Shown: positions 1 to 64,000 of the stretch, one piece after another | Layout of the letters: the number at the start of each line of letters is the position of its first letter | Numbering within the stretch: the first letter of the stretch is position 1 | NCBI RefSeq assembly: GCF_017352135.1 | Contig: NZ_CP071454.1 | Span: forward strand, 4,179,001 to 4,243,000 | Length of the DNA stretch: 64,000 nt | Reading direction: 5' to 3' | From: Rhizobium lentis | GTDB taxonomy: Bacteria > Pseudomonadota > Alphaproteobacteria > Rhizobiales > Rhizobiaceae | Position numbers and translations under genes: made by a program | Notes under the pieces: model-generated | Database searches by the model: none | What the model was told of the DNA's origin: nothing | The model's input: only the letters and a program-made list of their open reading frames with translations

Positions 1-540
1 GAGCGCATTTCCCGGGTCGTCCCGGCGACGATCAGTTCCACCGTCATGGGCATGACGCTGATCGCGATCGGCGAAGGCATCGTGCTCGGAGTGGCTTACT
101 GGATCGCCGGCGTGCCGTCACCGGTCACCCTCGGCGTGCTCACCGGCGTGATGGCGCTGATACCGGGCGGTGCGCCGCTCTCGTTCACGCTGGTCTCGAT
201 CTATCTCCTGGCGAGCGGCTCGCACGTCGCCGGCGTCGGTCTTTTCGTCTGGGGCACGGTCGAACTCTTCATCGTCGACAAGACGCTGCGGCCGAAACTT
301 GTCGGCGGTCCGATCAAGCTGCCCTTCCTGCCGACCTTTTTCGGCCTCGTCGGCGGCGTCAAGACGATGGGTTTCCTCGGCCTCTTCATCGGTCCGGTGC
401 TGATGGCGCTGATCGTCGCCATCTGGCGCGAATGGATCCATGAGGCCCGCAGCGCCGAGACCAGCGACGGGGTGCCGCAAATCGTCATCGACGAACAGGC
501 TCCGCCATCCAAACCAATCCCCCGCGTCGCCGAGGGCTGA
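1..540 (+). CDS. AI-2E family transporter, C-terminal part (5' end outside window)
   Basis: The reading frame is open from base 1 and ends at a TGA at 538-540, so about 179 C-terminal residues are present. It has several hydrophobic stretches with the glycine/proline-rich segments typical of the PerM/YdiK/AI-2E family (for example PSPVTLGVLTGVMALIPGG and FLGLFIGPVLMALIVAIW), then a hydrophilic tail of about 30 residues. Family members are inner-membrane proteins with about eight helices; substrates differ and cannot be told from this fragment. The family call is fairly secure, the substrate is not. Confidence 0.8.
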   Translation, partial: ERISRVVPATISSTVMGMTLIAIGEGIVLGVAYWIAGVPSPVTLGVLTGVMALIPGGAPLSFTLVSIYLLASGSHVAGVGLFVWGTVELFIVDKTLRPKLVGGPIKLPFLPTFFGLVGGVKTMGFLGLFIGPVLMALIVAIWREWIHEARSAETSDGVPQIVIDEQAPPSKPIPRVAEG

Positions 541-556
541 AAGGCTTCGCTGGCTG

Positions 557-1015
557 TTATCCCAGTTGCTTTTCCATGAACAGGCTGAGCGGATCCGGCA
601 GATAGCTGCCAAAGGGCTCGATCTCCCGATATCCGTATTTGCGATAGAGAGCGATCGCCTCGGGTTGATAGATGCCGGTCTCGAGCCGGATCGCCGTCAG
701 CCGCTTTTCCCTTGCGATTGCCTCCAGCGCATTCATCAGACCGCTGGCGATCCTCAGTCCCCTCGCCTGCGGGTCGACGAACATGCGTTTGATCTCCGCC
801 GTGCCGTCGCCGGCCTCGAGCAGCGCGCAGCACCCGACGATTGCCCCATCATTGCGCGCGACGAGGAAGCTCACCGAAGGCTTTTCCAGCGAGGCGAGGT
901 CGACAAGATGGTTACTCTCCGCGGGATAGAGCGACCCTGCATAGGCATCGGAGAGATCGAGGAGGCGCATGACGCCCTCCTGACGTGGCGACTCCCGCGC
1001 GATGGTGACGGACAT
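557..1015 (-). CDS. GNAT family N-acetyltransferase
   Basis: The 152-residue protein (start taken at MSVTIAR; an in-frame ATG nine codons upstream is possible) has the GNAT core. A beta strand ending MFVDPQARGLRIA supplies the acetyl-CoA pyrophosphate-binding loop, and the C-terminal ALYRKYGYREIEPF is the usual motif B. Such enzymes move an acetyl group from acetyl-CoA to an amine; the acceptor is unknown. It is convergent with the preceding transporter and stands alone, with no operon partner to suggest a substrate. Confidence 0.82.
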   Translation of the reverse strand: MSVTIARESPRQEGVMRLLDLSDAYAGSLYPAESNHLVDLASLEKPSVSFLVARNDGAIVGCCALLEAGDGTAEIKRMFVDPQARGLRIASGLMNALEAIAREKRLTAIRLETGIYQPEAIALYRKYGYREIEPFGSYLPDPLSLFMEKQLG

Positions 1016-1142
1016 CTTGGCTCCGGATCTTGCGTGACGCAATTTTTGCCTGACATGACGAAGAGTTAATACCCTTGCCTTGTTTCGGTTGGAATTGCAC
1101 CGTCTAAGGCGATATCAGGTTCAATAACCAAGGAAGCAGAAT

Positions 1143-1565
1143 ATGCAAGCGGTGCTCATCGCGATGACCATTCTCGGTTGCGACGATTCCGTCAACCAGT
1201 GCAGATATGTCGCGACGGTCGACAAACGCTGGGAAACCGTTGCCGCTTGCGATGCCGACGCCGAACGCCGGCTCAAAGCCTATGCCAATGTGAGCTATCC
1301 CTCAGTGATCGCGGTCTGCGAGGCGCCGAAAGCACTCGCAGCAGAACCGCCGAAACCGGCCCCTCTGCCTGCCGCTACAGCTGAGACCGCTCCTGTCGCT
1401 CGCGCAGAAGAACCGCTCGGAAGGCTTGCCGGCTTCGCTGAAAACATAGCCAGCCAGGTCCGTGCCCATCTCCCATCGGGCAAAGACGTCAAGGAGACGC
1501 TTTCCAAACCCGTGCATTTCGTATCCGACAGCTATTCCTGGGTGGTGACGCGGCTGAACGATTAA
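1143..1565 (+). CDS. Hypothetical protein, 140 aa
   Basis: This small protein has four cysteines in its N-terminal third, an Ala/Pro-rich linker around residues 60-90 and an amphipathic C-terminus. AAGGAAG about eight bases upstream supports the ATG. The first dozen residues are mildly hydrophobic but do not make a convincing signal peptide. I recognise no family. Its stop overlaps the stop of the convergent DUF2336 gene by four bases. Confidence 0.6.
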   Translation: MQAVLIAMTILGCDDSVNQCRYVATVDKRWETVAACDADAERRLKAYANVSYPSVIAVCEAPKALAAEPPKPAPLPAATAETAPVARAEEPLGRLAGFAENIASQVRAHLPSGKDVKETLSKPVHFVSDSYSWVVTRLND

Positions 1566-2689
1566 GCAGCCGCAAGCGCTGCATAGACGCGGGCCGATTG
1601 ACGCTGTTCGGCGACCCCAAGCTTTTCCACCATATCAAGCAATTCACCGACCGCACCGTGGGAGTCGTGGCGGCGGAATTTTTCGAGAAGGCGGCCGCAG
1701 ATATTGCCGAGCACGCTGCCTGGGGCTCTTCTGGCGCAATCCCGCCAGAGCAGGGTCGCTTCGACGAAGATGACGCTGATATCCCTCGGCAGGCCGGCGG
1801 ATTCATAAAGGGCGCGCACCGCGTGCATGCGTCCGGTCGCCAGAATCGAACGCACCCGGCGCTCGCCGCAGCCCGTCAAATCAACGATCGCGGCAGCGAA
1901 GAAATCCACCTTGCCGGCACAGAGCGCATGCATGAGGAAGCACGGTGTCAGCCGGCCGTTGAGACGCAGGTGTTCGACGAGGTCGGGTATTTCACGAGGC
2001 GCGATGTCGCCGGCGATCGAAACAATGGCTGCCTCGGTTGCTTCGCGGCTGATGCGCTGGAGCCGCTGCAGGCCGATCGCCGCCTGCGCCAGCGGCAGGC
2101 CGACGAGCGCATTGCTGACATGCTGGGTGAGCAGCTGACGGGCATCGGCTGGAAGATCGCTGCGATCTAGCAGCAGGTTGCGGATGTCGCAGCTGTCGCC
2201 GAGCCTCTCAGCGATGCGTTTCAGCGATTGCGTCGAGATTGCCGCGCCGTCGTTTTCGAGCAGGCAGAGCACTTCTTCCTCGTCGCCGACTTCCGCAAGG
2301 GCAGCAGAGACCGGGCGCGTGACATGGGCTCTCGCTGCGATCAGCATGCGGGTGGCGCCATTGCCGCGCGCGGCAAGATCGACGAGATCGGTATCGCTCA
2401 AAAGCGGTGAACAGGTAACGGCGTGGCAGGCGACTTCGGGCTGGTCCTCAGCGAGCGAAAGGATCAAGCTGCGCGGCGCATCGGGCGACCAGGCGATTGC
2501 CTCGGCAAGCGCGAGACGCACGCGCGGCGATGGGTCGTCGAGAAGGAAGGTCATCGCCATCTCGGCTGCCTTCCGCTCGTCTTCGGACATCTCGGACTGC
2601 AGATAGGCTCGCCCGAGCGCATTCGCGGCCCGAGCCCGGTCGCCGGTCTTGGCAGTTTCGATCCAACGAAGGAAAGCTTCTACGATCAC
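1562..2689 (-). CDS. DUF2336 domain-containing protein
   Basis: The protein is alpha-helical and repeat-like, with HEAT-like Leu/Ala/Arg patterns (RVRLALAEAIAWSPDAP, ILSLAEDQPEVACHAV), typical of the alphaproteobacterial DUF2336 family. The function is unknown; a scaffold or protein-binding role is only inferred from the solenoid pattern. I prefer the GTG at 2689, giving VIVEAFLRWIETA at the N-terminus; an in-frame ATG at 2734 would add 15 arginine-rich residues. It is monocistronic, with no signal peptide or membrane segment. Confidence 0.72.
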   Translation of the reverse strand: MIVEAFLRWIETAKTGDRARAANALGRAYLQSEMSEDERKAAEMAMTFLLDDPSPRVRLALAEAIAWSPDAPRSLILSLAEDQPEVACHAVTCSPLLSDTDLVDLAARGNGATRMLIAARAHVTRPVSAALAEVGDEEEVLCLLENDGAAISTQSLKRIAERLGDSCDIRNLLLDRSDLPADARQLLTQHVSNALVGLPLAQAAIGLQRLQRISREATEAAIVSIAGDIAPREIPDLVEHLRLNGRLTPCFLMHALCAGKVDFFAAAIVDLTGCGERRVRSILATGRMHAVRALYESAGLPRDISVIFVEATLLWRDCARRAPGSVLGNICGRLLEKFRRHDSHGAVGELLDMVEKLGVAEQRQSARVYAALAAA

Positions 2690-2805
2690 GCGACGCCTCA
2701 GCACCTGAACGCGATTCCTTCGCGTTCCATTCAATGATGAGACCGTAACGGCAAAAGGTTTAAGATTGGTTCACCATATTTCTTAAGCCTTTGTATGCCT
2801 TGCGC

Positions 2806-3423
2806 TCAGACCTCCGCCTTCGGTACCTGCGGCCGGAACATCTCGAAAACATCGCTGCCTTCGCTGTAATCCATGTAGCCCATGCGCGCGACAGGCCGGG
2901 CAATCGACATGTCGAGCCGGCCGTCCCTGACGATCGCCTCGTCGATGCGGATGCCGACCACTTCGCCGAAGACAAGGACGTTTTCAGACGGCGCGCCCGA
3001 CAGCGTCTTCGGCTCGATGATTTCGGTCACCTGGCATTCGAGAACGGCGAAAGCCTCACCGACATAAGGCGCGTCGATCAGTTCCGCCTGCTTCGGCGTC
3101 AGGCCGGCGAAGTCGAATTCGCTGTCTCCATAGGCCAGCGTTGCCGAGGAGAGGTTCATCTTCTCGGCGAGATCACGGCTGACGAAATTGCAGGTGAAGA
3201 CGCCGGTCTCCGCTGCATTGCGCTGGCTGTGTTTGCGCCCGGCGGAAGAAAACATCACCAGCTTCGGCCGGTCGGCGACGGCGTTGAAAAAGGAATAGGG
3301 CGCAAGATTGATCGAACCGTCCCTGCCCTTGCTGCCGATCCAGCCGATCGGCCGCGGCGAGACGATCGCCTTGAAGGGATCATGCGCAAGCCCGTGCCGG
3401 TTGCTGTCGGTGGTGTAGAACAT
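2806..3423 (-). CDS. Flavin reductase family protein
   Basis: This 205-residue protein has the FMN-binding split-barrel signature of the flavin reductase-like family: DPFKAIVSPRPIGWIGSKG near the N-terminus, then NLAPYSFFNAVADRPKLVMFSS. Such proteins bind FMN and often supply reduced flavin or act as small FMN oxidoreductases. Its ATG overlaps the TGA of the upstream nitroreductase gene by one base (TGATG), so the two are translationally coupled and probably work on related flavin chemistry. Confidence 0.85.
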   Translation of the reverse strand: MFYTTDSNRHGLAHDPFKAIVSPRPIGWIGSKGRDGSINLAPYSFFNAVADRPKLVMFSSAGRKHSQRNAAETGVFTCNFVSRDLAEKMNLSSATLAYGDSEFDFAGLTPKQAELIDAPYVGEAFAVLECQVTEIIEPKTLSGAPSENVLVFGEVVGIRIDEAIVRDGRLDMSIARPVARMGYMDYSEGSDVFEMFRPQVPKAEV

Positions 3424-4007
3424 CAATCCTCTCCCCCGACCCACGTTACCGTCTCAGCAAGCTCCGGCCGCGGCCGCTCGATCACCGGGAATGTGGTGGA
3501 TCCGATATGGATAAAGCCCGCCACTTTCTCGCCGCGTTCGATACCGAGCAGCGGATAGGCGCGTTCGTCATAGGCGAACCATTCCGTCAGCCAGTTGGCG
3601 ACGTAACCGTGGGCATTGGCGGCGAGCATGACGTTAAGGCAGAGCGCGCCGGCCGACATCAGCTGCTCCCATTCCGGGATCTTGATATGCGGTCCCGCCT
3701 TGCTGACCACGGCGACGACCACGGGCGCGCGGGTGAAACGGGTGCGCTCGACCTGGATCATCTCTTCGGAGAGCTCGGGGTTCTTTTCCAGCGCGAGCTT
3801 GAGAAGTTCTTCGCCGAGTCGGGCGCGCTGCTGGCCGCGATAGACGATGAAGCGCCAGGGCGCGATCTTGCCGTGATCGGGAACACGCGAGGCAAGACGC
3901 AGGATCTCCTCGATTTCCGCCTTCTCGGGGCCGGGTTCACACATCTGAAAGGCGGGGATGGAACGGCGCACAGCGAGGTAGTCGATCAGTTTGATATCGG
4001 ATTTCAT
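3423..4007 (-). CDS. Nitroreductase family protein
   Basis: The 194-residue protein has the compact nitroreductase fold of the YdjA/RutE-like group. It opens with a VRRSIPAF motif that contacts the FMN phosphate, followed by [20 protein letters not shown] and the later [18 protein letters not shown] helix. Members use FMN and NAD(P)H to reduce nitro groups, quinones or related acceptors in the cytoplasm; the natural substrate is unknown. It is the first gene of a two-gene operon with the downstream flavin reductase. Confidence 0.86.
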
Positions 4008-4119
4008 GCGGGGAAGCTTTCATTTTTATGCTGCTGCAAAGCGTGGGTCTTGAATTTGCCATCGCGTTGGTCTTGAAGTGGCCTTTGCGATTTCAGAAGT
4101 CAATCGGTTCACGAAACAG

Positions 4120-5217
4120 ATGTTTGGCATTTCGCCTTTTGCACGCATCGGCCTTGCCGTCGCCCTGATGGTGGTGACGCCGCTTGGCGCCGGCGCGCAG
4201 GATGCCTTCAAGGATTTCAAGCAGCTCGACTCGACGTCGAAGATGCCGAAACTCAATGCCTTCATCGCGCCCGGGACCGTGCCCGAAGGCACCAAGCTGC
4301 GCGATGTTACGATGGAAGCCAAGTTGACGGCCGATGGCACGCCGGTCGAGGACGGCCTGTCCTGGTATGTCTTCAGTCCGATCGCCGGAGCCGACGGCAA
4401 GCTGCCGCTGATCGCCAGCGCCAAGGGCGGCCCGGCCGCCTTCCAGCTGGCTCCGGGCGATTATTTCGTCAATGTCTCTTTCGGCCGCGCCGGCGTCACC
4501 AAGAAGCTGACCGTGCCTGCCGACGGTGATGTCGACAGGCAGGTGATGGTGCTCGACGCCGGCGGCCTGCTGCTCAATGCCGTCTCCGGCGCCGATGCCC
4601 GTATCCGCCCCGACCAGCTGAGCTTCTCGATCTATTCCTCTGAAGTGCGCGAGGATGGCGAACGCGGCCTGGTCGTGGCCGATGTCTCGCCGAACACCGT
4701 CGTGCGCCTTAATGCCGGCACCTATCACATCGTTTCCGAATATGGCAGCGTCAACGCCGTCATCCGCGCCGATATCCAGGTCGAGGCCGGCAAGCTGACG
4801 GAAGCGACGATCCAGCACCGCGCCGCCCAGATCACCTTCAAGCTGGTCTCGGAAACCGGCGGCGAGGCGATCGCCGATACGGCCTGGTCGATCCTGACGG
4901 CCGCCGGCGACAGCGTCGGCGAAAGCGTCAGCGCCTTTCCGACCATGGTCCTTGCCGAAGGCGAATATTCCGCCGTCGCCCGCAACAAGGATAAGATCTA
5001 TCAGCGTGATTTCACCGTTGTCGCCGGCAGGAATACCGATGTCGAGGTTCTGATGAAGGATCAGCAGCCGCAGCAGCCGGTAAGCGCAGCCCGCACGGTA
5101 CAACAAGTGCCGGCCGGCACGCCGCCACCACCGGGCGAGCAGTCGGCCCCGGCAGAGCCGCTGCCCTCCTACGAACAGCTCGTGCCGCAGGGCGGCGACG
5201 GCGCCAGCCTCGACTGA
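4120..5217 (+). CDS. Exported protein of unknown function
   Basis: The 365-residue protein starts at MFGISPFARIGLAVALMVV, with a signal peptide cut near AGAQD. A GTG at 4078 would add 14 residues and cannot be excluded. The mature part is rich in beta strands and repeats a pattern of short Ig/carboxypeptidase-regulatory-like modules (KLTADGTPVEDGLSWYVFSP, and later KLVSETGGEAIADTAWSIL). A Pro/Gln/Ala-rich tail of about 45 residues follows. I do not know the function. It is convergent with the acyltransferase gene, with no gap between the stops. Confidence 0.7.
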   Translation: MFGISPFARIGLAVALMVVTPLGAGAQDAFKDFKQLDSTSKMPKLNAFIAPGTVPEGTKLRDVTMEAKLTADGTPVEDGLSWYVFSPIAGADGKLPLIASAKGGPAAFQLAPGDYFVNVSFGRAGVTKKLTVPADGDVDRQVMVLDAGGLLLNAVSGADARIRPDQLSFSIYSSEVREDGERGLVVADVSPNTVVRLNAGTYHIVSEYGSVNAVIRADIQVEAGKLTEATIQHRAAQITFKLVSETGGEAIADTAWSILTAAGDSVGESVSAFPTMVLAEGEYSAVARNKDKIYQRDFTVVAGRNTDVEVLMKDQQPQQPVSAARTVQQVPAGTPPPPGEQSAPAEPLPSYEQLVPQGGDGASLD

Positions 5218-6078
5218 TCACCGCCAGCGGTTCCGACCCATCCGGAACGTCCCGGCCGCGTCCGTCGGCGGCAGCGCCATCGAAAAGACTGCCTCATGGA
5301 GACGCGCCAGAAGATCCCTGCGATCACCGCCATCGCTCAGCGACTCCCAGCTCAGCACCTGGCCGACATGCGCCGTCATCGTACTGCCGGACAGCCGGCG
5401 GAATTCGCGGATCAGGAGCGCCAGCCGCAGGGTCATCGACACACGGCTCGCCAAATGGAACAGCCGGCCGTTCTGGCCCTCGAAATAGACCGGCAGCACG
5501 CTTGCCCGCGTCGCCTGGATGAGTTTTGCCGGAAACATCTTCCAAGGCAGGTCCTCGGCGCGGCCGAAGCCTCTCCTGGCCGTCGCCACGCCGCCGGCCG
5601 GAAAGACAATGATGGTGGTGCCTTCCCGGAGCAGCCGCACCGCCTCGTTCCGGCTCCTCATGTTCATCGCCGCCGCTTGTCTGCTTTCCTCGAAGGAGAT
5701 CGGCAGCGAATAGGCTTCCATCTCCGGTACTTTCAGGAGGTCGTTGTGGATCAGCACCTTGAAGGGCCGCCCGAGCTGTTCGGCAAGCGCCAGCACCGCC
5801 ACGCCGTCACCGATGCCGAACGGGTGGTTGGCGACGACGACGATCGGCTCGGCGGGAACGAGCTGGAGCGGCCAGTTACCCCTGACGTCGAGTTCGACAT
5901 CGATGAGTTCTAGCAGCCTGCCGAACACGCGATCGCTCTTGCCGATGATGTCGCTGCGCCAGATGTCGTAGAGCCTGACATAGTGGTCACGGCCCGAAAG
6001 TCCCTCGATCGAGCGGATCAGCCAGCGCTTCAGGCGCGGGTCTGCGTCATTGGCATAGGATAATTCTTTGAAGCGCAA
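5218..6078 (-). CDS. Lysophospholipid acyltransferase family protein (PlsC-like)
   Basis: The 286-residue protein carries the acyltransferase block NHPFGIGDG, an HX5D variant seen in the haemolysin/OlsA-like branch, and a FPAGGVATARRGFGRAEDLPW block that binds the phosphoryl group. It probably transfers an acyl chain to a lysolipid at the inner membrane; glycerolipid and ornithine-lipid substrates are both possible. It lies downstream of thrS on the same strand with about 106 bases between them, including a stable hairpin. Confidence 0.8.
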   Translation of the reverse strand: MRFKELSYANDADPRLKRWLIRSIEGLSGRDHYVRLYDIWRSDIIGKSDRVFGRLLELIDVELDVRGNWPLQLVPAEPIVVVANHPFGIGDGVAVLALAEQLGRPFKVLIHNDLLKVPEMEAYSLPISFEESRQAAAMNMRSRNEAVRLLREGTTIIVFPAGGVATARRGFGRAEDLPWKMFPAKLIQATRASVLPVYFEGQNGRLFHLASRVSMTLRLALLIREFRRLSGSTMTAHVGQVLSWESLSDGGDRRDLLARLHEAVFSMALPPTDAAGTFRMGRNRWR

Positions 6079-6143
6079 TCCGGCATCGGGATGAACCCCG
6101 CTCCCCGTTTGCGACGAGAATATTGCGGCTTCATATCAGATTT

Positions 6144-6171
6144 CCGACAGCGCCAGGTTCGGCGCTGTCGG
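6144..6171 (-). terminator. Stable hairpin downstream of thrS
   Basis: Eleven-base arms CCGACAGCGCC (6144-6154) and GGCGCTGTCGG (6161-6171) enclose a six-base loop, 14 bases past the thrS stop. No U-tract follows on the minus strand, so it may be a weak terminator or an mRNA-stabilising stem. Confidence 0.5.
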
Positions 6172-6184
6172 ATCCAGGCGGATT

Positions 6185-8191
6185 TCAGGCCGCCCTGGCT
6201 TTCTTTGCTTCGGCCTTGCGACGCACGTCCGGCGGTGTCGCCTCGAGGGCCAGGCTCTCGACCGCAGCGTCGAGTCCCATCGACACCTGGTCCTGGCTGC
6301 CGAGGCGGCGGATGTTGACCGTGCGTTCCTCGGCCTCCTTCCTGCCGCAGACGATGATCACGGGCACCTTGGTGACCGAATGTTCGCGGATCTTGTAGTT
6401 GATCTTCTCGTTGCGGAAGTCGGTCTCGACGTTGAGACCGGCCTCGCGTAGCGCCTCGGCCACTTCAAGCCCGTAGGCATCGGCTTCCGACGTGATCGTT
6501 GCGACCACCACCTGCAGCGGCGATACCCAGAGCGGCATATGGCCGGCGAAGTTCTCGATCAGGATGCCGAGGAAGCGCTCCATCGAGCCGCAGATGGCGC
6601 GGTGAATCATCACCGGCTGCGTCTTTTCGGAGTTGCTGTCGATATAGAAGGCGCCGAAGCGTTCCGGCAGGTTGAAGTCGACCTGCGTCGTGCCGCACTG
6701 CCATTCGCGGCCGATCGCATCCTTCAGCGTATATTCGAACTTCGGACCGTAGAAAGCGCCCTCGCCCGGCAGGATGCCGGTCTTGATGCGGCCCTCGGAC
6801 TGCGCCTCGATCGTCTTCAGCACGTCGGTCATGACGGCTTCGGCACGATCCCAGAGCGCGTCGGAACCGACGCGTTTTTCCGGGCGGGTGGAAAGCTTGA
6901 CGACGATTTCCTTGAAGCCGAAGTCTTCGTAGACCGAGAGGATCAGATCGTTGATCTTCAGGCATTCGGCGGCCATCTGCTCGTCGGTGCAGAAGATATG
7001 CGCGTCGTCCTGCGTGAAACCGCGCACGCGCATCAAGCCGTGCAGCGCACCCGAAGGCTCGTAGCGATGCACCAGGCCGAATTCGGCCAGGCGGATCGGC
7101 AGCTCGCGATAGGACTTCAGGCCGTGCTTGAAGATCTGCACATGGCCGGGGCAGTTCATCGGCTTCAGCGCGAAGACGCGATTATCCGCTTCCTTGTCGT
7201 CGGGATGCGTCATCGCATGCGCCGATTTCACGGCGAACATGTTTTCCTGATACCAGCCCCAGTGCCCCGAGGTCTCCCAGAGCGCAGTGTCGAGCACCTG
7301 CGGTGCGTTGACTTCCTGATAGTCGGCGGCAAGACGGCGGCGCATATAGGCGACGAGCGTCTGGAAGATGCGCCAGCCCTTGCCGTGCCAGAAGACGACG
7401 CCCGGGCCTTCTTCCTGGAAATGGAACAGGTCCATTTCGCGGCCGAGCTTGCGATGATCGCGCTTTTCGGCTTCCGCCAGCACGTGCAGGTAATTGTCGA
7501 GATCGGCCTGGTCAGCCCATGCCGTGCCATAGATGCGCGACAGCATGGCATTGTTGCTGTCGCCGCGCCAATAGGCGCCGGCGACTTTCATCAGCTTGAA
7601 GGCGGTGCCGACCTGACCGGTGGAGGCCATATGCGGGCCGCGGCAGAGGTCGAACCAGTCGCCCTGATGATAGATCTTCAGGTCCTGCCCTGCCGGGATC
7701 GCGTCGACGAGCTCGACCTTGTACTGCTCGCCCTTGGCGGCAAAGACTTCCCTGGCCTTCTCGCGCGACCAGACCTGCTTGGTGAAGGGCGCGTTGCGGG
7801 CAATGATTTCCCGCATCTTCTTTTCGATCTTCGGCAGATCGTCGGGCGTGAAGGGCTCGTTCTTGGCGAAGTCGTAGTAAAAGCCGTTTTCGATTACCGG
7901 CCCGATCGTCACCTGAGTGCCGGGCCAGAGTTCCTGCACGGCCTCGGCCATCACATGCGCAGCGTCATGCCGGATGAGCTCCAGCGCGCGCGGGTCCTTG
8001 CGCGTCACAATCTCGATCTTGCCGTCGGTGACGGCATCGGACAGGTCCTGCACGGCGCCGTCAAGCGCAATGGCGACGGCGCTCTTGGCGAGCGACTTGG
8101 AAATGGATTCGGCGACATCCTTGCCCGTTGCGCCGGCCGGGAAGCTGCGCACGGAACCATCAGGAAATGTCAGGGAAACAGATTGGGACAT
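6185..8191 (-). CDS. thrS: Threonine--tRNA ligase
   Basis: The 668-residue protein has the full bacterial ThrRS architecture. An N-terminal TGS domain ([20 protein letters not shown]) is followed by the second additional domain that edits Ser-tRNA(Thr) ([19 protein letters not shown]). The class II core has the zinc-binding cysteine in [10 protein letters not shown] and motif 2 around [21 protein letters not shown], and an anticodon-binding domain ends the protein. It charges tRNA(Thr) in the cytoplasm. It is transcribed alone after a 123-base gap; no T-box-like leader is seen, as expected for this phylum. Confidence 0.97.
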
Positions 8192-8314
8192 CGAAATTCT
8201 CCTTGTCCAGTCCCGCCAACGAATGCGGGTGGTTGCAACGACAGCGCCTCCATTGCCTGGATACGCTGGCCGCCTGATACCCAGATTTCGCCCGAGAGTA
8301 AAGAAGGAGCCGGC

Positions 8315-8842
8315 CTACATGATCATCTGAGCGAGGCCGCAGACCGTGTTCCAGTTGCGCATCGTACCGATGCCTATCCGCTTGGTCGTCAGCGCCGAAA
8401 GCAGTTTCGACTGGCTCGGTTTGCCGGCGAAATCGATCCAGAGATCGCCGCCGACGATGGCGATGCGTTGCCCTTCCGTCATCAGCGGCTTCAATGCCTC
8501 CACCTTCTGCGGGTCGACCGGCAGGCGCATCACCCGGACGATTACCTGATCACCGCTGCCGTCCCTGAAGGGATTGGTGCTGCAAAGCGCCATCCAGGTG
8601 CAGTCGCTGCGCACGATGATATCGACATGTTTGCCGAACTTCTGTTCGAAGCCCTCTTCCAGCGCGACCTCGAGTTCATGCGGGCGCAGTTCGTCAGCTT
8701 CGAAAACGAGATTGCCTGTTGAAACCAGCGTGCGCGGTTCGCGATAGCCGAGCTCTGTCGCAAGCGCGCGCAAGTCTTCCATGATCACCCGGCGGTCGGG
8801 CGTGAGGACGATGCTGTGCAGGAGGGCAATAAAGGTGCTCAT
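8315..8842 (-). CDS. DUF1697 domain-containing protein
   Basis: The 175-residue protein starts at MSTFIALLHSIVLTPDRRVIM, with the family pattern of a short N-terminal strand, then LVSTGNLVFEAD and later IGTMRNWNTV near the C-terminus. DUF1697 proteins are widespread, small and cytoplasmic with unknown function. An ATG 25 codons upstream is in frame but would add an arginine-rich tail not typical of the family. The gene precedes thrS on the same strand. Confidence 0.82.
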   Translation of the reverse strand: MSTFIALLHSIVLTPDRRVIMEDLRALATELGYREPRTLVSTGNLVFEADELRPHELEVALEEGFEQKFGKHVDIIVRSDCTWMALCSTNPFRDGSGDQVIVRVMRLPVDPQKVEALKPLMTEGQRIAIVGGDLWIDFAGKPSQSKLLSALTTKRIGIGTMRNWNTVCGLAQMIM

Positions 8843-8888
8843 GGCCGCCAGAAGTCCTCTCCTCCATCGCTTGATATCGTCATCGCAC

Positions 8889-9293
8889 TTACGCTCTCTT
8901 GCGTCCGAGGGATACATAGCGCCACGGTGCCCACCAGCGGAAGCCGTCGCCGAGCATTTCCGGAACCGGGTCGAGGCCGCTGGTTCCGCCCGGGCCGCAG
9001 CGACCGACGCGAAACAGCGTCATCCAGCCGCCGGCCCAGAGACCGTGGCGGGCGATCGACTCGTAACCATATTCGGAGCAGGTCGGGATATGGCGGCAGG
9101 AATTGCCGACAAAGCCGGACAACGTCAACTGATAGAGGCGGATTAGCCCCATGCCGAACAGGCGGTCAGGGGTCTTGCGGAACGGCCCGGAATAGTTGCG
9201 GGAGTAGGATGCGGTCTTTTCGCGCCGCGGGCTGGATGCGGCCGCGCCGCCGTCATCCTCATCGTCAGCCTGCCGGACGCAGAACTCGCACAT
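8889..9293 (-). CDS. yidD: Membrane protein insertion efficiency factor YidD
   Basis: The 134-residue protein contains the conserved core LIRLYQLTLSGFVGNSCRH followed by IPTCSEYGYESIARHG, with paired cysteines, and GGTSGLDPVP. YidD sits at the inner membrane and helps YidC-dependent insertion of membrane proteins. It has an N-terminal extension of about 45 hydrophilic residues with CxxC, compared with about 85 residues for the E. coli protein. It lies five bases downstream of the IscU-like gene and is probably cotranscribed. Confidence 0.93.
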   Translation of the reverse strand: MCEFCVRQADDEDDGGAAASSPRREKTASYSRNYSGPFRKTPDRLFGMGLIRLYQLTLSGFVGNSCRHIPTCSEYGYESIARHGLWAGGWMTLFRVGRCGPGGTSGLDPVPEMLGDGFRWWAPWRYVSLGRKRA

Positions 9294-9298
9294 GTCAG

Positions 9299-9745
9299 TT
9301 ACGCCTCGACAACTTCCGCCCGTTTCGCCTCGATCTGCCCGAGCGCATCGACGACCGCGTCGAAGGTCAGCATCGTCGAAGCGTGACGGGCCTTGTAATC
9401 CCGCACGGGCAACAGGTAACGCATGTCCTCGAACCGTCCGGTGGGCCCGGCCCCGTCCGCCTTCAGCATGGCGAGCATGTCGAGGCGCGCCTGCCGCAAT
9501 TCACCCGACGTGGCGCCAATGACATGGCGGGCCATGATCGAGGACGAGGCCTGACCGAGTGCACAGGCCTTCACGTCATGGGAAAAAGCCGTGACGATAT
9601 CGCCATCCATCTTCAGCCAGATCCGAACCTTGGAGCCGCAAAGCTTGGAATGCGCCTGGGCGGTAGCATCGGCATCATCAAGCGTGCCCGTCAACGGAAT
9701 ATTGCCGGCGAATTCGAGGATTTTGCTGTTGTAGATGTCGTCCAT
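9299..9745 (-). CDS. Iron-sulfur cluster assembly scaffold protein (IscU/NifU N-like)
   Basis: The 148-residue protein starts at MDDIYNSKILEFAGNIP. It has the U-type scaffold pattern, with cysteines at SKLCGSKVRIW and DVKACALGQASSSIMA. The third ligand position near the C-terminus (MRYLLPVRDYKARHAST) has no cysteine, so it differs from canonical IscU. It may act as a scaffold or carrier for Fe-S cluster building. The main suf genes lie about 52 kb away in this window. It is followed closely by yidD. Confidence 0.85.
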   Translation of the reverse strand: MDDIYNSKILEFAGNIPLTGTLDDADATAQAHSKLCGSKVRIWLKMDGDIVTAFSHDVKACALGQASSSIMARHVIGATSGELRQARLDMLAMLKADGAGPTGRFEDMRYLLPVRDYKARHASTMLTFDAVVDALGQIEAKRAEVVEA

Positions 9746-9841
9746 GCTGGATTTCCGCTCCAAAATCGCTGCGGATCGGCCTCCCTAAGGGCTGTTATTG
9801 TTATTGAAACAAAAAACACACCGTGTCGCCCGAGGATACTT

Positions 9842-9872
9842 ACATACAATGGCCGTCTTCCTATATGTATGT
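9842..9872. promoter_or_regulatory. Inverted repeat between the IscU-like gene and folE
   Basis: Arms ACATACA (9842-9848) and TGTATGT (9866-9872) are separated by 17 bases, in the divergent intergenic region. It is AT-rich against a GC-rich background, as a dimeric regulator site would be. No regulator can be named. Confidence 0.35.
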
Positions 9873-10024
9873 CGTTCGAAGGCCATGAAAATGCAATGGC
9901 CTTATGTAAGTTTGATTGGGAAACCGTGCCGGACGGGCGTTTGAATTTGCCCTGAAAGCCCCGGAGCCTGCCAAAGGTGCATGAATTCCCGCATGGGACT
10001 GACCAGTGGCAATTCCGACAGATG

Positions 10025-10047
10025 GGCCCGCGATGCGGGCCAGGAGA
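10025..10047 (+). promoter_or_regulatory. Hairpin abutting the folE ribosome binding site
   Basis: GGCCCGC (10025-10031), a GAT loop and GCGGGCC (10035-10041) form a perfect 7-bp GC stem ending directly at AGGAGA (10042-10047), nine bases before the folE ATG at 10057. This decides the folE start and may affect ribosome access. Confidence 0.5.
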
Positions 10048-10056
10048 CCATTGATC

Positions 10057-10671
10057 ATGGACGCCATCGTAAAGAACTTTCCGCAGCCGAACCGTGACTC
10101 GGACCGCCCCTCCCAGCAGGAGGCGGAGGAAGCCGTTCGCGTTCTGCTGCGCTGGGCCGGTGACGATCCGACGCGCGAAGGCCTTATCGAAACGCCGGCC
10201 CGTGTCGCCAAGGCTTACCGCGAGCTTTTTGCCGGCTACGACATGGCGCCGGAAGACGTGCTTGGCCGCACCTTCGAAGAAGTCGCCGGCTACGATGACA
10301 TGGTCCTCGTCAAGGACATTCCGTTCTACTCGCATTGCGAACACCATATGGTGCCGATCATCGGCAAGGCGCATGTCGCTTACATGCCTGATGGTCGCGT
10401 GCTCGGCCTGTCGAAGATTGCCCGCGTCGTCGAGATCTACGGCCGCCGGCTGCAGACGCAGGAAACGATGACCGCGCAGATCGCCCGGGCCATCGACGAT
10501 ACGCTCAATCCGCGAGGCGTCGCCGTGATGATCGAGGCCGAACATATGTGCATGGCGATGCGTGGCGTTCAGAAGCAGGGTTCGACCACGTTGACGACCA
10601 CGTTTACGGGAACGTTCAAGACCGAACCGGCCGATCAGGCCCGTTTCATGAGCATGGTGCGGAGCCGCTGA
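10057..10671 (+). CDS. folE: GTP cyclohydrolase I
   Basis: The 204-residue enzyme converts GTP to 7,8-dihydroneopterin triphosphate, the first step of folate (and queuosine) synthesis. The zinc site is visible as [15 protein letters not shown] and [12 protein letters not shown], and the catalytic [15 protein letters not shown] block follows SKIARVVE. An in-frame ATG at 10006 exists, but AGGAGA before 10057 points to the shorter form. hisI follows after 25 bases on the same strand, so the two cyclohydrolase genes are probably cotranscribed. Confidence 0.96.
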
Positions 10672-10696
10672 TACCGGCTCCCTCAGGAGGGCCGCG

Positions 10697-11149
10697 ATGA
10701 ACCAACTGATCTTCAATCAACCATCCGAGGACAAGTCGGCGTTGGAAGACGCCGGCGATTTCACGCCGCGTTTCGACGACCGCGGCCTGATCACGGCGAT
10801 CGTCACCGACGCCCGCGATGACGAACTGCTGATGGTGGCGCATATGAATGCCCAGGCCTTGGCGCTGACCATCCAGACGGGCACGGCCCATTATTTCAGC
10901 CGGTCGCGTGGCAAGATCTGGAAGAAGGGCGAAACCTCGGGCAACCTTCAGACGGTGAAGGAAATTCGCACGGATTGCGATCAGGACGCCATCTGGCTGA
11001 AGGTCGAAGTCGCCGGCCATGACGCCACCTGTCACACCGGCCGCCGTTCCTGCTTCTACCGGACGGTCACGCTGCGCGACGGAAAGCCAATGCTCGATAT
11101 CGTCGACGACGAGCGGCATTTCGATCCGCAGGACGTCTACGGAAAATAG
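10697..11149 (+). CDS. hisI: Phosphoribosyl-AMP cyclohydrolase
   Basis: The 150-residue protein carries out the third step of histidine synthesis, opening the purine ring of phosphoribosyl-AMP. The family blocks are [35 protein letters not shown] and the zinc cysteines in [15 protein letters not shown]. It is the stand-alone HisI form; the HisE pyrophosphohydrolase domain is absent, as in other rhizobia. CAGGAGGG precedes the ATG. It sits in a probable two-gene unit with folE. Confidence 0.96.
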
Positions 11150-11263
11150 ACCGAACGTCCCGGCTTTTGCCCCTTATTGTGCCAGAAACCGGTTCTATAT
11201 ACCATTTGACAACTGATCACACACTATCGTGACATACGTGTTCTGCTGGGAGGGGAGAGCGCA

Positions 11264-12226
11264 ATGCTGAACTGGAGTCTGCACCGTCAAAGCGCTGAAG
11301 GCGAAGGTTCCGGTTCCGGCATGTCGACCATACTCGAGACAATCCCTTCGCCCGCGCCTGTCAAGAGAATCAAGATCGCGCTCGCACTTGGCGGCGGAGC
11401 GGCCCGCGGCTGGGCCCATATCGGCGTATTGCGCGCCCTTGACGAGGCCGGGATCGAGATCGGCATGATTGCCGGCACATCGATCGGCGCGCTGGTCGGC
11501 GGCTGCTATCTCGCCGGCAAACTCGATGAACTCGAAAGCTTCGCGCGCTCGCTGACCATGCGCCGCATCGCGAGCCTGCTCGATCTGACCATCGGCGGCA
11601 GCGGCCTGTTCGGCGGCATGCGGCTGACCAAGCGCATGCAGGAGCATCTCGAAGGCCTGAATGTCGAGGATCTGGACCGGCCGTTCGTCGCGGTTGCGGC
11701 CGAGGTCAATACCGGTCACGAAGTCTGGATCGCCAATGGTTCGTTGATCACGGCGCTGCGCGCTTCTTATGCCCTGCCCGGCATCTTCGAGCCGGTCCGC
11801 AGCAATCACCGCACGCTGGTCGACGGCGCGCTGGTCAATCCGGTTCCCGTTTCCGTCTGCCGCGCCTATGAGCAGCCGCTGGTCGTCGCCGTCAATCTCA
11901 ATTACGACCTCTATGGCCGCTCGGCCGTCGTCCGGCACAATGCCAGCCTCTCGCCGCAGGAAGTGCAGAAACAGGAAGAGGCCCCCTATGCTCGCCTCGG
12001 CATGACCGGCGTCATGGTGCAAGCCTTCAACATCATCCAGGACAGGATCGCCCGCGCCCGCCTTGCCGGCGATCCGCCTGACATTTCGCTGCAGCCGCGC
12101 CTCAGCTATATCGGTCTTTCTGAATTTCATCGGGCCGGTGAGGCGATCGAGCGCGGCTACGAGGAGGCGAGAGCCCGGCTCCCCGAGATCAAGCGCATGC
12201 AGGAAGTCTACGCCAGCCCTGCGTGA
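11264..12226 (+). CDS. Patatin-like phospholipase family protein
   Basis: The 320-residue protein has the patatin fold signatures: the oxyanion loop GGGAARGWAHIGVL, the nucleophile elbow GTSIGALVGG and the catalytic-dyad aspartate in LVDGALVNPVP. This is the RssA-like bacterial branch. It should be a serine acyl hydrolase on phospholipid or other acyl esters; no signal peptide is seen, so it is probably cytoplasmic or peripheral at the inner membrane. GGGAGGGGAG lies just before the ATG. Monocistronic. Confidence 0.9.
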   Translation: MLNWSLHRQSAEGEGSGSGMSTILETIPSPAPVKRIKIALALGGGAARGWAHIGVLRALDEAGIEIGMIAGTSIGALVGGCYLAGKLDELESFARSLTMRRIASLLDLTIGGSGLFGGMRLTKRMQEHLEGLNVEDLDRPFVAVAAEVNTGHEVWIANGSLITALRASYALPGIFEPVRSNHRTLVDGALVNPVPVSVCRAYEQPLVVAVNLNYDLYGRSAVVRHNASLSPQEVQKQEEAPYARLGMTGVMVQAFNIIQDRIARARLAGDPPDISLQPRLSYIGLSEFHRAGEAIERGYEEARARLPEIKRMQEVYASPA

Positions 12227-12287
12227 GCGCCGTCCCGCAACAAGCTCTGGGGCGACGACGGCGTCGTTTGAACAAACAGGCGATATC

Positions 12288-12722
12288 TCAGCCGGCGATA
12301 TAGGCCTTGATGTCCTCGGCCTCGCGCTCGACTTCGGCGATCCGCGATTTCACCACGTCGCCGATCGAGATGATGCCGGCAAGCTTGCCGTTGCTTTCCA
12401 CCGGAACGTGGCGGAAGCGGCGGCTGGTCATCAGTTCCATCAGCTCGTTGACGGTCGTCTCCTCATGGCAGCGGTAGACCTTGGCGGTCATGACCTGGGC
12501 GAGCGACTGGTCGAGGCCTTCCTTGCCGTGTTTGGCGATGGCATGCACGAGATCGCGCTCGGTGAACATGCCGGAAATCCGATTCTCCATACCGACGACG
12601 ACAATGGCGCCGATCTTCTTCTTGCTGAGGATAACGGCTGCCTCGGCAACGGTGGTGTTCGGCCCGGCGGTAACGACGTCCCTGCCCTTCAGGTCGAGGA
12701 TTGCTTTGACTGAACTGGTCAT
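12288..12722 (-). CDS. CBS domain-containing protein
   Basis: The 144-residue protein is two CBS motifs in tandem: residues about 8-65 (VTAGPNTTVAEAAVILSKK, then MFTERDLVHAIAKHG) and about 77-135 (VTVNELMELMTSRRFRHVPV, then IISIGDVVKSRIAE). Stand-alone CBS pairs usually sense adenine nucleotides or related ligands and control partner proteins; the partner is not evident. It is 94 bases downstream of the rhomboid gene on the same strand. Confidence 0.93.
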   Translation of the reverse strand: MTSSVKAILDLKGRDVVTAGPNTTVAEAAVILSKKKIGAIVVVGMENRISGMFTERDLVHAIAKHGKEGLDQSLAQVMTAKVYRCHEETTVNELMELMTSRRFRHVPVESNGKLAGIISIGDVVKSRIAEVEREAEDIKAYIAG

Positions 12723-12815
12723 TCGAACCTCCTATATCGAAACTGCGACACGTGTCACAGGCACCCGCGGCGGTTTCCCCCCAATCACGGATCGTTCGAT
12801 GGTGCACTGCCCGGC

Positions 12816-13604
12816 TCAGGATTGCAACATATCCTTCTCGGTTACGGTCGGTTCCGCAGGTGGCCGCGGCGCCTGGTCGAACAGCGAAAACAAAAAGAAG
12901 CCGAAGACGAAGCCGCCGATATGCGCATCCCAGGCGATCTCTTGATCGCTGTCGCCGACAAGCGGGATGCCGACGGCGATCAGCGCGTTGCCGACCAGCC
13001 AGAGCAGCATGAAGATGACGACGGTCCGGCTCTTCAGCGCGTCGATGATCGAAAGCCGTGCGTTGAGATGCGCCACCGCCATCGGTCGCCGCTCGGCCGG
13101 AAAGGCGAATCGGCACGCTGCCCCCATTAGCCCGGAAATGACGCCGGACGCGCCGATCAGCAGCGACACATCTCCCCAGTTGAGGATCGCGTGCAGGGCG
13201 GCGGAGGCGGCTGCAGAGAAGATCCAGAAGAACAGGAACAGCAACGTCCCGATGCGGCGCACGACTGGTGCGCCGAAGGCCATCAGCCAGAAGGCGTTGA
13301 AGACGATATGCTGGACGCTGCCGTGCAGCAGCGAATAGGTGACGGGCGTCCAGAACAGCTCCAGCCCCTGCTGCGACAGCGGAATCACGTAGCGGGCGGG
13401 GACAAAACCAAAGGTGAACAGCAGCCAGCTCACCGCATCGTCGGTGAGCACGAGGGCCTGCACAGCGTAGATGACGATGAGCAGACAAAGGCTGAAGAAC
13501 AGTGCCGGTGGAAGGTTGAAGACCGGTACGCGCGGCGGCCGTGCCGGCGGCTGGACCTCGGAAGGTTCGGGCGCCTTGTCTGGCTCGGCAGTCTGCTCGT
13601 TCAT
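12816..13604 (-). CDS. Rhomboid family intramembrane serine protease
   Basis: The 262-residue membrane protein has about six hydrophobic helices after a Pro-rich cytoplasmic N-terminus of about 30 residues. The catalytic serine is in LIGASGVISGLMGA and the catalytic histidine in DAHIGGFVFGFFLFSL, the normal rhomboid Ser-His dyad. It cleaves transmembrane segments of unknown substrates. Its 5' region is unusual: a structured RNA and strong terminator on the same strand lie 45-110 bases upstream, so leader attenuation is possible. Confidence 0.92.
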   Translation of the reverse strand: MNEQTAEPDKAPEPSEVQPPARPPRVPVFNLPPALFFSLCLLIVIYAVQALVLTDDAVSWLLFTFGFVPARYVIPLSQQGLELFWTPVTYSLLHGSVQHIVFNAFWLMAFGAPVVRRIGTLLFLFFWIFSAAASAALHAILNWGDVSLLIGASGVISGLMGAACRFAFPAERRPMAVAHLNARLSIIDALKSRTVVIFMLLWLVGNALIAVGIPLVGDSDQEIAWDAHIGGFVFGFFLFSLFDQAPRPPAEPTVTEKDMLQS

Positions 13605-13648
13605 CTCTATCGCCTCGTTGAGGCCTCAGCCATACAGGAGCGCCTGTC

Positions 13649-13679
13649 AAAAAAAAAGCCGCCCGTAGTGCCGGACGGC
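13649..13679 (-). terminator. Strong intrinsic terminator upstream of the rhomboid gene
   Basis: On the minus strand an 8-bp stem (GCCGTCCG with CGGGCGGC, one G-U pair) and a six-base loop are followed by nine U. No minus-strand protein gene lies to its right, so it ends either a small RNA or an attenuated leader of the rhomboid transcript. Confidence 0.8.
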
Positions 13680-13800
13680 GTAGCCCGTATTCCCGGAAAG
13701 ACCCCGGACGGGCAGGTTGTGCAGAACTCCGAAAGTCGAAGCGATGGCGAGACAGTGTCACGGCAGACGCCGCGCCTCAACCGAAACCCTTTCTTAACCT
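13649..13800 (-). ncRNA. Candidate small RNA or attenuator leader
   Basis: Upstream of the terminator on the minus strand a second hairpin lies at 13683-13713, with outer arms GCCCGT/ACGGGC and inner CCGG pairing. Two adjacent GC-rich stems and nine U in a non-coding interval look like a small transcript. The 5' end is not defined; I saw no convincing promoter, so the right-hand coordinate is only a guess. Confidence 0.4.
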
Positions 13801-13894
13801 TAACGGCCCGGATTTGGCATGAAATCCGCAGGGTAGGAACTGTACGGGCAATGACTGCCCGAAAATGATCCGGAATGGGACAGGCTGGTGTGAA

Positions 13895-14509
13895 ATGCGT
13901 GTGCAAACGACCATCGAAATTTTTGACTATTGGAACCGTATCCGCGGCGCTGCCGACGCGCCGCTGAAATCACAGGTCGAACCTTCTGCCGTTCCCCATC
14001 TTCTGCAAAGTCTCTTCATCCTGGAGGCCCGCGGGGTTGGAGACATCGGCTTCCGGCTCGCCGGCACCCGCATCTGCGATTTCTTTGGGCGTGACCTGCG
14101 CGGTGAACGTTTTTCATCCCTCTGGGCGCATGGCCAGCACGCGGATATCGAACGCACGGCGATGGGCGTGATGGACCATGCCTTGCCGGCCCTGTTCAAC
14201 GCCACCGGCTACAGCACCGTCGGTCATCAGGCCACCTTCGAGATCATCATGATGCCGCTGCGCTCGTCCGACGGCGCCTGCGACCGGCTGCTCGGCGCGA
14301 TCGCCCCGACGGCGGCTGCGAGCTGGCTGGAGATCGTGCCGCTGGAATTCCTGGCGCTCGACCGCAGCCGTCTGCTGCCGGAAAAATTCGGCAAGGCCGC
14401 GCCGGCTGATCAGCGCCCGATCAACGAGATCGTTGCGGGAAAAACCATCGGCTTCGGCCAGGTCATGCGCCGCATGGTGTCACAGCTGCTGAGTGCCGAG
14501 GCGCGCTGA
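13895..14509 (+). CDS. PAS domain-containing protein (PAS_5 family)
   Basis: The 204-residue protein starts at MRVQTTIEIFDYWNRIRGAA. It has the rhizobial PAS_5 pattern: WNRIRG, EPSAVPHLLQSLFILEA, GDIGFRLAGTRICDFFGRDLRGERF, and QATFEIIMMPL. PAS_5 proteins are single sensory domains with no output module; ligand and partner are unknown. An in-frame ATG ten codons upstream is possible. A PilZ gene follows after 124 bases, so a link to second-messenger or motility control is a reasonable inference. Confidence 0.83.
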   Translation: MRVQTTIEIFDYWNRIRGAADAPLKSQVEPSAVPHLLQSLFILEARGVGDIGFRLAGTRICDFFGRDLRGERFSSLWAHGQHADIERTAMGVMDHALPALFNATGYSTVGHQATFEIIMMPLRSSDGACDRLLGAIAPTAAASWLEIVPLEFLALDRSRLLPEKFGKAAPADQRPINEIVAGKTIGFGQVMRRMVSQLLSAEAR

Positions 14510-14633
14510 GCGTCCCGTTTCAGGCCAAGGCGCATACTCGTTTTCGGCTATGTTGCATTCGGGCGAAACAACCTTCTGTTAATGGATTGGGGGTAAAGAT
14601 TGGTCTCTCCGATTTTCATGAAGAAGCCTTTTG

Positions 14634-15245
14634 ATGCACTCGTTCCAGCCAGCTCAGACGCAACGACCTGCGCCGCGCCCTGAACAAGGCGTTTTCCAGC
14701 GCGTGCCGATCAATATGCAGGGCCGGCTGATGCTTGCGAATTACGAGGAATTCGAATGCATGGTGATCGACATGTCGCCCGGCGATATGTACGTCACCTG
14801 CTCCGGCCGGCCGCGTGCCAATGAACGCGTTGTCGCCTACATCGACCACCTCGGGCGCGTCGAAGGTTATGTCCAGACGCTCGACGGCCGCGGCTTCACC
14901 ATGTCGATCAATGCCACCGAGCGCAAACGCGAGAAACTCGCCGCCCAGCTCACCTGGCTTGCCAATAAGCACGAGCTCGGCCTGCCGGAAGATCGTCGCC
15001 ACGACCGCCTGACGCCGCGTGACGTGAAGACCGAGCTCACGCTGGAGGACGGCACACGGTATACCTGCCGCATCATGGATCTTTCGCTGTCGGGTGCCGC
15101 GATCGACGTCGAGATGCGTCCCTCGATCGGCACGGCAGTGCGCCTCGGAAACATGCGCGGCCGAGTCGTGCGTCACTTCGTCGAAGGTGTGGCGATCGAA
15201 TTCCTGTCGATCCAGTCGCGCGAAACGCTGCGGGAATTCCTCTGA
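14634..15245 (+). CDS. PilZ domain-containing protein
   Basis: The 203-residue protein appears to hold two PilZ-like beta barrels. In the first, RVPINMQGRLMLANYEEFECMVIDMSPGDMYV lacks a full RxxxR. In the second, RRHDRLTPRDVKTELTLEDG leads to the canonical DLSLSGAAIDVEM switch. PilZ domains bind cyclic di-GMP through the Arg-rich N-segment and (D/N)xSxxG; the second domain has both. The family is cytoplasmic and controls motility or exopolysaccharide. The target here is unknown. Confidence 0.86.
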   Translation: MHSFQPAQTQRPAPRPEQGVFQRVPINMQGRLMLANYEEFECMVIDMSPGDMYVTCSGRPRANERVVAYIDHLGRVEGYVQTLDGRGFTMSINATERKREKLAAQLTWLANKHELGLPEDRRHDRLTPRDVKTELTLEDGTRYTCRIMDLSLSGAAIDVEMRPSIGTAVRLGNMRGRVVRHFVEGVAIEFLSIQSRETLREFL

Positions 15246-16078
15246 CAGCCTGAAATATCGCGCTGCCTTTGCCGCAACCATCGTGCGCGTCAATTCGTAT
15301 CGACCGCTTCGAAAGCGTTTGCGCAGGCTACGCGCACCGGGTCAGGTCGTGTTGAAATCCCTGTCCCCACGGCAAGCAATCCGCAAGCGGCAATGAATCC
15401 GGCTTTGGAAAGCTGGCGCGAAATCCTGTCGCAAGTGGTTCCAACCAGTAGATACGCACTCTTATGAGTGGAACAACCTGCGACACGGAAGCAGGTCGCG
15501 CAGAATTGGGTGACGATCCTTCGCCCGCAAGTTCCCGCCGGTCGTCCGTCTTCCCTTCGCTATGGATATGATGGATAAGGTCCGCCTGGCCGCAAAGTGA
15601 ACTCAGGATACTACCGCGCGCCGCCTATTCCACCGGACATCCCGACATGAGCGCGGCGATCGTCGCCGCTACCGACCAATTTCGCGAATTTCCTCAAAAA
15701 TAATTTTGCCGGTGAAGTCGATGAGGCCTGCGATTCTCCAGTCGCGGACCGGGCGATTCGTACCTTTCCGCCTCTCCTACCCCGCGCACCACACGCCATC
15801 GCCCGGCGCCGACGCCCGACAGGCGTTTCTTCGGATCAGCGAAAATCCTTAACTGCCGGACGGCAACACAACCTGTTCGAGCGCCAAAGCCTTGCTGCGG
15901 AAATTACAATTTTAATCGACTTCAAGACAAATACGTCTCGAATTTTATGCGCATTCGAATCTGTTTTTAGCCAAGTTTTATCAGCATTTGATTCAACTAA
16001 GCCTTTAATTCTATTGCGTAATTTTGCGTGAGATAAAAACGTCTGTGTCATTGTCGCCTCAACTTAGGGGAGACGGCA
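15246..16078. other. 833-base intergenic region without a convincing gene
   Basis: No ORF here has credible codon use or a ribosome site. A small hairpin CACTC-TTAT-GAGTG lies near 15453-15466. From about 15890 to 16050 the DNA is strikingly AT-rich for this genome and probably holds the promoter of the gene at 16079. I see no recognisable RNA family. Confidence 0.5.
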
Positions 16079-16684
16079 ATGACGACTGCGAATATCCTGA
16101 AGGGCGGCCTTCTGGCCGGTGCCATCATGATGGCGATGGCAGGCTCGGCACAGGCGACACCCGCCAGCATGGCACTGGCAGGCAATGCCAGCCCGCCGAT
16201 CGGGCATTATGAATTCTGCAAGGCGAACCCGACCGAATGTGTCGAAGTCGGCGGCGACGCCGGCCCGGCCATTCTCACCGAGGACCGCTGGAAGGAAATT
16301 CTCAAGGTCAATTATACTGTCAATTCGACGATCCAGCCGGAGACCGATGAACAGATCTACGGCGTCGAGGAGCGCTGGGCCTATCCGACGACCGTCGGCG
16401 ACTGCGAGGATTATGCCCTGCTGAAGCGCAAGATGCTGATCGAGGACGGTTTCTCGCCCTCGGACACGCTGATCACGGTCGTGCTGCAGCCGAACGGCGA
16501 AGGCCATGCCGTGCTGACGGTCCGCACCGATCACGGCGACTTCATTCTCGACAACATGCGCAACAAGGTGCTGCTGTGGTCGGACACCGAATACACCTAT
16601 CTGAAACGCCAGTCCGCCAACGATCCGGCCCGCTGGTCGAAGCTTCAGGACGGCCGCGCTGTCGCAGTCGGCAGCGTCAAGTAA
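16079..16684 (+). CDS. Transglutaminase-like cysteine peptidase (BTLCP family)
   Basis: The 201-residue protein has a signal peptide (MTTANILKGGLLAGAIMMAMAGSAQA) and the BTLCP catalytic triad: Cys in TTVGDCEDYALLKRKML, His in EGHAVLTVRTDHG and Asp in DFILDNM. Homologues include LapG-type periplasmic proteases that cleave adhesins under c-di-GMP control, but the rhizobial family is broader and no LapD-like partner adjoins it. It is periplasmic. GGGGAGACGGCA gives a good ribosome site. Confidence 0.9.
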   Translation: MTTANILKGGLLAGAIMMAMAGSAQATPASMALAGNASPPIGHYEFCKANPTECVEVGGDAGPAILTEDRWKEILKVNYTVNSTIQPETDEQIYGVEERWAYPTTVGDCEDYALLKRKMLIEDGFSPSDTLITVVLQPNGEGHAVLTVRTDHGDFILDNMRNKVLLWSDTEYTYLKRQSANDPARWSKLQDGRAVAVGSVK

Positions 16685-16758
16685 GCATGGCCGCCGGCCA
16701 AGCCGGCGCAGGCTTCGGCCCGGTCAGTCCCCGCATCCCGTCCCCGACCGGTGCCCAA

Positions 16759-16797
16759 GAGCCGTTCCCGCTGTCCCGGGAACGGCTCGCTTTATTC
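16759..16797 (+). terminator. Intrinsic terminator
   Basis: A perfect 12-bp stem (arms 16759-16770 and 16777-16788) with a six-base loop is followed by GCTTTATT. It ends the transglutaminase-like gene, 75 bases after its stop. Confidence 0.85.
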
Positions 16798-16936
16798 TGG
16801 GACAGAGGCGACGGCTTGCGAGCGGGAAATCTTAGCGAATTATTAACCCTGCCGGTCTGATCATCACGATGAGATTCATCATCGGCACCGGCGGCTCATG
16901 TTCTTCCTGCGGCGGACCGAAACGCGAAGAACCGCC

Positions 16937-17683
16937 ATGAGCCACGCCGCGCAAAGCGCATCCGACGAGCAGCCGCTTCTTTCCATGGGTTTTCTCCTCC
17001 GCACGATGGTGGTGATATCAGTCCTGGCGGTCCTGACCGTCGCCATCAGCATTGGCGGCCGTTGGTTCGGCCGCCACATCTCCCTTGCCGGCAACACAGA
17101 CAGCACGGCCGAAATCACCCTGACCATCGGCCGCGACACCGTGAAATTTCCCGAAAATGCCATCCGCTTCCCGAGCCAGAGGCATGACGGGGCCGCCGAG
17201 CGCATCGATCTCTACCTCGCCTGGCCTGCCATGCAGGGTTACAGCAAGGACACCCATCTGCAATTCGACGATATCGCCCGATCCTCCGGCCTGATCTTCC
17301 TGCAGATCGCCCAGAGCACCATGTCCCGCGATATGTCCGGTCGGCTGGAGCCGATTTATTCGCATCTGATCGAAGGAGCAGCCGAGCCCTTCCGGGACGG
17401 ATTGACGCTGCATCGACTCCGCGCCGACGCCGGTTACGGTGACGAAGTGCTGCTGACGGCGCCTGTCGGGGGCGGGCCTGACTACGTCGTGCGCTGCATC
17501 TTGCCGTCAGCCCCGGACAAGGCCGCAAGCGGAGATTGCCAGCGTGACATCAAGGTCGGCAAGGATCTCAGCGTCCTCTATCGCTTCTCCAGCAGCCACC
17601 TCGACGATTGGGAACATATTGATGCCGCGATACGCACCTTTGTGGAGGCGCGCCTCGTGAACCGTTCTGCGACACGTCCTTAA
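16937..17683 (+). CDS. Membrane-anchored hypothetical protein
   Basis: The 248-residue protein starts at MSHAAQSASDEQPLLSM. One transmembrane segment (MVVISVLAVLTVAISIGG) lies near residues 21-40, followed by a large domain that should face the periplasm. The domain has alternating strands and two cysteines (VVRCILP and GDCQRDIK) that could pair. I recognise no family. An ATG 13 codons upstream is in frame. It stands alone between the terminator at 16.8 kb and the DD-carboxypeptidase gene. Confidence 0.68.
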   Translation: MSHAAQSASDEQPLLSMGFLLRTMVVISVLAVLTVAISIGGRWFGRHISLAGNTDSTAEITLTIGRDTVKFPENAIRFPSQRHDGAAERIDLYLAWPAMQGYSKDTHLQFDDIARSSGLIFLQIAQSTMSRDMSGRLEPIYSHLIEGAAEPFRDGLTLHRLRADAGYGDEVLLTAPVGGGPDYVVRCILPSAPDKAASGDCQRDIKVGKDLSVLYRFSSSHLDDWEHIDAAIRTFVEARLVNRSATRP

Positions 17684-17801
17684 AATGCCTCAGAACAACG
17701 AGTGAAACGATTCATCATAAACGGATTGGTAACGCTGAATCGGTAATTTCAAAAGACGAGCTGTGCGGCAGGGGGTGTGCGGTTCCTGCCCAATATCTGA
17801 A

Positions 17802-19379
17802 ATGCAAGCGAAGAGTGGAATAGTGTCAAGGTCAGTCTCCTCCGTATCATCGTCCCGGTCCGGCAGCTTTTTCGCAAAGCTCCTGGCGATCCTTTCGGTG
17901 GCTCTCACGGTCGTCCTGGTTGATTCGGTCAATGCCGACGCGGAGGCGGCCAATCCAAAATATGCAGGCATCGTCGTCGACGCCAAGACCGGCAACGTTC
18001 TCTACAGCGAGAATGCCGATCGGCTGCAATATCCCGCCTCGCTTACCAAGATGATGACCCTCTACATGGTCTTCGAAGCATTGGAGAAGGGTCGCATCCG
18101 TCTCGACACGCCGGTTCCCTTCTCCGCTCATGCAGCGGCGCAGGCACCGACGAAACTTGGCGTGCGCGCCGGCGGCACGATTACGGTCGAACAGGGCATT
18201 CTCGGTCTCGTCACCCTGTCGGCCAACGACGCCTCGACCGCCCTTGGCGAACTGCTGGCCGGCAGCGAGGATCGTTTCGCCCAGCTGATGACTGCCAAGG
18301 CGCATGCTCTCGGCATGACGCGCACCACCTATCGCAACGCCAACGGCCTGCCGAACACCGCGCAGATGACGACGGCCCGCGACCAGGCCCGCCTCGGCAT
18401 CGCTCTTCGCCAGCATTTCCCGCAATATTACGGTTATTTCTCAACCCGCGCCTTCAAGTTCGGCAACCGCACCATCCGCAGCCATAACCGGCTGGTCGGC
18501 TCTGTGCGCGGCGTCGACGGCATCAAGACCGGTTATACGCGCGCCGCCGGCTTCAATCTCGTGAGTTCGGTGCAAGTCGACGGCAAGTCGATCGTCAGCG
18601 TCGTGCTCGGCGGCACTTCCGGGTCGGCGCGCGATGCCCAGATGCGCAATCTGATCGCTACTTATCTGCCGAAGGCATCGAGCCGCGGCGGATCGTCAGC
18701 GCTGATGGCCCAGGCCGCCCCGGCCCCGGCGATCATCGAAACACCTGCCCCTGTTCTGCCTCAGAAGGCCCGGCAGCAGATCGCGACACAGCAGATGGCT
18801 CCGCAGCAGGTCGCCCAGCAAAAGGTTGCAAAGATGATCACCGCGGCGCAGCCTCCGGTTTCCGCCGCTGCCGCCGATCTGAGCCTGCCGCATAAGGGGC
18901 CTTTGCCGGACGCGCGCTATCAGGTGGCCGAGGCCGAAGTCGCCTATACGGAAACATCGGCGCCGAAGTCCGACAACCCGCTGGTTGCCCAAACCATGCC
19001 GGCGCCGACCAAGGTCAAGACCACGAGCTTCAAGCAGCAGGCTCCCGTCGCCGCACCTGCAGAACAGGATGGCGCCGCCGTCGATCACGTCACGACCGCT
19101 TCGACCAGTGCCACTTCGGCAAGTGCCGCGCCTGCGGGCTGGGTCGTACAGGTCGGCGTCTCGCCGAGCCGGCAGATGGCCATGGATCTCCTGGAGGGTG
19201 CCAAGACCAAGGGCGGCAAGGCGCTCGCCTCGGCAAAGCCCTTCGCCGTCGCCTATGGCACGGGCAATGAACAAGTCTATCGCGCTCGCTTCGGTGGCTT
19301 CGACGATCAGCGCGATGCGGTCAACGCCTGCAAGGCCTTGAAGAAGGCCGGGATCAAGTGCTGGGCGGCCGCACAATGA
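17802..19379 (+). CDS. D-alanyl-D-alanine carboxypeptidase with C-terminal SPOR domain
   Basis: The protein has a membrane signal segment (FFAKLLAILSVALTVVLVDS) and a low-molecular-mass PBP domain with the three active-site motifs: SLTK (PASLTKMMTLY), SAN (LSANDAS) and KTG (GIKTGYTRAAGF). A long Ala/Pro/Gln-rich linker leads to a C-terminal SPOR repeat (AGWVVQVGVSPSRQMAMDLL, GIKCWAAAQ) that should bind denuded septal glycan. It trims the pentapeptide in the periplasm, probably at the division site. The start is uncertain: ATG at 17802, GTG at 17823 and GTG at 17763 are in frame. Confidence 0.92.
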   Translation: MQAKSGIVSRSVSSVSSSRSGSFFAKLLAILSVALTVVLVDSVNADAEAANPKYAGIVVDAKTGNVLYSENADRLQYPASLTKMMTLYMVFEALEKGRIRLDTPVPFSAHAAAQAPTKLGVRAGGTITVEQGILGLVTLSANDASTALGELLAGSEDRFAQLMTAKAHALGMTRTTYRNANGLPNTAQMTTARDQARLGIALRQHFPQYYGYFSTRAFKFGNRTIRSHNRLVGSVRGVDGIKTGYTRAAGFNLVSSVQVDGKSIVSVVLGGTSGSARDAQMRNLIATYLPKASSRGGSSALMAQAAPAPAIIETPAPVLPQKARQQIATQQMAPQQVAQQKVAKMITAAQPPVSAAAADLSLPHKGPLPDARYQVAEAEVAYTETSAPKSDNPLVAQTMPAPTKVKTTSFKQQAPVAAPAEQDGAAVDHVTTASTSATSASAAPAGWVVQVGVSPSRQMAMDLLEGAKTKGGKALASAKPFAVAYGTGNEQVYRARFGGFDDQRDAVNACKALKKAGIKCWAAAQ

Positions 19380-19387
19380 GGTATTCG

Positions 19388-19462
19388 ATGCTGCTTGCGA
19401 CTTTGCTGGCGGCATTCGTAACGGCTGGAATCGGTGTTTGCGTTTCCGGCCACCATTCTTGA
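19388..19462 (+). CDS. Possible 24-residue hydrophobic peptide
   Basis: Nine bases after the carboxypeptidase stop an ATG opens a 24-codon frame that is almost wholly hydrophobic (MLLATLLAAFVTAGIGVCV...) and ends HHS. It could be a single-span microprotein coupled to the upstream gene, or chance. There is no good ribosome site of its own. Confidence 0.2.
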   Translation: MLLATLLAAFVTAGIGVCVSGHHS

Positions 19463-19492
19463 ACTCGATCAGTAATGCGTACGGTGAAAACA

Positions 19493-19768
19493 ATGGCGAT
19501 CAATGAGAATGTTCCGGGAATGCCAGGCGAGCGCCGCATCGGGGCCAAGGGACGTTCACCCTTGCATCCACTGCACGAAGCGGCTCTGCGGCTTGCCGAG
19601 CTCGGCCTGCAACGGCCGCGAGCCAAGTCCGCCAAGACCCGGGATCTCATCAATCTGCTGCTCTGCCATGGCGCCCGCGCCTGGCGCTATTCCCAGCCGG
19701 AAGCCCGCATTCATCTGCATGTAACGTCGCCGGACGGCAGCGCGCCGGTGCAACTGCGTCTGCGCTGA
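19493..19768 (+). CDS. Conserved hypothetical protein, 91 aa
   Basis: This small basic protein starts at MAINENVPGMPGERRIGAKG. A helical segment (LHEAALRLAELGLQRPRAK) leads to RDLINLLLCHGARAW and a beta-rich end. No signal peptide and no recognised domain. An in-frame ATG six codons upstream exists. Codon use is typical of its neighbours, which supports a real gene. Confidence 0.6.
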   Translation: MAINENVPGMPGERRIGAKGRSPLHPLHEAALRLAELGLQRPRAKSAKTRDLINLLLCHGARAWRYSQPEARIHLHVTSPDGSAPVQLRLR

Positions 19769-19813
19769 ATTCCGGATGCCGTCATCCGGAACTGGTGTTT
19801 TGGGCGATTGAAA

Positions 19814-20251
19814 TTAGAGCAGGCCGAGCTCTGTAAGCTCGCGGCGCAGGTCCGCGGGCATTTCGGCAATCCCGGCGCCCAGGCTCGTCAGATCGGGCGG
19901 CACGTCATCCTGCGTATAATAGCGCCAGCCCTGGAAGGGCCGCTTCGGCTGGACCGCGGTTTCGATCACCTCGGGGCCGAGCATCAGGCGGCAGCGCGAA
20001 ATCCCTTCATCGTCGGTGAAGGTCTCGATGTCGAGCAGCCTCTGTCGCGCCTGCACCTGCCCCTTGATCACCCAGTAAAGCGAGCCGCCGTCAAGTAGCT
20101 CCTCCATGCGTTTGGGCACCATGCGGGTCGTGTGCACCGAATGCGGCTCAAGCCCGGCGGCAATGGCGCGCAGCGAGCGCTCCGCCACCCATTCGCGCAA
20201 ATCCTCGATAGAGTCGGCGCCGACGCAGAGTTTGATGAGATGCAATGCCAT
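19814..20251 (-). CDS. DUF1489 family protein
   Basis: The 145-residue protein matches the alphaproteobacterial DUF1489 pattern: MALHLIKLCVGADSIEDL, HTTRMVPKRMEELLDGGSLYWVIKG, FQGWRYY and a C-terminal MPADLRRELTELGLL. The function is unknown; it is small, cytoplasmic and widely conserved in the order. It sits 60 bases downstream of sdaA on the same strand. Confidence 0.9.
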   Translation of the reverse strand: MALHLIKLCVGADSIEDLREWVAERSLRAIAAGLEPHSVHTTRMVPKRMEELLDGGSLYWVIKGQVQARQRLLDIETFTDDEGISRCRLMLGPEVIETAVQPKRPFQGWRYYTQDDVPPDLTSLGAGIAEMPADLRRELTELGLL

Positions 20252-20311
20252 GCCGCCGTTGAAATCCTTTTGGCAGCGGGCGTCAAGTGCGAAGCGAAAG
20301 CGTCCACACGC

Positions 20312-21715
<1,404 letters not shown>

Positions 21716-21839
21716 GGATGCGCCTTCTGAACACTGGAATCCAAATTTAAACGCCGCCGGTTTCCGATCCAAGCGGCGAACCGACATCGCATGGAGTCGG
21801 TGCGACATTTCACACTAACGCAGCGCCTTGAAAATCGGA

Positions 21840-21864
21840 ATCGCTTTTCAAAGCGATATATCGC
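21840..21864. repeat. Palindromic REP/RIME-like element upstream of sdaA
   Basis: ATCGCTTT and AAAGCGAT (21840-21847, 21850-21857) flank two bases and run into the 12-bp palindrome GCGATATATCGC (21853-21864). The surrounding text (AAAATCGGAATCG) resembles intergenic repeats common in rhizobial genomes. A similar AAACGGAAACCGGAATCG stretch lies at about 43735-43752. Confidence 0.45.
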
Positions 21865-21959
21865 GTAGCGCTCTAATCTCAGCGGCTCCGCCAACCGGTC
21901 ATTGCAGCATCGCAGCGCATATGTAAGGTGGCCGCATTCACGCGGAGGCTGAATCATTG

Positions 21960-22724
21960 ATGACGACGGCGGATTATATCGCTCTGGCCTTTTTTGCCTG
22001 TGTCTGGGCGGGTTATTCCTGGCTGCTGAAAGGCCGCACCTTCTTCGGCCGCACCAGTCTGACCCATGCGATGACCGAACGGCGACGGGAATGGATCTAC
22101 AATTCGCTGCGGCGTGACCTGAAGATGATCGACACGCAGATCATGGCTGGCCTGCAGAACGGCACGGCGTTTTTTGCCTCCACCTCCATTTTCGCGATCG
22201 GCAGCTGCTTCGCCTTGCTCGGCGCGACGGAGAAAGTCGATGCCATCTTTGCCGATCTGCCCTTCGCGCTCCATGGCGGCCATGCCGCTTTCGAGATGAA
22301 GGTCGGCGGGCTGGCGACGCTTTTCGGCTATGCCTTCTTCAAGTTCGGCTGGGCTTATCGGCTGTTCAACTATTGCACCATTCTTTTCGGTTCCATTCCA
22401 ATGATGCGGGACACCGAGAGCGACGTTATCGCCGCTGAGCGGGCGGCGGAACGCGTCATCCGCATGAATGTCATCGCAGGCAGCAATTTCAACGAGGGTC
22501 TCAGGGCGATATTCCTGTCGATCGGCTATCTCGGCTGGTTCATCAATCCTTATGTCTTCATGCTGACGACCGCGGTCGTCATCTTTGTGCTGACACGGCG
22601 GCAATTCTTTTCGGAGGCGCGGCTGGCGATCATGGATGCAAGCCCGCCATCAAATCTTCACCTTTCTGCTCTTCGCCGCGACACGCCGTCGAACGACGGA
22701 GATCAATCGACCGGGGGACTTTGA
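21960..22724 (+). CDS. DUF599 domain-containing membrane protein
   Basis: The 254-residue protein has four or five hydrophobic segments and the family pattern YIALAFFACVWAGYSWLL, RREWIYNSLRRDLKMIDTQIM and FKFGWAYRLFNYCTILFG. DUF599 is an inner-membrane family of unknown function. Its TGA overlaps the ATG of the next gene by one base, which implies translational coupling with the DUF1624 protein. Confidence 0.87.
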   Translation: MTTADYIALAFFACVWAGYSWLLKGRTFFGRTSLTHAMTERRREWIYNSLRRDLKMIDTQIMAGLQNGTAFFASTSIFAIGSCFALLGATEKVDAIFADLPFALHGGHAAFEMKVGGLATLFGYAFFKFGWAYRLFNYCTILFGSIPMMRDTESDVIAAERAAERVIRMNVIAGSNFNEGLRAIFLSIGYLGWFINPYVFMLTTAVVIFVLTRRQFFSEARLAIMDASPPSNLHLSALRRDTPSNDGDQSTGGL

Positions 22725-23713
22725 TGACGATGCCGGTAGTGCAAGCCGATGCGGCGGCAAGACCGCCGCGCATCGGTCTATTGGACACGGCGCGCGGCCT
22801 CGCGCTGATCGCCATGGCGAGCTATCACTTCACCTGGGATATGGAGTTCATGGACTATCTCGCGCCGGGCACGGCCGAGATCGGCTGGCTGAAGATCTAT
22901 GCCCGCGCGATCGCCACGACTTTTCTCTTCATCGTCGGCATCAGCCTGGTGCTCTCCAGCACCCCCACGATTCGCTGGCCGTCCTTCTGGAAGCGCTTCG
23001 GCATGATTGCCGCAGCCGCCGCAGTCATTTCGATCGCCACCCGTATCGCTATGCCGGATACGTGGATCTATTTCGGTATCCTGCATTGCATCGCGGTGCT
23101 CACGCTAATCGGCGTCATTTTTGTCCGATTGCCGCTCGCCTTGACGCTCCTTGTCACAGCCGCGCTTCTTGCCGCCTGGATTCTCGATAATTTCGGGCCA
23201 CCGAGCCTGCTCCGCTCATCCTTCTTCGATCCAAGATATCTCGCCTGGATCGGCCTTGCTGAAATGCCGCAACGCTCCAATGATTACGCACCGCTGTTTC
23301 CCTGGGCAACGCCGTTCTTTGTCGGGCTGAGTGTCGCCTCGATCGCCGTCAGAACCAAGTTGCCACATCGGCTTGCCGCTATCGGCACAGGCTCCTGGTG
23401 GCCGGCCCGGCTCGGCCGCCATAGCCTTGCCTTCTACCTCATCCACCAGCCGGTGCTGATCGCGATCGCTTATGGACTTTCCCTCGTCGTCCCTCCGCAG
23501 CAGCCGGATCCGGTCGAAACTTACCTAAGGCAATGCAACGCCGCTTGCGTCAAGCAGCAAGGCGAGCCCCTCTGCCGCGGCTTCTGCCAGTGCACGCTCG
23601 ACAGACTGCAGGCCCAGGATCTGCTCACGCCGCTGCAAGCAGGCAAGATCAATCTGGAGAACAACGACCAGGTCCAGACGATCGCCGGCGAATGCAGCGC
23701 CGAGGCGCAATAA
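22724..23713 (+). CDS. DUF1624 / heparan-alpha-glucosaminide acetyltransferase-like membrane protein
   Basis: The 329-residue protein has about seven transmembrane helices, with the family start LLDTARGLALIAMASYHFTWDMEF (His and Asp in the first helix) and the late GRHSLAFYLIHQPVLI helix typical of membrane acyltransferases. It may move an acyl group across the inner membrane. A C-terminal soluble tail of about 65 residues contains six cysteines (CNAACVK, CRGFCQC), which could form a disulfide-rich or metal-binding knot. Confidence 0.84.
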   Translation: MTMPVVQADAAARPPRIGLLDTARGLALIAMASYHFTWDMEFMDYLAPGTAEIGWLKIYARAIATTFLFIVGISLVLSSTPTIRWPSFWKRFGMIAAAAAVISIATRIAMPDTWIYFGILHCIAVLTLIGVIFVRLPLALTLLVTAALLAAWILDNFGPPSLLRSSFFDPRYLAWIGLAEMPQRSNDYAPLFPWATPFFVGLSVASIAVRTKLPHRLAAIGTGSWWPARLGRHSLAFYLIHQPVLIAIAYGLSLVVPPQQPDPVETYLRQCNAACVKQQGEPLCRGFCQCTLDRLQAQDLLTPLQAGKINLENNDQVQTIAGECSAEAQ

Positions 23714-23739
23714 GGACCCGCAACCGTCTGCGGCAATTC

Positions 23740-24132
23740 TCAGGTGGTGACGCCGATTTCGGCAAGACGGCCGAGGCAGGCCTCCTCGATATTGTCGAGT
23801 TCCGTCAGGGTGTCGTCTATGTCCTTGCGCTTCTGGCGCAGGTCCTCACGCTTCTCGTCGACGCGTTTCATCAGCAGCTTCAACTGGCCGAGCTCGCCCG
23901 GCGGCTCCTTATAGACCTGGATGATCTCGCGGATCTCCGCGATGGTGAAGCCGATCCGCCGCCCGCGCAGGATTTCTCCGATGAGCCGCCGGTCAGCTGG
24001 CCGGAAGAGACGGGTGCGCCCTCGCCGCTCCGGATGGATCAGTCCCTCGTCTTCGTAGAAGCGGAGCGTGCGCGTCGAGACTCCGAATTCGCGCGTCAGC
24101 TCCGTTATGCTATAATATTTGTTCACCGGCAT
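23740..24132 (-). CDS. MerR family transcriptional regulator
   Basis: The 130-residue protein opens with the MerR winged helix (YYSITELTREFGVSTRTLRFYEDEGLIHPERRG, then RLFRPADRRLIGEIL) and continues into a dimerising coiled coil (LKLLMKRVDEKREDLRQKRKDIDDTLTEL). The effector domain is very short, as in the LiuR-like MerR group; no metal-binding cysteine pair is present. It probably controls its own gene through the palindrome at 24162-24185. It lies downstream of mgtE but has its own promoter. Confidence 0.9.
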   Translation of the reverse strand: MPVNKYYSITELTREFGVSTRTLRFYEDEGLIHPERRGRTRLFRPADRRLIGEILRGRRIGFTIAEIREIIQVYKEPPGELGQLKLLMKRVDEKREDLRQKRKDIDDTLTELDNIEEACLGRLAEIGVTT

Positions 24133-24156
24133 GTGTTCCCCGTCGTCGAACCGGCA

Positions 24157-24185
24157 ATAATATTGACTTTTACGTAATAGTCAAT
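24157..24185 (-). promoter_or_regulatory. MerR operator and promoter
   Basis: ATTGACT (24162-24168) and AGTCAAT (24179-24185) share a centre with TTACGTAA, making a 24-bp palindrome with one mismatched pair. On the minus strand TTGACT (24184-24179) and TATTAT (24162-24157) stand 16 bases apart as -35 and -10 boxes, with the operator filling the spacer in the MerR manner. The start codon is 25 bases beyond. Confidence 0.75.
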
Positions 24186-24197
24186 TTCGGCGAGCCG

Positions 24198-25610
24198 TCA
24201 GATCCCGAACCACCACGTGGCAATGCCGAGAAAGGCAAAGAAGCCGGTGCAATCGGTTACCGTCGTCACGAACACCGACGAGGCGATCGCCGGATCCGCT
24301 CCCATCTTGTCGAGCAGCAGCGGCAGCAGGATGCCGGCAAGGGCGGCCGCCATCAGATTGATGATCATCGCCGCTGCGATCACTCCGCCGAGCTGGTAGT
24401 CGTCAAACCAGATGCCGGCAACCGCGCCCATGATCGTCGCAAACACGGCGCCGTTGAGGACGCCGACACCGGCTTCCCTGCGAATGATGCGCCCGGCATT
24501 GTAGATGTCGAGGTCGCGGGTGGCGAGCGCCCGTACGGTCACCGTCATCGTCTGCGTGCCGGCATTACCCCCCATCGAGGCGACGATCGGCATCAGCACC
24601 GCGAGCGCGATCATTTTCTCGATCGAGGCGTCGAACAGGCCTATGACGCTGGCCGACAGCATCGCCGTGCCGAGATTGATCAAAAGCCAGAGGAAACGCG
24701 AGCGCGCCGTCGAGATCACATTGTCCGACAGTTCTTCGTCGCCGACGCCGCCGAGGCGCTTGATATCCTCATCCGCCTCTTCGTGGATGACATCGACGAC
24801 GTCGTCGATGGTGAGCACGCCGACCAGGCGGCCGTTTTCGTCGACGACGGCGGCCGAAAGAAGGTCGTATTGCTCGAAGAGCTGGGCGGCCTCTTCCTGG
24901 TCCATCTCGGCCGGAACCGGATGGTTGGTCTCACGCATGATCTGTTCGATCTTCGTCTGCCGCTTGGTGCGCAGGATCTGGTCGAGATCGACGGCGCCGA
25001 GCAGCTTGAAGGTCGGATCGATGACGAAGATCTGCGAGAAGGAATAGGGCAGATCCTCCTCGTCGCGCATGTAGTCGATCGTCTGGCCCACAGTCCAGAA
25101 CGGCGGCACGGCGACAAACTCGGTCTGCATGCGGCGCCCGGCCGAGCTTTCCGGATAATCGAGCGCCCGGCGCAGCCTCACCCGCTCGGTGAACGGCAGT
25201 TGGGCGAGGATTTCTTCCCGGTCCTCCTTGTCGAGGTCTTCGAGAATGTAGACGGCATCGTCCGAATCGAGTTCGCCGATCGCCGCGGCGATCTGCTCGT
25301 TCGGCATTTGATCGACGATTTCGCGGCGGATCGCTTCGTCGACCTCGGTGAGCGCCGTCATGTCGAAATCTTCGCCGAGCAGGCGCACCAGCGCCAGGCG
25401 CTGATCCGGCTGGATCGATTCCAGCAGATCGCCTATCTCGGATTCATGCAGGCGGGCAACGTTCCCGCGCAGGAACAGCGTATCGCGATCGGCGATCGCA
25501 GCGCCGACGAGCGCCAGGAAGTCGCCGCGGACATTGCCATCCTCGTCGTAAATATCCGCATCCTCGTCATCGCGCCGGCGAATGCGGTCTTCCGTGTCGG
25601 TCGTCGTCAT
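24198..25610 (-). CDS. mgtE: Magnesium transporter MgtE
   Basis: The 470-residue protein has the whole MgtE plan: an acidic N-domain (HESEIGDLLESIQPDQRLALVRLLG), a pair of CBS domains (about residues 150-270, ending VLTIDDVVDVIHEEADEDI), a plug helix, and five transmembrane helices with the pore motif VLMPIVASMGGNAGTQT. It is a Mg2+-gated channel at the inner membrane, closed when cytoplasmic Mg2+ is high. No Mg2+ riboswitch is seen upstream. Confidence 0.95.
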   Translation of the reverse strand: MTTTDTEDRIRRRDDEDADIYDEDGNVRGDFLALVGAAIADRDTLFLRGNVARLHESEIGDLLESIQPDQRLALVRLLGEDFDMTALTEVDEAIRREIVDQMPNEQIAAAIGELDSDDAVYILEDLDKEDREEILAQLPFTERVRLRRALDYPESSAGRRMQTEFVAVPPFWTVGQTIDYMRDEEDLPYSFSQIFVIDPTFKLLGAVDLDQILRTKRQTKIEQIMRETNHPVPAEMDQEEAAQLFEQYDLLSAAVVDENGRLVGVLTIDDVVDVIHEEADEDIKRLGGVGDEELSDNVISTARSRFLWLLINLGTAMLSASVIGLFDASIEKMIALAVLMPIVASMGGNAGTQTMTVTVRALATRDLDIYNAGRIIRREAGVGVLNGAVFATIMGAVAGIWFDDYQLGGVIAAAMIINLMAAALAGILLPLLLDKMGADPAIASSVFVTTVTDCTGFFAFLGIATWWFGI

Positions 25611-25850
25611 CTGCCGCCCTCGCACCTGGTTCGAATTTCAACGACTGCCACGCCGCATTTGGAAATGTCGGTGGAAAACACATTGTCAACAAGCGGATAA
25701 GCGAATCCCGCGCGGGCTCCCGCAGTCGGAATTCTTGGCCCCTGCTAACTCAAAGCATCCTTGTCGTAAAGCGCCAAACCATGCTTCGTGATGACAATGC
25801 CTGCGGCCGGCGATAGTTTCCCCGTCGCTCAAAGACAGGAAGCCCGTTTC

Positions 25851-26345
25851 ATGCCCATCCGTCCGATCCTCCGCTACCCGCATCCGGGCCTGAAGACCGT
25901 CTGCGCGCCGGTGACGGCCTTCGATGCGTCGCTGGCCGCGCTTGCCGACGACCTGCTGGCGACGATGCGTGCAGCCCCCGGCGTCGGCATCACCGCCGCC
26001 CATATCGGCGTCTTCCTTCGGCTGACGGTACTGGAGCTCGACAGGGCCGACGGTGTACGTCTCTATGTCAATCCGCAGATTACCTGGCGGTCGCAGGAGA
26101 CAATGAACCATGCCGAGGGCAGCGTCTCCATGCCCGGCGCGACCGACGAGGTTACACGGCCGCGGTCGATCCGCTTTCGCTATCAGGATGTCGCGGGCAT
26201 CATGCACGAGGAAGCGGCCGAAGGTTTTCTCGCCATCTGCATCCAGCATGAGGTCGACCAGCTCGACGGCATCTTCTGGCTGCAGCGGCTTTCCCGGCTG
26301 AAGCGCGACCGCCTCGTCAAGAAATGGGAGAAGACGCAGGGCTAA
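25851..26345 (+). CDS. Peptide deformylase-like protein, probably inactive
   Basis: The 164-residue protein follows the deformylase fold from PILRYPHPGLKTVCAPV onward, but the active-site motifs are changed. GxGxAAxQ reads GVGITAAHIG, EGCLS reads EGSVS (Ser91 replaces the metal-binding Cys) and QHExDHLxG reads QHEVDQLDG (Gln137 replaces a metal-binding His). Two of three metal ligands are lost, so normal deformylation is unlikely. AGGAAG before 25851 sets the start; an earlier in-frame ATG at 25788 is weaker. Confidence 0.88.
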   Translation: MPIRPILRYPHPGLKTVCAPVTAFDASLAALADDLLATMRAAPGVGITAAHIGVFLRLTVLELDRADGVRLYVNPQITWRSQETMNHAEGSVSMPGATDEVTRPRSIRFRYQDVAGIMHEEAAEGFLAICIQHEVDQLDGIFWLQRLSRLKRDRLVKKWEKTQG

Positions 26346-26415
26346 CAAATCGCTGTCGCGCCGAACCATTCGCTCCTGTCGGCGTTTTCCCGCAGAGAAA
26401 CAAGGAGCGACTATT

Positions 26416-26928
26416 ATGGCAAGGATCGGTGACAAGACCCCGATTTCACGCGCGGCCCCCGAGCTTTCCCGTGAAGAAGATTATCGCGATCTCGAGGAGC
26501 GCAATCTCGACGACGGCTGGCCCTATGCTGACGGCACGGCTGCCGGCGCCCCGGCAAACCGCCCCTATGGCGAGACTGCGGCCAATTTCGACAGCGATCC
26601 CAACACAGGCTTCCGAATCGATGGCACAGATAAAGACGGCAATGAAAACCGCCTGAAGGATTCGCTGCGCGCCGGTGCGATCGACCGCGATGAAAGCGAC
26701 GAGCTGGAGGCGCGGGTGAACGACGCGCTCGAAAACATTCCCGAGGTCGATATCAACAGCATCGAGGTTCACGCGGATGGTCACGTCATCACCCTCGAGG
26801 GGTCGGTGGAGACGATCGGCATTGCCCGCAAGGTCGAACTTGGGGCGCTTTCGGTCGACGGTGTCCACCACGTGCGCAACAATCTGCAGCTGACCGGCGT
26901 AGACGCTCATATCCCGAACGAAGACTGA
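26416..26928 (+). CDS. BON domain-containing protein
   Basis: The 170-residue acidic protein has a disordered, Asp/Gly-rich N-terminal half. A BON domain follows at about residues 95-165 (LEARVNDALENIPEVDINSIEV, HVITLEGSVETIGIARKVE, VDGVHHVRNNL). BON domains usually bind membranes or envelope components and occur in stress proteins, but there is no signal peptide here, so location is unclear. AAGGAGCGA precedes the ATG. Confidence 0.87.
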   Translation: MARIGDKTPISRAAPELSREEDYRDLEERNLDDGWPYADGTAAGAPANRPYGETAANFDSDPNTGFRIDGTDKDGNENRLKDSLRAGAIDRDESDELEARVNDALENIPEVDINSIEVHADGHVITLEGSVETIGIARKVELGALSVDGVHHVRNNLQLTGVDAHIPNED

Positions 26929-26951
26929 CGGAAAGAATACGATCATCAACA

Positions 26952-26976
26952 GGAGGCGGACTGCCGCCTCCCGTTT
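26952..26976 (+). terminator. Terminator after the BON gene
   Basis: GGAGGCGG (26952-26959), a four-base loop and CCGCCTCC (26964-26971) are followed by CGTTTGG, 23 bases past the stop. The stem is strong but the U-tract is short. Confidence 0.6.
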
Positions 26977-27192
26977 GGCCCTCCCCAACATTACCAAAAG
27001 TTAACAATTTCCGATTGTATGAGGAGGGGCGATTTATCCGCGTCCTTTGTTAGGCGGCTGCCGCAACGCAAACGTCATAATCATTGACAAGACTGTGATT
27101 CCATTTGAACAAAAGGTCGCAGGGCCCAGCGCTTTACGTTCACAAAATTGCCTGAATCGACGCGCGAAAATCTTCCGCCGGGGATGGCTTAT

Positions 27193-27210
27193 GTTGTTGA
27201 ATTCAACAAC
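27193..27210. promoter_or_regulatory. Perfect 18-bp palindrome before a small exported protein gene
   Basis: GTTGTTGAATTCAACAAC is a perfect palindrome ending five bases before the AGGAGA-type ribosome site of the gene at 27229. It may be an operator or an mRNA stem. Confidence 0.5.
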
Positions 27211-27228
27211 TGATTGAGGAGAAGCACC

Positions 27229-27594
27229 ATGCGCATCAAATTTGCCCTCGCCGCATCCCTGTTTGCCGTCAGCCTTGCCGGCGCGGCATTCGCTCAGCCG
27301 ACATATTCCGACGACTATACCAACGACAGCGACGGTTTCGCCCCGAGTGCGGTAGCCAAACCTGCCCCGGTCCACTACAGCAACCGCAAGGCTCCGGCCT
27401 ATTCCAGCGACTATACCAATGACAGCGACGGGTTCGCCCCGTCGGCGATGGCGGCCCCCGCTGTCGACAAGACCGCGACTGCCAGCATCAAGCCCCTGCC
27501 CCCATGCCACAGCATGGTCGGCCCGAGCGGCTCCCATACCAAGGGTGCCGACAGTGGCGCTTCGCGCACCGAAGCCTGCCGTGCAACGCACTGA
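27229..27594 (+). CDS. Small exported repeat protein of unknown function
   Basis: The 121-residue protein has a clear signal peptide (MRIKFALAASLFAVSLAGAAFAQ). The mature part contains a near-exact repeat: SDDYTNDSDGFAPSA and SSDYTNDSDGFAPSA, about 38 residues apart. Two cysteines lie in the C-terminal region (PPCHSMV, EACRATH). GAGGAGAAGCACC before the ATG decides the start. No family is recognised. It is flanked by a palindrome upstream and a strong terminator downstream, so it is a single-gene transcript. Confidence 0.75.
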   Translation: MRIKFALAASLFAVSLAGAAFAQPTYSDDYTNDSDGFAPSAVAKPAPVHYSNRKAPAYSSDYTNDSDGFAPSAMAAPAVDKTATASIKPLPPCHSMVGPSGSHTKGADSGASRTEACRATH

Positions 27595-27606
27595 TTGAAC
27601 AACAAC

Positions 27607-27633
27607 AAGGGGCCGGTAAATCGGCCCCTTTTC
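27607..27633 (+). terminator. Intrinsic terminator
   Basis: GGGGCCG (27609-27615), a six-base loop and CGGCCCC (27622-27628) plus flanking A-T pairs are followed by TTTT. It ends the small exported protein gene. Confidence 0.88.
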
Positions 27634-27653
27634 CATTCCGCTCTTGGCTGAAC

Positions 27654-28298
27654 TCAGAACACGAATGGAACCAGCCGGTAACGCGTCTTAGTCATGAAGG
27701 CCGCATAGGCGGGATCCTCCTTGAGCAGGCGTTCTTCCGCCAGGAGGCGCAGACATTGCGCGGCAAGAGCCGTCGCATAAATGGCGAAATTCCAGAAGCT
27801 CGGATGGGCCAGGAAGAAACCGACATGCGTCAGCAGATAACCTGCATACATCGGATGGCGGACAAACCTGTAGGGTCCGCCGATCTTGACGCCGCGATTT
27901 GCCGGCACCAGGCCGAAGCTCCGCCGCAATACCAGCTTTGCCGATATTTGCAGCAGGAAACCGAGCGACATCGTCAGAAAGCAGAGCAAGAGCGGTGCGA
28001 GCGGCGCCGCCGCCGACGGCGTGACCAGCAGGGGGAAGAGCGTGCCGATCGCGGTGACCGTCCAGTCGAAGAGGCGCAGCGAGGCGTTGCGCGTCGGCCG
28101 GCGCGTGAGAATCAGAAAGGCCGCGGCTCCTTCCGAAATGAGCAGCAGACCATCAATGATCGCCCGATTGTCCTGCATCTGCGGCAGTACGCGCATGACT
28201 ATCGCGACGAAAAGATAGCCGATGACCACCTTCTCGATAATGTCGAGAACGAAATACACATCGAGGAACGACCAGTTTGCCGCTTCTTTCTTTTCCAT
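27654..28298 (-). CDS. Isoprenylcysteine carboxylmethyltransferase family membrane protein
   Basis: The 214-residue protein has about five hydrophobic helices and the C-terminal methyltransferase block GGPYRFVRHPMYAGYLL with a later AEERLLKEDPAYAAF, the SAM-binding hallmark of ICMT/PEMT-like proteins. It probably methylates a small hydrophobic or lipid substrate at the inner membrane; bacterial members are mostly unassigned. The ATG at 28298 (MEKKEAANW) is preferred to one six codons upstream. Confidence 0.82.
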   Translation of the reverse strand: MEKKEAANWSFLDVYFVLDIIEKVVIGYLFVAIVMRVLPQMQDNRAIIDGLLLISEGAAAFLILTRRPTRNASLRLFDWTVTAIGTLFPLLVTPSAAAPLAPLLLCFLTMSLGFLLQISAKLVLRRSFGLVPANRGVKIGGPYRFVRHPMYAGYLLTHVGFFLAHPSFWNFAIYATALAAQCLRLLAEERLLKEDPAYAAFMTKTRYRLVPFVF

Positions 28299-28420
28299 TA
28301 TCTCCAGGGCTTCCACAGCTGTAACGTCGTCACATCTATATATTTTCTGAAGCTAATTAAGAATTAAGCCGTCGCCATCATTCTCGCAGGCAGAGCGATT
28401 CGAGCGCATCGGCGTAAAAA

Positions 28421-28591
28421 TTGCGAATCGAAGAGGCCCTACGGAATGTCTCGAGCGAGCTGGTGCTGACGCGCGAGGACGCTATCAGGTATATCGTCCG
28501 GGAGTGGATGGAGAAGAACACCTATCTGCCGGTGCAAGAGCTGGACGAAGATGGCGAAGTTAATCGGGAAGCATATAACAGCCAGTTATAG
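28421..28591 (+). pseudogene. Gene remnant sharing a duplicated segment with 30.55 kb
   Basis: A 56-codon frame (only TTG or GTG starts, no ribosome site) encodes a charged helical stretch ending in LPVQELDEDGEV. Bases 28526-28564 match 30551-30589 at 35 of 39 positions, encoding LPVHELHEDGDV there. Both look like pieces of one paralogous family. The rest of the 28299-28655 interval shows nothing further. Confidence 0.4.
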
Positions 28592-28655
28592 CGGCCGCTG
28601 CCTTAATCGTTGGCTTTTACGCAGCTCCAGGTGTTGTAGGTCGCCTTCCGGATAG

Positions 28656-29030
28656 CTAGGGGGCGGAGTATATTCGCGTCGCCTTTTCGTCGGCTAGAAA
28701 CCCGCATACTGCTTCTCGTGCATCGGCGGCAGTTGCGCTTTCTGGTACGCAGTTACGTCCTGCAATGATCTCATATCGGCCGGAGCTGATAACCGTTGCC
28801 TCCGGGTCATCGTGCCTAAGAGTGTATGCCATCATGTCGGAGGCAACTCGCATTTGGTCGAGAACCCCAACGACATATGCTTCGGCGGCCGCAGGGTTCG
28901 AACTACATTGGCAATGAGGCGTCGCATAAAATACCTTTCGCGAATCATTGGTTGACCCGAGTATGGTCATAAACCACCGCGTCGTCAGCTCCTCCCTCAG
29001 CCCTTGTATGAGGTCGCAGCTTCCCGTCAT
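28656..29030 (-). CDS. Hypothetical protein, 124 aa
   Basis: The frame starts at MTGSCDLIQGLREELTTRWF; the ATG 70 codons upstream runs back into the divergent gene and is unlikely. The product is a soluble-looking protein with five cysteines, a helical middle (EAYVVGVLDQMRVASDMMAY) and no known motif. Codon use is less GC-rich than in core genes, as expected for the accessory patch. No strong ribosome site, so the start and even the reality of the gene are uncertain. Confidence 0.45.
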   Translation of the reverse strand: MTGSCDLIQGLREELTTRWFMTILGSTNDSRKVFYATPHCQCSSNPAAAEAYVVGVLDQMRVASDMMAYTLRHDDPEATVISSGRYEIIAGRNCVPESATAADAREAVCGFLADEKATRIYSAP

Positions 29031-29128
29031 GCTGAATGGACTATTGATCACCTTAATGAATTTTATAAGCTGCCCCTCATTTCCGGTTTGAGGACGCTCC
29101 AAAGGGCATCCAGCATGAGGAGCATACG

Positions 29129-29470
29129 ATGATCCACGAATTGCGCATCTATACATGTCTGCCGGAGAGGCTTCCGGCACTGCAGCAGCGTTTCGAGACC
29201 GCGACACTGGCGATCTGGGAACGCCTCGGCATCCGCTCACTCGGCTTCTGGACGACGATAATCGGCTCTTCCAGCAACGATCTGATCTATCTGCTCGAAT
29301 GGCGGTCGCTGGCGGAGCGCGAGCAGAAATGGGCCGAATTCATCGCTGATCGTGAGTGGCAGGAAGCGAAGGCGAAGAGCGAGGCTGATGGGCCGATCGT
29401 CGCCAACATCACCAGTTCGCTGCTGAAGCCGACACGCTTCTACCGCGGCTTCTCCAAACCGTCGGAATAA
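29129..29470 (+). CDS. NIPSNAP family protein
   Basis: The 113-residue protein is a single NIPSNAP ferredoxin-like domain: MIHELRIYTCLPERLPALQQRFE, GFWTTIIGSSSNDLIYLLEWRSLAEREQKW and a C-terminal LLKPTRF. Members are small dimeric proteins of uncertain role, sometimes next to degradative genes. ATGAGGAGCATACG gives a good ribosome site. Codon use is core-like, unlike the genes on either side. Confidence 0.87.
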   Translation: MIHELRIYTCLPERLPALQQRFETATLAIWERLGIRSLGFWTTIIGSSSNDLIYLLEWRSLAEREQKWAEFIADREWQEAKAKSEADGPIVANITSSLLKPTRFYRGFSKPSE

Positions 29471-29589
29471 CGGTCACGGTCGGCCAAGCCCCCATGACCA
29501 TGCCCGACGAAGACGCCGCCTGCCGGATCGCAGATATTTCGCGAGCCGCATGACTTGTCCGCACATTTCATCTCTGACAATTTGCGGGC

Positions 29590-29943
29590 ATGGATATTGA
29601 TTTAGATCGACCCGAAGCCATCAGAAGTCGCGTTAAACGGATCGTTGCACGCGATTTTGACTACTCCCATTTCGCCACTATCATCATGTGGTTGCGAGAG
29701 CGTGTGCCGAAAAATAGCACACTGCGTGAGCTTGGTGATTTTCTTGCCCATCCCTGTCGTGAACGTGGCCCAACGTCTGCTGCCGTAAACGACCTGCTGA
29801 TGGATGTTTGGGATAAACTCGAAGGCCTCGATGCCAAAAAGCTTGCGCCCGCGGATTGGCTGATTGCGACAGTGGCTGCAGGATTTGTCAGGGAGCCGCT
29901 GATGTACGCTGCCGCTCCGAAACTAATTTCCTTCGAAGGCTAG
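29590..29943 (+). CDS. Hypothetical protein, 117 aa
   Basis: A cytoplasmic-looking protein with helical segments (RSRVKRIVARDFDYSHFATIIMWLRERV) and no recognised motif. Its base composition is lower in GC than the core genes. The ribosome site is weak. It belongs to the orphan ORFs of the 28.3-32 kb accessory patch. Confidence 0.55.
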   Translation: MDIDLDRPEAIRSRVKRIVARDFDYSHFATIIMWLRERVPKNSTLRELGDFLAHPCRERGPTSAAVNDLLMDVWDKLEGLDAKKLAPADWLIATVAAGFVREPLMYAAAPKLISFEG

Positions 29944-30199
29944 GTCCCGACATCATTCGATGCAGTAAATTGCCATCGTCCTGCTCGTCCCGAAGCCTCT
30001 TATTACGACGCATGCCGAAGCTTCCCGTCAAGCGTCCAGGCCAGGTATTTCCAAATCAGGACAGAGGTTTGTATCAAAGAAATGATTGGCTGCGCATATC
30101 CATACCCTCACGCCTGGGCCGGATGTCCGTTCCAGCAGCAAATCGTGGATAAACACGATTTCGCTGCGGAGTGCCCAATGACAGCGGTAGATTGAAGCC

Positions 30200-30487
30200 A
30201 TGACGAGCGAAGATCGAATTCAGCTATGGATTGCCCTCTGCATTGTCGGCCCCTTTTGCGCCTACTACTGGTATTGGTTCATCAGATCGATCATCTTCTA
30301 CAGTAGAAACGGCTTCAATTTCACCGAAGATTTCGGGCCCGAGGCCTACTGGGCCGATCGCGGAGGTGATGATGATTGCGTGTTGATGAAGCCAAAAGAG
30401 AAGTTCTTTATCGCCGGACCTTCTTTCGTGGTGGTGACCTCTGTTATGTTGATTTTCATAGTTTTAGGCTTGGCGGGAACTATTTAG
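30200..30487 (+). CDS. Small hypothetical membrane protein, 95 aa
   Basis: Two hydrophobic segments (about residues 9-30, WIALCIVGPFCAYYWYWFI, and 72-93, FVVVTSVMLIFIVLGLA) flank a hydrophilic acidic loop, giving a hairpin inner-membrane protein. No family recognised. AT-richer than the core, like its neighbours. No obvious ribosome site. Confidence 0.55.
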   Translation: MTSEDRIQLWIALCIVGPFCAYYWYWFIRSIIFYSRNGFNFTEDFGPEAYWADRGGDDDCVLMKPKEKFFIAGPSFVVVTSVMLIFIVLGLAGTI

Positions 30488-30550
30488 CCTTGCCCTTTCA
30501 AGTCAAAGACGGCCGCGTTATCCTGCACCTCGCGCAGCCCCTTATATGAT

Positions 30551-30601
30551 CTGCCGGTGCATGAGCTGCACGAAGATGGCGATGTTGATGGGACCGCGTG
30601 A
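30551..30601 (+). pseudogene. Remnant, second copy of the segment at 28526-28564
   Basis: The in-frame text LPVHELHEDGDVDGTA and a stop repeat the end of the fragment at 28.4-28.6 kb. There is no start and no upstream homology, so this is a scrap. Confidence 0.4.
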
Positions 30602-30701
30602 TCTGCGGTTTCTTCGCGAGCGCGATTTCCTGCAGGTTATCGCAGGCGATGCGCAGAAGCGTTTCACCATCAGCCGTCGACTCCGTCAACTGCGAACCTG
30701 A
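30588..30701 (+). CDS. Possible 37-residue small ORF
   Basis: A short ATG frame (MGPRDLRFLRERDFLQVIAG...) rich in Arg and Leu, with amphipathic helical character. It could be a phage-derived scrap rather than a working gene. No ribosome site. A further open stretch without a start, 30709-30858, encodes FASDWSWQEYDAKKQQVFDTL and ends at the DUF1643 start (ATGA). Confidence 0.22.
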   Translation: MGPRDLRFLRERDFLQVIAGDAQKRFTISRRLRQLRT

Positions 30702-30854
30702 AAAGGATTGCTGAAACACCGAGGATGGCAAGGAGGCTCCCGGCGCCGAACGATTCGCCTCTGACTGGTCTTGGCAGGAATACGACGCCAAGAAGCAGCA
30801 GGTGTTCGACACCCTGCGCGTTGCGCTTGGGCAAGCAACGGAGGACAGCGGCGA

Positions 30855-31403
30855 ATGACCGATCTCCTCATGACACGGCGAGCAGTATTTTCAGACTGCG
30901 GCCTATACCGATACCTGCTCGAGCACGATTTCGGCGGTGACGGCCCCATCATCTCGCTCGGAATGGTCAACCCATCCTTTGCTGACGGCGAAAAAAACGA
31001 CCATACCATGACGAAGGTCGACGGGTTCGCCATTCGCCTTAGGGCGAGGAAGGTCAAAGTCTGGAACCCATTCGCGCTCATCGCCAAGGACGTTCGCGAA
31101 CTTCGCGACGCGCTAGATCCGGTAGGCCCGGAGAACGACGCCTATATCGCGCAAGCGATTCTTGGCGCAGACATCCACATCGTTGGATGGGGTCCGCTAT
31201 CGAAGCTTCCGAAGCCCTTGCGCAACCGGTGGCGATCGGTGGTGGATGTTCTGTCCAATGCCGGGGCTAAGCCGATGTGCTGGGGAGCCGCCCAAGATGG
31301 TCAGCCTCGCCATCCCCTCATGCTTCCCTACGCAACGCCGCTCGTCCCCTGGCAGCCGCCGCACGCCCTCGAAAGGAACGGAGGCGCGAATGCGAACCGT
31401 TGA
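30855..31403 (+). CDS. DUF1643 domain-containing protein
   Basis: The 182-residue protein has the DUF1643 signature ISLGMVNPSFADGEKNDHTMTKVDGFA followed by KVWNPFALIAKDVRELRDA and VGWGPLSKLP. The family is found in phages and bacteria; its role is unknown. Its ATG overlaps the TGA of an incomplete upstream frame (ATGA), and its 3' end overlaps the HNH frame by 14 bases. Such tight packing is typical of phage gene blocks. Confidence 0.85.
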   Translation: MTDLLMTRRAVFSDCGLYRYLLEHDFGGDGPIISLGMVNPSFADGEKNDHTMTKVDGFAIRLRARKVKVWNPFALIAKDVRELRDALDPVGPENDAYIAQAILGADIHIVGWGPLSKLPKPLRNRWRSVVDVLSNAGAKPMCWGAAQDGQPRHPLMLPYATPLVPWQPPHALERNGGANANR

Positions 31404-31735
31404 AGAGTGGATCGGCAAGACCGACGACGAGAAGGTGCCGCCTCGCGTCCGCCTTCGCGTGTTCGAAAAGTTCGGCGGCATCTGCCAGCTTTCCAGCCGG
31501 AAGATCATGCCGGGCGACGAGTGGGACATTGATCACATCAAGGCGATCTGGCGCGGCGGCGGACACCGGGAAAGCAATCTTCACCCGGCATTGCGCGAAA
31601 AGCACCGCGAGAAATCCGGCGATGAGCACCGAGCAGGCGAAGTGCGACAGGATCCGCAAGAAGCATCTCGGCATCTGGCCGCAATCGAAAGCCAAAATCC
31701 GTAGCGCTGGCTTTAGAAAAACGAGGGAAGCATGA
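31390..31735 (+). pseudogene. HNH endonuclease gene broken by a frameshift
   Basis: From ATG 31390 the frame encodes an HNH-type nuclease (MRTVEEWIGKTDDEKVPPRV, FEKFGGICQLSSRKIMPGDEWDIDHIKAIWRGG, ESNLHPALREKHREKS). After about 31615 it reads nonsense to a stop at 31704. The expected C-terminus (IRKKHLGIWPQSKAKIRSAG) continues in the next frame to a TGA at 31733-31735. A single-base insertion or two-base deletion near 31610-31640 explains this. The HNH core is upstream of the break, so partial activity cannot be ruled out. Confidence 0.8.
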
Positions 31736-31842
31736 GCCTGCCTCAGTCGTGCGAAGTGAAGCATGTGCGTGCCAGCGAACGCGCCATCTGGGTTGCTCTA
31801 AAGGCAATTCAAGCCTGCGGCCTGTCTGTGGACAAGCTGTAG
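31732..31842 (+). CDS. Possible 36-residue ORF coupled to the HNH remnant
   Basis: ATG 31732 overlaps the restored HNH stop (ATGA) and opens 36 codons starting MSLPQSCEVKHVRASERAIW. The overlap suggests it was the next gene of the phage-like block. No family recognised. Confidence 0.3.
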   Translation: MSLPQSCEVKHVRASERAIWVALKAIQACGLSVDKL

Positions 31843-31910
31843 ATAACCGGTGGACAAATTGAGATCCGCTGCGGCGCGGTTGAGGGCAGTAGAGACGACC
31901 GGGATGATGG

Positions 31911-31934
31911 GGGCCTCGAAAAGTGGTGAGGCCC
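31911..31934 (+). terminator. Possible terminator at the end of the phage-like block
   Basis: GGGCCTC (31911-31917) and GAGGCCC (31928-31934) pair over a ten-base loop. There is no U-tract. Confidence 0.35.
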
Positions 31935-31981
31935 GAAGTGAAAGTTGATTATCCAGGGCTCCTCAAGGAGAAAGGGTGAAT

Positions 31982-32012
31982 GTGTCCCATGCATGGGATT
32001 GATTTGGGACAC
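31982..32012. repeat. Nested inverted repeats between the phage-like block and tRNA-Leu
   Basis: GTGTCCCA (31982-31989) pairs with TGGGACAC (32005-32012), and CCCATGCATGGG (31986-31997) is itself a perfect palindrome. It could be a protein-binding or recombination site at the element boundary. Confidence 0.3.
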
Positions 32013-32024
32013 TCTTCCCCAGAA

Positions 32025-32045
32025 GACAAGGCTTTGAGCCTTGTC
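32025..32045 (-). terminator. Hairpin downstream of tRNA-Leu
   Basis: GACAAGGCT (32025-32033), TTG and AGCCTTGTC (32037-32045) form a 9-bp stem two bases past the tRNA CCA end on the minus strand. U-tract weak. Confidence 0.6.
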
Positions 32046-32047
32046 AA

Positions 32048-32132
32048 TGGTGCGGTCGAGAAGACTCGAACTTCCACGGGTTGCCCCACAGCGACCTCAA
32101 CGCTGCGCGTCTACCAATTCCGCCACGACCGC
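32048..32132 (-). tRNA. tRNA-Leu (anticodon GAG)
   Basis: The minus strand folds as a long-variable-arm tRNA. The acceptor arm is GCGGTCG (from 32132) paired with CGACCGC plus discriminator A, and the D-arm contains GGTAGACGCGC. The anticodon stem CAGCG/CGCTG carries loop TTGAGGT (anticodon GAG), followed by a variable arm and the T-arm GTTCGAGTC. CCA is encoded. It reads CUC/CUU leucine codons. Its 3' end faces the phage-like patch, as is common for integration sites. Confidence 0.97.
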
Positions 32133-32322
32133 ATCGTGGTAGGTGCCGATTTGCGTCGGCGGGGCAGCATGTAGCAAAAGCATTTGGGGTGCACAAGGGC
32201 GATATGACAGTTTTTTTGAAAACCTGTCACGGCATTTGAATTGGCCGAAAAACGGGTCCATATAAGTCCCCTGCCGCCCCTGTTTCGTCCGGTATTTCGG
32301 GGGCAAGCGGCAAGGAAAGGCC

Positions 32323-33036
32323 ATGCTTCGCACCGATCTCGAATTCTCCATGCTCCCGAAGCTCGATACTCGCCCGGTGCGCTGGCGCATCGCCGACGGG
32401 CTCGTTGCCTATGAGGAAGCGGTGGCGACGATGGAGCGCGAGGTGGCCGCGATATCGGAAGGCGGCGACGAACTTGTCTGGCTCGTCGAGCATCCGCCGC
32501 TTTATACCGCCGGCACCAGCGCCAATGCCAACGACCTTGTCCAGCCCGACCGCTTTCCGGTCTTTGCGACGGGACGCGGCGGCGAATACACTTATCACGG
32601 CCCCGGTCAGCGCGTCGCCTATGTCATGCTTGACCTGAAGCGGAGGCGCCAGGACGTGCGCGCCTTCGTCGCCGCTCTCGAAGATGTCGTCATCCGCACG
32701 CTCGACATGATGAACGTGCGCGGTGAACGACGCGAGGATCGCGTTGGCGTCTGGGTGCGCCGTCCGGAAAAACCGTTGCTGGCCGATGGTACGATGGCCG
32801 AAGACAAGATTGCCGCCCTCGGCATTCGGCTGCGCAAATGGGTGACCTTCCACGGCCTGTCGCTCAATGTCGATCCCGATCTCGATCATTTCAGCGGCAT
32901 CGTGCCCTGCGGGATATCGGCCTATGGTGTGACCAGCCTCGTCGATCTCGGCCTTCCCGTCATGATGGCGGATGTCGATGTCAGGCTGCGCGCCGCCTTC
33001 GAGACGGTTTTTGGTGAAACGGCGAATGACACCTGA
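32323..33036 (+). CDS. lipB: Lipoyl(octanoyl) transferase
   Basis: The 237-residue enzyme moves octanoate from acyl carrier protein to the lipoyl domains of target proteins, including GcvH. It has the substrate-pocket block [21 protein letters not shown], the catalytic lysine region [23 protein letters not shown] and the catalytic cysteine in [26 protein letters not shown] precedes the ATG. It has its own promoter region, between tRNA-Leu and this gene. Confidence 0.96.
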
Positions 33037-33115
33037 CGGCTTCGGAGGTTTCACGGCTTGATTTGCCCGGCTTCCCCGTGATTGATGGGCGCCGTTTCCA
33101 CGAGAATCGGCAGCC

Positions 33116-34036
33116 ATGTCAGAGCCCCATCAAAACTCCCTGCAGGGCATGGCCATCATGTCCGGCGCCATGTTCATCCTGCCGACCATGGATGCCATCG
33201 CCAAATATATGGCGACGTTCGAGGCGATGTCCCCGGGTCAGGTCACCTTCTATCGCTTCTTCTTCCAGATCGCCTGCACCCTGCCGATTCTCTTCGCCAT
33301 TTCTGGGCACAAGGCGCTGTCGGCAAGACGTCCGTGGATGAATCTGCTGCGCGGCGTGCTGCACGGGGCTGCCAGCCTGCTTTTCTTCGTCGCCGTCAAA
33401 TACATGCCGCTTGCCGACGTCTTTGCCATCTATTTCGTCGAGCCCTTCATGCTGACGGCCATGTCGGCCTTGTTTCTCGGAGAGAAGGTCGGTTGGCGGC
33501 GTTGGATGGCGATCGTCGTCGGCTTCGGCGGCGCGATGATCGTCATTCAGCCGAGTTATCAGATTTTCGGCCTTAAGGCGCTGCTGCCGGTAGCCTGCGC
33601 CTTTCTCTTCTCACTCTATCTTTTCCTCAATCGTGCGATTGGCGAAGCCGATTCGCCGCTGACCATGCAGACGATGGCCGGTATCGGAGGAACGGTCTTC
33701 ATGGCGGCCGCCCTTCTCGCCGGCAGCAGCGCAGGTAATGCCGATTTCACCATTTCCCTGCCCTCCTCCGGCCTCGGTCTTGTGCTGCTTCTCGCACTCG
33801 GCTCGATCTCCGGATATGCGCATATGCTGGTGGTCAGGGCTTTCCGGCTTGCACCACTGTCCCTGCTTGCCCCGTTCCAGTACTTCGAGATCATCTCGGC
33901 CACCGTGCTCGGCTATGCGCTGTTCAACGACTTCCCGAACTTTTCCAAATGGATCGGCATTTTCATCATTGTCGCATCGGGCCTTTTCATCATCTGGCGC
34001 GAGCGCTTGCAGGCACAATCGCTAAAATCGTCTTGA
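33116..34036 (+). CDS. DMT superfamily transporter (EamA family)
   Basis: The 306-residue protein has about ten transmembrane helices in two EamA repeats (first around AIMSGAMFILPTMDAIAKYM, second from GLVLLLALGSISGYAHMLVVRAF). These are inner-membrane exporters of metabolites such as amino acids, nucleosides or drugs; the substrate is unknown. It lies 80 bases after lipB on the same strand but has a separate role. Confidence 0.9.
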   Translation: MSEPHQNSLQGMAIMSGAMFILPTMDAIAKYMATFEAMSPGQVTFYRFFFQIACTLPILFAISGHKALSARRPWMNLLRGVLHGAASLLFFVAVKYMPLADVFAIYFVEPFMLTAMSALFLGEKVGWRRWMAIVVGFGGAMIVIQPSYQIFGLKALLPVACAFLFSLYLFLNRAIGEADSPLTMQTMAGIGGTVFMAAALLAGSSAGNADFTISLPSSGLGLVLLLALGSISGYAHMLVVRAFRLAPLSLLAPFQYFEIISATVLGYALFNDFPNFSKWIGIFIIVASGLFIIWRERLQAQSLKSS

Positions 34037-34133
34037 TTTCGCAAGCATCGGGTTAACTCCTCTTCTTGAGGGATCGTCAATTCGCGGCCGGTAAAACTGT
34101 TTCCGGCTTCATGATGAAGCCTGGAGTTAAAAC

Positions 34134-34838
34134 ATGAGCGAATTCCGTCTCGCTTTTCCGGCCTGTGTCGTGGCCGGCAAGCATCGGCTGACGGCCGAAG
34201 ATATCGTGCTGTTGCGCAAACATGCCTTCCCGGAAGGGATACGGACATCCCAGGATGTCGTTGCAATGTTGGCGCTCAACAATTCCTGTCCCGAAAAATG
34301 TGCCGAGTGGAACGCTTTCTTCGTGGAGCAGCTCGCCGGTTTCGTCGTTCACCACAGCTACCCGCATGGCTCGCTCGATGAAATCAACGTTGCCTGGATC
34401 ATGCGCATGTTCACGACCGATGGCGTCGTCAACTCGGCGCTGGAGCTCGAGGTCATTCTCCATGTCATGGAGATTTCGGCCGACGTGCCGGGTGAGTTGA
34501 GAGCGCTTGCCCTCGACCAGCTTCGGCTGGCGATCACCGACGGTATCGGCGGCTACAAGCCGTCGCGTGCTGTCGACCGCGCGAGCATCACGCGCCAGGA
34601 CGTCGACTTTGCGATGCGCATCTTCAGAAGCATCGCCGGAGGCGGCGTCATCGCGGTCTCGCCAGCCGAATATGGCGTCCTCCAGCAGATCGAGCAGGCA
34701 ACGCTGCCCGGCGCCAACCATCCGCACTGGACCGGAATCATGGCTGCCGTCGAGCTGCGCGACCGCCCGGAACCGCGGCGCAGCCGCTGGCTGCGCATCG
34801 TCGACGAGGAGCCGATCGCGGAAGTCGCGGTCGCCTGA
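34134..34838 (+). CDS. Conserved hypothetical protein, 234 aa
   Basis: The protein is mostly helical and soluble, with ALNNSCPEKCAEWNAFFVEQLAGFVVHH near residues 45-75 and a pattern of short helices resembling EF-hand-free alpha bundles. No catalytic motif can be named. AGTTAAAACATG gives a weak ribosome site. Codon use is core-like. It is followed by the long hairpin before pccA. Confidence 0.68.
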   Translation: MSEFRLAFPACVVAGKHRLTAEDIVLLRKHAFPEGIRTSQDVVAMLALNNSCPEKCAEWNAFFVEQLAGFVVHHSYPHGSLDEINVAWIMRMFTTDGVVNSALELEVILHVMEISADVPGELRALALDQLRLAITDGIGGYKPSRAVDRASITRQDVDFAMRIFRSIAGGGVIAVSPAEYGVLQQIEQATLPGANHPHWTGIMAAVELRDRPEPRRSRWLRIVDEEPIAEVAVA

Positions 34839-34890
34839 CAGTCGGCGGCATAATCCCACGCTTCCGGCGTGCCGGCCTCAAGCCCGATTG

Positions 34891-34928
34891 TGCGTTCCGG
34901 TATTTTATGCGTAAAACTCCGGAACGCA
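34891..34928 (+). promoter_or_regulatory. Long interrupted hairpin in the pccA leader
   Basis: TGCGTTCCGG (34891-34900) pairs with CCGGAACGCA (34919-34928). Inside, TTTTA (34903-34907) and TAAAA (34912-34916) form a second stem with a TGCG loop. It ends 18 bases before the pccA ATG, so it could regulate pccA or end the upstream transcript, though the U-tract is only TTT. Confidence 0.55.
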
Positions 34929-34946
34929 TTTCTGGGTGGAGTCTCG

Positions 34947-36956
34947 ATGTTCAAGAAAATCCTGATCGCGAATCGCGGCGAGATCGCCTGCCGCGTGATC
35001 AAGACTGCGCGCCGCATGGGCATTGCGACCGTTGCGGTCTATTCGGACGCGGATCGGGATGCGCTGCATGTCGAAATGGCCGACGAGGCCGTGCATATCG
35101 GCCCCGCCGCGGCATCGGAAAGTTATCTGGTGGCCGAGAAGATCATCGCAGCGTGCAAAGCGACAGGCGCCGAGGCGGTGCATCCCGGCTACGGTTTTCT
35201 CGCCGAGCGCGCCTCCTTCTGCGCCGAACTGGAAAAACAGGGCATCGTCTTCATCGGCCCGAAGCCGAAGGCCATCATGGCGATGGGCGACAAGATCGAA
35301 TCGAAGAAATTCGCCAATGCAGCCAGCGTCTCGACGGTCCCCGGCCATCTCGGCGTCATCGAAGATGCCGCGCATGCGGAAACGATATCAGGCGAGATCG
35401 GCTATCCCGTCATGATCAAGGCCTCCGCCGGCGGCGGCGGCAAGGGCATGCGCATAGCCTGGAACGAGGCGGAGGTGCGCGACGGCTTCGAGCGCGCCCG
35501 CTCGGAGGCGAAAAGCTCCTTCGGGGACGAGCGCGTCTTCATCGAGAAATTCGTCGTCGAGCCGCGCCATATCGAGATCCAGGTGCTGGCCGATGCGCAT
35601 GGCAACGTCGTCTATCTCGGCGAGCGCGAATGCTCGATCCAGCGGCGGAATCAGAAGGTGGCGGAAGAGGCGCCCTCGCCTTTCCTCGACGAAAAGACCC
35701 GCCAGGCCATGGGCGAGCAATCGGTGGCGCTGGCGAAAGCCGTTGAATACCAGAGCGCCGGCACCGTCGAATTCATCGTCGACCGCGACCGCAACTTCTA
35801 TTTCCTCGAAATGAACACCCGCTTGCAGGTCGAGCATCCCGTCACCGAACTCATCACCGGCATCGATCTTGTCGAGCAGATGATCCGCGTCGCGGCCGGA
35901 GAGCCTCTTTCCTTCACCCAGGACGATATCAGGCTCAACGGCTGGGCGATCGAAAGCCGGCTTTATGCCGAAGACCCCTACCGCAACTTCCTGCCTTCGA
36001 TCGGTCGCCTGACGCGCTACCGCCCGCCGGCCGAAGGCAGGACCGGCAATGTGGTCGTCCGCAACGATACCGGCGTCTTCGAAGGCGCCGAGATTTCGAT
36101 GTATTACGACCCGATGATCGCCAAGCTTTGCACCTGGGCGCCGACGCGCAACGAGGCGATCGACGCGATGGGCCGGGCGCTCGACGGCTTCGTCGTCGAC
36201 GGCATCGAGCACAATGTTCCCTTTCTGTCGGCGCTGATGAAACATCCGCGCTGGCGCGAGGGCCGGCTGTCCACCAGCTTCATTGCCGAGGAATATCCCG
36301 ACGGCTTCGCGCCGATGAAACCGGACCGGCAGGAGGAGGCCACGCTTGCCGCGATAGCACTGTCTGCCTCGCTCATCGAAGGAAACCGCCGCGAACGTTT
36401 CGCCGATCGCCTGCGCGCCGCATCGGCCGCACTGCGGGAGGATTGGGTGGTCAAAACAGGCGGGAGCTACGTCGCTGTCAGATTGCTCGATGGCCTTGTC
36501 ACCATTCCCTTCGATATGGAGATGGAGATCGAGGGCGGAAGCCGGAGCGTTGTCACCGATTGGAGACCGGGTGATCCGGTCTGGAGCGGCAAGGTCGGAG
36601 GTGAGGATATTACCGCGCAGATCCGCCCCGTTCTCAACGGTCTGCGCATCGACTGGCAGGGACTGTCCGTCACCGCCAAGGTCTTTTCGCCGCGTCATGC
36701 CGAACTCGACAGGCTGATGCCGGTGAAGCTGCCGCCCGATACCTCCAGGCTGCTGCTCTGCCCGATGCCCGGCCTCGTCGTATCAATTGCCGTCACCGAG
36801 GGCCAGGAGGTCAAGGCCGGCGAGACGCTAGCGATCGTCGAGGCGATGAAGATGGAAAACGTGCTGCGCGCCGAGCGCGATCTCGTCGTCTCGAAGATCA
36901 ATGCCGCAGCCGGCGAAAGCCTGGCCGTCGACGCGATCATCATGGAATTCGCCTGA
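34947..36956 (+). CDS. pccA: Propionyl-CoA carboxylase alpha subunit (biotin carboxylase + biotin carrier)
   Basis: The 669-residue protein starts MFKKILIANRGEIACRVIKTA, the biotin carboxylase N-domain. ATP-grasp follows with KASAGGGGKGMRIAW and ERECSIQRRNQKVAEEAPSP, then FLEMNTRLQVEHPVTELITG. The C-terminal biotin carrier has VEAMKMEN, with the lysine that takes biotin. Together with PccB it carboxylates propionyl-CoA to methylmalonyl-CoA. Assignment as PCC rather than methylcrotonyl-CoA carboxylase rests on the length and the pccB gene about 2 kb downstream on the opposite strand. Confidence 0.9.
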   Translation: MFKKILIANRGEIACRVIKTARRMGIATVAVYSDADRDALHVEMADEAVHIGPAAASESYLVAEKIIAACKATGAEAVHPGYGFLAERASFCAELEKQGIVFIGPKPKAIMAMGDKIESKKFANAASVSTVPGHLGVIEDAAHAETISGEIGYPVMIKASAGGGGKGMRIAWNEAEVRDGFERARSEAKSSFGDERVFIEKFVVEPRHIEIQVLADAHGNVVYLGERECSIQRRNQKVAEEAPSPFLDEKTRQAMGEQSVALAKAVEYQSAGTVEFIVDRDRNFYFLEMNTRLQVEHPVTELITGIDLVEQMIRVAAGEPLSFTQDDIRLNGWAIESRLYAEDPYRNFLPSIGRLTRYRPPAEGRTGNVVVRNDTGVFEGAEISMYYDPMIAKLCTWAPTRNEAIDAMGRALDGFVVDGIEHNVPFLSALMKHPRWREGRLSTSFIAEEYPDGFAPMKPDRQEEATLAAIALSASLIEGNRRERFADRLRAASAALREDWVVKTGGSYVAVRLLDGLVTIPFDMEMEIEGGSRSVVTDWRPGDPVWSGKVGGEDITAQIRPVLNGLRIDWQGLSVTAKVFSPRHAELDRLMPVKLPPDTSRLLLCPMPGLVVSIAVTEGQEVKAGETLAIVEAMKMENVLRAERDLVVSKINAAAGESLAVDAIIMEFA

Positions 36957-36965
36957 GCTCGGCCG

Positions 36966-36989
36966 GGCCGGTCTGCGGATAGACCGGCC
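36966..36989 (+). terminator. Terminator-like hairpin after pccA
   Basis: GGCCGGTCT and AGACCGGCC (9 bp, six-base loop) lie ten bases after the pccA stop. No U-tract. Confidence 0.45.
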
Positions 36990-37098
36990 GGACGCCGACC
37001 AGCCATATCAGTTGTTGAAGTCGCCGCCCCCTTCGTCCATATACGGAAAGCTCTTAGCTCAGCATTCCGGCAAGAGCATCGGCGACGTGGTTCCAGCT

Positions 37099-37572
37099 AT
37101 GACTTCGATTCCTTACACGGCCGACCTCAAGGGCCTCGACGACTTATCCGCACGGGAGCTCTATGACCTCCTCAGAATGCGCGTCGACGTCTTCGTCGTC
37201 GAGCAGAACTGCCCCTATCCGGAACTTGACGGCAAGGACATCGATGCCCTGCATCTGCGGCTGCTGGACGGCGGTGAACTGCTCGCCTCCGCGCGGCTTC
37301 TGAAGCCCTTCACTGCCGAGGATCCGTCAAAGATCGGCCGCGTCGTCGTATCGCCGGCCCATCGCGGCAAACGTCTGGGCGAGACATTGATGAGCGAAGC
37401 GATCATCTTTTGCGAGCGGCTTTATCCGGCAAATCCGATCGCCCTGTCGGCGCAGGCCCATCTGCGCCGCTTTTATGAATCCTTCGGCTTCGTCGGCACA
37501 TCTCTGGAGTATCTGGAAGATGGCATTCCCCATATTGATATGGTCAGACAGCCGGCCACCCAATCGGCATGA
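37099..37572 (+). CDS. GNAT family N-acetyltransferase (ElaA-like)
   Basis: The 157-residue protein begins MTSIPYTADLKGLDDLSARELYDLLRMR and has the ElaA pattern RVDVFVVEQNCPYPELDGKDIDALHL, then the CoA loop VVVSPAHRGKRLGETLM and RRFYESFGFVGTS. It should acetylate a small amine or protein N-terminus; the acceptor is unknown. The DUF188 gene follows after ten bases, so they are probably cotranscribed. Confidence 0.86.
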   Translation: MTSIPYTADLKGLDDLSARELYDLLRMRVDVFVVEQNCPYPELDGKDIDALHLRLLDGGELLASARLLKPFTAEDPSKIGRVVVSPAHRGKRLGETLMSEAIIFCERLYPANPIALSAQAHLRRFYESFGFVGTSLEYLEDGIPHIDMVRQPATQSA

Positions 37573-37582
37573 GGATATTGCT

Positions 37583-38050
37583 GTGATCTATGTCGACGCC
37601 GATGCCTGCCCGGTGAAGCCGGAAGTCCTCAAGGTTGCCGAACGTCACGGCCTCGAAGTCACCTTCGTCGCCAATTCCGGCCTGCGCCCCTCTCGCGATC
37701 CGATGGTCTACAACGTCATCGTCTCCAATGCCTTCGACGCCGCCGATAACTGGATCGCCGAACGCGCCGGCACGGGCGATGTCGTTGTTACCGCCGACGT
37801 GCCGCTCGCCGTGCGCTGTGTCGCTGCCGGCGCCTTCGTCAGCGGTCCGACCGGCCGTGTTTTCGATGAGACCAATATCGGCATGGCGAGCGCCATGCGC
37901 GATCTCGGCGCGCATCTGCGCGAAACCGGTGAGAGCAAGGGCTACAACGCTGCCTTCGGCCCGAAAGACCGCTCGCGGTTCCTCGAAACCTTCGACCGTC
38001 TCTGCCGCCGCGCCAAGACCCTGTCTGCAGAGACCGGCCGGCAGCCGTAA
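37583..38050 (+). CDS. YaiI/YqxD family protein (DUF188)
   Basis: The 155-residue protein starts at a GTG (VIYVDADACPVKPEVLKVAERHG) with GAGG eight bases upstream. The aspartates of VDADACPV and TADVPLA, and FDETNIGMASAMRDL, match the DUF188 family, which has a PIN/NYN-like nuclease fold; activity is unproven. An upstream ATG at 37475 would overlap the acetyltransferase gene and is not used by the family. Confidence 0.88.
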   Translation: MIYVDADACPVKPEVLKVAERHGLEVTFVANSGLRPSRDPMVYNVIVSNAFDAADNWIAERAGTGDVVVTADVPLAVRCVAAGAFVSGPTGRVFDETNIGMASAMRDLGAHLRETGESKGYNAAFGPKDRSRFLETFDRLCRRAKTLSAETGRQP

Positions 38051-38211
38051 TTCCCCGCCCGTCAAGAAACGGGTGGCATGCAGGCCGTGGCGGTTCCTAC
38101 CTTGAAGTCAGCCGGCCCCTCGCGCATATAGGCTTGATCGCAGACGACTGCGGCATCCCATGGATCCAACGTCGCGGGGACGGCCTCGCTCTTGAACAAG
38201 GAGAGAGGCGT

Positions 38212-38526
38212 ATGGCCTGGTTTCTGCTTTTTCTCGCCGGTCTTTTCGAATGTGGCTGGGCAATCGGCCTCAAATATACCGAAGGTTTCACGCGGCCGTT
38301 GCCGACGGCGCTGACCGTCATTTCAATGGTGGTGAGCATCGTGCTGCTCGGCCTGGCGGTGAAGCACCTGCCGATCGGCACCGCCTATGCGGTCTGGACA
38401 GGCATCGGCACGGTCGGCACCGTGTTTCTCGGCATCTGGCTGCTCGGTGACGAGGCAAGCGTCTCCCGTCTTGCCTGTATCATGCTGATCGTCGGCGGCA
38501 TCGCCGGTCTCAAGCTCACCGCCTGA
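38212..38526 (+). CDS. sugE: SMR family transporter SugE (guanidinium exporter type)
   Basis: The 104-residue protein has four transmembrane helices. The essential glutamate of the first helix sits in FLAGLFECGWAIGLKYTEGF, and the SugE-type motif IGTAYAVWTGIGTVGTVFLG is present. SugE/Gdx proteins export guanidinium in exchange for protons. AAGGAGAGAGGCGT precedes the ATG. The 160-base leader does not match a guanidine riboswitch that I can recognise. Confidence 0.9.
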   Translation: MAWFLLFLAGLFECGWAIGLKYTEGFTRPLPTALTVISMVVSIVLLGLAVKHLPIGTAYAVWTGIGTVGTVFLGIWLLGDEASVSRLACIMLIVGGIAGLKLTA

Positions 38527-38571
38527 TCAAAAAGGTCTGCGGAACGCCGGGCGCGCCCCACGCTGTTGCAT

Positions 38572-38964
38572 TCAGGCCGGCTTGCGGTTTTCGATGGCAA
38601 AAGCGCCGGGACCAGAGAAGGCCAGATACAGGAAGACGAAGCAGAACAGGATCGCTGCGTCGCCCTGGTTGACGACCGGGAAGAAGCTGCTCGGAGCATG
38701 CGCCATGAAATAGGCGACCGCCATTTCGCCGGCCAGTAGGAAGGCGACGGGGCGCGTCAGCAGGCCGACGAGGATGAGAAGGCCGCCGACCAACTCCAGA
38801 AGCGCTGCGAAAAGCATCAGCGGCGACAGTGGGCCCGCCATCTGCGAAGCCGGGAAACCGAAAAGCTTCATCGTGCCATGCTCGATGAACAAGAGCGCGG
38901 TGATGATTCTGAGAGCGGCCAGCGCGTAGGGGCGATAGGCGGAAAGACGCTCGAAACTTGACAT
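38572..38964 (-). CDS. DoxX family membrane protein
   Basis: The 130-residue protein has four transmembrane helices and the DoxX core ALRIITALLFIEHGTMKLFGFP, then LLELVGGLLILVGLLTRPVAFLLAGEMAVAYF. DoxX-like proteins sit in the inner membrane and some take part in thiosulfate or redox stress complexes; the role here is unknown. Convergent with sugE. Confidence 0.9.
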   Translation of the reverse strand: MSSFERLSAYRPYALAALRIITALLFIEHGTMKLFGFPASQMAGPLSPLMLFAALLELVGGLLILVGLLTRPVAFLLAGEMAVAYFMAHAPSSFFPVVNQGDAAILFCFVFLYLAFSGPGAFAIENRKPA

Positions 38965-39123
38965 TGAACCGCTCCTTTGAAGAATAAGAGCCGAGCGTTA
39001 GCTTGTCCCCGGTAAGGTTTGAAGACACGGATCACTGACGACCGTTCACTTTTTCGACAGCGCGAAAGACCTGTTCGACAGCAGGTAAACACCTGAGCAA
39101 ACGATTTTATTCACCTACGAAAG

Positions 39124-40656
<1,533 letters not shown>

Positions 40657-40690
40657 GCGATCTCCCTCGCCGCTCTCGTGTCGATAGGCG

Positions 40691-41149
40691 CTAGCGGCTG
40701 CGGCCGCTGAGCGAGAAAACCGAGCGTATCCTGGCTGCAACATCCTCCGCGATGATGTCGTCGGCAAGCTTCGGGTCGGCGGCAATGCTGGTCACGTCGA
40801 AGGCGCTGACCGCGATGACCGAACCGTCCTCGACCGAAGCCGCGTCGACGCTGATTTTGGCGACGTTGCGGTCCTTCTGGAAGCCGAGGCCCTTCTCTAC
40901 GGAAACCACGCGGATCGTCAGCACCACCCGCGGCAGCACGGTATCCCGCACGGTGGCGTTGATCGCAGCATTGACGCGGTCGCTGATCCCGGCAAGCAGA
41001 ACGCCCGGGATGTTGGGGCCGGAGAGAACGACGGCGCTTCGCACATCGTAAAGCGGCGCCTCCGGCTTCCTGGCCGAGAGGCTGACGCAGGCCGTGAGCG
41101 CGACACAGACGAGTACGGCCTGGCAAAAACACGACCTCAGCCAATTCAT
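40691..41149 (-). CDS. Putative lipoprotein of unknown function
   Basis: The 152-residue protein starts [21 protein letters not shown], a signal sequence ending in the lipobox LTAC. The mature part is a beta-rich domain ([30 protein letters not shown]) resembling small envelope lipoproteins; no named family. Probably attached to the outer or inner membrane. Its placement just upstream of pccB on the same strand is likely positional only. Confidence 0.75.
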
Positions 41150-41216
41150 TACAAAATCCCGCACCACCCCGTTGGAGTCGCAGATTTCGTCATAATGTCT
41201 GGGAAGGCAATATGTT

Positions 41217-42002
41217 TCAGGTGCTTAGGGCGAAAAAAACATCCACTGCCGCCTTGAAATCCGCAAAGCGCTTGGCTCGCCGCTCCTCGGCTTCCTCGTC
41301 GCGCCCCCAATGCTCGATCGTCCAGTCCTCGTCGAGATGGGCAAGCGACCATGTCTCCTCCAGCGTCACCCGTCCCTCGGCAAAGGCAAGCGCCAGGATC
41401 GCCGAGCCGGTCAGCGTGGTGATCGTATGGAGAGCGGCGAGCGCCATTGGGCTCTGATGCCGCGCCAGCGTCACAGCGAAGGCGGCGGTCGCCTCACGCG
41501 GCTGTTCATGATGCATCACCCCTTCAACGAGGATGAAACGGGCGCCGAGATCGTTGGCTGCCCAGTCGATAATCGGGTCCCAACGTTCCCTCTGACGCTC
41601 GACCAGCAGCTCCGGCCCGTCGGCGCGGTAGCAGAGGAGGTCGGACGAGGAAAAGCGGAGAATGTCTTCGAAGATAGCCTGCGTATTGGTTGCCACGCCG
41701 TCGAGCGCGGTATTGACCAGCCGGGTCACCGGCATGGTGGCCGGATCTATTTCCTCGCCCTGCCCGCGCCATTCGGCGGCGACGAGCCGGGCGAGCGCCT
41801 CGGTCGGCACGGCGAGAACCTGGCGTGCCGGCGTGCGCACGGATTTGCCGTCGAGTGTGATCGCGAAGCTGCCCTCGTGCTCGGCGACCGCCACCTCGGT
41901 ATAGAAACGCTTCGGCAGCGGCTTTTTCATCTGGATCTGGGCCCGACGAATGGGATCGGGATGGCTCAGGCCCTCGGAAAGATCGTTCAGCAGATCGCGC
42001 AT
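41217..42002 (-). CDS. ATP12 family chaperone protein
   Basis: The 261-residue protein has the ATP12 pattern: KPLPKRFYTEVAVAEHEGSFAITLDGKSVRTPARQVLAVPT, then WDPIIDWAANDLGARFILVEGVMHHEQP and WSLAHLDEDWTIEHWGRDEEAEERRA. Alphaproteobacterial ATP12 homologues are thought to help assembly of the F1 ATPase alpha subunit. It is last in the same-strand run crcB, rluA-like, HAD, ATP12, ten bases after the HAD gene. Confidence 0.93.
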   Translation of the reverse strand: MRDLLNDLSEGLSHPDPIRRAQIQMKKPLPKRFYTEVAVAEHEGSFAITLDGKSVRTPARQVLAVPTEALARLVAAEWRGQGEEIDPATMPVTRLVNTALDGVATNTQAIFEDILRFSSSDLLCYRADGPELLVERQRERWDPIIDWAANDLGARFILVEGVMHHEQPREATAAFAVTLARHQSPMALAALHTITTLTGSAILALAFAEGRVTLEETWSLAHLDEDWTIEHWGRDEEAEERRAKRFADFKAAVDVFFALST

Positions 42003-42012
42003 GGGCTCACCC

Positions 42013-42666
42013 TCAGGAAAAATGGCGCAATATGTCGTTCGGATGGTAGGCGATCACATCGGCGCCGTTGGCGATCAGCTCATCCACGCTGGCATAGCCC
42101 CAGGCTACACCGATCGCTTTTGCGCCGGCAGCCTTTGCCATCTGCATATCGTAAACCGCATCGCCAATGACAATGGTGTCGGCGGCATTCATCCCGGTTT
42201 CGTCGCAACATTCCGTCACCATGGCCGGATGCGGCTTGGAGGGGCAGTCGTCGGCGGTGCGCGCGACGACGAAATGCCTGTCGAAGCCGTGCGTTTCCAT
42301 CACGAGCTTCAGCCCGCGGCGGGATTTTCCCGTCACCGCCCCGATCAGCAGATCCTCGCGGCCGCTGATCGAATCGATCATCTCGTGGATGCCGGCAAAC
42401 AGCGGCTCTCGATAGTCGAGATCCTGACGCACGATAGTAAACAGCGATTTGTAATGCGCTGTCATTTCGATGTCTTCCTGCTCGACATGCGGCCTGCCCT
42501 GCATGCGGGCGATGGCAATATCCAGCGACAGGCCGATGATGGCCTTGGTGTCCTCAAATCGAGGCTCCGCCTTGCCGAACTTCTCGAAGGTGCGCCGCAT
42601 GGTTTCATGGATAAGCCCGGCACTGTCGACCAAGGTTCCGTCGCAATCAAAAAGCGCGAGTTTCAT
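42013..42666 (-). CDS. HAD-IA family hydrolase
   Basis: The 217-residue phosphatase begins MKLALFDCDGTLVDSAGLIHETM, with the nucleophile Asp in DCDGT, has LIGAVTGKSRRG (motif II) and ends with the acidic pair in IVIGDAVYDMQMAKAAGAKAIG. It resembles phosphoglycolate phosphatase-like enzymes; the substrate is undetermined. It overlaps the upstream pseudouridine synthase gene by four bases (ATGA). Confidence 0.92.
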   Translation of the reverse strand: MKLALFDCDGTLVDSAGLIHETMRRTFEKFGKAEPRFEDTKAIIGLSLDIAIARMQGRPHVEQEDIEMTAHYKSLFTIVRQDLDYREPLFAGIHEMIDSISGREDLLIGAVTGKSRRGLKLVMETHGFDRHFVVARTADDCPSKPHPAMVTECCDETGMNAADTIVIGDAVYDMQMAKAAGAKAIGVAWGYASVDELIANGADVIAYHPNDILRHFS

Positions 42667-43661
42667 GCTTCGTCGTCCAGAATGGGAGCCGAATTTTCAT
42701 CGAAGCCGAGCAGGTTCCAGCTCTGCACCATATGCGGCGGCAAAGGCGCGGTAACGCGCAGGCGTCCCCCTGAGGGATGCGGGATGTCGATATGGCGGGC
42801 GTGCAGATGCAGCCGCTTTTGAACGCCGCCAGGGAAATCCCAATTTGGATCCTCGTCGAAATATTTCGGATCGCCGATGATCGGATGGCCGATATGGAGC
42901 GCATGGACACGAAGCTGGTGCGTGCGGCCGGTATAGGGCTCCATCTCCAGCCATGCCAGACGCTGGGCTGCCGTCTCGACAACGCGGTAGTAAGATACCG
43001 CGTGATCGGCTCCGTCTTCGCCGTGCTTGGCAATGCGCATACGATCGCCGTCGGCAGTCTGCTCCTTGACCAGCCAGGTCGAGATCTTGTCCTCGTGCTT
43101 GCGTGGCACGCCCTTGACCAGCGACCAGTAGGTCTTCTTGGTATCGCGCTCGCGGAAGGCGGCCGTCAGCTTCTGCGCGGCACCGCGGGTACGGGCGATG
43201 ACGAGAACGCCCGAGGTGTCGCGGTCGAGACGGTGGACGAGCCGCGGCTTCTCGCCCTTCGGACTGGTCCAGGCGTCGAGCATCTGGTCGATATGCCTGG
43301 TCACGCCTGAGCCACCCTGCACGGCAAGGCCGGGCGGCTTGTTGAGGACGATCACCTTGTCGTCCTCATGCAGCACCATGCGCGACAGGAGTTCGAAATC
43401 CGTGGAATGCTTGAGATCCTTGCCGGCGATCGGCCCGGTTTTCAGCTTTGCATCGACATCGAGCGGCGGCACGCGCACCATCTGGCCGGGCTGCACGCGT
43501 GCGTCCGATTTGACGCGTCCGCCATCGACGCGCACCTGGCCGGAGCGCAACAGCTTCTGCAGCGGCCCGAAGCCGAGCCCGGGAAAATGCACTTTGAACC
43601 AGCGATCGAGCCGCATACCGGCTTCGTCGGGTTCAACCTTGATATGTTCAATGCCAACCAT
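42663..43661 (-). CDS. RluA family 23S rRNA pseudouridine synthase
   Basis: The 332-residue protein has an S4-like N-terminal RNA-binding domain (MRLDRWFKVHFPGLGFGPLQKLLRSGQVRVDG) and the catalytic block RLVHRLDRDTSGVLVIART, with the essential aspartate in HRLDRDTSG. GRTHQLRVHALHIGHPIIGDPKY is the expected third motif. It is closest to RluC/RluD-type enzymes that modify 23S rRNA helices; the exact positions cannot be told. Confidence 0.93.
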   Translation of the reverse strand: MVGIEHIKVEPDEAGMRLDRWFKVHFPGLGFGPLQKLLRSGQVRVDGGRVKSDARVQPGQMVRVPPLDVDAKLKTGPIAGKDLKHSTDFELLSRMVLHEDDKVIVLNKPPGLAVQGGSGVTRHIDQMLDAWTSPKGEKPRLVHRLDRDTSGVLVIARTRGAAQKLTAAFRERDTKKTYWSLVKGVPRKHEDKISTWLVKEQTADGDRMRIAKHGEDGADHAVSYYRVVETAAQRLAWLEMEPYTGRTHQLRVHALHIGHPIIGDPKYFDEDPNWDFPGGVQKRLHLHARHIDIPHPSGGRLRVTAPLPPHMVQSWNLLGFDENSAPILDDEA

Positions 43662-43755
43662 AAACGATCTTTCGGAAATTGCAGCACGGGCCGAGCCGGC
43701 GTTCTCGCCGCAGCCTTTAGAGCATTTTTATGAAAAACGGAAACCGGAATCGAAA

Positions 43756-44133
43756 TCAGGCGAAAGCGCGCATGACGGCGAGCCCTGCGATGACAGCCGC
43801 CATTGAAAGCCCGACGCTTGCAACGATGTAGATCCCGCCGGCCACCGCCTCCCCGCGCTCGAACAAGGAGATTGCATCCAGCGAGAAGGCCGAGAAGGTG
43901 GTGAAACCGCCAAGGAAGCCGGTAATCAGCAGAAGGCGTAGCTCGATCGAGGCGTTAAACCTGCGCGCGATCAGCTCGGCAAAGACACCGATGACAAAGC
44001 AGCCGGCGACATTGACGGCAAGCGTGCCCCAGGGGAACGCCGGCCCCATGAGCCTCAGCGCCCACTGGCCGACATAATATCTGAGGACGGAACCGATCGC
44101 GCCGCCCAGCGCGACAAGGAAAGCCTGAATCAT
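43756..44133 (-). CDS. crcB: Fluoride efflux channel CrcB/Fluc
   Basis: The 125-residue protein has four helices: LVALGGAIGSVLRYYVGQW, WGTLAVNVAGCFVIGVFAEL, LRLLLITGFLGGFTTFSAFSLD and a final hydrophobic span. The GGFTTFSAF motif lines the fluoride path. It forms dimers in the inner membrane. The next gene downstream is 94 bases away past a repeat-like stretch. No fluoride riboswitch is visible upstream. Confidence 0.95.
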   Translation of the reverse strand: MIQAFLVALGGAIGSVLRYYVGQWALRLMGPAFPWGTLAVNVAGCFVIGVFAELIARRFNASIELRLLLITGFLGGFTTFSAFSLDAISLFERGEAVAGGIYIVASVGLSMAAVIAGLAVMRAFA

Positions 44134-44253
44134 GAGCCGGATTTACCTCAATTCGGCGACGACTCCAATGGAACCGCGCGAATTCTTGCCACTCGGTAAA
44201 ATGCCGATGATTTTGTTACGATAGCACCAAGACCATGCCGATACCGTGGCGAC

Positions 44254-44520
44254 ATGACGCAGCTCCTGTCCATATCGGCCAACACCGCCGCCATTGCCTT
44301 CGAATCGCTGAGGATCCCCCAGCGCGTCGCAACGAGCACGGCGGCGCGGGATGCAAAGCGCATTGCCGACCGGCAACTGAACGACGGAACGTCTGATCAG
44401 GCCGAGGAGCCCTCCAGCATCATCCAGTCGACGGAAGTGGCGCTCGACCTGATGGCCAAGGGCAACCAGCAGCCACAGGCCGGCCTCAGGCAGGCGCTGC
44501 AATCCTACGAGGATTTCTGA
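44254..44520 (+). CDS. Hypothetical protein, 88 aa
   Basis: A small soluble protein with Ala/Gln-rich helices (VATSTAARDAKRIADRQ) and no known motif. The N-terminal SISANTAAIAFESLR recalls flagellar-type helices but this is too short to call. It is followed 21 bases later by a bidirectional terminator shared with the convergent copper gene. Confidence 0.55.
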   Translation: MTQLLSISANTAAIAFESLRIPQRVATSTAARDAKRIADRQLNDGTSDQAEEPSSIIQSTEVALDLMAKGNQQPQAGLRQALQSYEDF

Positions 44521-44541
44521 GACAAGCCGCACAAGACAAAA

Positions 44542-44578
44542 AGTCTGCGACGGCAATGGCAGCCGCAGACTCTCTGTT
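44542..44578. terminator. Bidirectional terminator
   Basis: AGTCTGCG (44542-44549) and CGCAGACT (44564-44571) pair, with CTCTGTTT after it on the plus strand and an A-run before it (AAAAA, read as UUUU on the minus strand). It serves both convergent genes. Confidence 0.8.
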
Positions 44579-44592
44579 TAACCAGCCTCGGC

Positions 44593-45609
44593 TTACTTAC
44601 CCTGGGCAGACAGCACCTGCAGCACCAGATCAACCTTGCCGGCCTTTTCGAAGGTCAACGTCACCGGCACTGTATCGCCCTGTTTGAACGGCGTCTTCAC
44701 CTTCTGGAACATCAGATGCAGATTGCCGGGCTCGAGCTTGACCGTCTGGCCCGCGGCAATGGCGAGGCCCTCCTTCAATTGGCGCATCCGCATGACATTG
44801 TCCTTGGTCACCATCTCGTGGATCTGAACCTCGCCTGATGCAGGCGAGGACACCGAGACTAGGCGGTCATCCGTCTTGCCGTTGTTCTTCACCGTGAAGA
44901 AGCCGCCGCCGACCGGCTGGCCGGGCAGCATTGCCTTGGCGAAGCCGCCGGAGATTTCAAGATCGCCCGTGTTGATGGTTTCTCCGGCCGACGCCGCAGC
45001 CGTCATGCCAGCCATGTCCATGCCGGTTTTATCGGTCATGTCCATGCCGGCCATGTCGTCATGGTCGTGGCCATGGCCTTCGCCGGCGACGATCTTCAAG
45101 AGCGGCGCAGGACTTTTGAGGCCATGGGGATCGCCGCCGTCTTTCGCCACCTGATCCCACGCTTCGACCGCATCACCGCACATCTGCGTCACCGGAAAGG
45201 CGAGCGAAGTGCCGGCCTCGACGCCGGAAACCTTCCCCTGAATGACGAAAGTGTCGTAGAAATCGTCGGAGAGATTGCCGTTCTTCCAGCGGATCTCGAC
45301 GGCGCCCGTCTTCACCTTGTCGCCGTGATTGTCGTAGGACTTCTGGTAATCACCCCTGATCACCTCGAGCTCCCAACCGGGCTTCGGCTGCGGCTTGGCG
45401 AAGACGAAGCCTTCCGGCAGTTTCACCCGCACTTCCGTGGTCGACTTGCCGTCACAGCCATGCGGCACCTGCAGCGTGGCAAGAATGGTGCTGTCCTGCG
45501 TCGCCTGCTTGTCGAGGAAGCTCACATGCGCTTCGGCGCCGGCAAAGGCGGTTGCGGAAAGCAGGGCGGCAAGCCCAAACGTCTTGCCGAATGTCTTGAT
45601 TGTTTTCAT
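44593..45609 (-). CDS. DUF1775 (YcnI-like) and PCu(A)C copper chaperone fusion protein
   Basis: The 338-residue protein has a signal peptide cut before HVSF, so His becomes the N-terminal residue, the copper ligand of YcnI-type DUF1775 domains. After a His/Met-rich linker (GHGHDHDDMAGMDM, repeated) comes a PCu(A)C domain with its copper motif IHEM, MRM and LHLMF. It is a periplasmic copper chaperone, probably feeding cytochrome oxidase or a copper store. The small CxxC protein gene 71 bases upstream on the same strand is a likely partner. Confidence 0.93.
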   Translation of the reverse strand: MKTIKTFGKTFGLAALLSATAFAGAEAHVSFLDKQATQDSTILATLQVPHGCDGKSTTEVRVKLPEGFVFAKPQPKPGWELEVIRGDYQKSYDNHGDKVKTGAVEIRWKNGNLSDDFYDTFVIQGKVSGVEAGTSLAFPVTQMCGDAVEAWDQVAKDGGDPHGLKSPAPLLKIVAGEGHGHDHDDMAGMDMTDKTGMDMAGMTAAASAGETINTGDLEISGGFAKAMLPGQPVGGGFFTVKNNGKTDDRLVSVSSPASGEVQIHEMVTKDNVMRMRQLKEGLAIAAGQTVKLEPGNLHLMFQKVKTPFKQGDTVPVTLTFEKAGKVDLVLQVLSAQGK

Positions 45610-45680
45610 CGGATATCTCCTCGCCGGCTGCGAACTTCTTTGGCGAACCGGCATGCTGCGTCATGGGTTACGGAGGCAGA

Positions 45681-46061
45681 TCAGACGAGGATGGGAGGCG
45701 CGCGGGAATTCGGCCGGGTGACGGCGCCGGCGTCGGCAACGGCAGCGGTTTCGATCGGTGCATTGAGAAGCGAGGCGAACCTGCGCTCGAGCCAGGAGCC
45801 CACATCCGGAGTCGGCAGGATCACAGAGGCAGACAGCCGGCAAGCTTCGCAGCTTGGCTTGAAGGCGACAGTCTTGCCGTCGGCCTCCTTCACCGTGACG
45901 CAGAGCGAGGCAAGGCTGCCGTCGGGCAGCATATAGGCGGCTGCATCATAATCATCGGAAGCGGCGGCCTGTGACGCCTGATGGGCAAAGCCGAGCAAAA
46001 GCAGGCTCAATGCGCAAAGCATGCGCAGGAAGAGCGTCACTTTCAGTCCGGTCCGCCGCAT
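45681..46061 (-). CDS. Small exported copper-linked protein (DUF2946-like)
   Basis: The 126-residue protein has a signal peptide (LRMLCALSLLLLGFAHQASQA) and a short domain with CVTV and SCEACRLSAS, a cysteine set that could bind copper, and a C-terminal tail ending RAPPILV. It resembles DUF2946 proteins seen near copper genes. It is the first gene of an apparent two-gene unit with the DUF1775-PCu(A)C fusion. An ATG 23 codons upstream is less likely. Confidence 0.72.
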   Translation of the reverse strand: MRRTGLKVTLFLRMLCALSLLLLGFAHQASQAAASDDYDAAAYMLPDGSLASLCVTVKEADGKTVAFKPSCEACRLSASVILPTPDVGSWLERRFASLLNAPIETAAVADAGAVTRPNSRAPPILV

Positions 46062-46143
46062 GAGATCCCCTTCAACTACATGTCGCGATAGCCGGTTTCC
46101 TTGCCGAATGCAAAAGCAGATTTGCCGCAAATCGCGGCCTGCA

Positions 46144-46172
46144 CCTGACTATGGCGACAAAAATTTGTCAGG
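46144..46172. promoter_or_regulatory. Overlapping inverted repeats between the copper unit and gcvT
   Basis: GACAAA (46156-46161) and TTTGTC (46164-46169) flank two bases. CCTGAC (46144-46149) and GTCAGG (46167-46172) form a wider pair. They lie 83 bases upstream of the copper unit start and before the riboswitch, so either side could use them. Confidence 0.4.
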
Positions 46173-46223
46173 TCACGACATTTGGTCTTGCCAAGCGCCA
46201 CACCCGCCGGATAATTGCGCCAA

Positions 46224-46386
46224 CCCTGTTGGGAGAATCCGGTGCTTTCGCCACCGGTGCCGAAGGAGCAACCGCCCCGGAAACTCTCAGGCCAAAGGAC
46301 CAGCAAGGGGCAGACGGAACTCTGGAGAGAAGCGTTCTCGAAACGCTCGCCGAAGGGATAACAATCTCAGGCGTCAAGGACAGAGG
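46224..46386 (+). ncRNA. Tandem glycine riboswitch
   Basis: Two glycine aptamers lie head to tail. The first (about 46224-46310) has GGGAGAATCC, GCCGAAGGAGCAA, CTCTCAGGCC and AAAGGAC. The second (46318-46386) starts CTCTGGAGAG, has CGCCGAAGGGATAACAA and ATCTCAGGCG, and closes with CAGAG. The short linker between them is normal for the class. In this family glycine turns on gcv expression. It stands about 85 bases before gcvT. Confidence 0.95.
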
Positions 46387-46431
46387 GGGCTCAGGAGAGA
46401 AGCGCGCAGCCGCGCCTTCAGATTTGAGCCC

Positions 46432-46463
46432 GCGCCTTTTCAACAAGGCGCAAACCCCGGAGG
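46432..46463 (+). promoter_or_regulatory. Expression-platform hairpin and gcvT ribosome site
   Basis: GCGCCTT (46432-46438) and AAGGCGC (46445-46451) form a 7-bp stem just before GGAGG (46459-46463). It can compete with upstream pairing and is the probable translational switch for the glycine riboswitch. Confidence 0.6.
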
Positions 46464-46469
46464 CGTCGT

Positions 46470-47606
46470 TTGGACGATACTGCTGCCCTTAAGAAAACCC
46501 CGCTGCATGCCCTGCATCTGTCGCTCGGCGCCCGCATGGTGCCGTTTGCGGGCTACGACATGCCGGTGCAATATCCCGCAGGCGTGATGAAGGAGCATCT
46601 TCATACCCGCAGCGAGGCCGGCCTGTTCGACGTCTCGCATATGGGCCAGATCATCGTGAAGGCGAAGTCGGGCAGTTACGAGGATGCGGCGCTGGCGCTC
46701 GAAAGCCTGGTGCCGGTCGATATTCTCGGCCTCGCCGAAGGTCGACAGCGCTATGGCTTCTTCACCGACGATACCGGCGGCATTCTTGACGATCTGATGA
46801 TAACCCATGTCGACGACCACCTTTTCGTCGTCGTCAACGCCGCCTGCAAGGAGGCCGATCTCGCCCATCTGCAGGCCAATATCGGCGACCAGTGCGACAT
46901 CACCCTTCTGAACCGCGCTTTGATCGCGTTGCAGGGGCCGCGCGCGGTCGAGGTTCTCGCCGAACTCTGGGCCGACGTCGCGGCGATGAAATTCATGGAC
47001 GTGCGCCACTGCCGCCTCCACGACATTTCCTGCCTGGTCTCACGCTCCGGCTATAGCGGCGAGGACGGCTTCGAAATCTCGGTTCCGGTCGACAAGGCCG
47101 AGGATGTCGCCATGCGGCTGCTCGAGCATCCCGACGTCCAGGCGATTGGCCTCGGCGCGCGCGATTCACTGCGGCTCGAAGCCGGCCTCTGCCTTTACGG
47201 CAATGATATCGACACCACGACCTCGCCGGTCGAAGCAGTCCTCGAATGGGCCATGCAGAAGGCGCGGCGCGGTAATGGCGCGCGCGCCGGCGGCTTCCCC
47301 GGCTCCGGCCGCATCCTGTCTGAGCTCGAAAACGGCGCCTCGCGCCGCCGTGTCGGACTGAAGCCCGAAGGCAAGGCGCCGGTGCGCGGCCATGCCAAGC
47401 TTTATGCCGATGCCGAGGGCAAGGTCGAAATCGGCGAAGTAACCTCGGGCGGCTTCGGCCCGAGCGTCGAAGGCCCGGTCGCCATGGGCTACGTGCCTGT
47501 CTCCCATTCCGCAGTTGGAACCCTTGTTTATGCCGAGGTGCGCGGCAAGTTCCTGCCCGTCTCCGTCTCCACCCTGCCCTTCGTTACACCGACCTACAAA
47601 CGCTGA
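46470..47606 (+). CDS. gcvT: Glycine cleavage system aminomethyltransferase (T protein)
   Basis: The 378-residue protein starts at a TTG (MDDTAALKKTPLHALHLSLG) seven bases after GGAGG; no ATG in this frame fits as well. It has the family start GARMVPFAGYDMPVQYPAGVMKEHLHTR, GLFDVSHMGQI and RSGYSGEDGFEISVP. It transfers the methylene group from the lipoyl arm of GcvH to tetrahydrofolate. First gene of gcvTHP under the glycine riboswitch. Confidence 0.96.
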   Translation: MDDTAALKKTPLHALHLSLGARMVPFAGYDMPVQYPAGVMKEHLHTRSEAGLFDVSHMGQIIVKAKSGSYEDAALALESLVPVDILGLAEGRQRYGFFTDDTGGILDDLMITHVDDHLFVVVNAACKEADLAHLQANIGDQCDITLLNRALIALQGPRAVEVLAELWADVAAMKFMDVRHCRLHDISCLVSRSGYSGEDGFEISVPVDKAEDVAMRLLEHPDVQAIGLGARDSLRLEAGLCLYGNDIDTTTSPVEAVLEWAMQKARRGNGARAGGFPGSGRILSELENGASRRRVGLKPEGKAPVRGHAKLYADAEGKVEIGEVTSGGFGPSVEGPVAMGYVPVSHSAVGTLVYAEVRGKFLPVSVSTLPFVTPTYKR

Positions 47607-47633
47607 ACCCTGTTTTCCCGAGAGGATATTTCC

Positions 47634-47995
47634 ATGCTGAAATTTACCGCTGAACATGAATGGCTTGAGCTCGACGGCGACGTTGCAACAGTCGGCATCA
47701 CAACCTATGCCGTCGAGCAGCTCGGCGACCTCGTCTTCGTCGAGCTGCCGGAAGTCGGCAAGAGCTTCGCCAAGAACGACGACGCGGCGACCGTCGAATC
47801 CGTCAAGGCCGCCTCGGAAGTCTATTGTCCGCTTGATGGCGAGATCACCGAGGTCAACGAGGCGATCGTCGCCGATCCCTCGCTCGTCAATTCCGATCCT
47901 CAAGGCGCCGGCTGGTTCTTCAAGCTGAAGCTCAAGAACCTCTCCGATGCCGACGCTCTGCTCGACGAGGCAGCTTACAAGGAGCTCATCGCGTA

Positions 47996-47996
<1 letters not shown>
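47634..47996 (+). CDS. gcvH: Glycine cleavage system H protein
   Basis: The 120-residue carrier has the lipoylation site in [17 protein letters not shown] (the lysine of VKAA) within the usual hammerhead fold: [25 protein letters not shown] and [13 protein letters not shown]. It shuttles the aminomethyl intermediate between GcvP, GcvT and the L protein. LipB, encoded in this window, would attach the octanoyl precursor. Its TAA overlaps the gcvP ATG by one base (TAATG). Confidence 0.97.
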
Positions 47997-50860
<2,864 letters not shown>

Positions 50861-50873
50861 TATGACGTTGGCA

Positions 50874-50901
50874 AGCCCTTCCCGCCGGTTCGGGAGGGGC
50901 T
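50874..50901 (+). terminator. Terminator-like hairpin after gcvP
   Basis: An 11-bp stem (AGCCCTTCCCG with CGGGAGGGGCT, one G-U pair) and a six-base loop lie 13 bases after the gcvP stop. No U-tract. Confidence 0.55.
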
Positions 50902-51073
50902 ACCCATGCTTCACCATTCCATGCGCCGCAAGGGCCGGACGCGGCGCAGGCCATCGCGAGGCACAGGATTCAAATTTAACCTTTCTTAGCAAGTCTCTGT
51001 TAGCAATTCGAAATGGGCGGTTTCCATTCATCATGGATGTTGCCGTTGATCTCTGTTTTGCGTGCGGGTTCTT

Positions 51074-52114
51074 ATGCGTCGATCGGCTGTGCCAGCAATT
51101 CTCCTCGCCACCCTGATCCTGTCGGGATGCTCCACAAGCTCCGGCGCTGAAGATGTACTCACACCTGTAGCGTCGAAAGAAACGACCAGTGCCATCGCCG
51201 AGACGAGCGGCCCGATACCGGCCGCCGCCGTGGGCGATGCCGCCTCGCCGTCAAGCCCACCGCAGCAACCGTTGAGCTGGGCCGGACCGGTTCCTCAGCC
51301 GCAGGCGCTGGTGCCGGCTGAAAGACCTGTCGGCATGCCGATGCCGACGGAAAGGCCGGTTGCGATGATGATGCCCGACGCCCCGGATGTTGATCCCGAT
51401 GCGGACAGGAAATCGCCGGCACGCTCGCGAATCTACAGCCACCGCTTCCGGGATGCAAAGCCGATCAACTTCGGCAGGACCTCACCGAGAAAGCTTGCCG
51501 TACATGGCGTCGACGTCTCGCGTTGGCAGGGCGAGATCGACTGGGAGACTTTGCGCCAGCAGGGGGCTAACTTCGTCTACATCAAGGCGACGGATGGCGG
51601 CGATCACCTCGATCCGATGTTCAGGAAGAACTGGCGCCGCGCCAAGGAAGCCGGCCTGAAACATGGCGCCTATCACTTCTTCTACTGGTGCCGCACAGCC
51701 GGCGAGCAGGCCGACTGGTTCATCCGCAATGTGCCGAAGGAAGCAAACGCTCTGCCGCCCGTCATCGACGTCGAATGGAACGGCGAATCGAGCTGCAAGC
51801 GACGCATCTCCCCGGCTCGCGTCCGGGAAAAGATGCAGGTCTTCATGGACAAGCTCGAGCGCCATTATGGTCAGCGCCCGATCATCTACACCGCGCCGGA
51901 CTTCTATCGAGACAATCTGAAGGGCCAAATGCTCGACTATCCCTTCTGGCTGCGCTCGGTCGCCGCCCACCCCTCCAAGGTCTATCCCGGCCGCAAGTGG
52001 GTGTTCTGGCAGTATTCCGGCTCCGGCCTCTCCGACGGCGTCGACGGCAAGATTGACCTCAACGTCTTCAACGGAAGCGAAAGCGACTGGCACGACTGGG
52101 TAGCATCGCGTTAA
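51074..52114 (+). CDS. Glycoside hydrolase family 25 (lysozyme-like) lipoprotein
   Basis: The 346-residue protein has a lipoprotein signal (MRRSAVPAILLATLILSGC) and a Pro/Met-rich linker, then a GH25 barrel: VHGVDVSRWQGEIDWETLRQQG, FVYIKATDGGDHLDP, GAYHFFYW and the catalytic DVEW of PPVIDVEWNGESSCK. It should cut peptidoglycan glycan strands in the envelope. The IS481-like remnant begins exactly at its stop. A GTG at 51062 is an alternative start. Confidence 0.9.
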   Translation: MRRSAVPAILLATLILSGCSTSSGAEDVLTPVASKETTSAIAETSGPIPAAAVGDAASPSSPPQQPLSWAGPVPQPQALVPAERPVGMPMPTERPVAMMMPDAPDVDPDADRKSPARSRIYSHRFRDAKPINFGRTSPRKLAVHGVDVSRWQGEIDWETLRQQGANFVYIKATDGGDHLDPMFRKNWRRAKEAGLKHGAYHFFYWCRTAGEQADWFIRNVPKEANALPPVIDVEWNGESSCKRRISPARVREKMQVFMDKLERHYGQRPIIYTAPDFYRDNLKGQMLDYPFWLRSVAAHPSKVYPGRKWVFWQYSGSGLSDGVDGKIDLNVFNGSESDWHDWVASR

Positions 52115-52290
52115 TCTCGAAAGCCTGAACGCCCATGTCCTTGCCTTCGTCACAGCCTATAACTGTGCAAAGGACCTCAAGGCTTTGCGGTGGCGAACGC
52201 CCTACCAGGCAATCTGCGATGCCTGGACAAAAGACACCTCAATCTTCAAAATCAAATCCGCACCAGCTCATTAGGGGGATCCCTTCTATG
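52112..52290 (+). mobile_element. IS481-type transposase C-terminal remnant
   Basis: An open stretch with no start reads SLNAHVLAFVTAYNCAKDLKALRWRTPYQAICDAW..., matching the C-terminal signature of IS481-like transposases (FVxAYNFARRLKTLxGLTPYEF-type). A frameshift follows before an NPHQLIRGIP ending in another frame. The 5' part of the element and its terminal repeats are missing. The rest of the gap to 52654 holds no convincing gene. Confidence 0.75.
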
Positions 52291-52654
52291 GCGCGAAGCG
52301 CTCTCGGTGCGAAACGGGAGCCCGGGCGGTTGGTGACGCCGAGATCCATGGGTATCCCGGTGATCGCAACTTGAGATTGCCCACGTACGGCTCATCGGCT
52401 GCGACCTGCATATAGGTGCGCTGAGGAATGTCGGTATGCCGACGTATGGCGCCAGTCTCGTGCCGTTCTTTCCGAAACCTCTCACCGAATATCGCACCAC
52501 CATTGGCGTCCGCGAAATCTGCGCGCAACTATTCGAGTCGGTTTTTGTCCCACACCATGCGCATATGTCTTAGCTTCGGTCCCGTCTCAGCCGACAAAGG
52601 GGTTGAGAAGGTAATTGGTATCGTTGTAGCAATTGCTATCAATGAGAAATCGAC

Positions 52655-53818
52655 ATGATCGCTGCAAAACCCAATTTACGTGTTTCCCGACTCTCTGCCC
52701 CGCCCATTCCTTCCGTCATTGCCTGGAGCCGCGAATATAAAGGGAACAAGGGGCCGCTCATCGATCTATCGCAAGCCGTACCCGGCTATCCCGCCCATCC
52801 GGAGATGCTTCGCCGGCTTGCCGAGGCGGCCGGACAACAGGCGATGACAGGCTACGGTCCAATCGAAGGCGAGCCCCTGTTACGCAAGACCTATGCAGCA
52901 CATCTCGCCGCGCTGTACGGCGCCGACCTTTCCGAAGGCAATATCCACATCACCGCCGGCTGCAATCAGGCGTTCATGTGCGCGGCGATCGCCCTTGCTG
53001 GCGCGGGCGATACCGTGGCTCTCACCAATCCCTTTTATTTCAATCACGATACGACGCTGTCGATGCTGGGGATCGGACGTCGATTGGTTGAGTGCGATCC
53101 TGCCAACGGTTTTCTGCCTAACCTGAGTTCGATCGAAGCAGCACTTGCGGCCGGCGCCAAGGTGCTGGCAGTCGTCTCACCCAACAATCCCACCGGAGCG
53201 GTATATCCGCCAAGCCTGCTGCACGAGCTTTTTGTTCTTTGCCGGAAGCATGGCACCTGGCTGATCCTTGATGAAACCTATCGCGATTTCCTGGGCGAGG
53301 ATTACGGCCGGCCGCACTCACTCCTGTCCGAGCCGGGTTGGGAGGACACGGTCGTCCTTCTTTACAGTTTTTCGAAATCCTTTTGCATCCCCGGCCACAG
53401 GCTGGGTGCCATCACGGCAGGACCCAAGCTCGTCGCCGAGATCGCCAAGGTGATGGACAATATGCAGATCTGCGCGCCGCGCTCGGCTCAGATCGCCGTT
53501 GCATCGGCTATCCCCGCGCTTGCCGATTGGCGGGCCAGCAACCGGCTGGAAATCGCGCGCCGGGCGGATGCGTTGAAGCTGGTCTTTTCCAGCTTGCATG
53601 ATTGGGAAATAGGAGCGATCGGCGCCTATTTCGCCTTCGTCCGCCACCCTTTCGCCGATCGATCATCTTCAGAGATCGCCGAAAGACTCGCCAGGGAATC
53701 GGGCATTGTCTGTTTGCCCGGCGCCTATTTCGGCGAAGGACAAGAGCATTACCTCAGACTTGCCTTTGCCAATGCGGATGTTGCATCGATAGGGCTATTG
53801 TCGGAGCGGCTCCGCTAG
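52655..53818 (+). CDS. PLP-dependent aminotransferase (class I/II)
   Basis: The 387-residue protein has the fold-type I pattern: TAGCNQAFMCAAIAL, SPNNPTGAVYPPSLLHEL, LILDETYRDF with the PLP-contacting Asp and Tyr, and the PLP lysine in LLYSFSKSFCIPGHRLG. The substrate is an amino acid, not identifiable. Its 3' end overlaps the convergent flavin reductase gene by four bases. It probably deaminates the amino acid product made by the neighbouring monooxygenase unit. Confidence 0.9.
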   Translation: MIAAKPNLRVSRLSAPPIPSVIAWSREYKGNKGPLIDLSQAVPGYPAHPEMLRRLAEAAGQQAMTGYGPIEGEPLLRKTYAAHLAALYGADLSEGNIHITAGCNQAFMCAAIALAGAGDTVALTNPFYFNHDTTLSMLGIGRRLVECDPANGFLPNLSSIEAALAAGAKVLAVVSPNNPTGAVYPPSLLHELFVLCRKHGTWLILDETYRDFLGEDYGRPHSLLSEPGWEDTVVLLYSFSKSFCIPGHRLGAITAGPKLVAEIAKVMDNMQICAPRSAQIAVASAIPALADWRASNRLEIARRADALKLVFSSLHDWEIGAIGAYFAFVRHPFADRSSSEIAERLARESGIVCLPGAYFGEGQEHYLRLAFANADVASIGLLSERLR

Positions 53819-54333
53819 AACTGGCAATCGACCTCCGCCGGAAGTTCACGATAGCCGCCGCGCCAGTAGATGAGCGGCCCTATGCCTTGTCGGACTTGGA
53901 TGGCGCAAATATGTCCGATCAGAATCGCATGGGAATGATGGTGGAATGCCGTTTCGAGCTTGCAGTCCAGCACGGTAAGAGCGTTTTCGAGAACGGGCGC
54001 GCCAGTCCTGAGGCGATACCATCCCGCATTACCGAAGCGTTCCACGCCCTTGCGTCCGTCGAAACCTGCAAAGGATTGCGCCACCTGCTGCTGGTCGGCC
54101 GCGAGCACGTTGACACAGAAACAGCCGTACCGCTGCAATACCGGCCACGAGGAAGATGCGCGGTTGACACTGACGATAACGGAGGGCACCTCCGCCGAAA
54201 ATGAAGAGACCGAGGTTGCGGTGAAGCCGGTGTGGTCTTGTCCGTCGCCTACCGTGATCACACTGACCGCACCCGCCAGATGACGCATCGAAAGCTTGAA
54301 ATCTGCTCCGCTGATCAAAGCCGCTGCACTCAT
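53815..54333 (-). CDS. Flavin reductase family protein (partner of LLM monooxygenase)
   Basis: The 172-residue protein is the short FMN reductase type: MRHLAGAVSVITVGDG, HTGFTATSVSSFSAEVPSVIVSVNRASSSWPVL and the late GHICAIQVRQGIGPLIYWRGGYREL. It reduces FMN with NAD(P)H for a two-component monooxygenase. Its ATG overlaps the stop of the LLM gene (ATGA), the arrangement seen in NtaA/NtaB and SnaA/SnaC-type pairs. Confidence 0.92.
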   Translation of the reverse strand: MSAAALISGADFKLSMRHLAGAVSVITVGDGQDHTGFTATSVSSFSAEVPSVIVSVNRASSSWPVLQRYGCFCVNVLAADQQQVAQSFAGFDGRKGVERFGNAGWYRLRTGAPVLENALTVLDCKLETAFHHHSHAILIGHICAIQVRQGIGPLIYWRGGYRELPAEVDCQF

Positions 54334-55685
54334 CGGGCCGGCGTCTGCGTTTTGGCAAAACGGTTTGCCGGCATTGAAAGACCGAGGTTTTCGCGCAGGG
54401 TCCTTCCCTCATATTCCTCGCGGAACAGACCGCGGCGGCGAAGCTCGGGCAGGACGAGCCCCACGAAATCGTCGAGGCTGGACGGCAGGGTCGGGAACAT
54501 CAGGATAAAGCCATCGGCAGCCCGCGTCTCGAACCATTCCTCCATAAAGTCGGCGATCTGGGTGGGCGTACCTGTAATGCCATTTCCGGTATGCTTCTCG
54601 GCATAGTGCCGGATGAGCTCGCCGACGGTATGGCCGCTCCTGACGAAACCGACCAGTTCGTCGAACAAGGCGCGTGAACCCTTCGGCGCCGCCGGAAGCC
54701 GATCCATGGGGAAGGGTTTATCGAGCGGCACGTCGCGCAAGTCCGCTTCCAGGAATTCGGAAAGCATCAACCGGCCAACATCAGGATGCATCTTGTCGAT
54801 CAGATAGTCGACCTTCGCTTTTGCCTCGGCTTCCGTTTCACCGACGTTGAGAACGATGCCCGGCATGATCTTCAGGTCGTCGGCATCGCGCCCATAGGCC
54901 GGCATCCGGCTCTTGACGTTTTCGTAGAAGGCCCTGTTCCGCTCGATATTCGACGCGAGGCTGAAGACGATCTCGGCAGTGCGCGCCGCCATGTCCATTC
55001 CGGGTTCCGAACCGCCGGCCTGGGCGATGACGGGACGGCCTTGGGGTGTTCGCGCAATGTTGAGGGGTCCGCGGACCTGGAAATGCTTGCCTTTGTGATT
55101 GAGCGTGTGGTGCTTGTCCTTGTCATAATAGACACCGTTTTCGCGGTCGAGAAGCAGAGCACCTTCCTCGAAGCTGTCCCACAGGCCGAAAACGACATCG
55201 ACGAATTCATTGCCGCGCTCATAGCGGAGCGCGTGCGGATCAAGTCCCTCGCGATTGAAGTTGTAGCCGGTTTCGTCATGGTCGGAGGTGACGACGTTCC
55301 AGCAGACGCGCCCGTTGCTCAGATGGTCGATCGAGGCGAACAGGCGGGCGACATTGTATGGCTCGTAATAACTTGTCGACACCGTCGCAACGAGACCGAG
55401 ATTGCTGGTCGTGACCGCCAATGCTGATAGCAGTGAGAGGGGTTCGAAGCGATTCATCTTGGTCGGAATGCGGGCAAGCGCATTCGGATCACCGACGGCG
55501 GCAGCCGGAGAATCCGCCATGAACATGAAATCGAACTTGGCCGCCTCGGATCGTTTGGCGACACCGAGCAGATGGGCGAAGTCATTGGCGCCGCCGACAT
55601 CGCTGGCCGGATGCAGCCACGAGGCCGGATGAAAGCCGAAAGTGTAGACGAAGGTCCCAAGTTTCATCTTGTCGGTTCGCGCCAT
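54330..55685 (-). CDS. LLM class flavin-dependent monooxygenase (NtaA/SnaA/DszA family)
   Basis: The 451-residue protein has the group C monooxygenase pattern: FHPASWLHPASDVGGANDFAHLLGVAKRSEAAKFDFMFMAD, TSTSYYEPYNVARLFASIDHLSNGRVCWNVVTS and GSEPGMDMAARTAEIVF. It uses FMNH2 from the adjacent reductase and oxygen to attack a C-N or C-S bond. NtaA acts on nitrilotriacetate, others on sulfur compounds; the substrate here is open. Start MARTDKMKLGTF; an inner ATG six codons later is possible. Confidence 0.92.
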   Translation of the reverse strand: MARTDKMKLGTFVYTFGFHPASWLHPASDVGGANDFAHLLGVAKRSEAAKFDFMFMADSPAAAVGDPNALARIPTKMNRFEPLSLLSALAVTTSNLGLVATVSTSYYEPYNVARLFASIDHLSNGRVCWNVVTSDHDETGYNFNREGLDPHALRYERGNEFVDVVFGLWDSFEEGALLLDRENGVYYDKDKHHTLNHKGKHFQVRGPLNIARTPQGRPVIAQAGGSEPGMDMAARTAEIVFSLASNIERNRAFYENVKSRMPAYGRDADDLKIMPGIVLNVGETEAEAKAKVDYLIDKMHPDVGRLMLSEFLEADLRDVPLDKPFPMDRLPAAPKGSRALFDELVGFVRSGHTVGELIRHYAEKHTGNGITGTPTQIADFMEEWFETRAADGFILMFPTLPSSLDDFVGLVLPELRRRGLFREEYEGRTLRENLGLSMPANRFAKTQTPAR

Positions 55686-55766
55686 TGAGCTCTCCCCTTA
55701 TGCATGCTGTGGCCGCGCAAATTATCACCAGGCGCAAATTTTCATCAACATCGCGGCGCTAAGGTC

Positions 55767-55787
55767 CGTTTTAGATTTTCTAAAACG
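55767..55787. promoter_or_regulatory. Near-perfect inverted repeat upstream of the LLM operon
   Basis: CGTTTTAGA (55767-55775), TTT and TCTAAAACG (55779-55787) form 9-bp arms about 80-100 bases upstream of the LLM start codon and next to the LysR stop. It resembles the TTTAGAA-type sites of rhizobial iron regulators in sequence, but the spacing differs. It is probably the operator of the LLM unit. Confidence 0.6.
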
Positions 55788-55788
55788 T

Positions 55789-56751
55789 TCACTTGGGGGC
55801 TGACACCAAAGCCTGCTGACGGGAAATGGCGACGAGCCAGTCGCGGAATTCGCGGCCGCGCGGCTTTTGCAGTGCCGCGCGGTCCCAGGCGAGAAAGTAG
55901 CTTTCGCGCAGCGGAATCCGCATGTCGACGGGAGTGACGAGCGTCTGCGCCTCGAGCTCATCGGTAATCATCGACATCTGCGCGAGGACGACGCCACGCT
56001 TGTTGACGGCTGCATCGATCGCGCTGCTCGACAGGGTAAAGGAGAGGCCGGGCGTCGAGGCGTCGAACGGTATACCGGCCATGGCCGCGAACTCCGCCCA
56101 GCTTGGGTAAGGCGTGAAGTGCCTTTCCCACTCGACATGCAGAAGCGGCTGCTCGAAGAGATCCCGGGCCACGTGCGCGCGATCCTGCATTAGCGACGGC
56201 GAGCAGACAGGCACGACCCAATCGCGAAACAGTTCAGTATAATGGTCGTGCTGAAGGACGTCCGACCCGTAGCTTACGCGGAAATCGACATCGTCGAAAC
56301 CGATCCTGGGCTCCTTGTCCCGTCCAATAATTCTCACTTGAACATCGGGGTGTAGGGCCTGCCAGTCGAAGATTCGCCTGCCGATCCATTTGTTGACGAC
56401 GGAAGAAAGCGCGCTAAGGACCAGCGGCGTCTCGTTGCGTGCCCTTTCCAATAACTGCTGAGCGAACGCAAATTGCTCAAATCCCTTCGAAATCTCCTGA
56501 TGATAGAGCCGGCCCCATGCGGTCAGCTCAACGGTTCGCCCGCTCCGCTCCAGTAAGGAAACTCCAAGAAAACTTTCGATCTTGTGAATTTGCTGGCTGA
56601 TTGCCCCCGGCGAGACCTTGAGCTCCAGTGCCGCAGCCGTCACGCCGCCGCAGCGCCCCACCGCCTCGAAGGCTTGCAGACCCTTGAGCGGGATCGTCTT
56701 GAAGCGCTCATCGATCACTTGCAGAACCTCCAGTGGTGTGCGCCAACTCAA
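55789..56751 (-). CDS. LysR family transcriptional regulator
   Basis: The 320-residue protein has an N-terminal winged helix (IPLKGLQAFEAVGRCGGVTAAALELKVSPGAISQQIHKIESFLG, then ERSGRTVELTAWG) and a LysR substrate domain ending RLLRESYFLAW-type. The GcvA-like spacing of its helix suggests amino acid-related control, which is only an inference. It overlaps the upstream GntR gene by four bases and lies next to the LLM operon. Confidence 0.92.
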   Translation of the reverse strand: MSWRTPLEVLQVIDERFKTIPLKGLQAFEAVGRCGGVTAAALELKVSPGAISQQIHKIESFLGVSLLERSGRTVELTAWGRLYHQEISKGFEQFAFAQQLLERARNETPLVLSALSSVVNKWIGRRIFDWQALHPDVQVRIIGRDKEPRIGFDDVDFRVSYGSDVLQHDHYTELFRDWVVPVCSPSLMQDRAHVARDLFEQPLLHVEWERHFTPYPSWAEFAAMAGIPFDASTPGLSFTLSSSAIDAAVNKRGVVLAQMSMITDELEAQTLVTPVDMRIPLRESYFLAWDRAALQKPRGREFRDWLVAISRQQALVSAPK

Positions 56752-57452
56752 TTTGCCATCGGATGAAACGTCCCTGCGAACTGGAACCGGTCGCCTGGAT
56801 GGATAATCTCGACATATGTCACTGTCCGGCCGTTCTGCCAGGTCTGCCGGATGAGGCTAAGGCACGCCTGGCCTCTTTCTGTCTCCAGCATTCGCGCCGT
56901 CGCCGTATCGGCCGAGACGGCGCGGATGACGTGTTTGGCCTTGGACCAGGGAACTTCCGCAAGCAGCCATTTGCCGGGCGGGATCGAGGCGAAGCTCTCG
57001 TCGCGCGCACGTGGGACGGCGTCGAGCATGATGATCCGCCGTTCGATGGCATTGGGTCTGCCGTCCACGATATGTAGGCATTGAAGCCTGAGTATCTCCG
57101 CATCGGGAGCTTCCGACAGCTGTTGTGCGTCCGTTTCTCCAAGGCGTTCGACTTTACGGGTGAGAAGCTCGAAGCGGTGTTCGTGCCCGGCCAGTTCCGC
57201 TTCGGTGCTGATATCCTGAATATCCATTACCGTGCGGTCGATCTGGGGCGACGCAACAAACGAACCGGTCTTGCGCCTTCTGACGATCATGCCGCGTTCG
57301 ACCAGAGCCGACAGTGCCTTGCTGACAGTCATGCGCGAGCATTGATATTCCGCGACCAGTTCATGTTCTACGGGAATACGGTCGCCGGGCCGCCAATCGC
57401 CGCTGATGATCTTCGCCTCGATATCCATGTAAATACGCTGATAAATCGACAC
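56748..57452 (-). CDS. GntR family regulator, HutC subfamily
   Basis: From GTG 57452 the 234-residue protein begins VSIYQRIYMDIEAKIISGDWRPGDRIPVEHELVAEYQCSRMTVSKAL, a classic GntR helix-turn-helix, and continues into a UTRA ligand domain (ARMLETERGQACLSLIRQTWQNGRTVTYVE) as in HutC. An ATG at 57533 would add 27 residues not seen in the family. It is divergent from the ABC transporter and likely represses it. Confidence 0.9.
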   Translation of the reverse strand: MSIYQRIYMDIEAKIISGDWRPGDRIPVEHELVAEYQCSRMTVSKALSALVERGMIVRRRKTGSFVASPQIDRTVMDIQDISTEAELAGHEHRFELLTRKVERLGETDAQQLSEAPDAEILRLQCLHIVDGRPNAIERRIIMLDAVPRARDESFASIPPGKWLLAEVPWSKAKHVIRAVSADTATARMLETERGQACLSLIRQTWQNGRTVTYVEIIHPGDRFQFAGTFHPMAN

Positions 57453-57683
57453 CAAGTCCACACCTCGTTGGGCGTCACGACCAAGTGCCGGAGCGGTCGC
57501 ATCACACCGGCAAAGATTGCCGCCACCCGGCACAATTTTTGCGTTCCTCGACTTTTACATTGACACTCTAAGCCAGCCTATATCTATTTGTATAGTCAAA
57601 AGCGGAGCATAAAAATTCGCGCATTGAAATCAAAATCGGGAACAAAACTCCTCCGTTGGAGGGATAAAACTGGAGAGATGATG
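57453..57683. promoter_or_regulatory. Divergent control region of the amino acid uptake genes
   Basis: The gap holds TTGACA (57560-57565) and CTATTTGTATAG (57584-57595), an AT-rich imperfect inverted repeat (CTAT...ATAG) similar to HutC-type sites. Candidate operator for the GntR protein. Confidence 0.4.
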
Positions 57684-58511
57684 ATGAAGGCAAAGTCACT
57701 GCTGACGGGTCTGGTCGGCGCTGCGTTCCTGTTAGGAGCAGCCTTTTCCGCCCACGCAGCCGATACGCTGGCGGCCGTCAAGGCAGCCGGCACGCTCAAG
57801 GTTGGCACCGAAACGGCCTTCGCACCGTTTGACTATATCGATGCCGGTGAACATACGGGCCTGAACGTCGACCTTTTTGCCGAGATCGCAAAGGAACTTG
57901 GCGTCAAGATCGAGTGGGTGGCACTTCCCTGGGACGGCGTCTTCCCCGCGCTTGAGGCTGGCAAGTTCGATATCGTCGCAGGTCCTGCCACGATCACCAA
58001 GAAGCGCATGGAGCGCTATCGCTTCACGCCGCCGATCGCCGAAGCGACGATTGCCATCCTTAAGAAGGCCGGCGACACGACGATCAGCAAACCGGCAGAC
58101 ATTGCCGGCAAGACGATTGGTGTCGGCAAGGCAACTGCCCAGCTCGACCAGCTGAAGGAATTTTCCGACACGCTGCCGACCAAAGTCGATGTGCGCGAAT
58201 ATCCTGCCTTCACTGAGACCTACGCCGATCTCGCAGCCGGCCGTATTGCCGGCGTTGCCAATTCGCTCCCGAACATCGCCTTTGTCGCCAGCCAGCGAAA
58301 GGGCACTTTCGAAGTCGTCCTGCCGCCTTTCGGAAAGAAGTCTTATTTCGGCTTCATCGGTCTCAAGGACGCCGATCACGCCCCGCTGATGGACGCGATC
58401 GATGCCGCGATGCTCAAGATCAAGGCAGACGGGCGTATGGCAGAGCTGCAAAAGAAGTGGTTCGGTGCGTCTTTCGATACACCGGACGCTGTCAAGGATC
58501 CGGCATTCTAA
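57684..58511 (+). CDS. Amino acid ABC transporter substrate-binding protein
   Basis: The protein has a signal peptide (MKAKSLLTGLVGAAFLLGAAFSAHAAD) and the polar-amino-acid SBP family 3 signature TLKVGTETAFAPFDYIDAGEHTGLNVDLFAEIAKELGVKIEW, then the ligand-carboxylate region ADIAGKTIGVGKATAQLDQL. It is periplasmic. GGAGAG before the triple ATG (57678, 57681, 57684) favours the third start. First gene of the four-gene uptake operon. Confidence 0.92.
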   Translation: MKAKSLLTGLVGAAFLLGAAFSAHAADTLAAVKAAGTLKVGTETAFAPFDYIDAGEHTGLNVDLFAEIAKELGVKIEWVALPWDGVFPALEAGKFDIVAGPATITKKRMERYRFTPPIAEATIAILKKAGDTTISKPADIAGKTIGVGKATAQLDQLKEFSDTLPTKVDVREYPAFTETYADLAAGRIAGVANSLPNIAFVASQRKGTFEVVLPPFGKKSYFGFIGLKDADHAPLMDAIDAAMLKIKADGRMAELQKKWFGASFDTPDAVKDPAF

Positions 58512-58608
58512 TCATTGCTGGTGAAATGCACGCGCCCCGCCATCGGTCGGGGCGCAATTTGCCGTGGGAACAGACGTCACGGCCGCAGCACGCAGGCAAG
58601 CATCGCCC

Positions 58609-59250
58609 ATGTCCACCAAACTTTTCGAACTTCTTCTGCAAGCTTCGATCTACACGGTCACGATCAGCGTGGTTTCAATTCTGATCGGCTTTGCGATCGC
58701 GATCATTGTTTCCGCCATGCTCCTTTCGCGGCAACGGCTTTTCGTGTTGCCGGGGAAGATTTTCATTAGCTTCTTTCGCGGCGTGCCGCTGCTGGTGCAG
58801 CTGTTACTGATCTATAACCTTCTGCCGGTGATCGGCATCAACGTGCCGAGTATCGTTGCGGCCATCGTTGGCCTTTCGCTGTGCACGGCTGCCTATCAGG
58901 CTGAAAATCTGCGCGGCGGTTTTGCCAGCGTCCCCTCGGGCCTTGTCGAGTCCGCCGAGATGGTCGGTCTCACGCCCATGCAGATTTTCCGCCGGATCAA
59001 GGCGCCAATCGCTCTGCGGCTGACCTTTCCGGCGCTCGTCAACGAAGCGATCCTTATTTTGAAGGCTTCTTCGCTGGTCTCCGTTGTCGGGATCGTCGAG
59101 CTGACGCGCATGGCCCAAGACCTTGCCGGCAGCACCTTTCTGCCGCTCGAAATCTTCGCTTCCGCCGGTCTGATCTACCTCGCCATCAATTGGATCGTAG
59201 CACTTGCCGGCGGTCTGATCGAACGATCCCTGCCGGGAGTACCGCGATGA
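58609..59250 (+). CDS. Amino acid ABC transporter permease
   Basis: The 213-residue protein has about five helices and the EAA-loop family signature FRGVPLLVQLLLIYNLLPVIGI, then AYQAENLRGGFASVPSGLVESAEMVGLTPMQIFRRIKAPIALRL. It is a His/Glu/Gln-type inner-membrane permease (HisMQ family). The start MSTKLFELLLQ fits the family better than the in-frame ATG at 58564. It overlaps the next permease gene by four bases (ATGA). Confidence 0.93.
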   Translation: MSTKLFELLLQASIYTVTISVVSILIGFAIAIIVSAMLLSRQRLFVLPGKIFISFFRGVPLLVQLLLIYNLLPVIGINVPSIVAAIVGLSLCTAAYQAENLRGGFASVPSGLVESAEMVGLTPMQIFRRIKAPIALRLTFPALVNEAILILKASSLVSVVGIVELTRMAQDLAGSTFLPLEIFASAGLIYLAINWIVALAGGLIERSLPGVPR

Positions 59251-59915
59251 CGTTCGATATCAATGTGATTTTCAGCCATTTGCCGGAGATCGCCAGCGGT
59301 GCCTTCGTGACAATCGTTATCTGGATCGTCGCCGCTCTTGCCGCTGCCGTTCTGGGTTTCCTTGTCGCTGTCGCGCGGCGTTTTGGCGGGGTGCTCTTGG
59401 ACAGGGCGTTCGGCATTGTCATCGCAGTGCTGCGCGGCACGCCCTTCCTCATTCAGATATTCCTCGTCTACTACGGGGGCCCCTTCATCGGATTGTCGCT
59501 CAATCCGATCCCGGCAGGCGTCGTTGGCCTGTCCATCTACGGCGCGGCCTATTTCAGCGAGATATTCCGCTCGGGCTTTGCCGCCGTCCCGAAGGGGCAT
59601 ATCGAAGCGGGTCTATGCGTTGGCCTGACACACACGCAAATCGTCAGGCGCATATTGCTGCCTGAGATGACCATGCTGGTGCTGCCGCCATCGCTCAACA
59701 TGACGATCATCCTCATGAAGGAGACGGCCGTGTTGTCGATCATCACCGTGCCGGAACTGACGGCAACACTGAGCGCCATCGGATCGCAGCAATATGCATT
59801 TGTCGAAGCGCTTTTTGTCCTCGCCCTCTTCTACTGGGCGCTGGTCGAAATCACCGGCTGGCTCGGTCGTCTCGCCGAAACGAAACTCACCAGATTCAGG
59901 TTTTTCAACATATGA
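59247..59915 (+). CDS. Amino acid ABC transporter permease
   Basis: The 222-residue HisMQ-type permease starts MTFDINVIFSHLPEIASGAF and has VLRGTPFLIQIFLVYYGGPFIG, then FRSGFAAVPKGHIEAGLCVGLTHTQIVRRILLPEMTMLVL. It pairs with the preceding permease to form the membrane channel. It overlaps both neighbours with ATGA junctions, as in a tightly coupled operon. Confidence 0.93.
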   Translation: MTFDINVIFSHLPEIASGAFVTIVIWIVAALAAAVLGFLVAVARRFGGVLLDRAFGIVIAVLRGTPFLIQIFLVYYGGPFIGLSLNPIPAGVVGLSIYGAAYFSEIFRSGFAAVPKGHIEAGLCVGLTHTQIVRRILLPEMTMLVLPPSLNMTIILMKETAVLSIITVPELTATLSAIGSQQYAFVEALFVLALFYWALVEITGWLGRLAETKLTRFRFFNI

Positions 59916-60703
59916 GTGTTCCCGCGATAGCAGTCAAAAATCTTGTCAAGACGTTTGGCGATTCCACCGTACTGAACGGTATCGATCTTGATATCGCGCA
60001 GGGACAGGTTTCCTGCGTGATCGGTCCGTCGGGATCCGGCAAGAGCACGCTGCTGCGCTGCATGGCGTTTCTGGAAGAATCTACAAAGGGGACCATTGCC
60101 GTCAATGGCGAGGTGCTCGGCTTTGCGGAAAATGCGAATGGCGTAAGGGAGCGGCTGCCGGCTGCCGCCAATCGGCGGATTCGCGCCCAGATCGGCATGG
60201 TTTTTCAGCAGTTCAACCTCTGGCCGCACATGACCGCGCTCGGCAACGTCAGCGAGGCGCTGAAGACGGTTCACAAAACGAACCGCAAGGACGCAGAGGA
60301 GCGGGCAATGGCTCAACTCGCCAAGGTCGGTCTCGAGGGTCGGGCAAACCACTATCCGTCACAGCTCTCGGGAGGACAGCAGCAGCGTGTTGCTATCGCG
60401 CGGGCCCTGGCTCTCAACCCGAAGATCATGCTCTTTGACGAACCAACCTCATCACTCGATCCCGAACTGACTGGCGAAGTGCTGAACGTCATGCGCGATC
60501 TCGCCGCCGAAGGCATGACAATGGTCGTCGTTTCCCACGAGATCGGGTTTGCCGCAACGGTCGGCCAGCAGATCATCTTTCTCGATCACGGCAAGGTGCT
60601 GTTCACCGGTTCGCCCCAAGAGGTTTTCAAGCGACCGAGAAACCCGCGCCTCGAGCAGTTTCTTGATACCTATATCGATCGCGGAGCCTCGATGTTGCTG
60701 TGA
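59912..60703 (+). CDS. Amino acid ABC transporter ATP-binding protein
   Basis: The 263-residue ATPase has all ABC motifs: Walker A GPSGSGKST, Q-loop FQQFNLWPHMTALGNV, signature LSGGQQQRVAIARAL, Walker B IMLFDEPTSSLD and the H-loop VVVSHE. It is of the GlnQ/HisP type. It ends the uptake operon; about 206 bases with no gene follow. Confidence 0.95.
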   Translation: MSVPAIAVKNLVKTFGDSTVLNGIDLDIAQGQVSCVIGPSGSGKSTLLRCMAFLEESTKGTIAVNGEVLGFAENANGVRERLPAAANRRIRAQIGMVFQQFNLWPHMTALGNVSEALKTVHKTNRKDAEERAMAQLAKVGLEGRANHYPSQLSGGQQQRVAIARALALNPKIMLFDEPTSSLDPELTGEVLNVMRDLAAEGMTMVVVSHEIGFAATVGQQIIFLDHGKVLFTGSPQEVFKRPRNPRLEQFLDTYIDRGASMLL

Positions 60704-60909
60704 TGCGCGTCGTTACTTGATCCGTCCAAACGGTTTGGTTCTGTAGGTTTGTCCCCGTGGAGATCCCGATATGGCTGCGCGCCGTGCCATTGCGAAGCAC
60801 ATCTGACGGCATGGTTGCGTACTCATAGGTCTTCGCTAACGCAACGCCTTCAGCATTCCCTAAATCCTTCCGGGTAAAAGACGGCTATCCAGTTCTGGGG
60901 AAACGGCTG

Positions 60910-61215
60910 GTGAGCATATCGAGTCTTGCAGGCACTGCTCTTTTGGGAATGCGGGCACAGACGACACGGATCAGCGCGATCGCCAGCAACGTCGCAAACA
61001 GCAGCACCCCTGGTTATAACAGGCTGAACACCAGCCTCACCTCTGTTGCCTCAGGCAGCGTAGAGGCCATCGACGGTCCGACGGACTCGGATGTCGATCC
61101 GGCCACCGAACTCACCGACCTGATCGAAGCCGAGCAAAGCTACAAGGCAAACGCCATGTTCTTCGAGACCGGCGCCGACATCTGGGAAATGCTGATGAGC
61201 ATCAAGCGCGACTAG
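60910..61215 (+). CDS. Orphan short flagellar basal body rod-like protein (FlgC-like)
   Basis: The 101-residue protein starts at GTG (VSISSLAGTALLGMRAQTTRISAIASNVANSSTPGYNR) and ends with ELTDLIEAEQSYKANAMFFETGADIWEMLMSI. These are the conserved N- and C-terminal helices of axial rod proteins joined by a very short middle; FlgC is usually about 139 residues. No other flagellar gene is in the window. It may be a moonlighting paralogue or a relic. Confidence 0.75.
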   Translation: MSISSLAGTALLGMRAQTTRISAIASNVANSSTPGYNRLNTSLTSVASGSVEAIDGPTDSDVDPATELTDLIEAEQSYKANAMFFETGADIWEMLMSIKRD

Positions 61216-61267
61216 GCAACCCTCAAAGCCATGGCGCTATTCGTTACTCTATTTTTATCATCCACGT

Positions 61268-61291
61268 GCCGATCCGCCTGTTGGGATCGGC
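61268..61291. terminator. Hairpin between convergent genes
   Basis: GCCGATCC (61268-61275) and GGATCGGC (61284-61291) pair between the flagellar-like gene and sufA stops. No U-tract on either side, so terminator strength is unclear. Confidence 0.45.
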
Positions 61292-61330
61292 CAATGGAGC
61301 ATTCCCCATCAGCCTAAAGGGGGACGGTTA

Positions 61331-61723
61331 TCAGGAATGTGCCGGCTCGCTCTGACGCTGCGCGGCAAGGGCCGCGAGATCGGCAGGTTTCAGCTCGACG
61401 GATTCGCCGCAGCCGCAGGCCGATGTCTGGTTCGGATTGGTGAAGGTGAAGCCGGAGCGGAGCGTCGTCTGCTCGAAGCCCATTTCTGTGCCGAGAAGAT
61501 AGAGCACGGCTGAGGGTTCGACCCAGACCTTGGCGCCGTCGCGCTCGATCAGATCGTCCTTGGCATTCGGCTCGGTCACCAGGTCGATGGTATATTCCAT
61601 CCCGGCGCAGCCGCCCTTCTTGATGCCAACGCGAACGCCCTTCGCCTCCGGGCCGGAGTTTTCGACGATCGCCTTGACGCGGGCCGCAGCCCCGTCCGTC
61701 ATGCTCATCACTGCAAAGCCCAT
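61331..61723 (-). CDS. sufA: Iron-sulfur cluster assembly accessory protein SufA (HesB/IscA family)
   Basis: The 130-residue A-type carrier has the three cluster cysteines: VGIKKGGCAGMEYTIDL and the pair in QTSACGCGESVELKP. It passes Fe-S clusters from the Suf scaffold to target proteins. AAGGAG nine bases before the ATG at 61723 sets the start (MGFAVMSMTDG). It is the distal gene of the minus-strand suf operon, 113 bases after sufT. Confidence 0.93.
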   Translation of the reverse strand: MGFAVMSMTDGAAARVKAIVENSGPEAKGVRVGIKKGGCAGMEYTIDLVTEPNAKDDLIERDGAKVWVEPSAVLYLLGTEMGFEQTTLRSGFTFTNPNQTSACGCGESVELKPADLAALAAQRQSEPAHS

Positions 61724-61836
61724 CGGCTCCATCTCCTTCCACAACCGGGGTCAAGATCCGGTGCTTCATGAATCAAATGTAGTCGCCCGAGGTAATCGGA
61801 TCAATACCGTGGTACTGCGCCAGTACCATCGCCTGC

Positions 61837-62217
61837 TCAGTACCAGCCGACGGCGACCTGGGCCTCTTCCGACATGCGGTCCGGCGTCCACGGCGGGTCG
61901 AAAGTCATTTCGACCTCAACGCCCGACACGCCCTCGACGGCGCCGACGGCGTTTTCGACCCAACCGGGCATTTCGCCGGCAACCGGGCAGCCGGGCGCGG
62001 TGAGCGTCATCATGATCTTCACCATCCGGTCGTCCTCGATGTCGATCTTGTAGACCAGACCGAGTTCGAAGATGTCGGCGGGAATTTCGGGATCGTAGAC
62101 GGTCTTCAGCGCGCTGATGACGTCGTCGCTGAGCCGCGCCAGCTCATCGGCCGGGATGCTGGAATGCACGATGCCTTCGCGCACGTCGATCTTTTGTTCG
62201 CTTTCGTCCAGGCTCAT
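61837..62217 (-). CDS. sufT: SUF system Fe-S cluster assembly protein SufT (DUF59/MIP18 family)
   Basis: The 126-residue protein is a single MIP18-type domain: ISALKTVYDPEIPADIFELGLVYKIDIED, MTLTAPGCPVAGEMPGWVENAV and VEMTFDPPWTPDRMSEEAQVAVGWY. The cysteine of PGCPVA is the typical conserved one. SufT assists Fe-S cluster delivery under demand. It starts 12 bases after the sufS stop in the suf operon. Confidence 0.92.
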   Translation of the reverse strand: MSLDESEQKIDVREGIVHSSIPADELARLSDDVISALKTVYDPEIPADIFELGLVYKIDIEDDRMVKIMMTLTAPGCPVAGEMPGWVENAVGAVEGVSGVEVEMTFDPPWTPDRMSEEAQVAVGWY

Positions 62218-62229
62218 CAACGATACTCC

Positions 62230-63471
62230 TCAGGCAAAGAACTTGCGCGCATATTCCAGCGCATCGGCCAGCGTATCGACCTCGGCACGGGTATTGTACA
62301 TGCCGAAGGATGCACGGCATGTGGAGGTGACGCCGAAGCGTTTCAAGAGCGGCATGGCGCAATGCGTGCCGGCTCGCACGGCAACCCCCTGGCGGTCGAT
62401 CACCATCGAGACGTCATGGGCATGGATGCCGGCGAGTTCGAAAGAGAAGATGCTCCCCTTCTCGGGCGCCGTCCCGAACATCCGCAGCGAATTGATCGAT
62501 CTGAGGCGCTCGGCCGCGTAAGCCGCAAGGTCGGCCTCATGGCGGGCGATCGCCTCACGGCCAATCTTCTCCATATAGTCGAGCGCATAGCCGAGCCCGA
62601 TCGCCTGGACGATCGGCGGCGTGCCGGCCTCGAAGCGATGCGGCGGATCATTGTAGGTGACAAGGTCCTCGGCGACTTCGAAAATCATCTCGCCGCCGCC
62701 CTGGAATGGGCGCATCTCCGATAGCCGCTCCTTCTTGGCGTACAGCACGCCGATGCCCGACGGGCCATAGAGCTTGTGGCCGGTCATCACATACCAGTCA
62801 CAATCGATATCCTGCACGTCGACGGGCAGGTGCACGGCGCCCTGGCTGCCGTCGATCAGCACGGGAATGCCGCGTTCATGGGCGATGCGGCAGACTTCCT
62901 TGACGGGAACGATCGTGCCGAGCGCATTCGACATATGGGTGATGGCGACAAGCTTGGTGCGTTCTGTCAGGCTCTTTTCGAAATCCTCGATATGGAAGGC
63001 GCCCTCGTCGTCGACCGGCACCCAGACCAGCTTGGCGCCCTGCCGCTCGCGGATGAAGTGCCAGGGCACGATGTTGGAATGGTGCTCCATGATCGTCAGC
63101 ACGATCTCGTCGCCTTCGCCAATCTCAGGCATGCCCCAGCCATAGGCGACGGTGTTGATCGCTTCCGTCGAATTCTTGGTGAAGACGATGTCGTTCACGG
63201 AAGGTGCATTGAGGAAGCGGCGGACCTTCTCGCGCGCCGCCTCATAGGCATCGGTCGCAACATTGGAGAGGTAGTGCAGGCCGCGATGCACATTGGCATA
63301 TTCATGGGCATAAGCGTGCGAGATGGCGTCGATTACCACCTGCGGCTTCTGTGCCGACGCGCCATTGTCGAGATAGACCAGCGGCTTGCCGTGCACCTTC
63401 TCCGCCAGGATCGGAAAATCCCGGCGGATGGCTTCTACGTCGTATTGTGTGGCCGCTGCTATCTTGTCCAT
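62230..63471 (-). CDS. sufS: Cysteine desulfurase SufS
   Basis: The 413-residue PLP enzyme has the type II desulfurase features: PLP lysine in VMTGHKLYGPSGIGVLYAKK, GVAVRAGTHCAMPLLKRFG with the catalytic cysteine near residue 370, and YLDNGASAQKPQVVID near the start. It takes sulfur from cysteine for cluster assembly, normally passing it to a SufE/SufU partner. It lies 12 bases after sufD in the operon. Confidence 0.95.
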   Translation of the reverse strand: MDKIAAATQYDVEAIRRDFPILAEKVHGKPLVYLDNGASAQKPQVVIDAISHAYAHEYANVHRGLHYLSNVATDAYEAAREKVRRFLNAPSVNDIVFTKNSTEAINTVAYGWGMPEIGEGDEIVLTIMEHHSNIVPWHFIRERQGAKLVWVPVDDEGAFHIEDFEKSLTERTKLVAITHMSNALGTIVPVKEVCRIAHERGIPVLIDGSQGAVHLPVDVQDIDCDWYVMTGHKLYGPSGIGVLYAKKERLSEMRPFQGGGEMIFEVAEDLVTYNDPPHRFEAGTPPIVQAIGLGYALDYMEKIGREAIARHEADLAAYAAERLRSINSLRMFGTAPEKGSIFSFELAGIHAHDVSMVIDRQGVAVRAGTHCAMPLLKRFGVTSTCRASFGMYNTRAEVDTLADALEYARKFFA

Positions 63472-63483
63472 CGATATATCCGA

Positions 63484-64000
63484 TCAGGCGTGCTTTTCGA
63501 GCCAGGCCGAAATCACGCCTTCCAGCGCTTCGACCAGGGCCTCGTCTTCCAGTTCCTCAACGATTTCGGCGACGAAGGCGTTGACGAGCATTGCCCGCGC
63601 CTTGTTCTCCGGAATGCCGCGCGCCATCATGTAATAGAGATGATTGGCGTCGATATCGGTCACCGTCGCGCCATGGCCGCACTGGACGTCGTCGGCGAAG
63701 ATCTCGAGCTCGGGCTTGACCGAAAACTCGGCATCGTCGGACATCAGCAGCGTGTTGCAAGCCATCTTGGCATCGGTCTTCTGCGCATCGGGCGCCACCC
63801 GGATCATGCCCTGGAACACACCCTTGGCTCGGTCGAAGACGACGTTGCGGATCACTTCGGTCGAACCGGTATGCGGCACGTCGTGGCCGAGCACCATCGT
63901 CACGTCGGTATGGCTTTCGGCCCCGAGCAGATTGATGCCGCGCAGCGTCAGATCGGCGCCCTCACCCGTCACCTTGATATGCAGTTCCTGCCGTACCAAC
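63484..64000 (-). CDS. sufD: Fe-S cluster assembly protein SufD, C-terminal part (5' end outside window)
   Basis: The frame is open to the right edge and its product is the C-terminal beta-helix of SufD: LTLRGINLLGAESHTDVTMVLGHDVPHTGSTEVIRNVVFDRAKGVFQG, with the cluster-site histidine and cysteine in FADDVQCGHGATVTDID, then MARGIPENKARAMLVNAFVAEIVEELEDEAL. SufD forms the SufBCD scaffold complex. SufB and SufC should lie further right. Confidence 0.95.
   Translation of the reverse strand, partial: LVRQELHIKVTGEGADLTLRGINLLGAESHTDVTMVLGHDVPHTGSTEVIRNVVFDRAKGVFQGMIRVAPDAQKTDAKMACNTLLMSDDAEFSVKPELEIFADDVQCGHGATVTDIDANHLYYMMARGIPENKARAMLVNAFVAEIVEELEDEALVEALEGVISAWLEKHA

Follow-up and report, generated by a model that had tools for sequence, protein, structure and literature searches.

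LLM-class FMN-dependent monooxygenases of the NtaA/DmoA family (TIGR03860), e.g., NtaA, EmoA, CmoJ (also called YtnJ), DszA, DmoA, LadA and RcaE, provide the first point of comparison for a gene cluster of Rhizobium lentis. Its LLM protein scores above the cut-off of the family model and is encoded together with a flavin reductase (FR), but it stands in a clade of its own with at most 43% identity to each of the eight solved members in the tree described below. As regards gene sets, the CmoJ-dependent cysteine salvage of Bacillus subtilis (ytm operon) brings together an LLM, an amino acid importer and a LysR regulator, as in the present cluster, although the LLM here belongs to a different clade and no other salvage enzyme is found in the cluster. 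The mid (mimosine) genes of Rhizobium resemble the cluster, by description rather than by sequence, in having an amino acid importer, an aminotransferase-fold enzyme and a LysR regulator but, to our knowledge, no LLM.

Two further systems enter the comparison through the regulator and through the neighbouring genes in relatives. With the hut system, the cluster shares a HutC-type regulator and a HutC-like box, and hut genes flank the block in 7 of the 80 loci compared, in two LLM groups and in different gene orders. Unlike hut loci, the cluster has an LLM and a polar amino acid importer in addition, and profile searches of the window cluster found no HutH, HutU or HutI; the hut genes of this genome lie on a different contig (C3). 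Genes for ergothioneine catabolism (ert) occur in 6/80 loci, all in one LLM group and probably reflecting a single event. In locus L070, genes for thiourocanate hydratase, thiohydantoin desulfurase, ErtD and ErtE, the ert enzymes scoring over NCBIfam cut-offs, diverge from the importer, whereas profile searches of the window cluster revealed neither of the first two enzymes.

The window, i.e., the whole stretch of DNA analysed, spans 64,000 nucleotides. Profile searches confirmed the gene content and order given in the first-pass annotation, namely an aminotransferase (AT), FR, LLM, a LysR and a HutC-type GntR regulator, a solute-binding protein (SBP), two permeases (P1 and P2) and an ATPase (Table 1). 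The same annotation had described the monooxygenase/reductase pair and the four ABC genes as joined by ATGA-type overlaps; the four-base LLM/FR overlap is indeed present, as are those of P1/P2 and P2/ATPase, but the third ABC junction, SBP-P1, is a gap of 97 nt. The convergent AT and FR genes overlap by four bases too, and so do GntR and LysR, provided that translation of the latter begins at the TTG opening its longest ORF. The HutC-type regulator probably starts near 57455, judging from an orthologue of 235 aa. At the Rfam gathering threshold, the search for known RNA control returned no match within the cluster. Since LLM differs between the window and L139 by 23 synonymous vs 3 non-synonymous changes and many genomes carry the block, the cluster is more than a chance assembly; it is a real set of genes, patchy in its distribution among root-nodule bacteria.

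Table 1. Features of the cluster and its flank, with positions counted from the first nucleotide of the window.
Feature	Position	Strand	Basis
IS481-type transposase scrap, C-terminal end	52116..52271	+	NF033577 E 0.001, 18.6 bits, profile 253-284 of 284
Decayed agmatinase-family (guanidino-acid hydrolase-like) gene	52278..52642	-	truncated; pieces match L067
Class I/II PLP aminotransferase (AT), PRK07550 group	52655..53818	+	NF005732 585 bits, cut-off 366; PF00155
Flavin reductase (FR), RutF/HpaC-like	53815..54333	-	PF01613; RutF TIGR03615 120 bits, below cut-off 254.75
LLM-class FMN-dependent monooxygenase, NtaA/DmoA family	54330..55685	-	TIGR03860 516.5 bits, cut-off 279.7; own clade 100/100
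TTTAG-N5-CTAAA palindrome, presumed LysR operator of LLM-FR unit	55770..55784	.	position and conservation
LysR regulator, GcvA-like	55789..56751	-	PRK11139 209 bits, below cut-off 288; PF00126, PF03466
HutC-type GntR/UTRA regulator	56748..57533 (longest ORF)	-	TIGR02018 275 bits, cut-off 220
HutC-like box ATCTATTTGTATAGTCAA	57582..57599	+	pattern ATTTGTATAG; site list and scan
SBP, family 3, polar amino acid type	57681..58511	+	PF00497
Importer permease 1 (P1)	58609..59250	+	TIGR01726 over cut-off; PF00528
Importer permease 2 (P2)	59247..59915	+	TIGR01726 over cut-off; PF00528
Importer ATPase	59912..60703	+	PF00005; GlnQ-like NF007027 318 bits, below cut-off 379

In the tree, which comprised the eight solved relatives and left out NtaA and EmoA, 15 cluster LLMs form a separate clade with 100/100 support, whose rows are 77-95% identical to the window LLM. 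CmoJ, DszA, DmoA, LadA, RcaE and HcbA1 each fall outside this clade and were rejected as the identity of the LLM, and the PDB entry carrying the NTA name, 3sdo, is likewise placed outside. EmoA (5dqp), absent from the tree, can be compared by its score alone, i.e., 205 bits. Given this separate position and the low identity to solved relatives, no known substrate is transferable. As far as sequence comparison can tell, the clade is undescribed and has no close characterised LLM, which bears out what had first been proposed; within this tree, no firm grouping with an enzyme of known unrelated substrate was observed. A RutA-like use of pyrimidines was discarded, RutA reaching only 59 bits, and so was HinF, the imidazoleacetate monooxygenase of the histamine pathway, as an enzyme of the same type, since a table of PMC6467879 classes it as a FAD-monooxygenase.

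What is new here is the association itself, namely SBP, P1 and ATPase with LLM in 71/80 loci and a HutC-type regulator in 68 of those 71, together with a conserved box and a palindrome; the cluster genes thus co-occur elsewhere, in many genomes. LLM was recovered at E<=1e-150 in 90 plasmid records, 85 of them from Rhizobium, and the block resides on the chromosome or on plasmids in rhizobia, including pRL10 of strain 3841 of Rhizobium johnstonii, whose LLM gene is RL_RS29220, which makes the block a candidate trait for root life; at the strict cut, the class and order samples yielded no LLM outside the genus.

The pattern ATTTGTATAG lies upstream of SBP in 70/74 regions and has just 69 matches across the 80 loci on both strands; in the window the box immediately follows, on the 3' side, a -35-like TTGACA at 57560-57565. 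In L076, L086 and L087, the box precedes LLM rather than the importer. Four regulators of this genome pass the TIGR02018 cut-off, the one of the cluster among them, and the HutC model is also over its cut-off in L084. In 49 of the 53 loci with a LysR hit, the presumed LysR palindrome lies upstream of LLM at a distance of up to 160 nt, vs 4 of the 27 loci without such a hit, and it has 56 matches overall in 1.66 Mb; these counts refer to a wider pattern, a narrower one having matched the window alone (1/81).

A HutC-type regulator and, in relatives, hut or ergothioneine neighbours point to an imidazole compound, and we put at about an even chance that the cluster is an accessory catabolic module for the uptake and FMNH2-dependent oxidation of such a histidine-derived compound. 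The importer would take up a small carboxylate; the HutC-type repressor, sitting on the box over the importer promoter, would be released by a urocanate-like intermediate, while LysR would control LLM and FR would supply it with FMNH2. Oxidation of the compound by LLM would most likely remove an N-linked group or open the ring, and the hut enzymes or, in the Rhizobium form, AT and formerly an agmatinase-family hydrolase would complete the degradation of the resulting hut- or ert-type intermediate. Uptake followed by FMNH2-dependent oxidation, as first read from the DNA, agrees with an importer, an LLM and an FR that are present and co-occur. Somewhat short of an even chance, the cluster might represent a new branch of imidazole catabolism, where a two-component FMN monooxygenase was recruited into the HutC regulon and unmasks or opens a modified histidine for hut or ert; N-methyl-histidine, a hercynine/ergothioneine-type or an imidazole-lactate-type compound would be the tentative candidates. 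If so, it would be, among the literature matches listed, the first LLM enzyme connected with histidine utilisation, no report there naming this cluster; an orphan flavin monooxygenase clade would gain a function and a link to histidine/ergothioneine turnover in soil.

The boxes both sustain and temper the imidazole reading. Of 70 listed sites, 24 read TGTATAGACA, identical to the one that precedes hutI in L079 and to its counterpart in L076. The window box TGTATAGTCA is near the published HutC consensus TGTA-N2-TACA (PMC12977541) but deviates in its second half. Moreover, the scan found no TGTATA[GT]ACA in the five hut loci of the larger LLM group (L075, L080, L083, L084 and L085), L080 and L084 carrying AAGTATATACAT, while the loci L086 and L087 contain the box without a HutC-type gene. 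HutC proteins can also respond to other ligands, e.g., PCA in Pseudomonas aeruginosa (PMC12772324). Also against an imidazole substrate, no hut or ert gene turned up in the LLM group to which the Rhizobium form belongs (54 loci), and other neighbours of the LLM clade are varied, i.e., HMG-CoA-lyase-like plus CaiB (2/80), GlcD-like (5/80), arginase (5/80) and PxpC-like (2/80). The importer or regulator, rather than the LLM reaction, could account for the hut neighbours.

A gene overlooked in the first reading points to guanidino acids instead. The remnant of an agmatinase-family gene takes up most of the space next to the IS481 scrap. Its pieces are 89%, 74% and 54% identical to L067:13029-14168, one of them with an internal stop; its closest solved relatives are 3-guanidinopropionase and guanidinobutyrase. 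On this basis, an arginine-like compound might be imported, transaminated and oxidised by LLM (e.g., by oxidative decarboxylation of the 2-oxo acid) before the hydrolase releases urea, a route that we consider unlikely. The AT (best PDB match 7vrx, 137 bits) occurs in 37/80 loci and the agmatinase-family gene in 35/80, or 25 and 41 by clustering of gene calls, in several orientations, and the arginase neighbours fit as well. Full-length beside AT in the close relatives L009 and L139, the hydrolase gene is a broken copy in the window and is cut short in L138 and L140, while the remaining cluster genes are full-length there. The hydrolase is therefore dispensable or has a backup, as a paralogue of 81% identity exists elsewhere in this genome. 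Besides, the guanidino route leaves the HutC-type regulator and the hut and ert neighbours unexplained, and AT and hydrolase are confined to one LLM group. Transamination as the fixed step once predicted is not supported by this distribution, other loci carrying the GlcD-like, hut or ert genes.

The diversity of downstream genes around one LLM clade would also suit an enzyme that strips one particular N-substituent, be it N-methyl or a carboxyalkyl group like those of opines and glycation products, from a range of amino acids, which would then enter lineage-specific pathways. NtaA-type chemistry includes N-dealkylation. The importer, with its family 3 SBP, two HEQRo permeases and ABC ATPase, is of the polar amino acid type, and its SBP keeps the carboxylate-binding Arg109 in 72/72 aligned sequences, together with Ser195, again 72/72, at a site occupied by Asp in the aligned PDB relatives. 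This genome was found to encode 21 further family 3 SBPs, and as only 11 of them have Asp at this position, the exchange is no proof of a missing alpha-ammonium and is left as a hint. Such general unmasking appears rather unlikely, given that a single class of compound fits the conserved HutC-like box and the hut and ert neighbours better. That the imported compound is an N- or S-substituted amino acid, as predicted at first, is partly supported; an S-substituent is not, its sole pointers being family membership and the ert neighbours. Salvage of sulfur by CmoJ/YxeK-like C-S cleavage of S-substituted cysteines or thiohistidines would draw on the identity of LLM to CmoJ (39%) and DszA (40%) and on the thio-imidazole context of the ert loci, but LLM lies outside the CmoJ clade and profile searches of the cluster genes detected neither a sulfoxidase nor an acetyltransferase or deacetylase, making it highly improbable.

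The flanks were originally described as an IS481-type scrap and a flagellar relic. The former holds weakly, through the last 32 positions of the NF033577 profile, while the Pfam search gave no match at E<=1. The latter corresponds to a FlgE-like ORF of 101 aa, whose reading frame is open in all five genomes compared and which is at most weakly constrained, since non-synonymous differences outnumber synonymous ones in raw counts.

In the scan of query A1 against genome contigs, 310 relatives were confirmed and the best 80 of the 310 were retained as loci, where a neighbour was counted if tblastn matched it at any position of the locus with more than a set identity, a few loci having short flanks. 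On this basis, the LLM monooxygenase is accompanied by the polar-amino-acid importer, namely the binding protein (SBP), permease 1 and permease 2 (72/80 each) and the ATPase (73/80), by LysR (53/80) and the flavin reductase (49/80), as well as by the aminotransferase in 37 loci (25 by clustering of gene calls) and an agmatinase-like gene in 35 (41 by clustering of gene calls). SBP, permease 1 and ATPase are all present in 71 loci, at least one being missing from the other nine, and 68 of those 71 have a HutC-type GntR regulator, defined by at least 33% identity to the window's protein or at least 38% to that of L080. Other neighbours are (i) GlcD-like and arginase genes (5/80 each), (ii) HMG-CoA-lyase-like, CaiB and PxpC-like genes (2/80 each), (iii) genes of histidine utilisation (hut), i.e., HutF, HutI, HutH and HutU (7/80 each) and HutD (6/80), and (iv) genes of ergothioneine catabolism (ert), i.e., thiourocanate hydratase, thiohydantoin desulfurase and ErtE (6/80 each) and ErtD (2/80).

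With LLM groups built by single linkage at 88% identity, the hut loci fall into a group of 13 (L075, L080, L083, L084, L085) and a group of four (L076, L079). In the latter two, the LLM gene directly follows hutD and precedes the permeases, whereas L080 has the importer first, followed by HutC, LLM and the hut genes. The ert loci (L070, L071, L072, L078, L081, L082) all belong to the larger of these two groups; ert genes and SBP of L070 diverge from one common intergenic region, and a scan of this locus only placed all four ert enzymes over NCBIfam cut-offs. By rough estimate, a 20-kb span placed in a 6.4-Mb genome would overlap a particular 8-kb cluster about 0.4% of the time. Hut neighbours in seven of the 80 loci, from two groups, are therefore unlikely to arise by chance, although through relatedness the 80 loci amount to far fewer independent cases. 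HAL-family genes occurred in 9/9 genomes checked.

Upstream of SBP, the HutC-like box ATTTGTATAG is present in 70 of 74 regions. These are the regions whose SBP match reaches 55% identity, the window and L138-L140 among them; weaker ones, for example L065 and L068, were excluded. For the box, 69 occurrences are found over both strands of the 80 loci. At the 70 sites in the 80 loci and the window, it continues as GTCA (39, the window's form), GACA (24), GGCA (4) or, at the three sites positioned before LLM (L076, L086, L087), GACC or GACG. Pseudomonas HutC is described as binding TGTA-N2-TACA (PMC12977541) and as being released by urocanate, PCA being named as another ligand and unlike sites being reported too (PMC12772324). 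Between hutF and hutI of this genome's hut locus lies TGTATATACA, with TGTATAGACA in the corresponding position in L076 and L079. TGTATA[GT]ACA was sought in the hut loci belonging to the group of 13 (L075, L080, L083-L085) and found in none of the five; L080 and L084 carry AAGTATATACAT.

Together, the HutC-type regulator and HutC-like box, which are not mutually independent lines, and the hut and ert neighbours of relatives point to an imidazole compound as substrate. A guanidino compound is a live rival, the Rhizobium form carrying an aminotransferase and an agmatinase-like hydrolase. The agmatinase-family gene, of which a decayed start portion is left in the window, has its full length in L009 and L139, where it diverges from the aminotransferase gene, and is truncated in L138 and L140; an 81% paralogue lies elsewhere in this genome, and the nearest solved structures to the full-length homologue of L067 are 3-guanidinopropionase and guanidinobutyrase. 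As for the reaction, N-dealkylation would be favoured because the chemistry of NtaA-type enzymes includes it, but ring oxidation fits equally. N-pi-methylhistidine is contained in Arabidopsis (PMC10285387), and on the imidazole reading this would make it a sensible compound to consider first for a bacterium living on roots. Among the matches listed from the open-access literature, none describes this LLM together with hut or ert genes. Formaldehyde would be a product of demethylation, and the tie of LLM to a glutathione-independent formaldehyde dehydrogenase gene about 7 kb away on pRL10 of strain 3841 is weak.

Among 72 SBPs (71 family proteins from the 80 loci and the window's), Arg109, which we take to be the carboxylate residue, is found in 72/72 and Thr104 in 70/72. 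At the column, taken from alignments, where an Asp holds the alpha-ammonium in GlnH-type proteins, all 72 have Ser. As a control, family 3 SBPs were located at 22 places in this genome, and of the 21 left once the cluster's own is set aside, 11 have Asp there, so that the Ser is no more than a hint of an unusual ligand. A tree was built from 29 proteins, namely 15 selected cluster LLMs, six paralogues from this genome and eight PDB chains, without EmoA and NtaA. The cluster LLMs come out as a 100/100 clade, set on a long branch, and the tree carries a long-branch warning. Against the window LLM, identity is 43% for 3sdo, 41% for 7e36, 40% for DszA and 39% for YtnJ/CmoJ, and reaches 46% among the paralogues of this genome.

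Of the 53 loci with LysR, 49 have the palindrome TTTAG-N5-CTAAA before LLM, the exceptions being L060, L061, L063 and L064; of the 27 without a LysR match, 4 have it, and the total is 56 matches in 1.66 Mb. The cluster is an accessory gene set: whole-genome search with a strict cut-off found LLM in 81/148 genomes of the genus, 9/297 of the family sample, 3/397 of the order sample (all three within the genus) and 1/385 of the class sample, namely this genome. Many copies are plasmid-borne (90 plasmid records), and Neorhizobium, Agrobacterium and Ancylobacter are among the taxa represented in the 80 retained loci.

The window is part of contig C1 in a genome of 6.42 Mb and five contigs, and the nine cluster genes sit in a stretch of lower GC (about 0.56-0.60 vs 0.60-0.65). 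Overlaps of 4 nt join LLM to flavin reductase, permease 1 to permease 2 and permease 2 to ATPase, the SBP-permease 1 gap being 97 nt. Between the window and L139, raw counts of synonymous and non-synonymous differences are 23 and 3 for LLM, and 8 and 13 for the flavin reductase.

Features of the window and of related loci
Feature	Position	Remark
Glycine riboswitch	46220-46312	63 bits over 32
Muramidase-like gene	51062-52114	one border of lower-GC stretch; named by eye from ORFs
End residues of IS481-type transposase	52116-52271	E 0.001
Agmatinase-family gene, decayed start portion	52278-52642	
Palindrome before LLM	55770-55784	
HutC-like box before SBP	57582-57599	
FlgE-like ORF	60910-61215	
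Suf-type genes		other border of lower-GC stretch; named by eye from ORFs
Own hut locus	L105:5126-19076	G000:C3:397126-411076
Locus with HutC-type regulator and HAL-like lyase	L106:2917-10577	G000:C2, around 190679-192049
Formaldehyde dehydrogenase gene, pRL10	L107:16269-17353	

Elsewhere in this genome, the hut locus comprises HutF, I, H, G-like, U and D with two HutC-type regulators, and adjoins a polar-amino-acid importer and a HAL-like lyase that has no Ala-Ser-Gly. In L106, a HutC-type regulator adjoins another HAL-like lyase, whose ORF lacks Ala-Ser-Gly (the MIO motif); with its OsmF-like betaine importer and ornithine-cyclodeaminase-like gene, it seems to be a distinct locus that serves a histidine betaine. 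Among relatives, L065 and L068 combine an LLM of the cluster clade with an importer and HMG-CoA-lyase-like and CaiB-type CoA transferase genes (partly named by eye), a search of these loci for a HutC-type regulator giving no match. In L086 and L087 (Ancylobacter), where the HutC-like box precedes it, a cluster-clade LLM adjoins biotin-carboxylase-like (by eye) and 5-oxoprolinase/urea-amidolyase-like genes. Within the window, the ORF at 47996, identified by eye as glycine dehydrogenase, lies a short way downstream of the glycine riboswitch. The FlgE-like ORF of 101 aa fuses a rod N-terminus to the C-terminal domain; it is open in the five genomes compared, where non-synonymous differences outnumber synonymous ones in raw counts.
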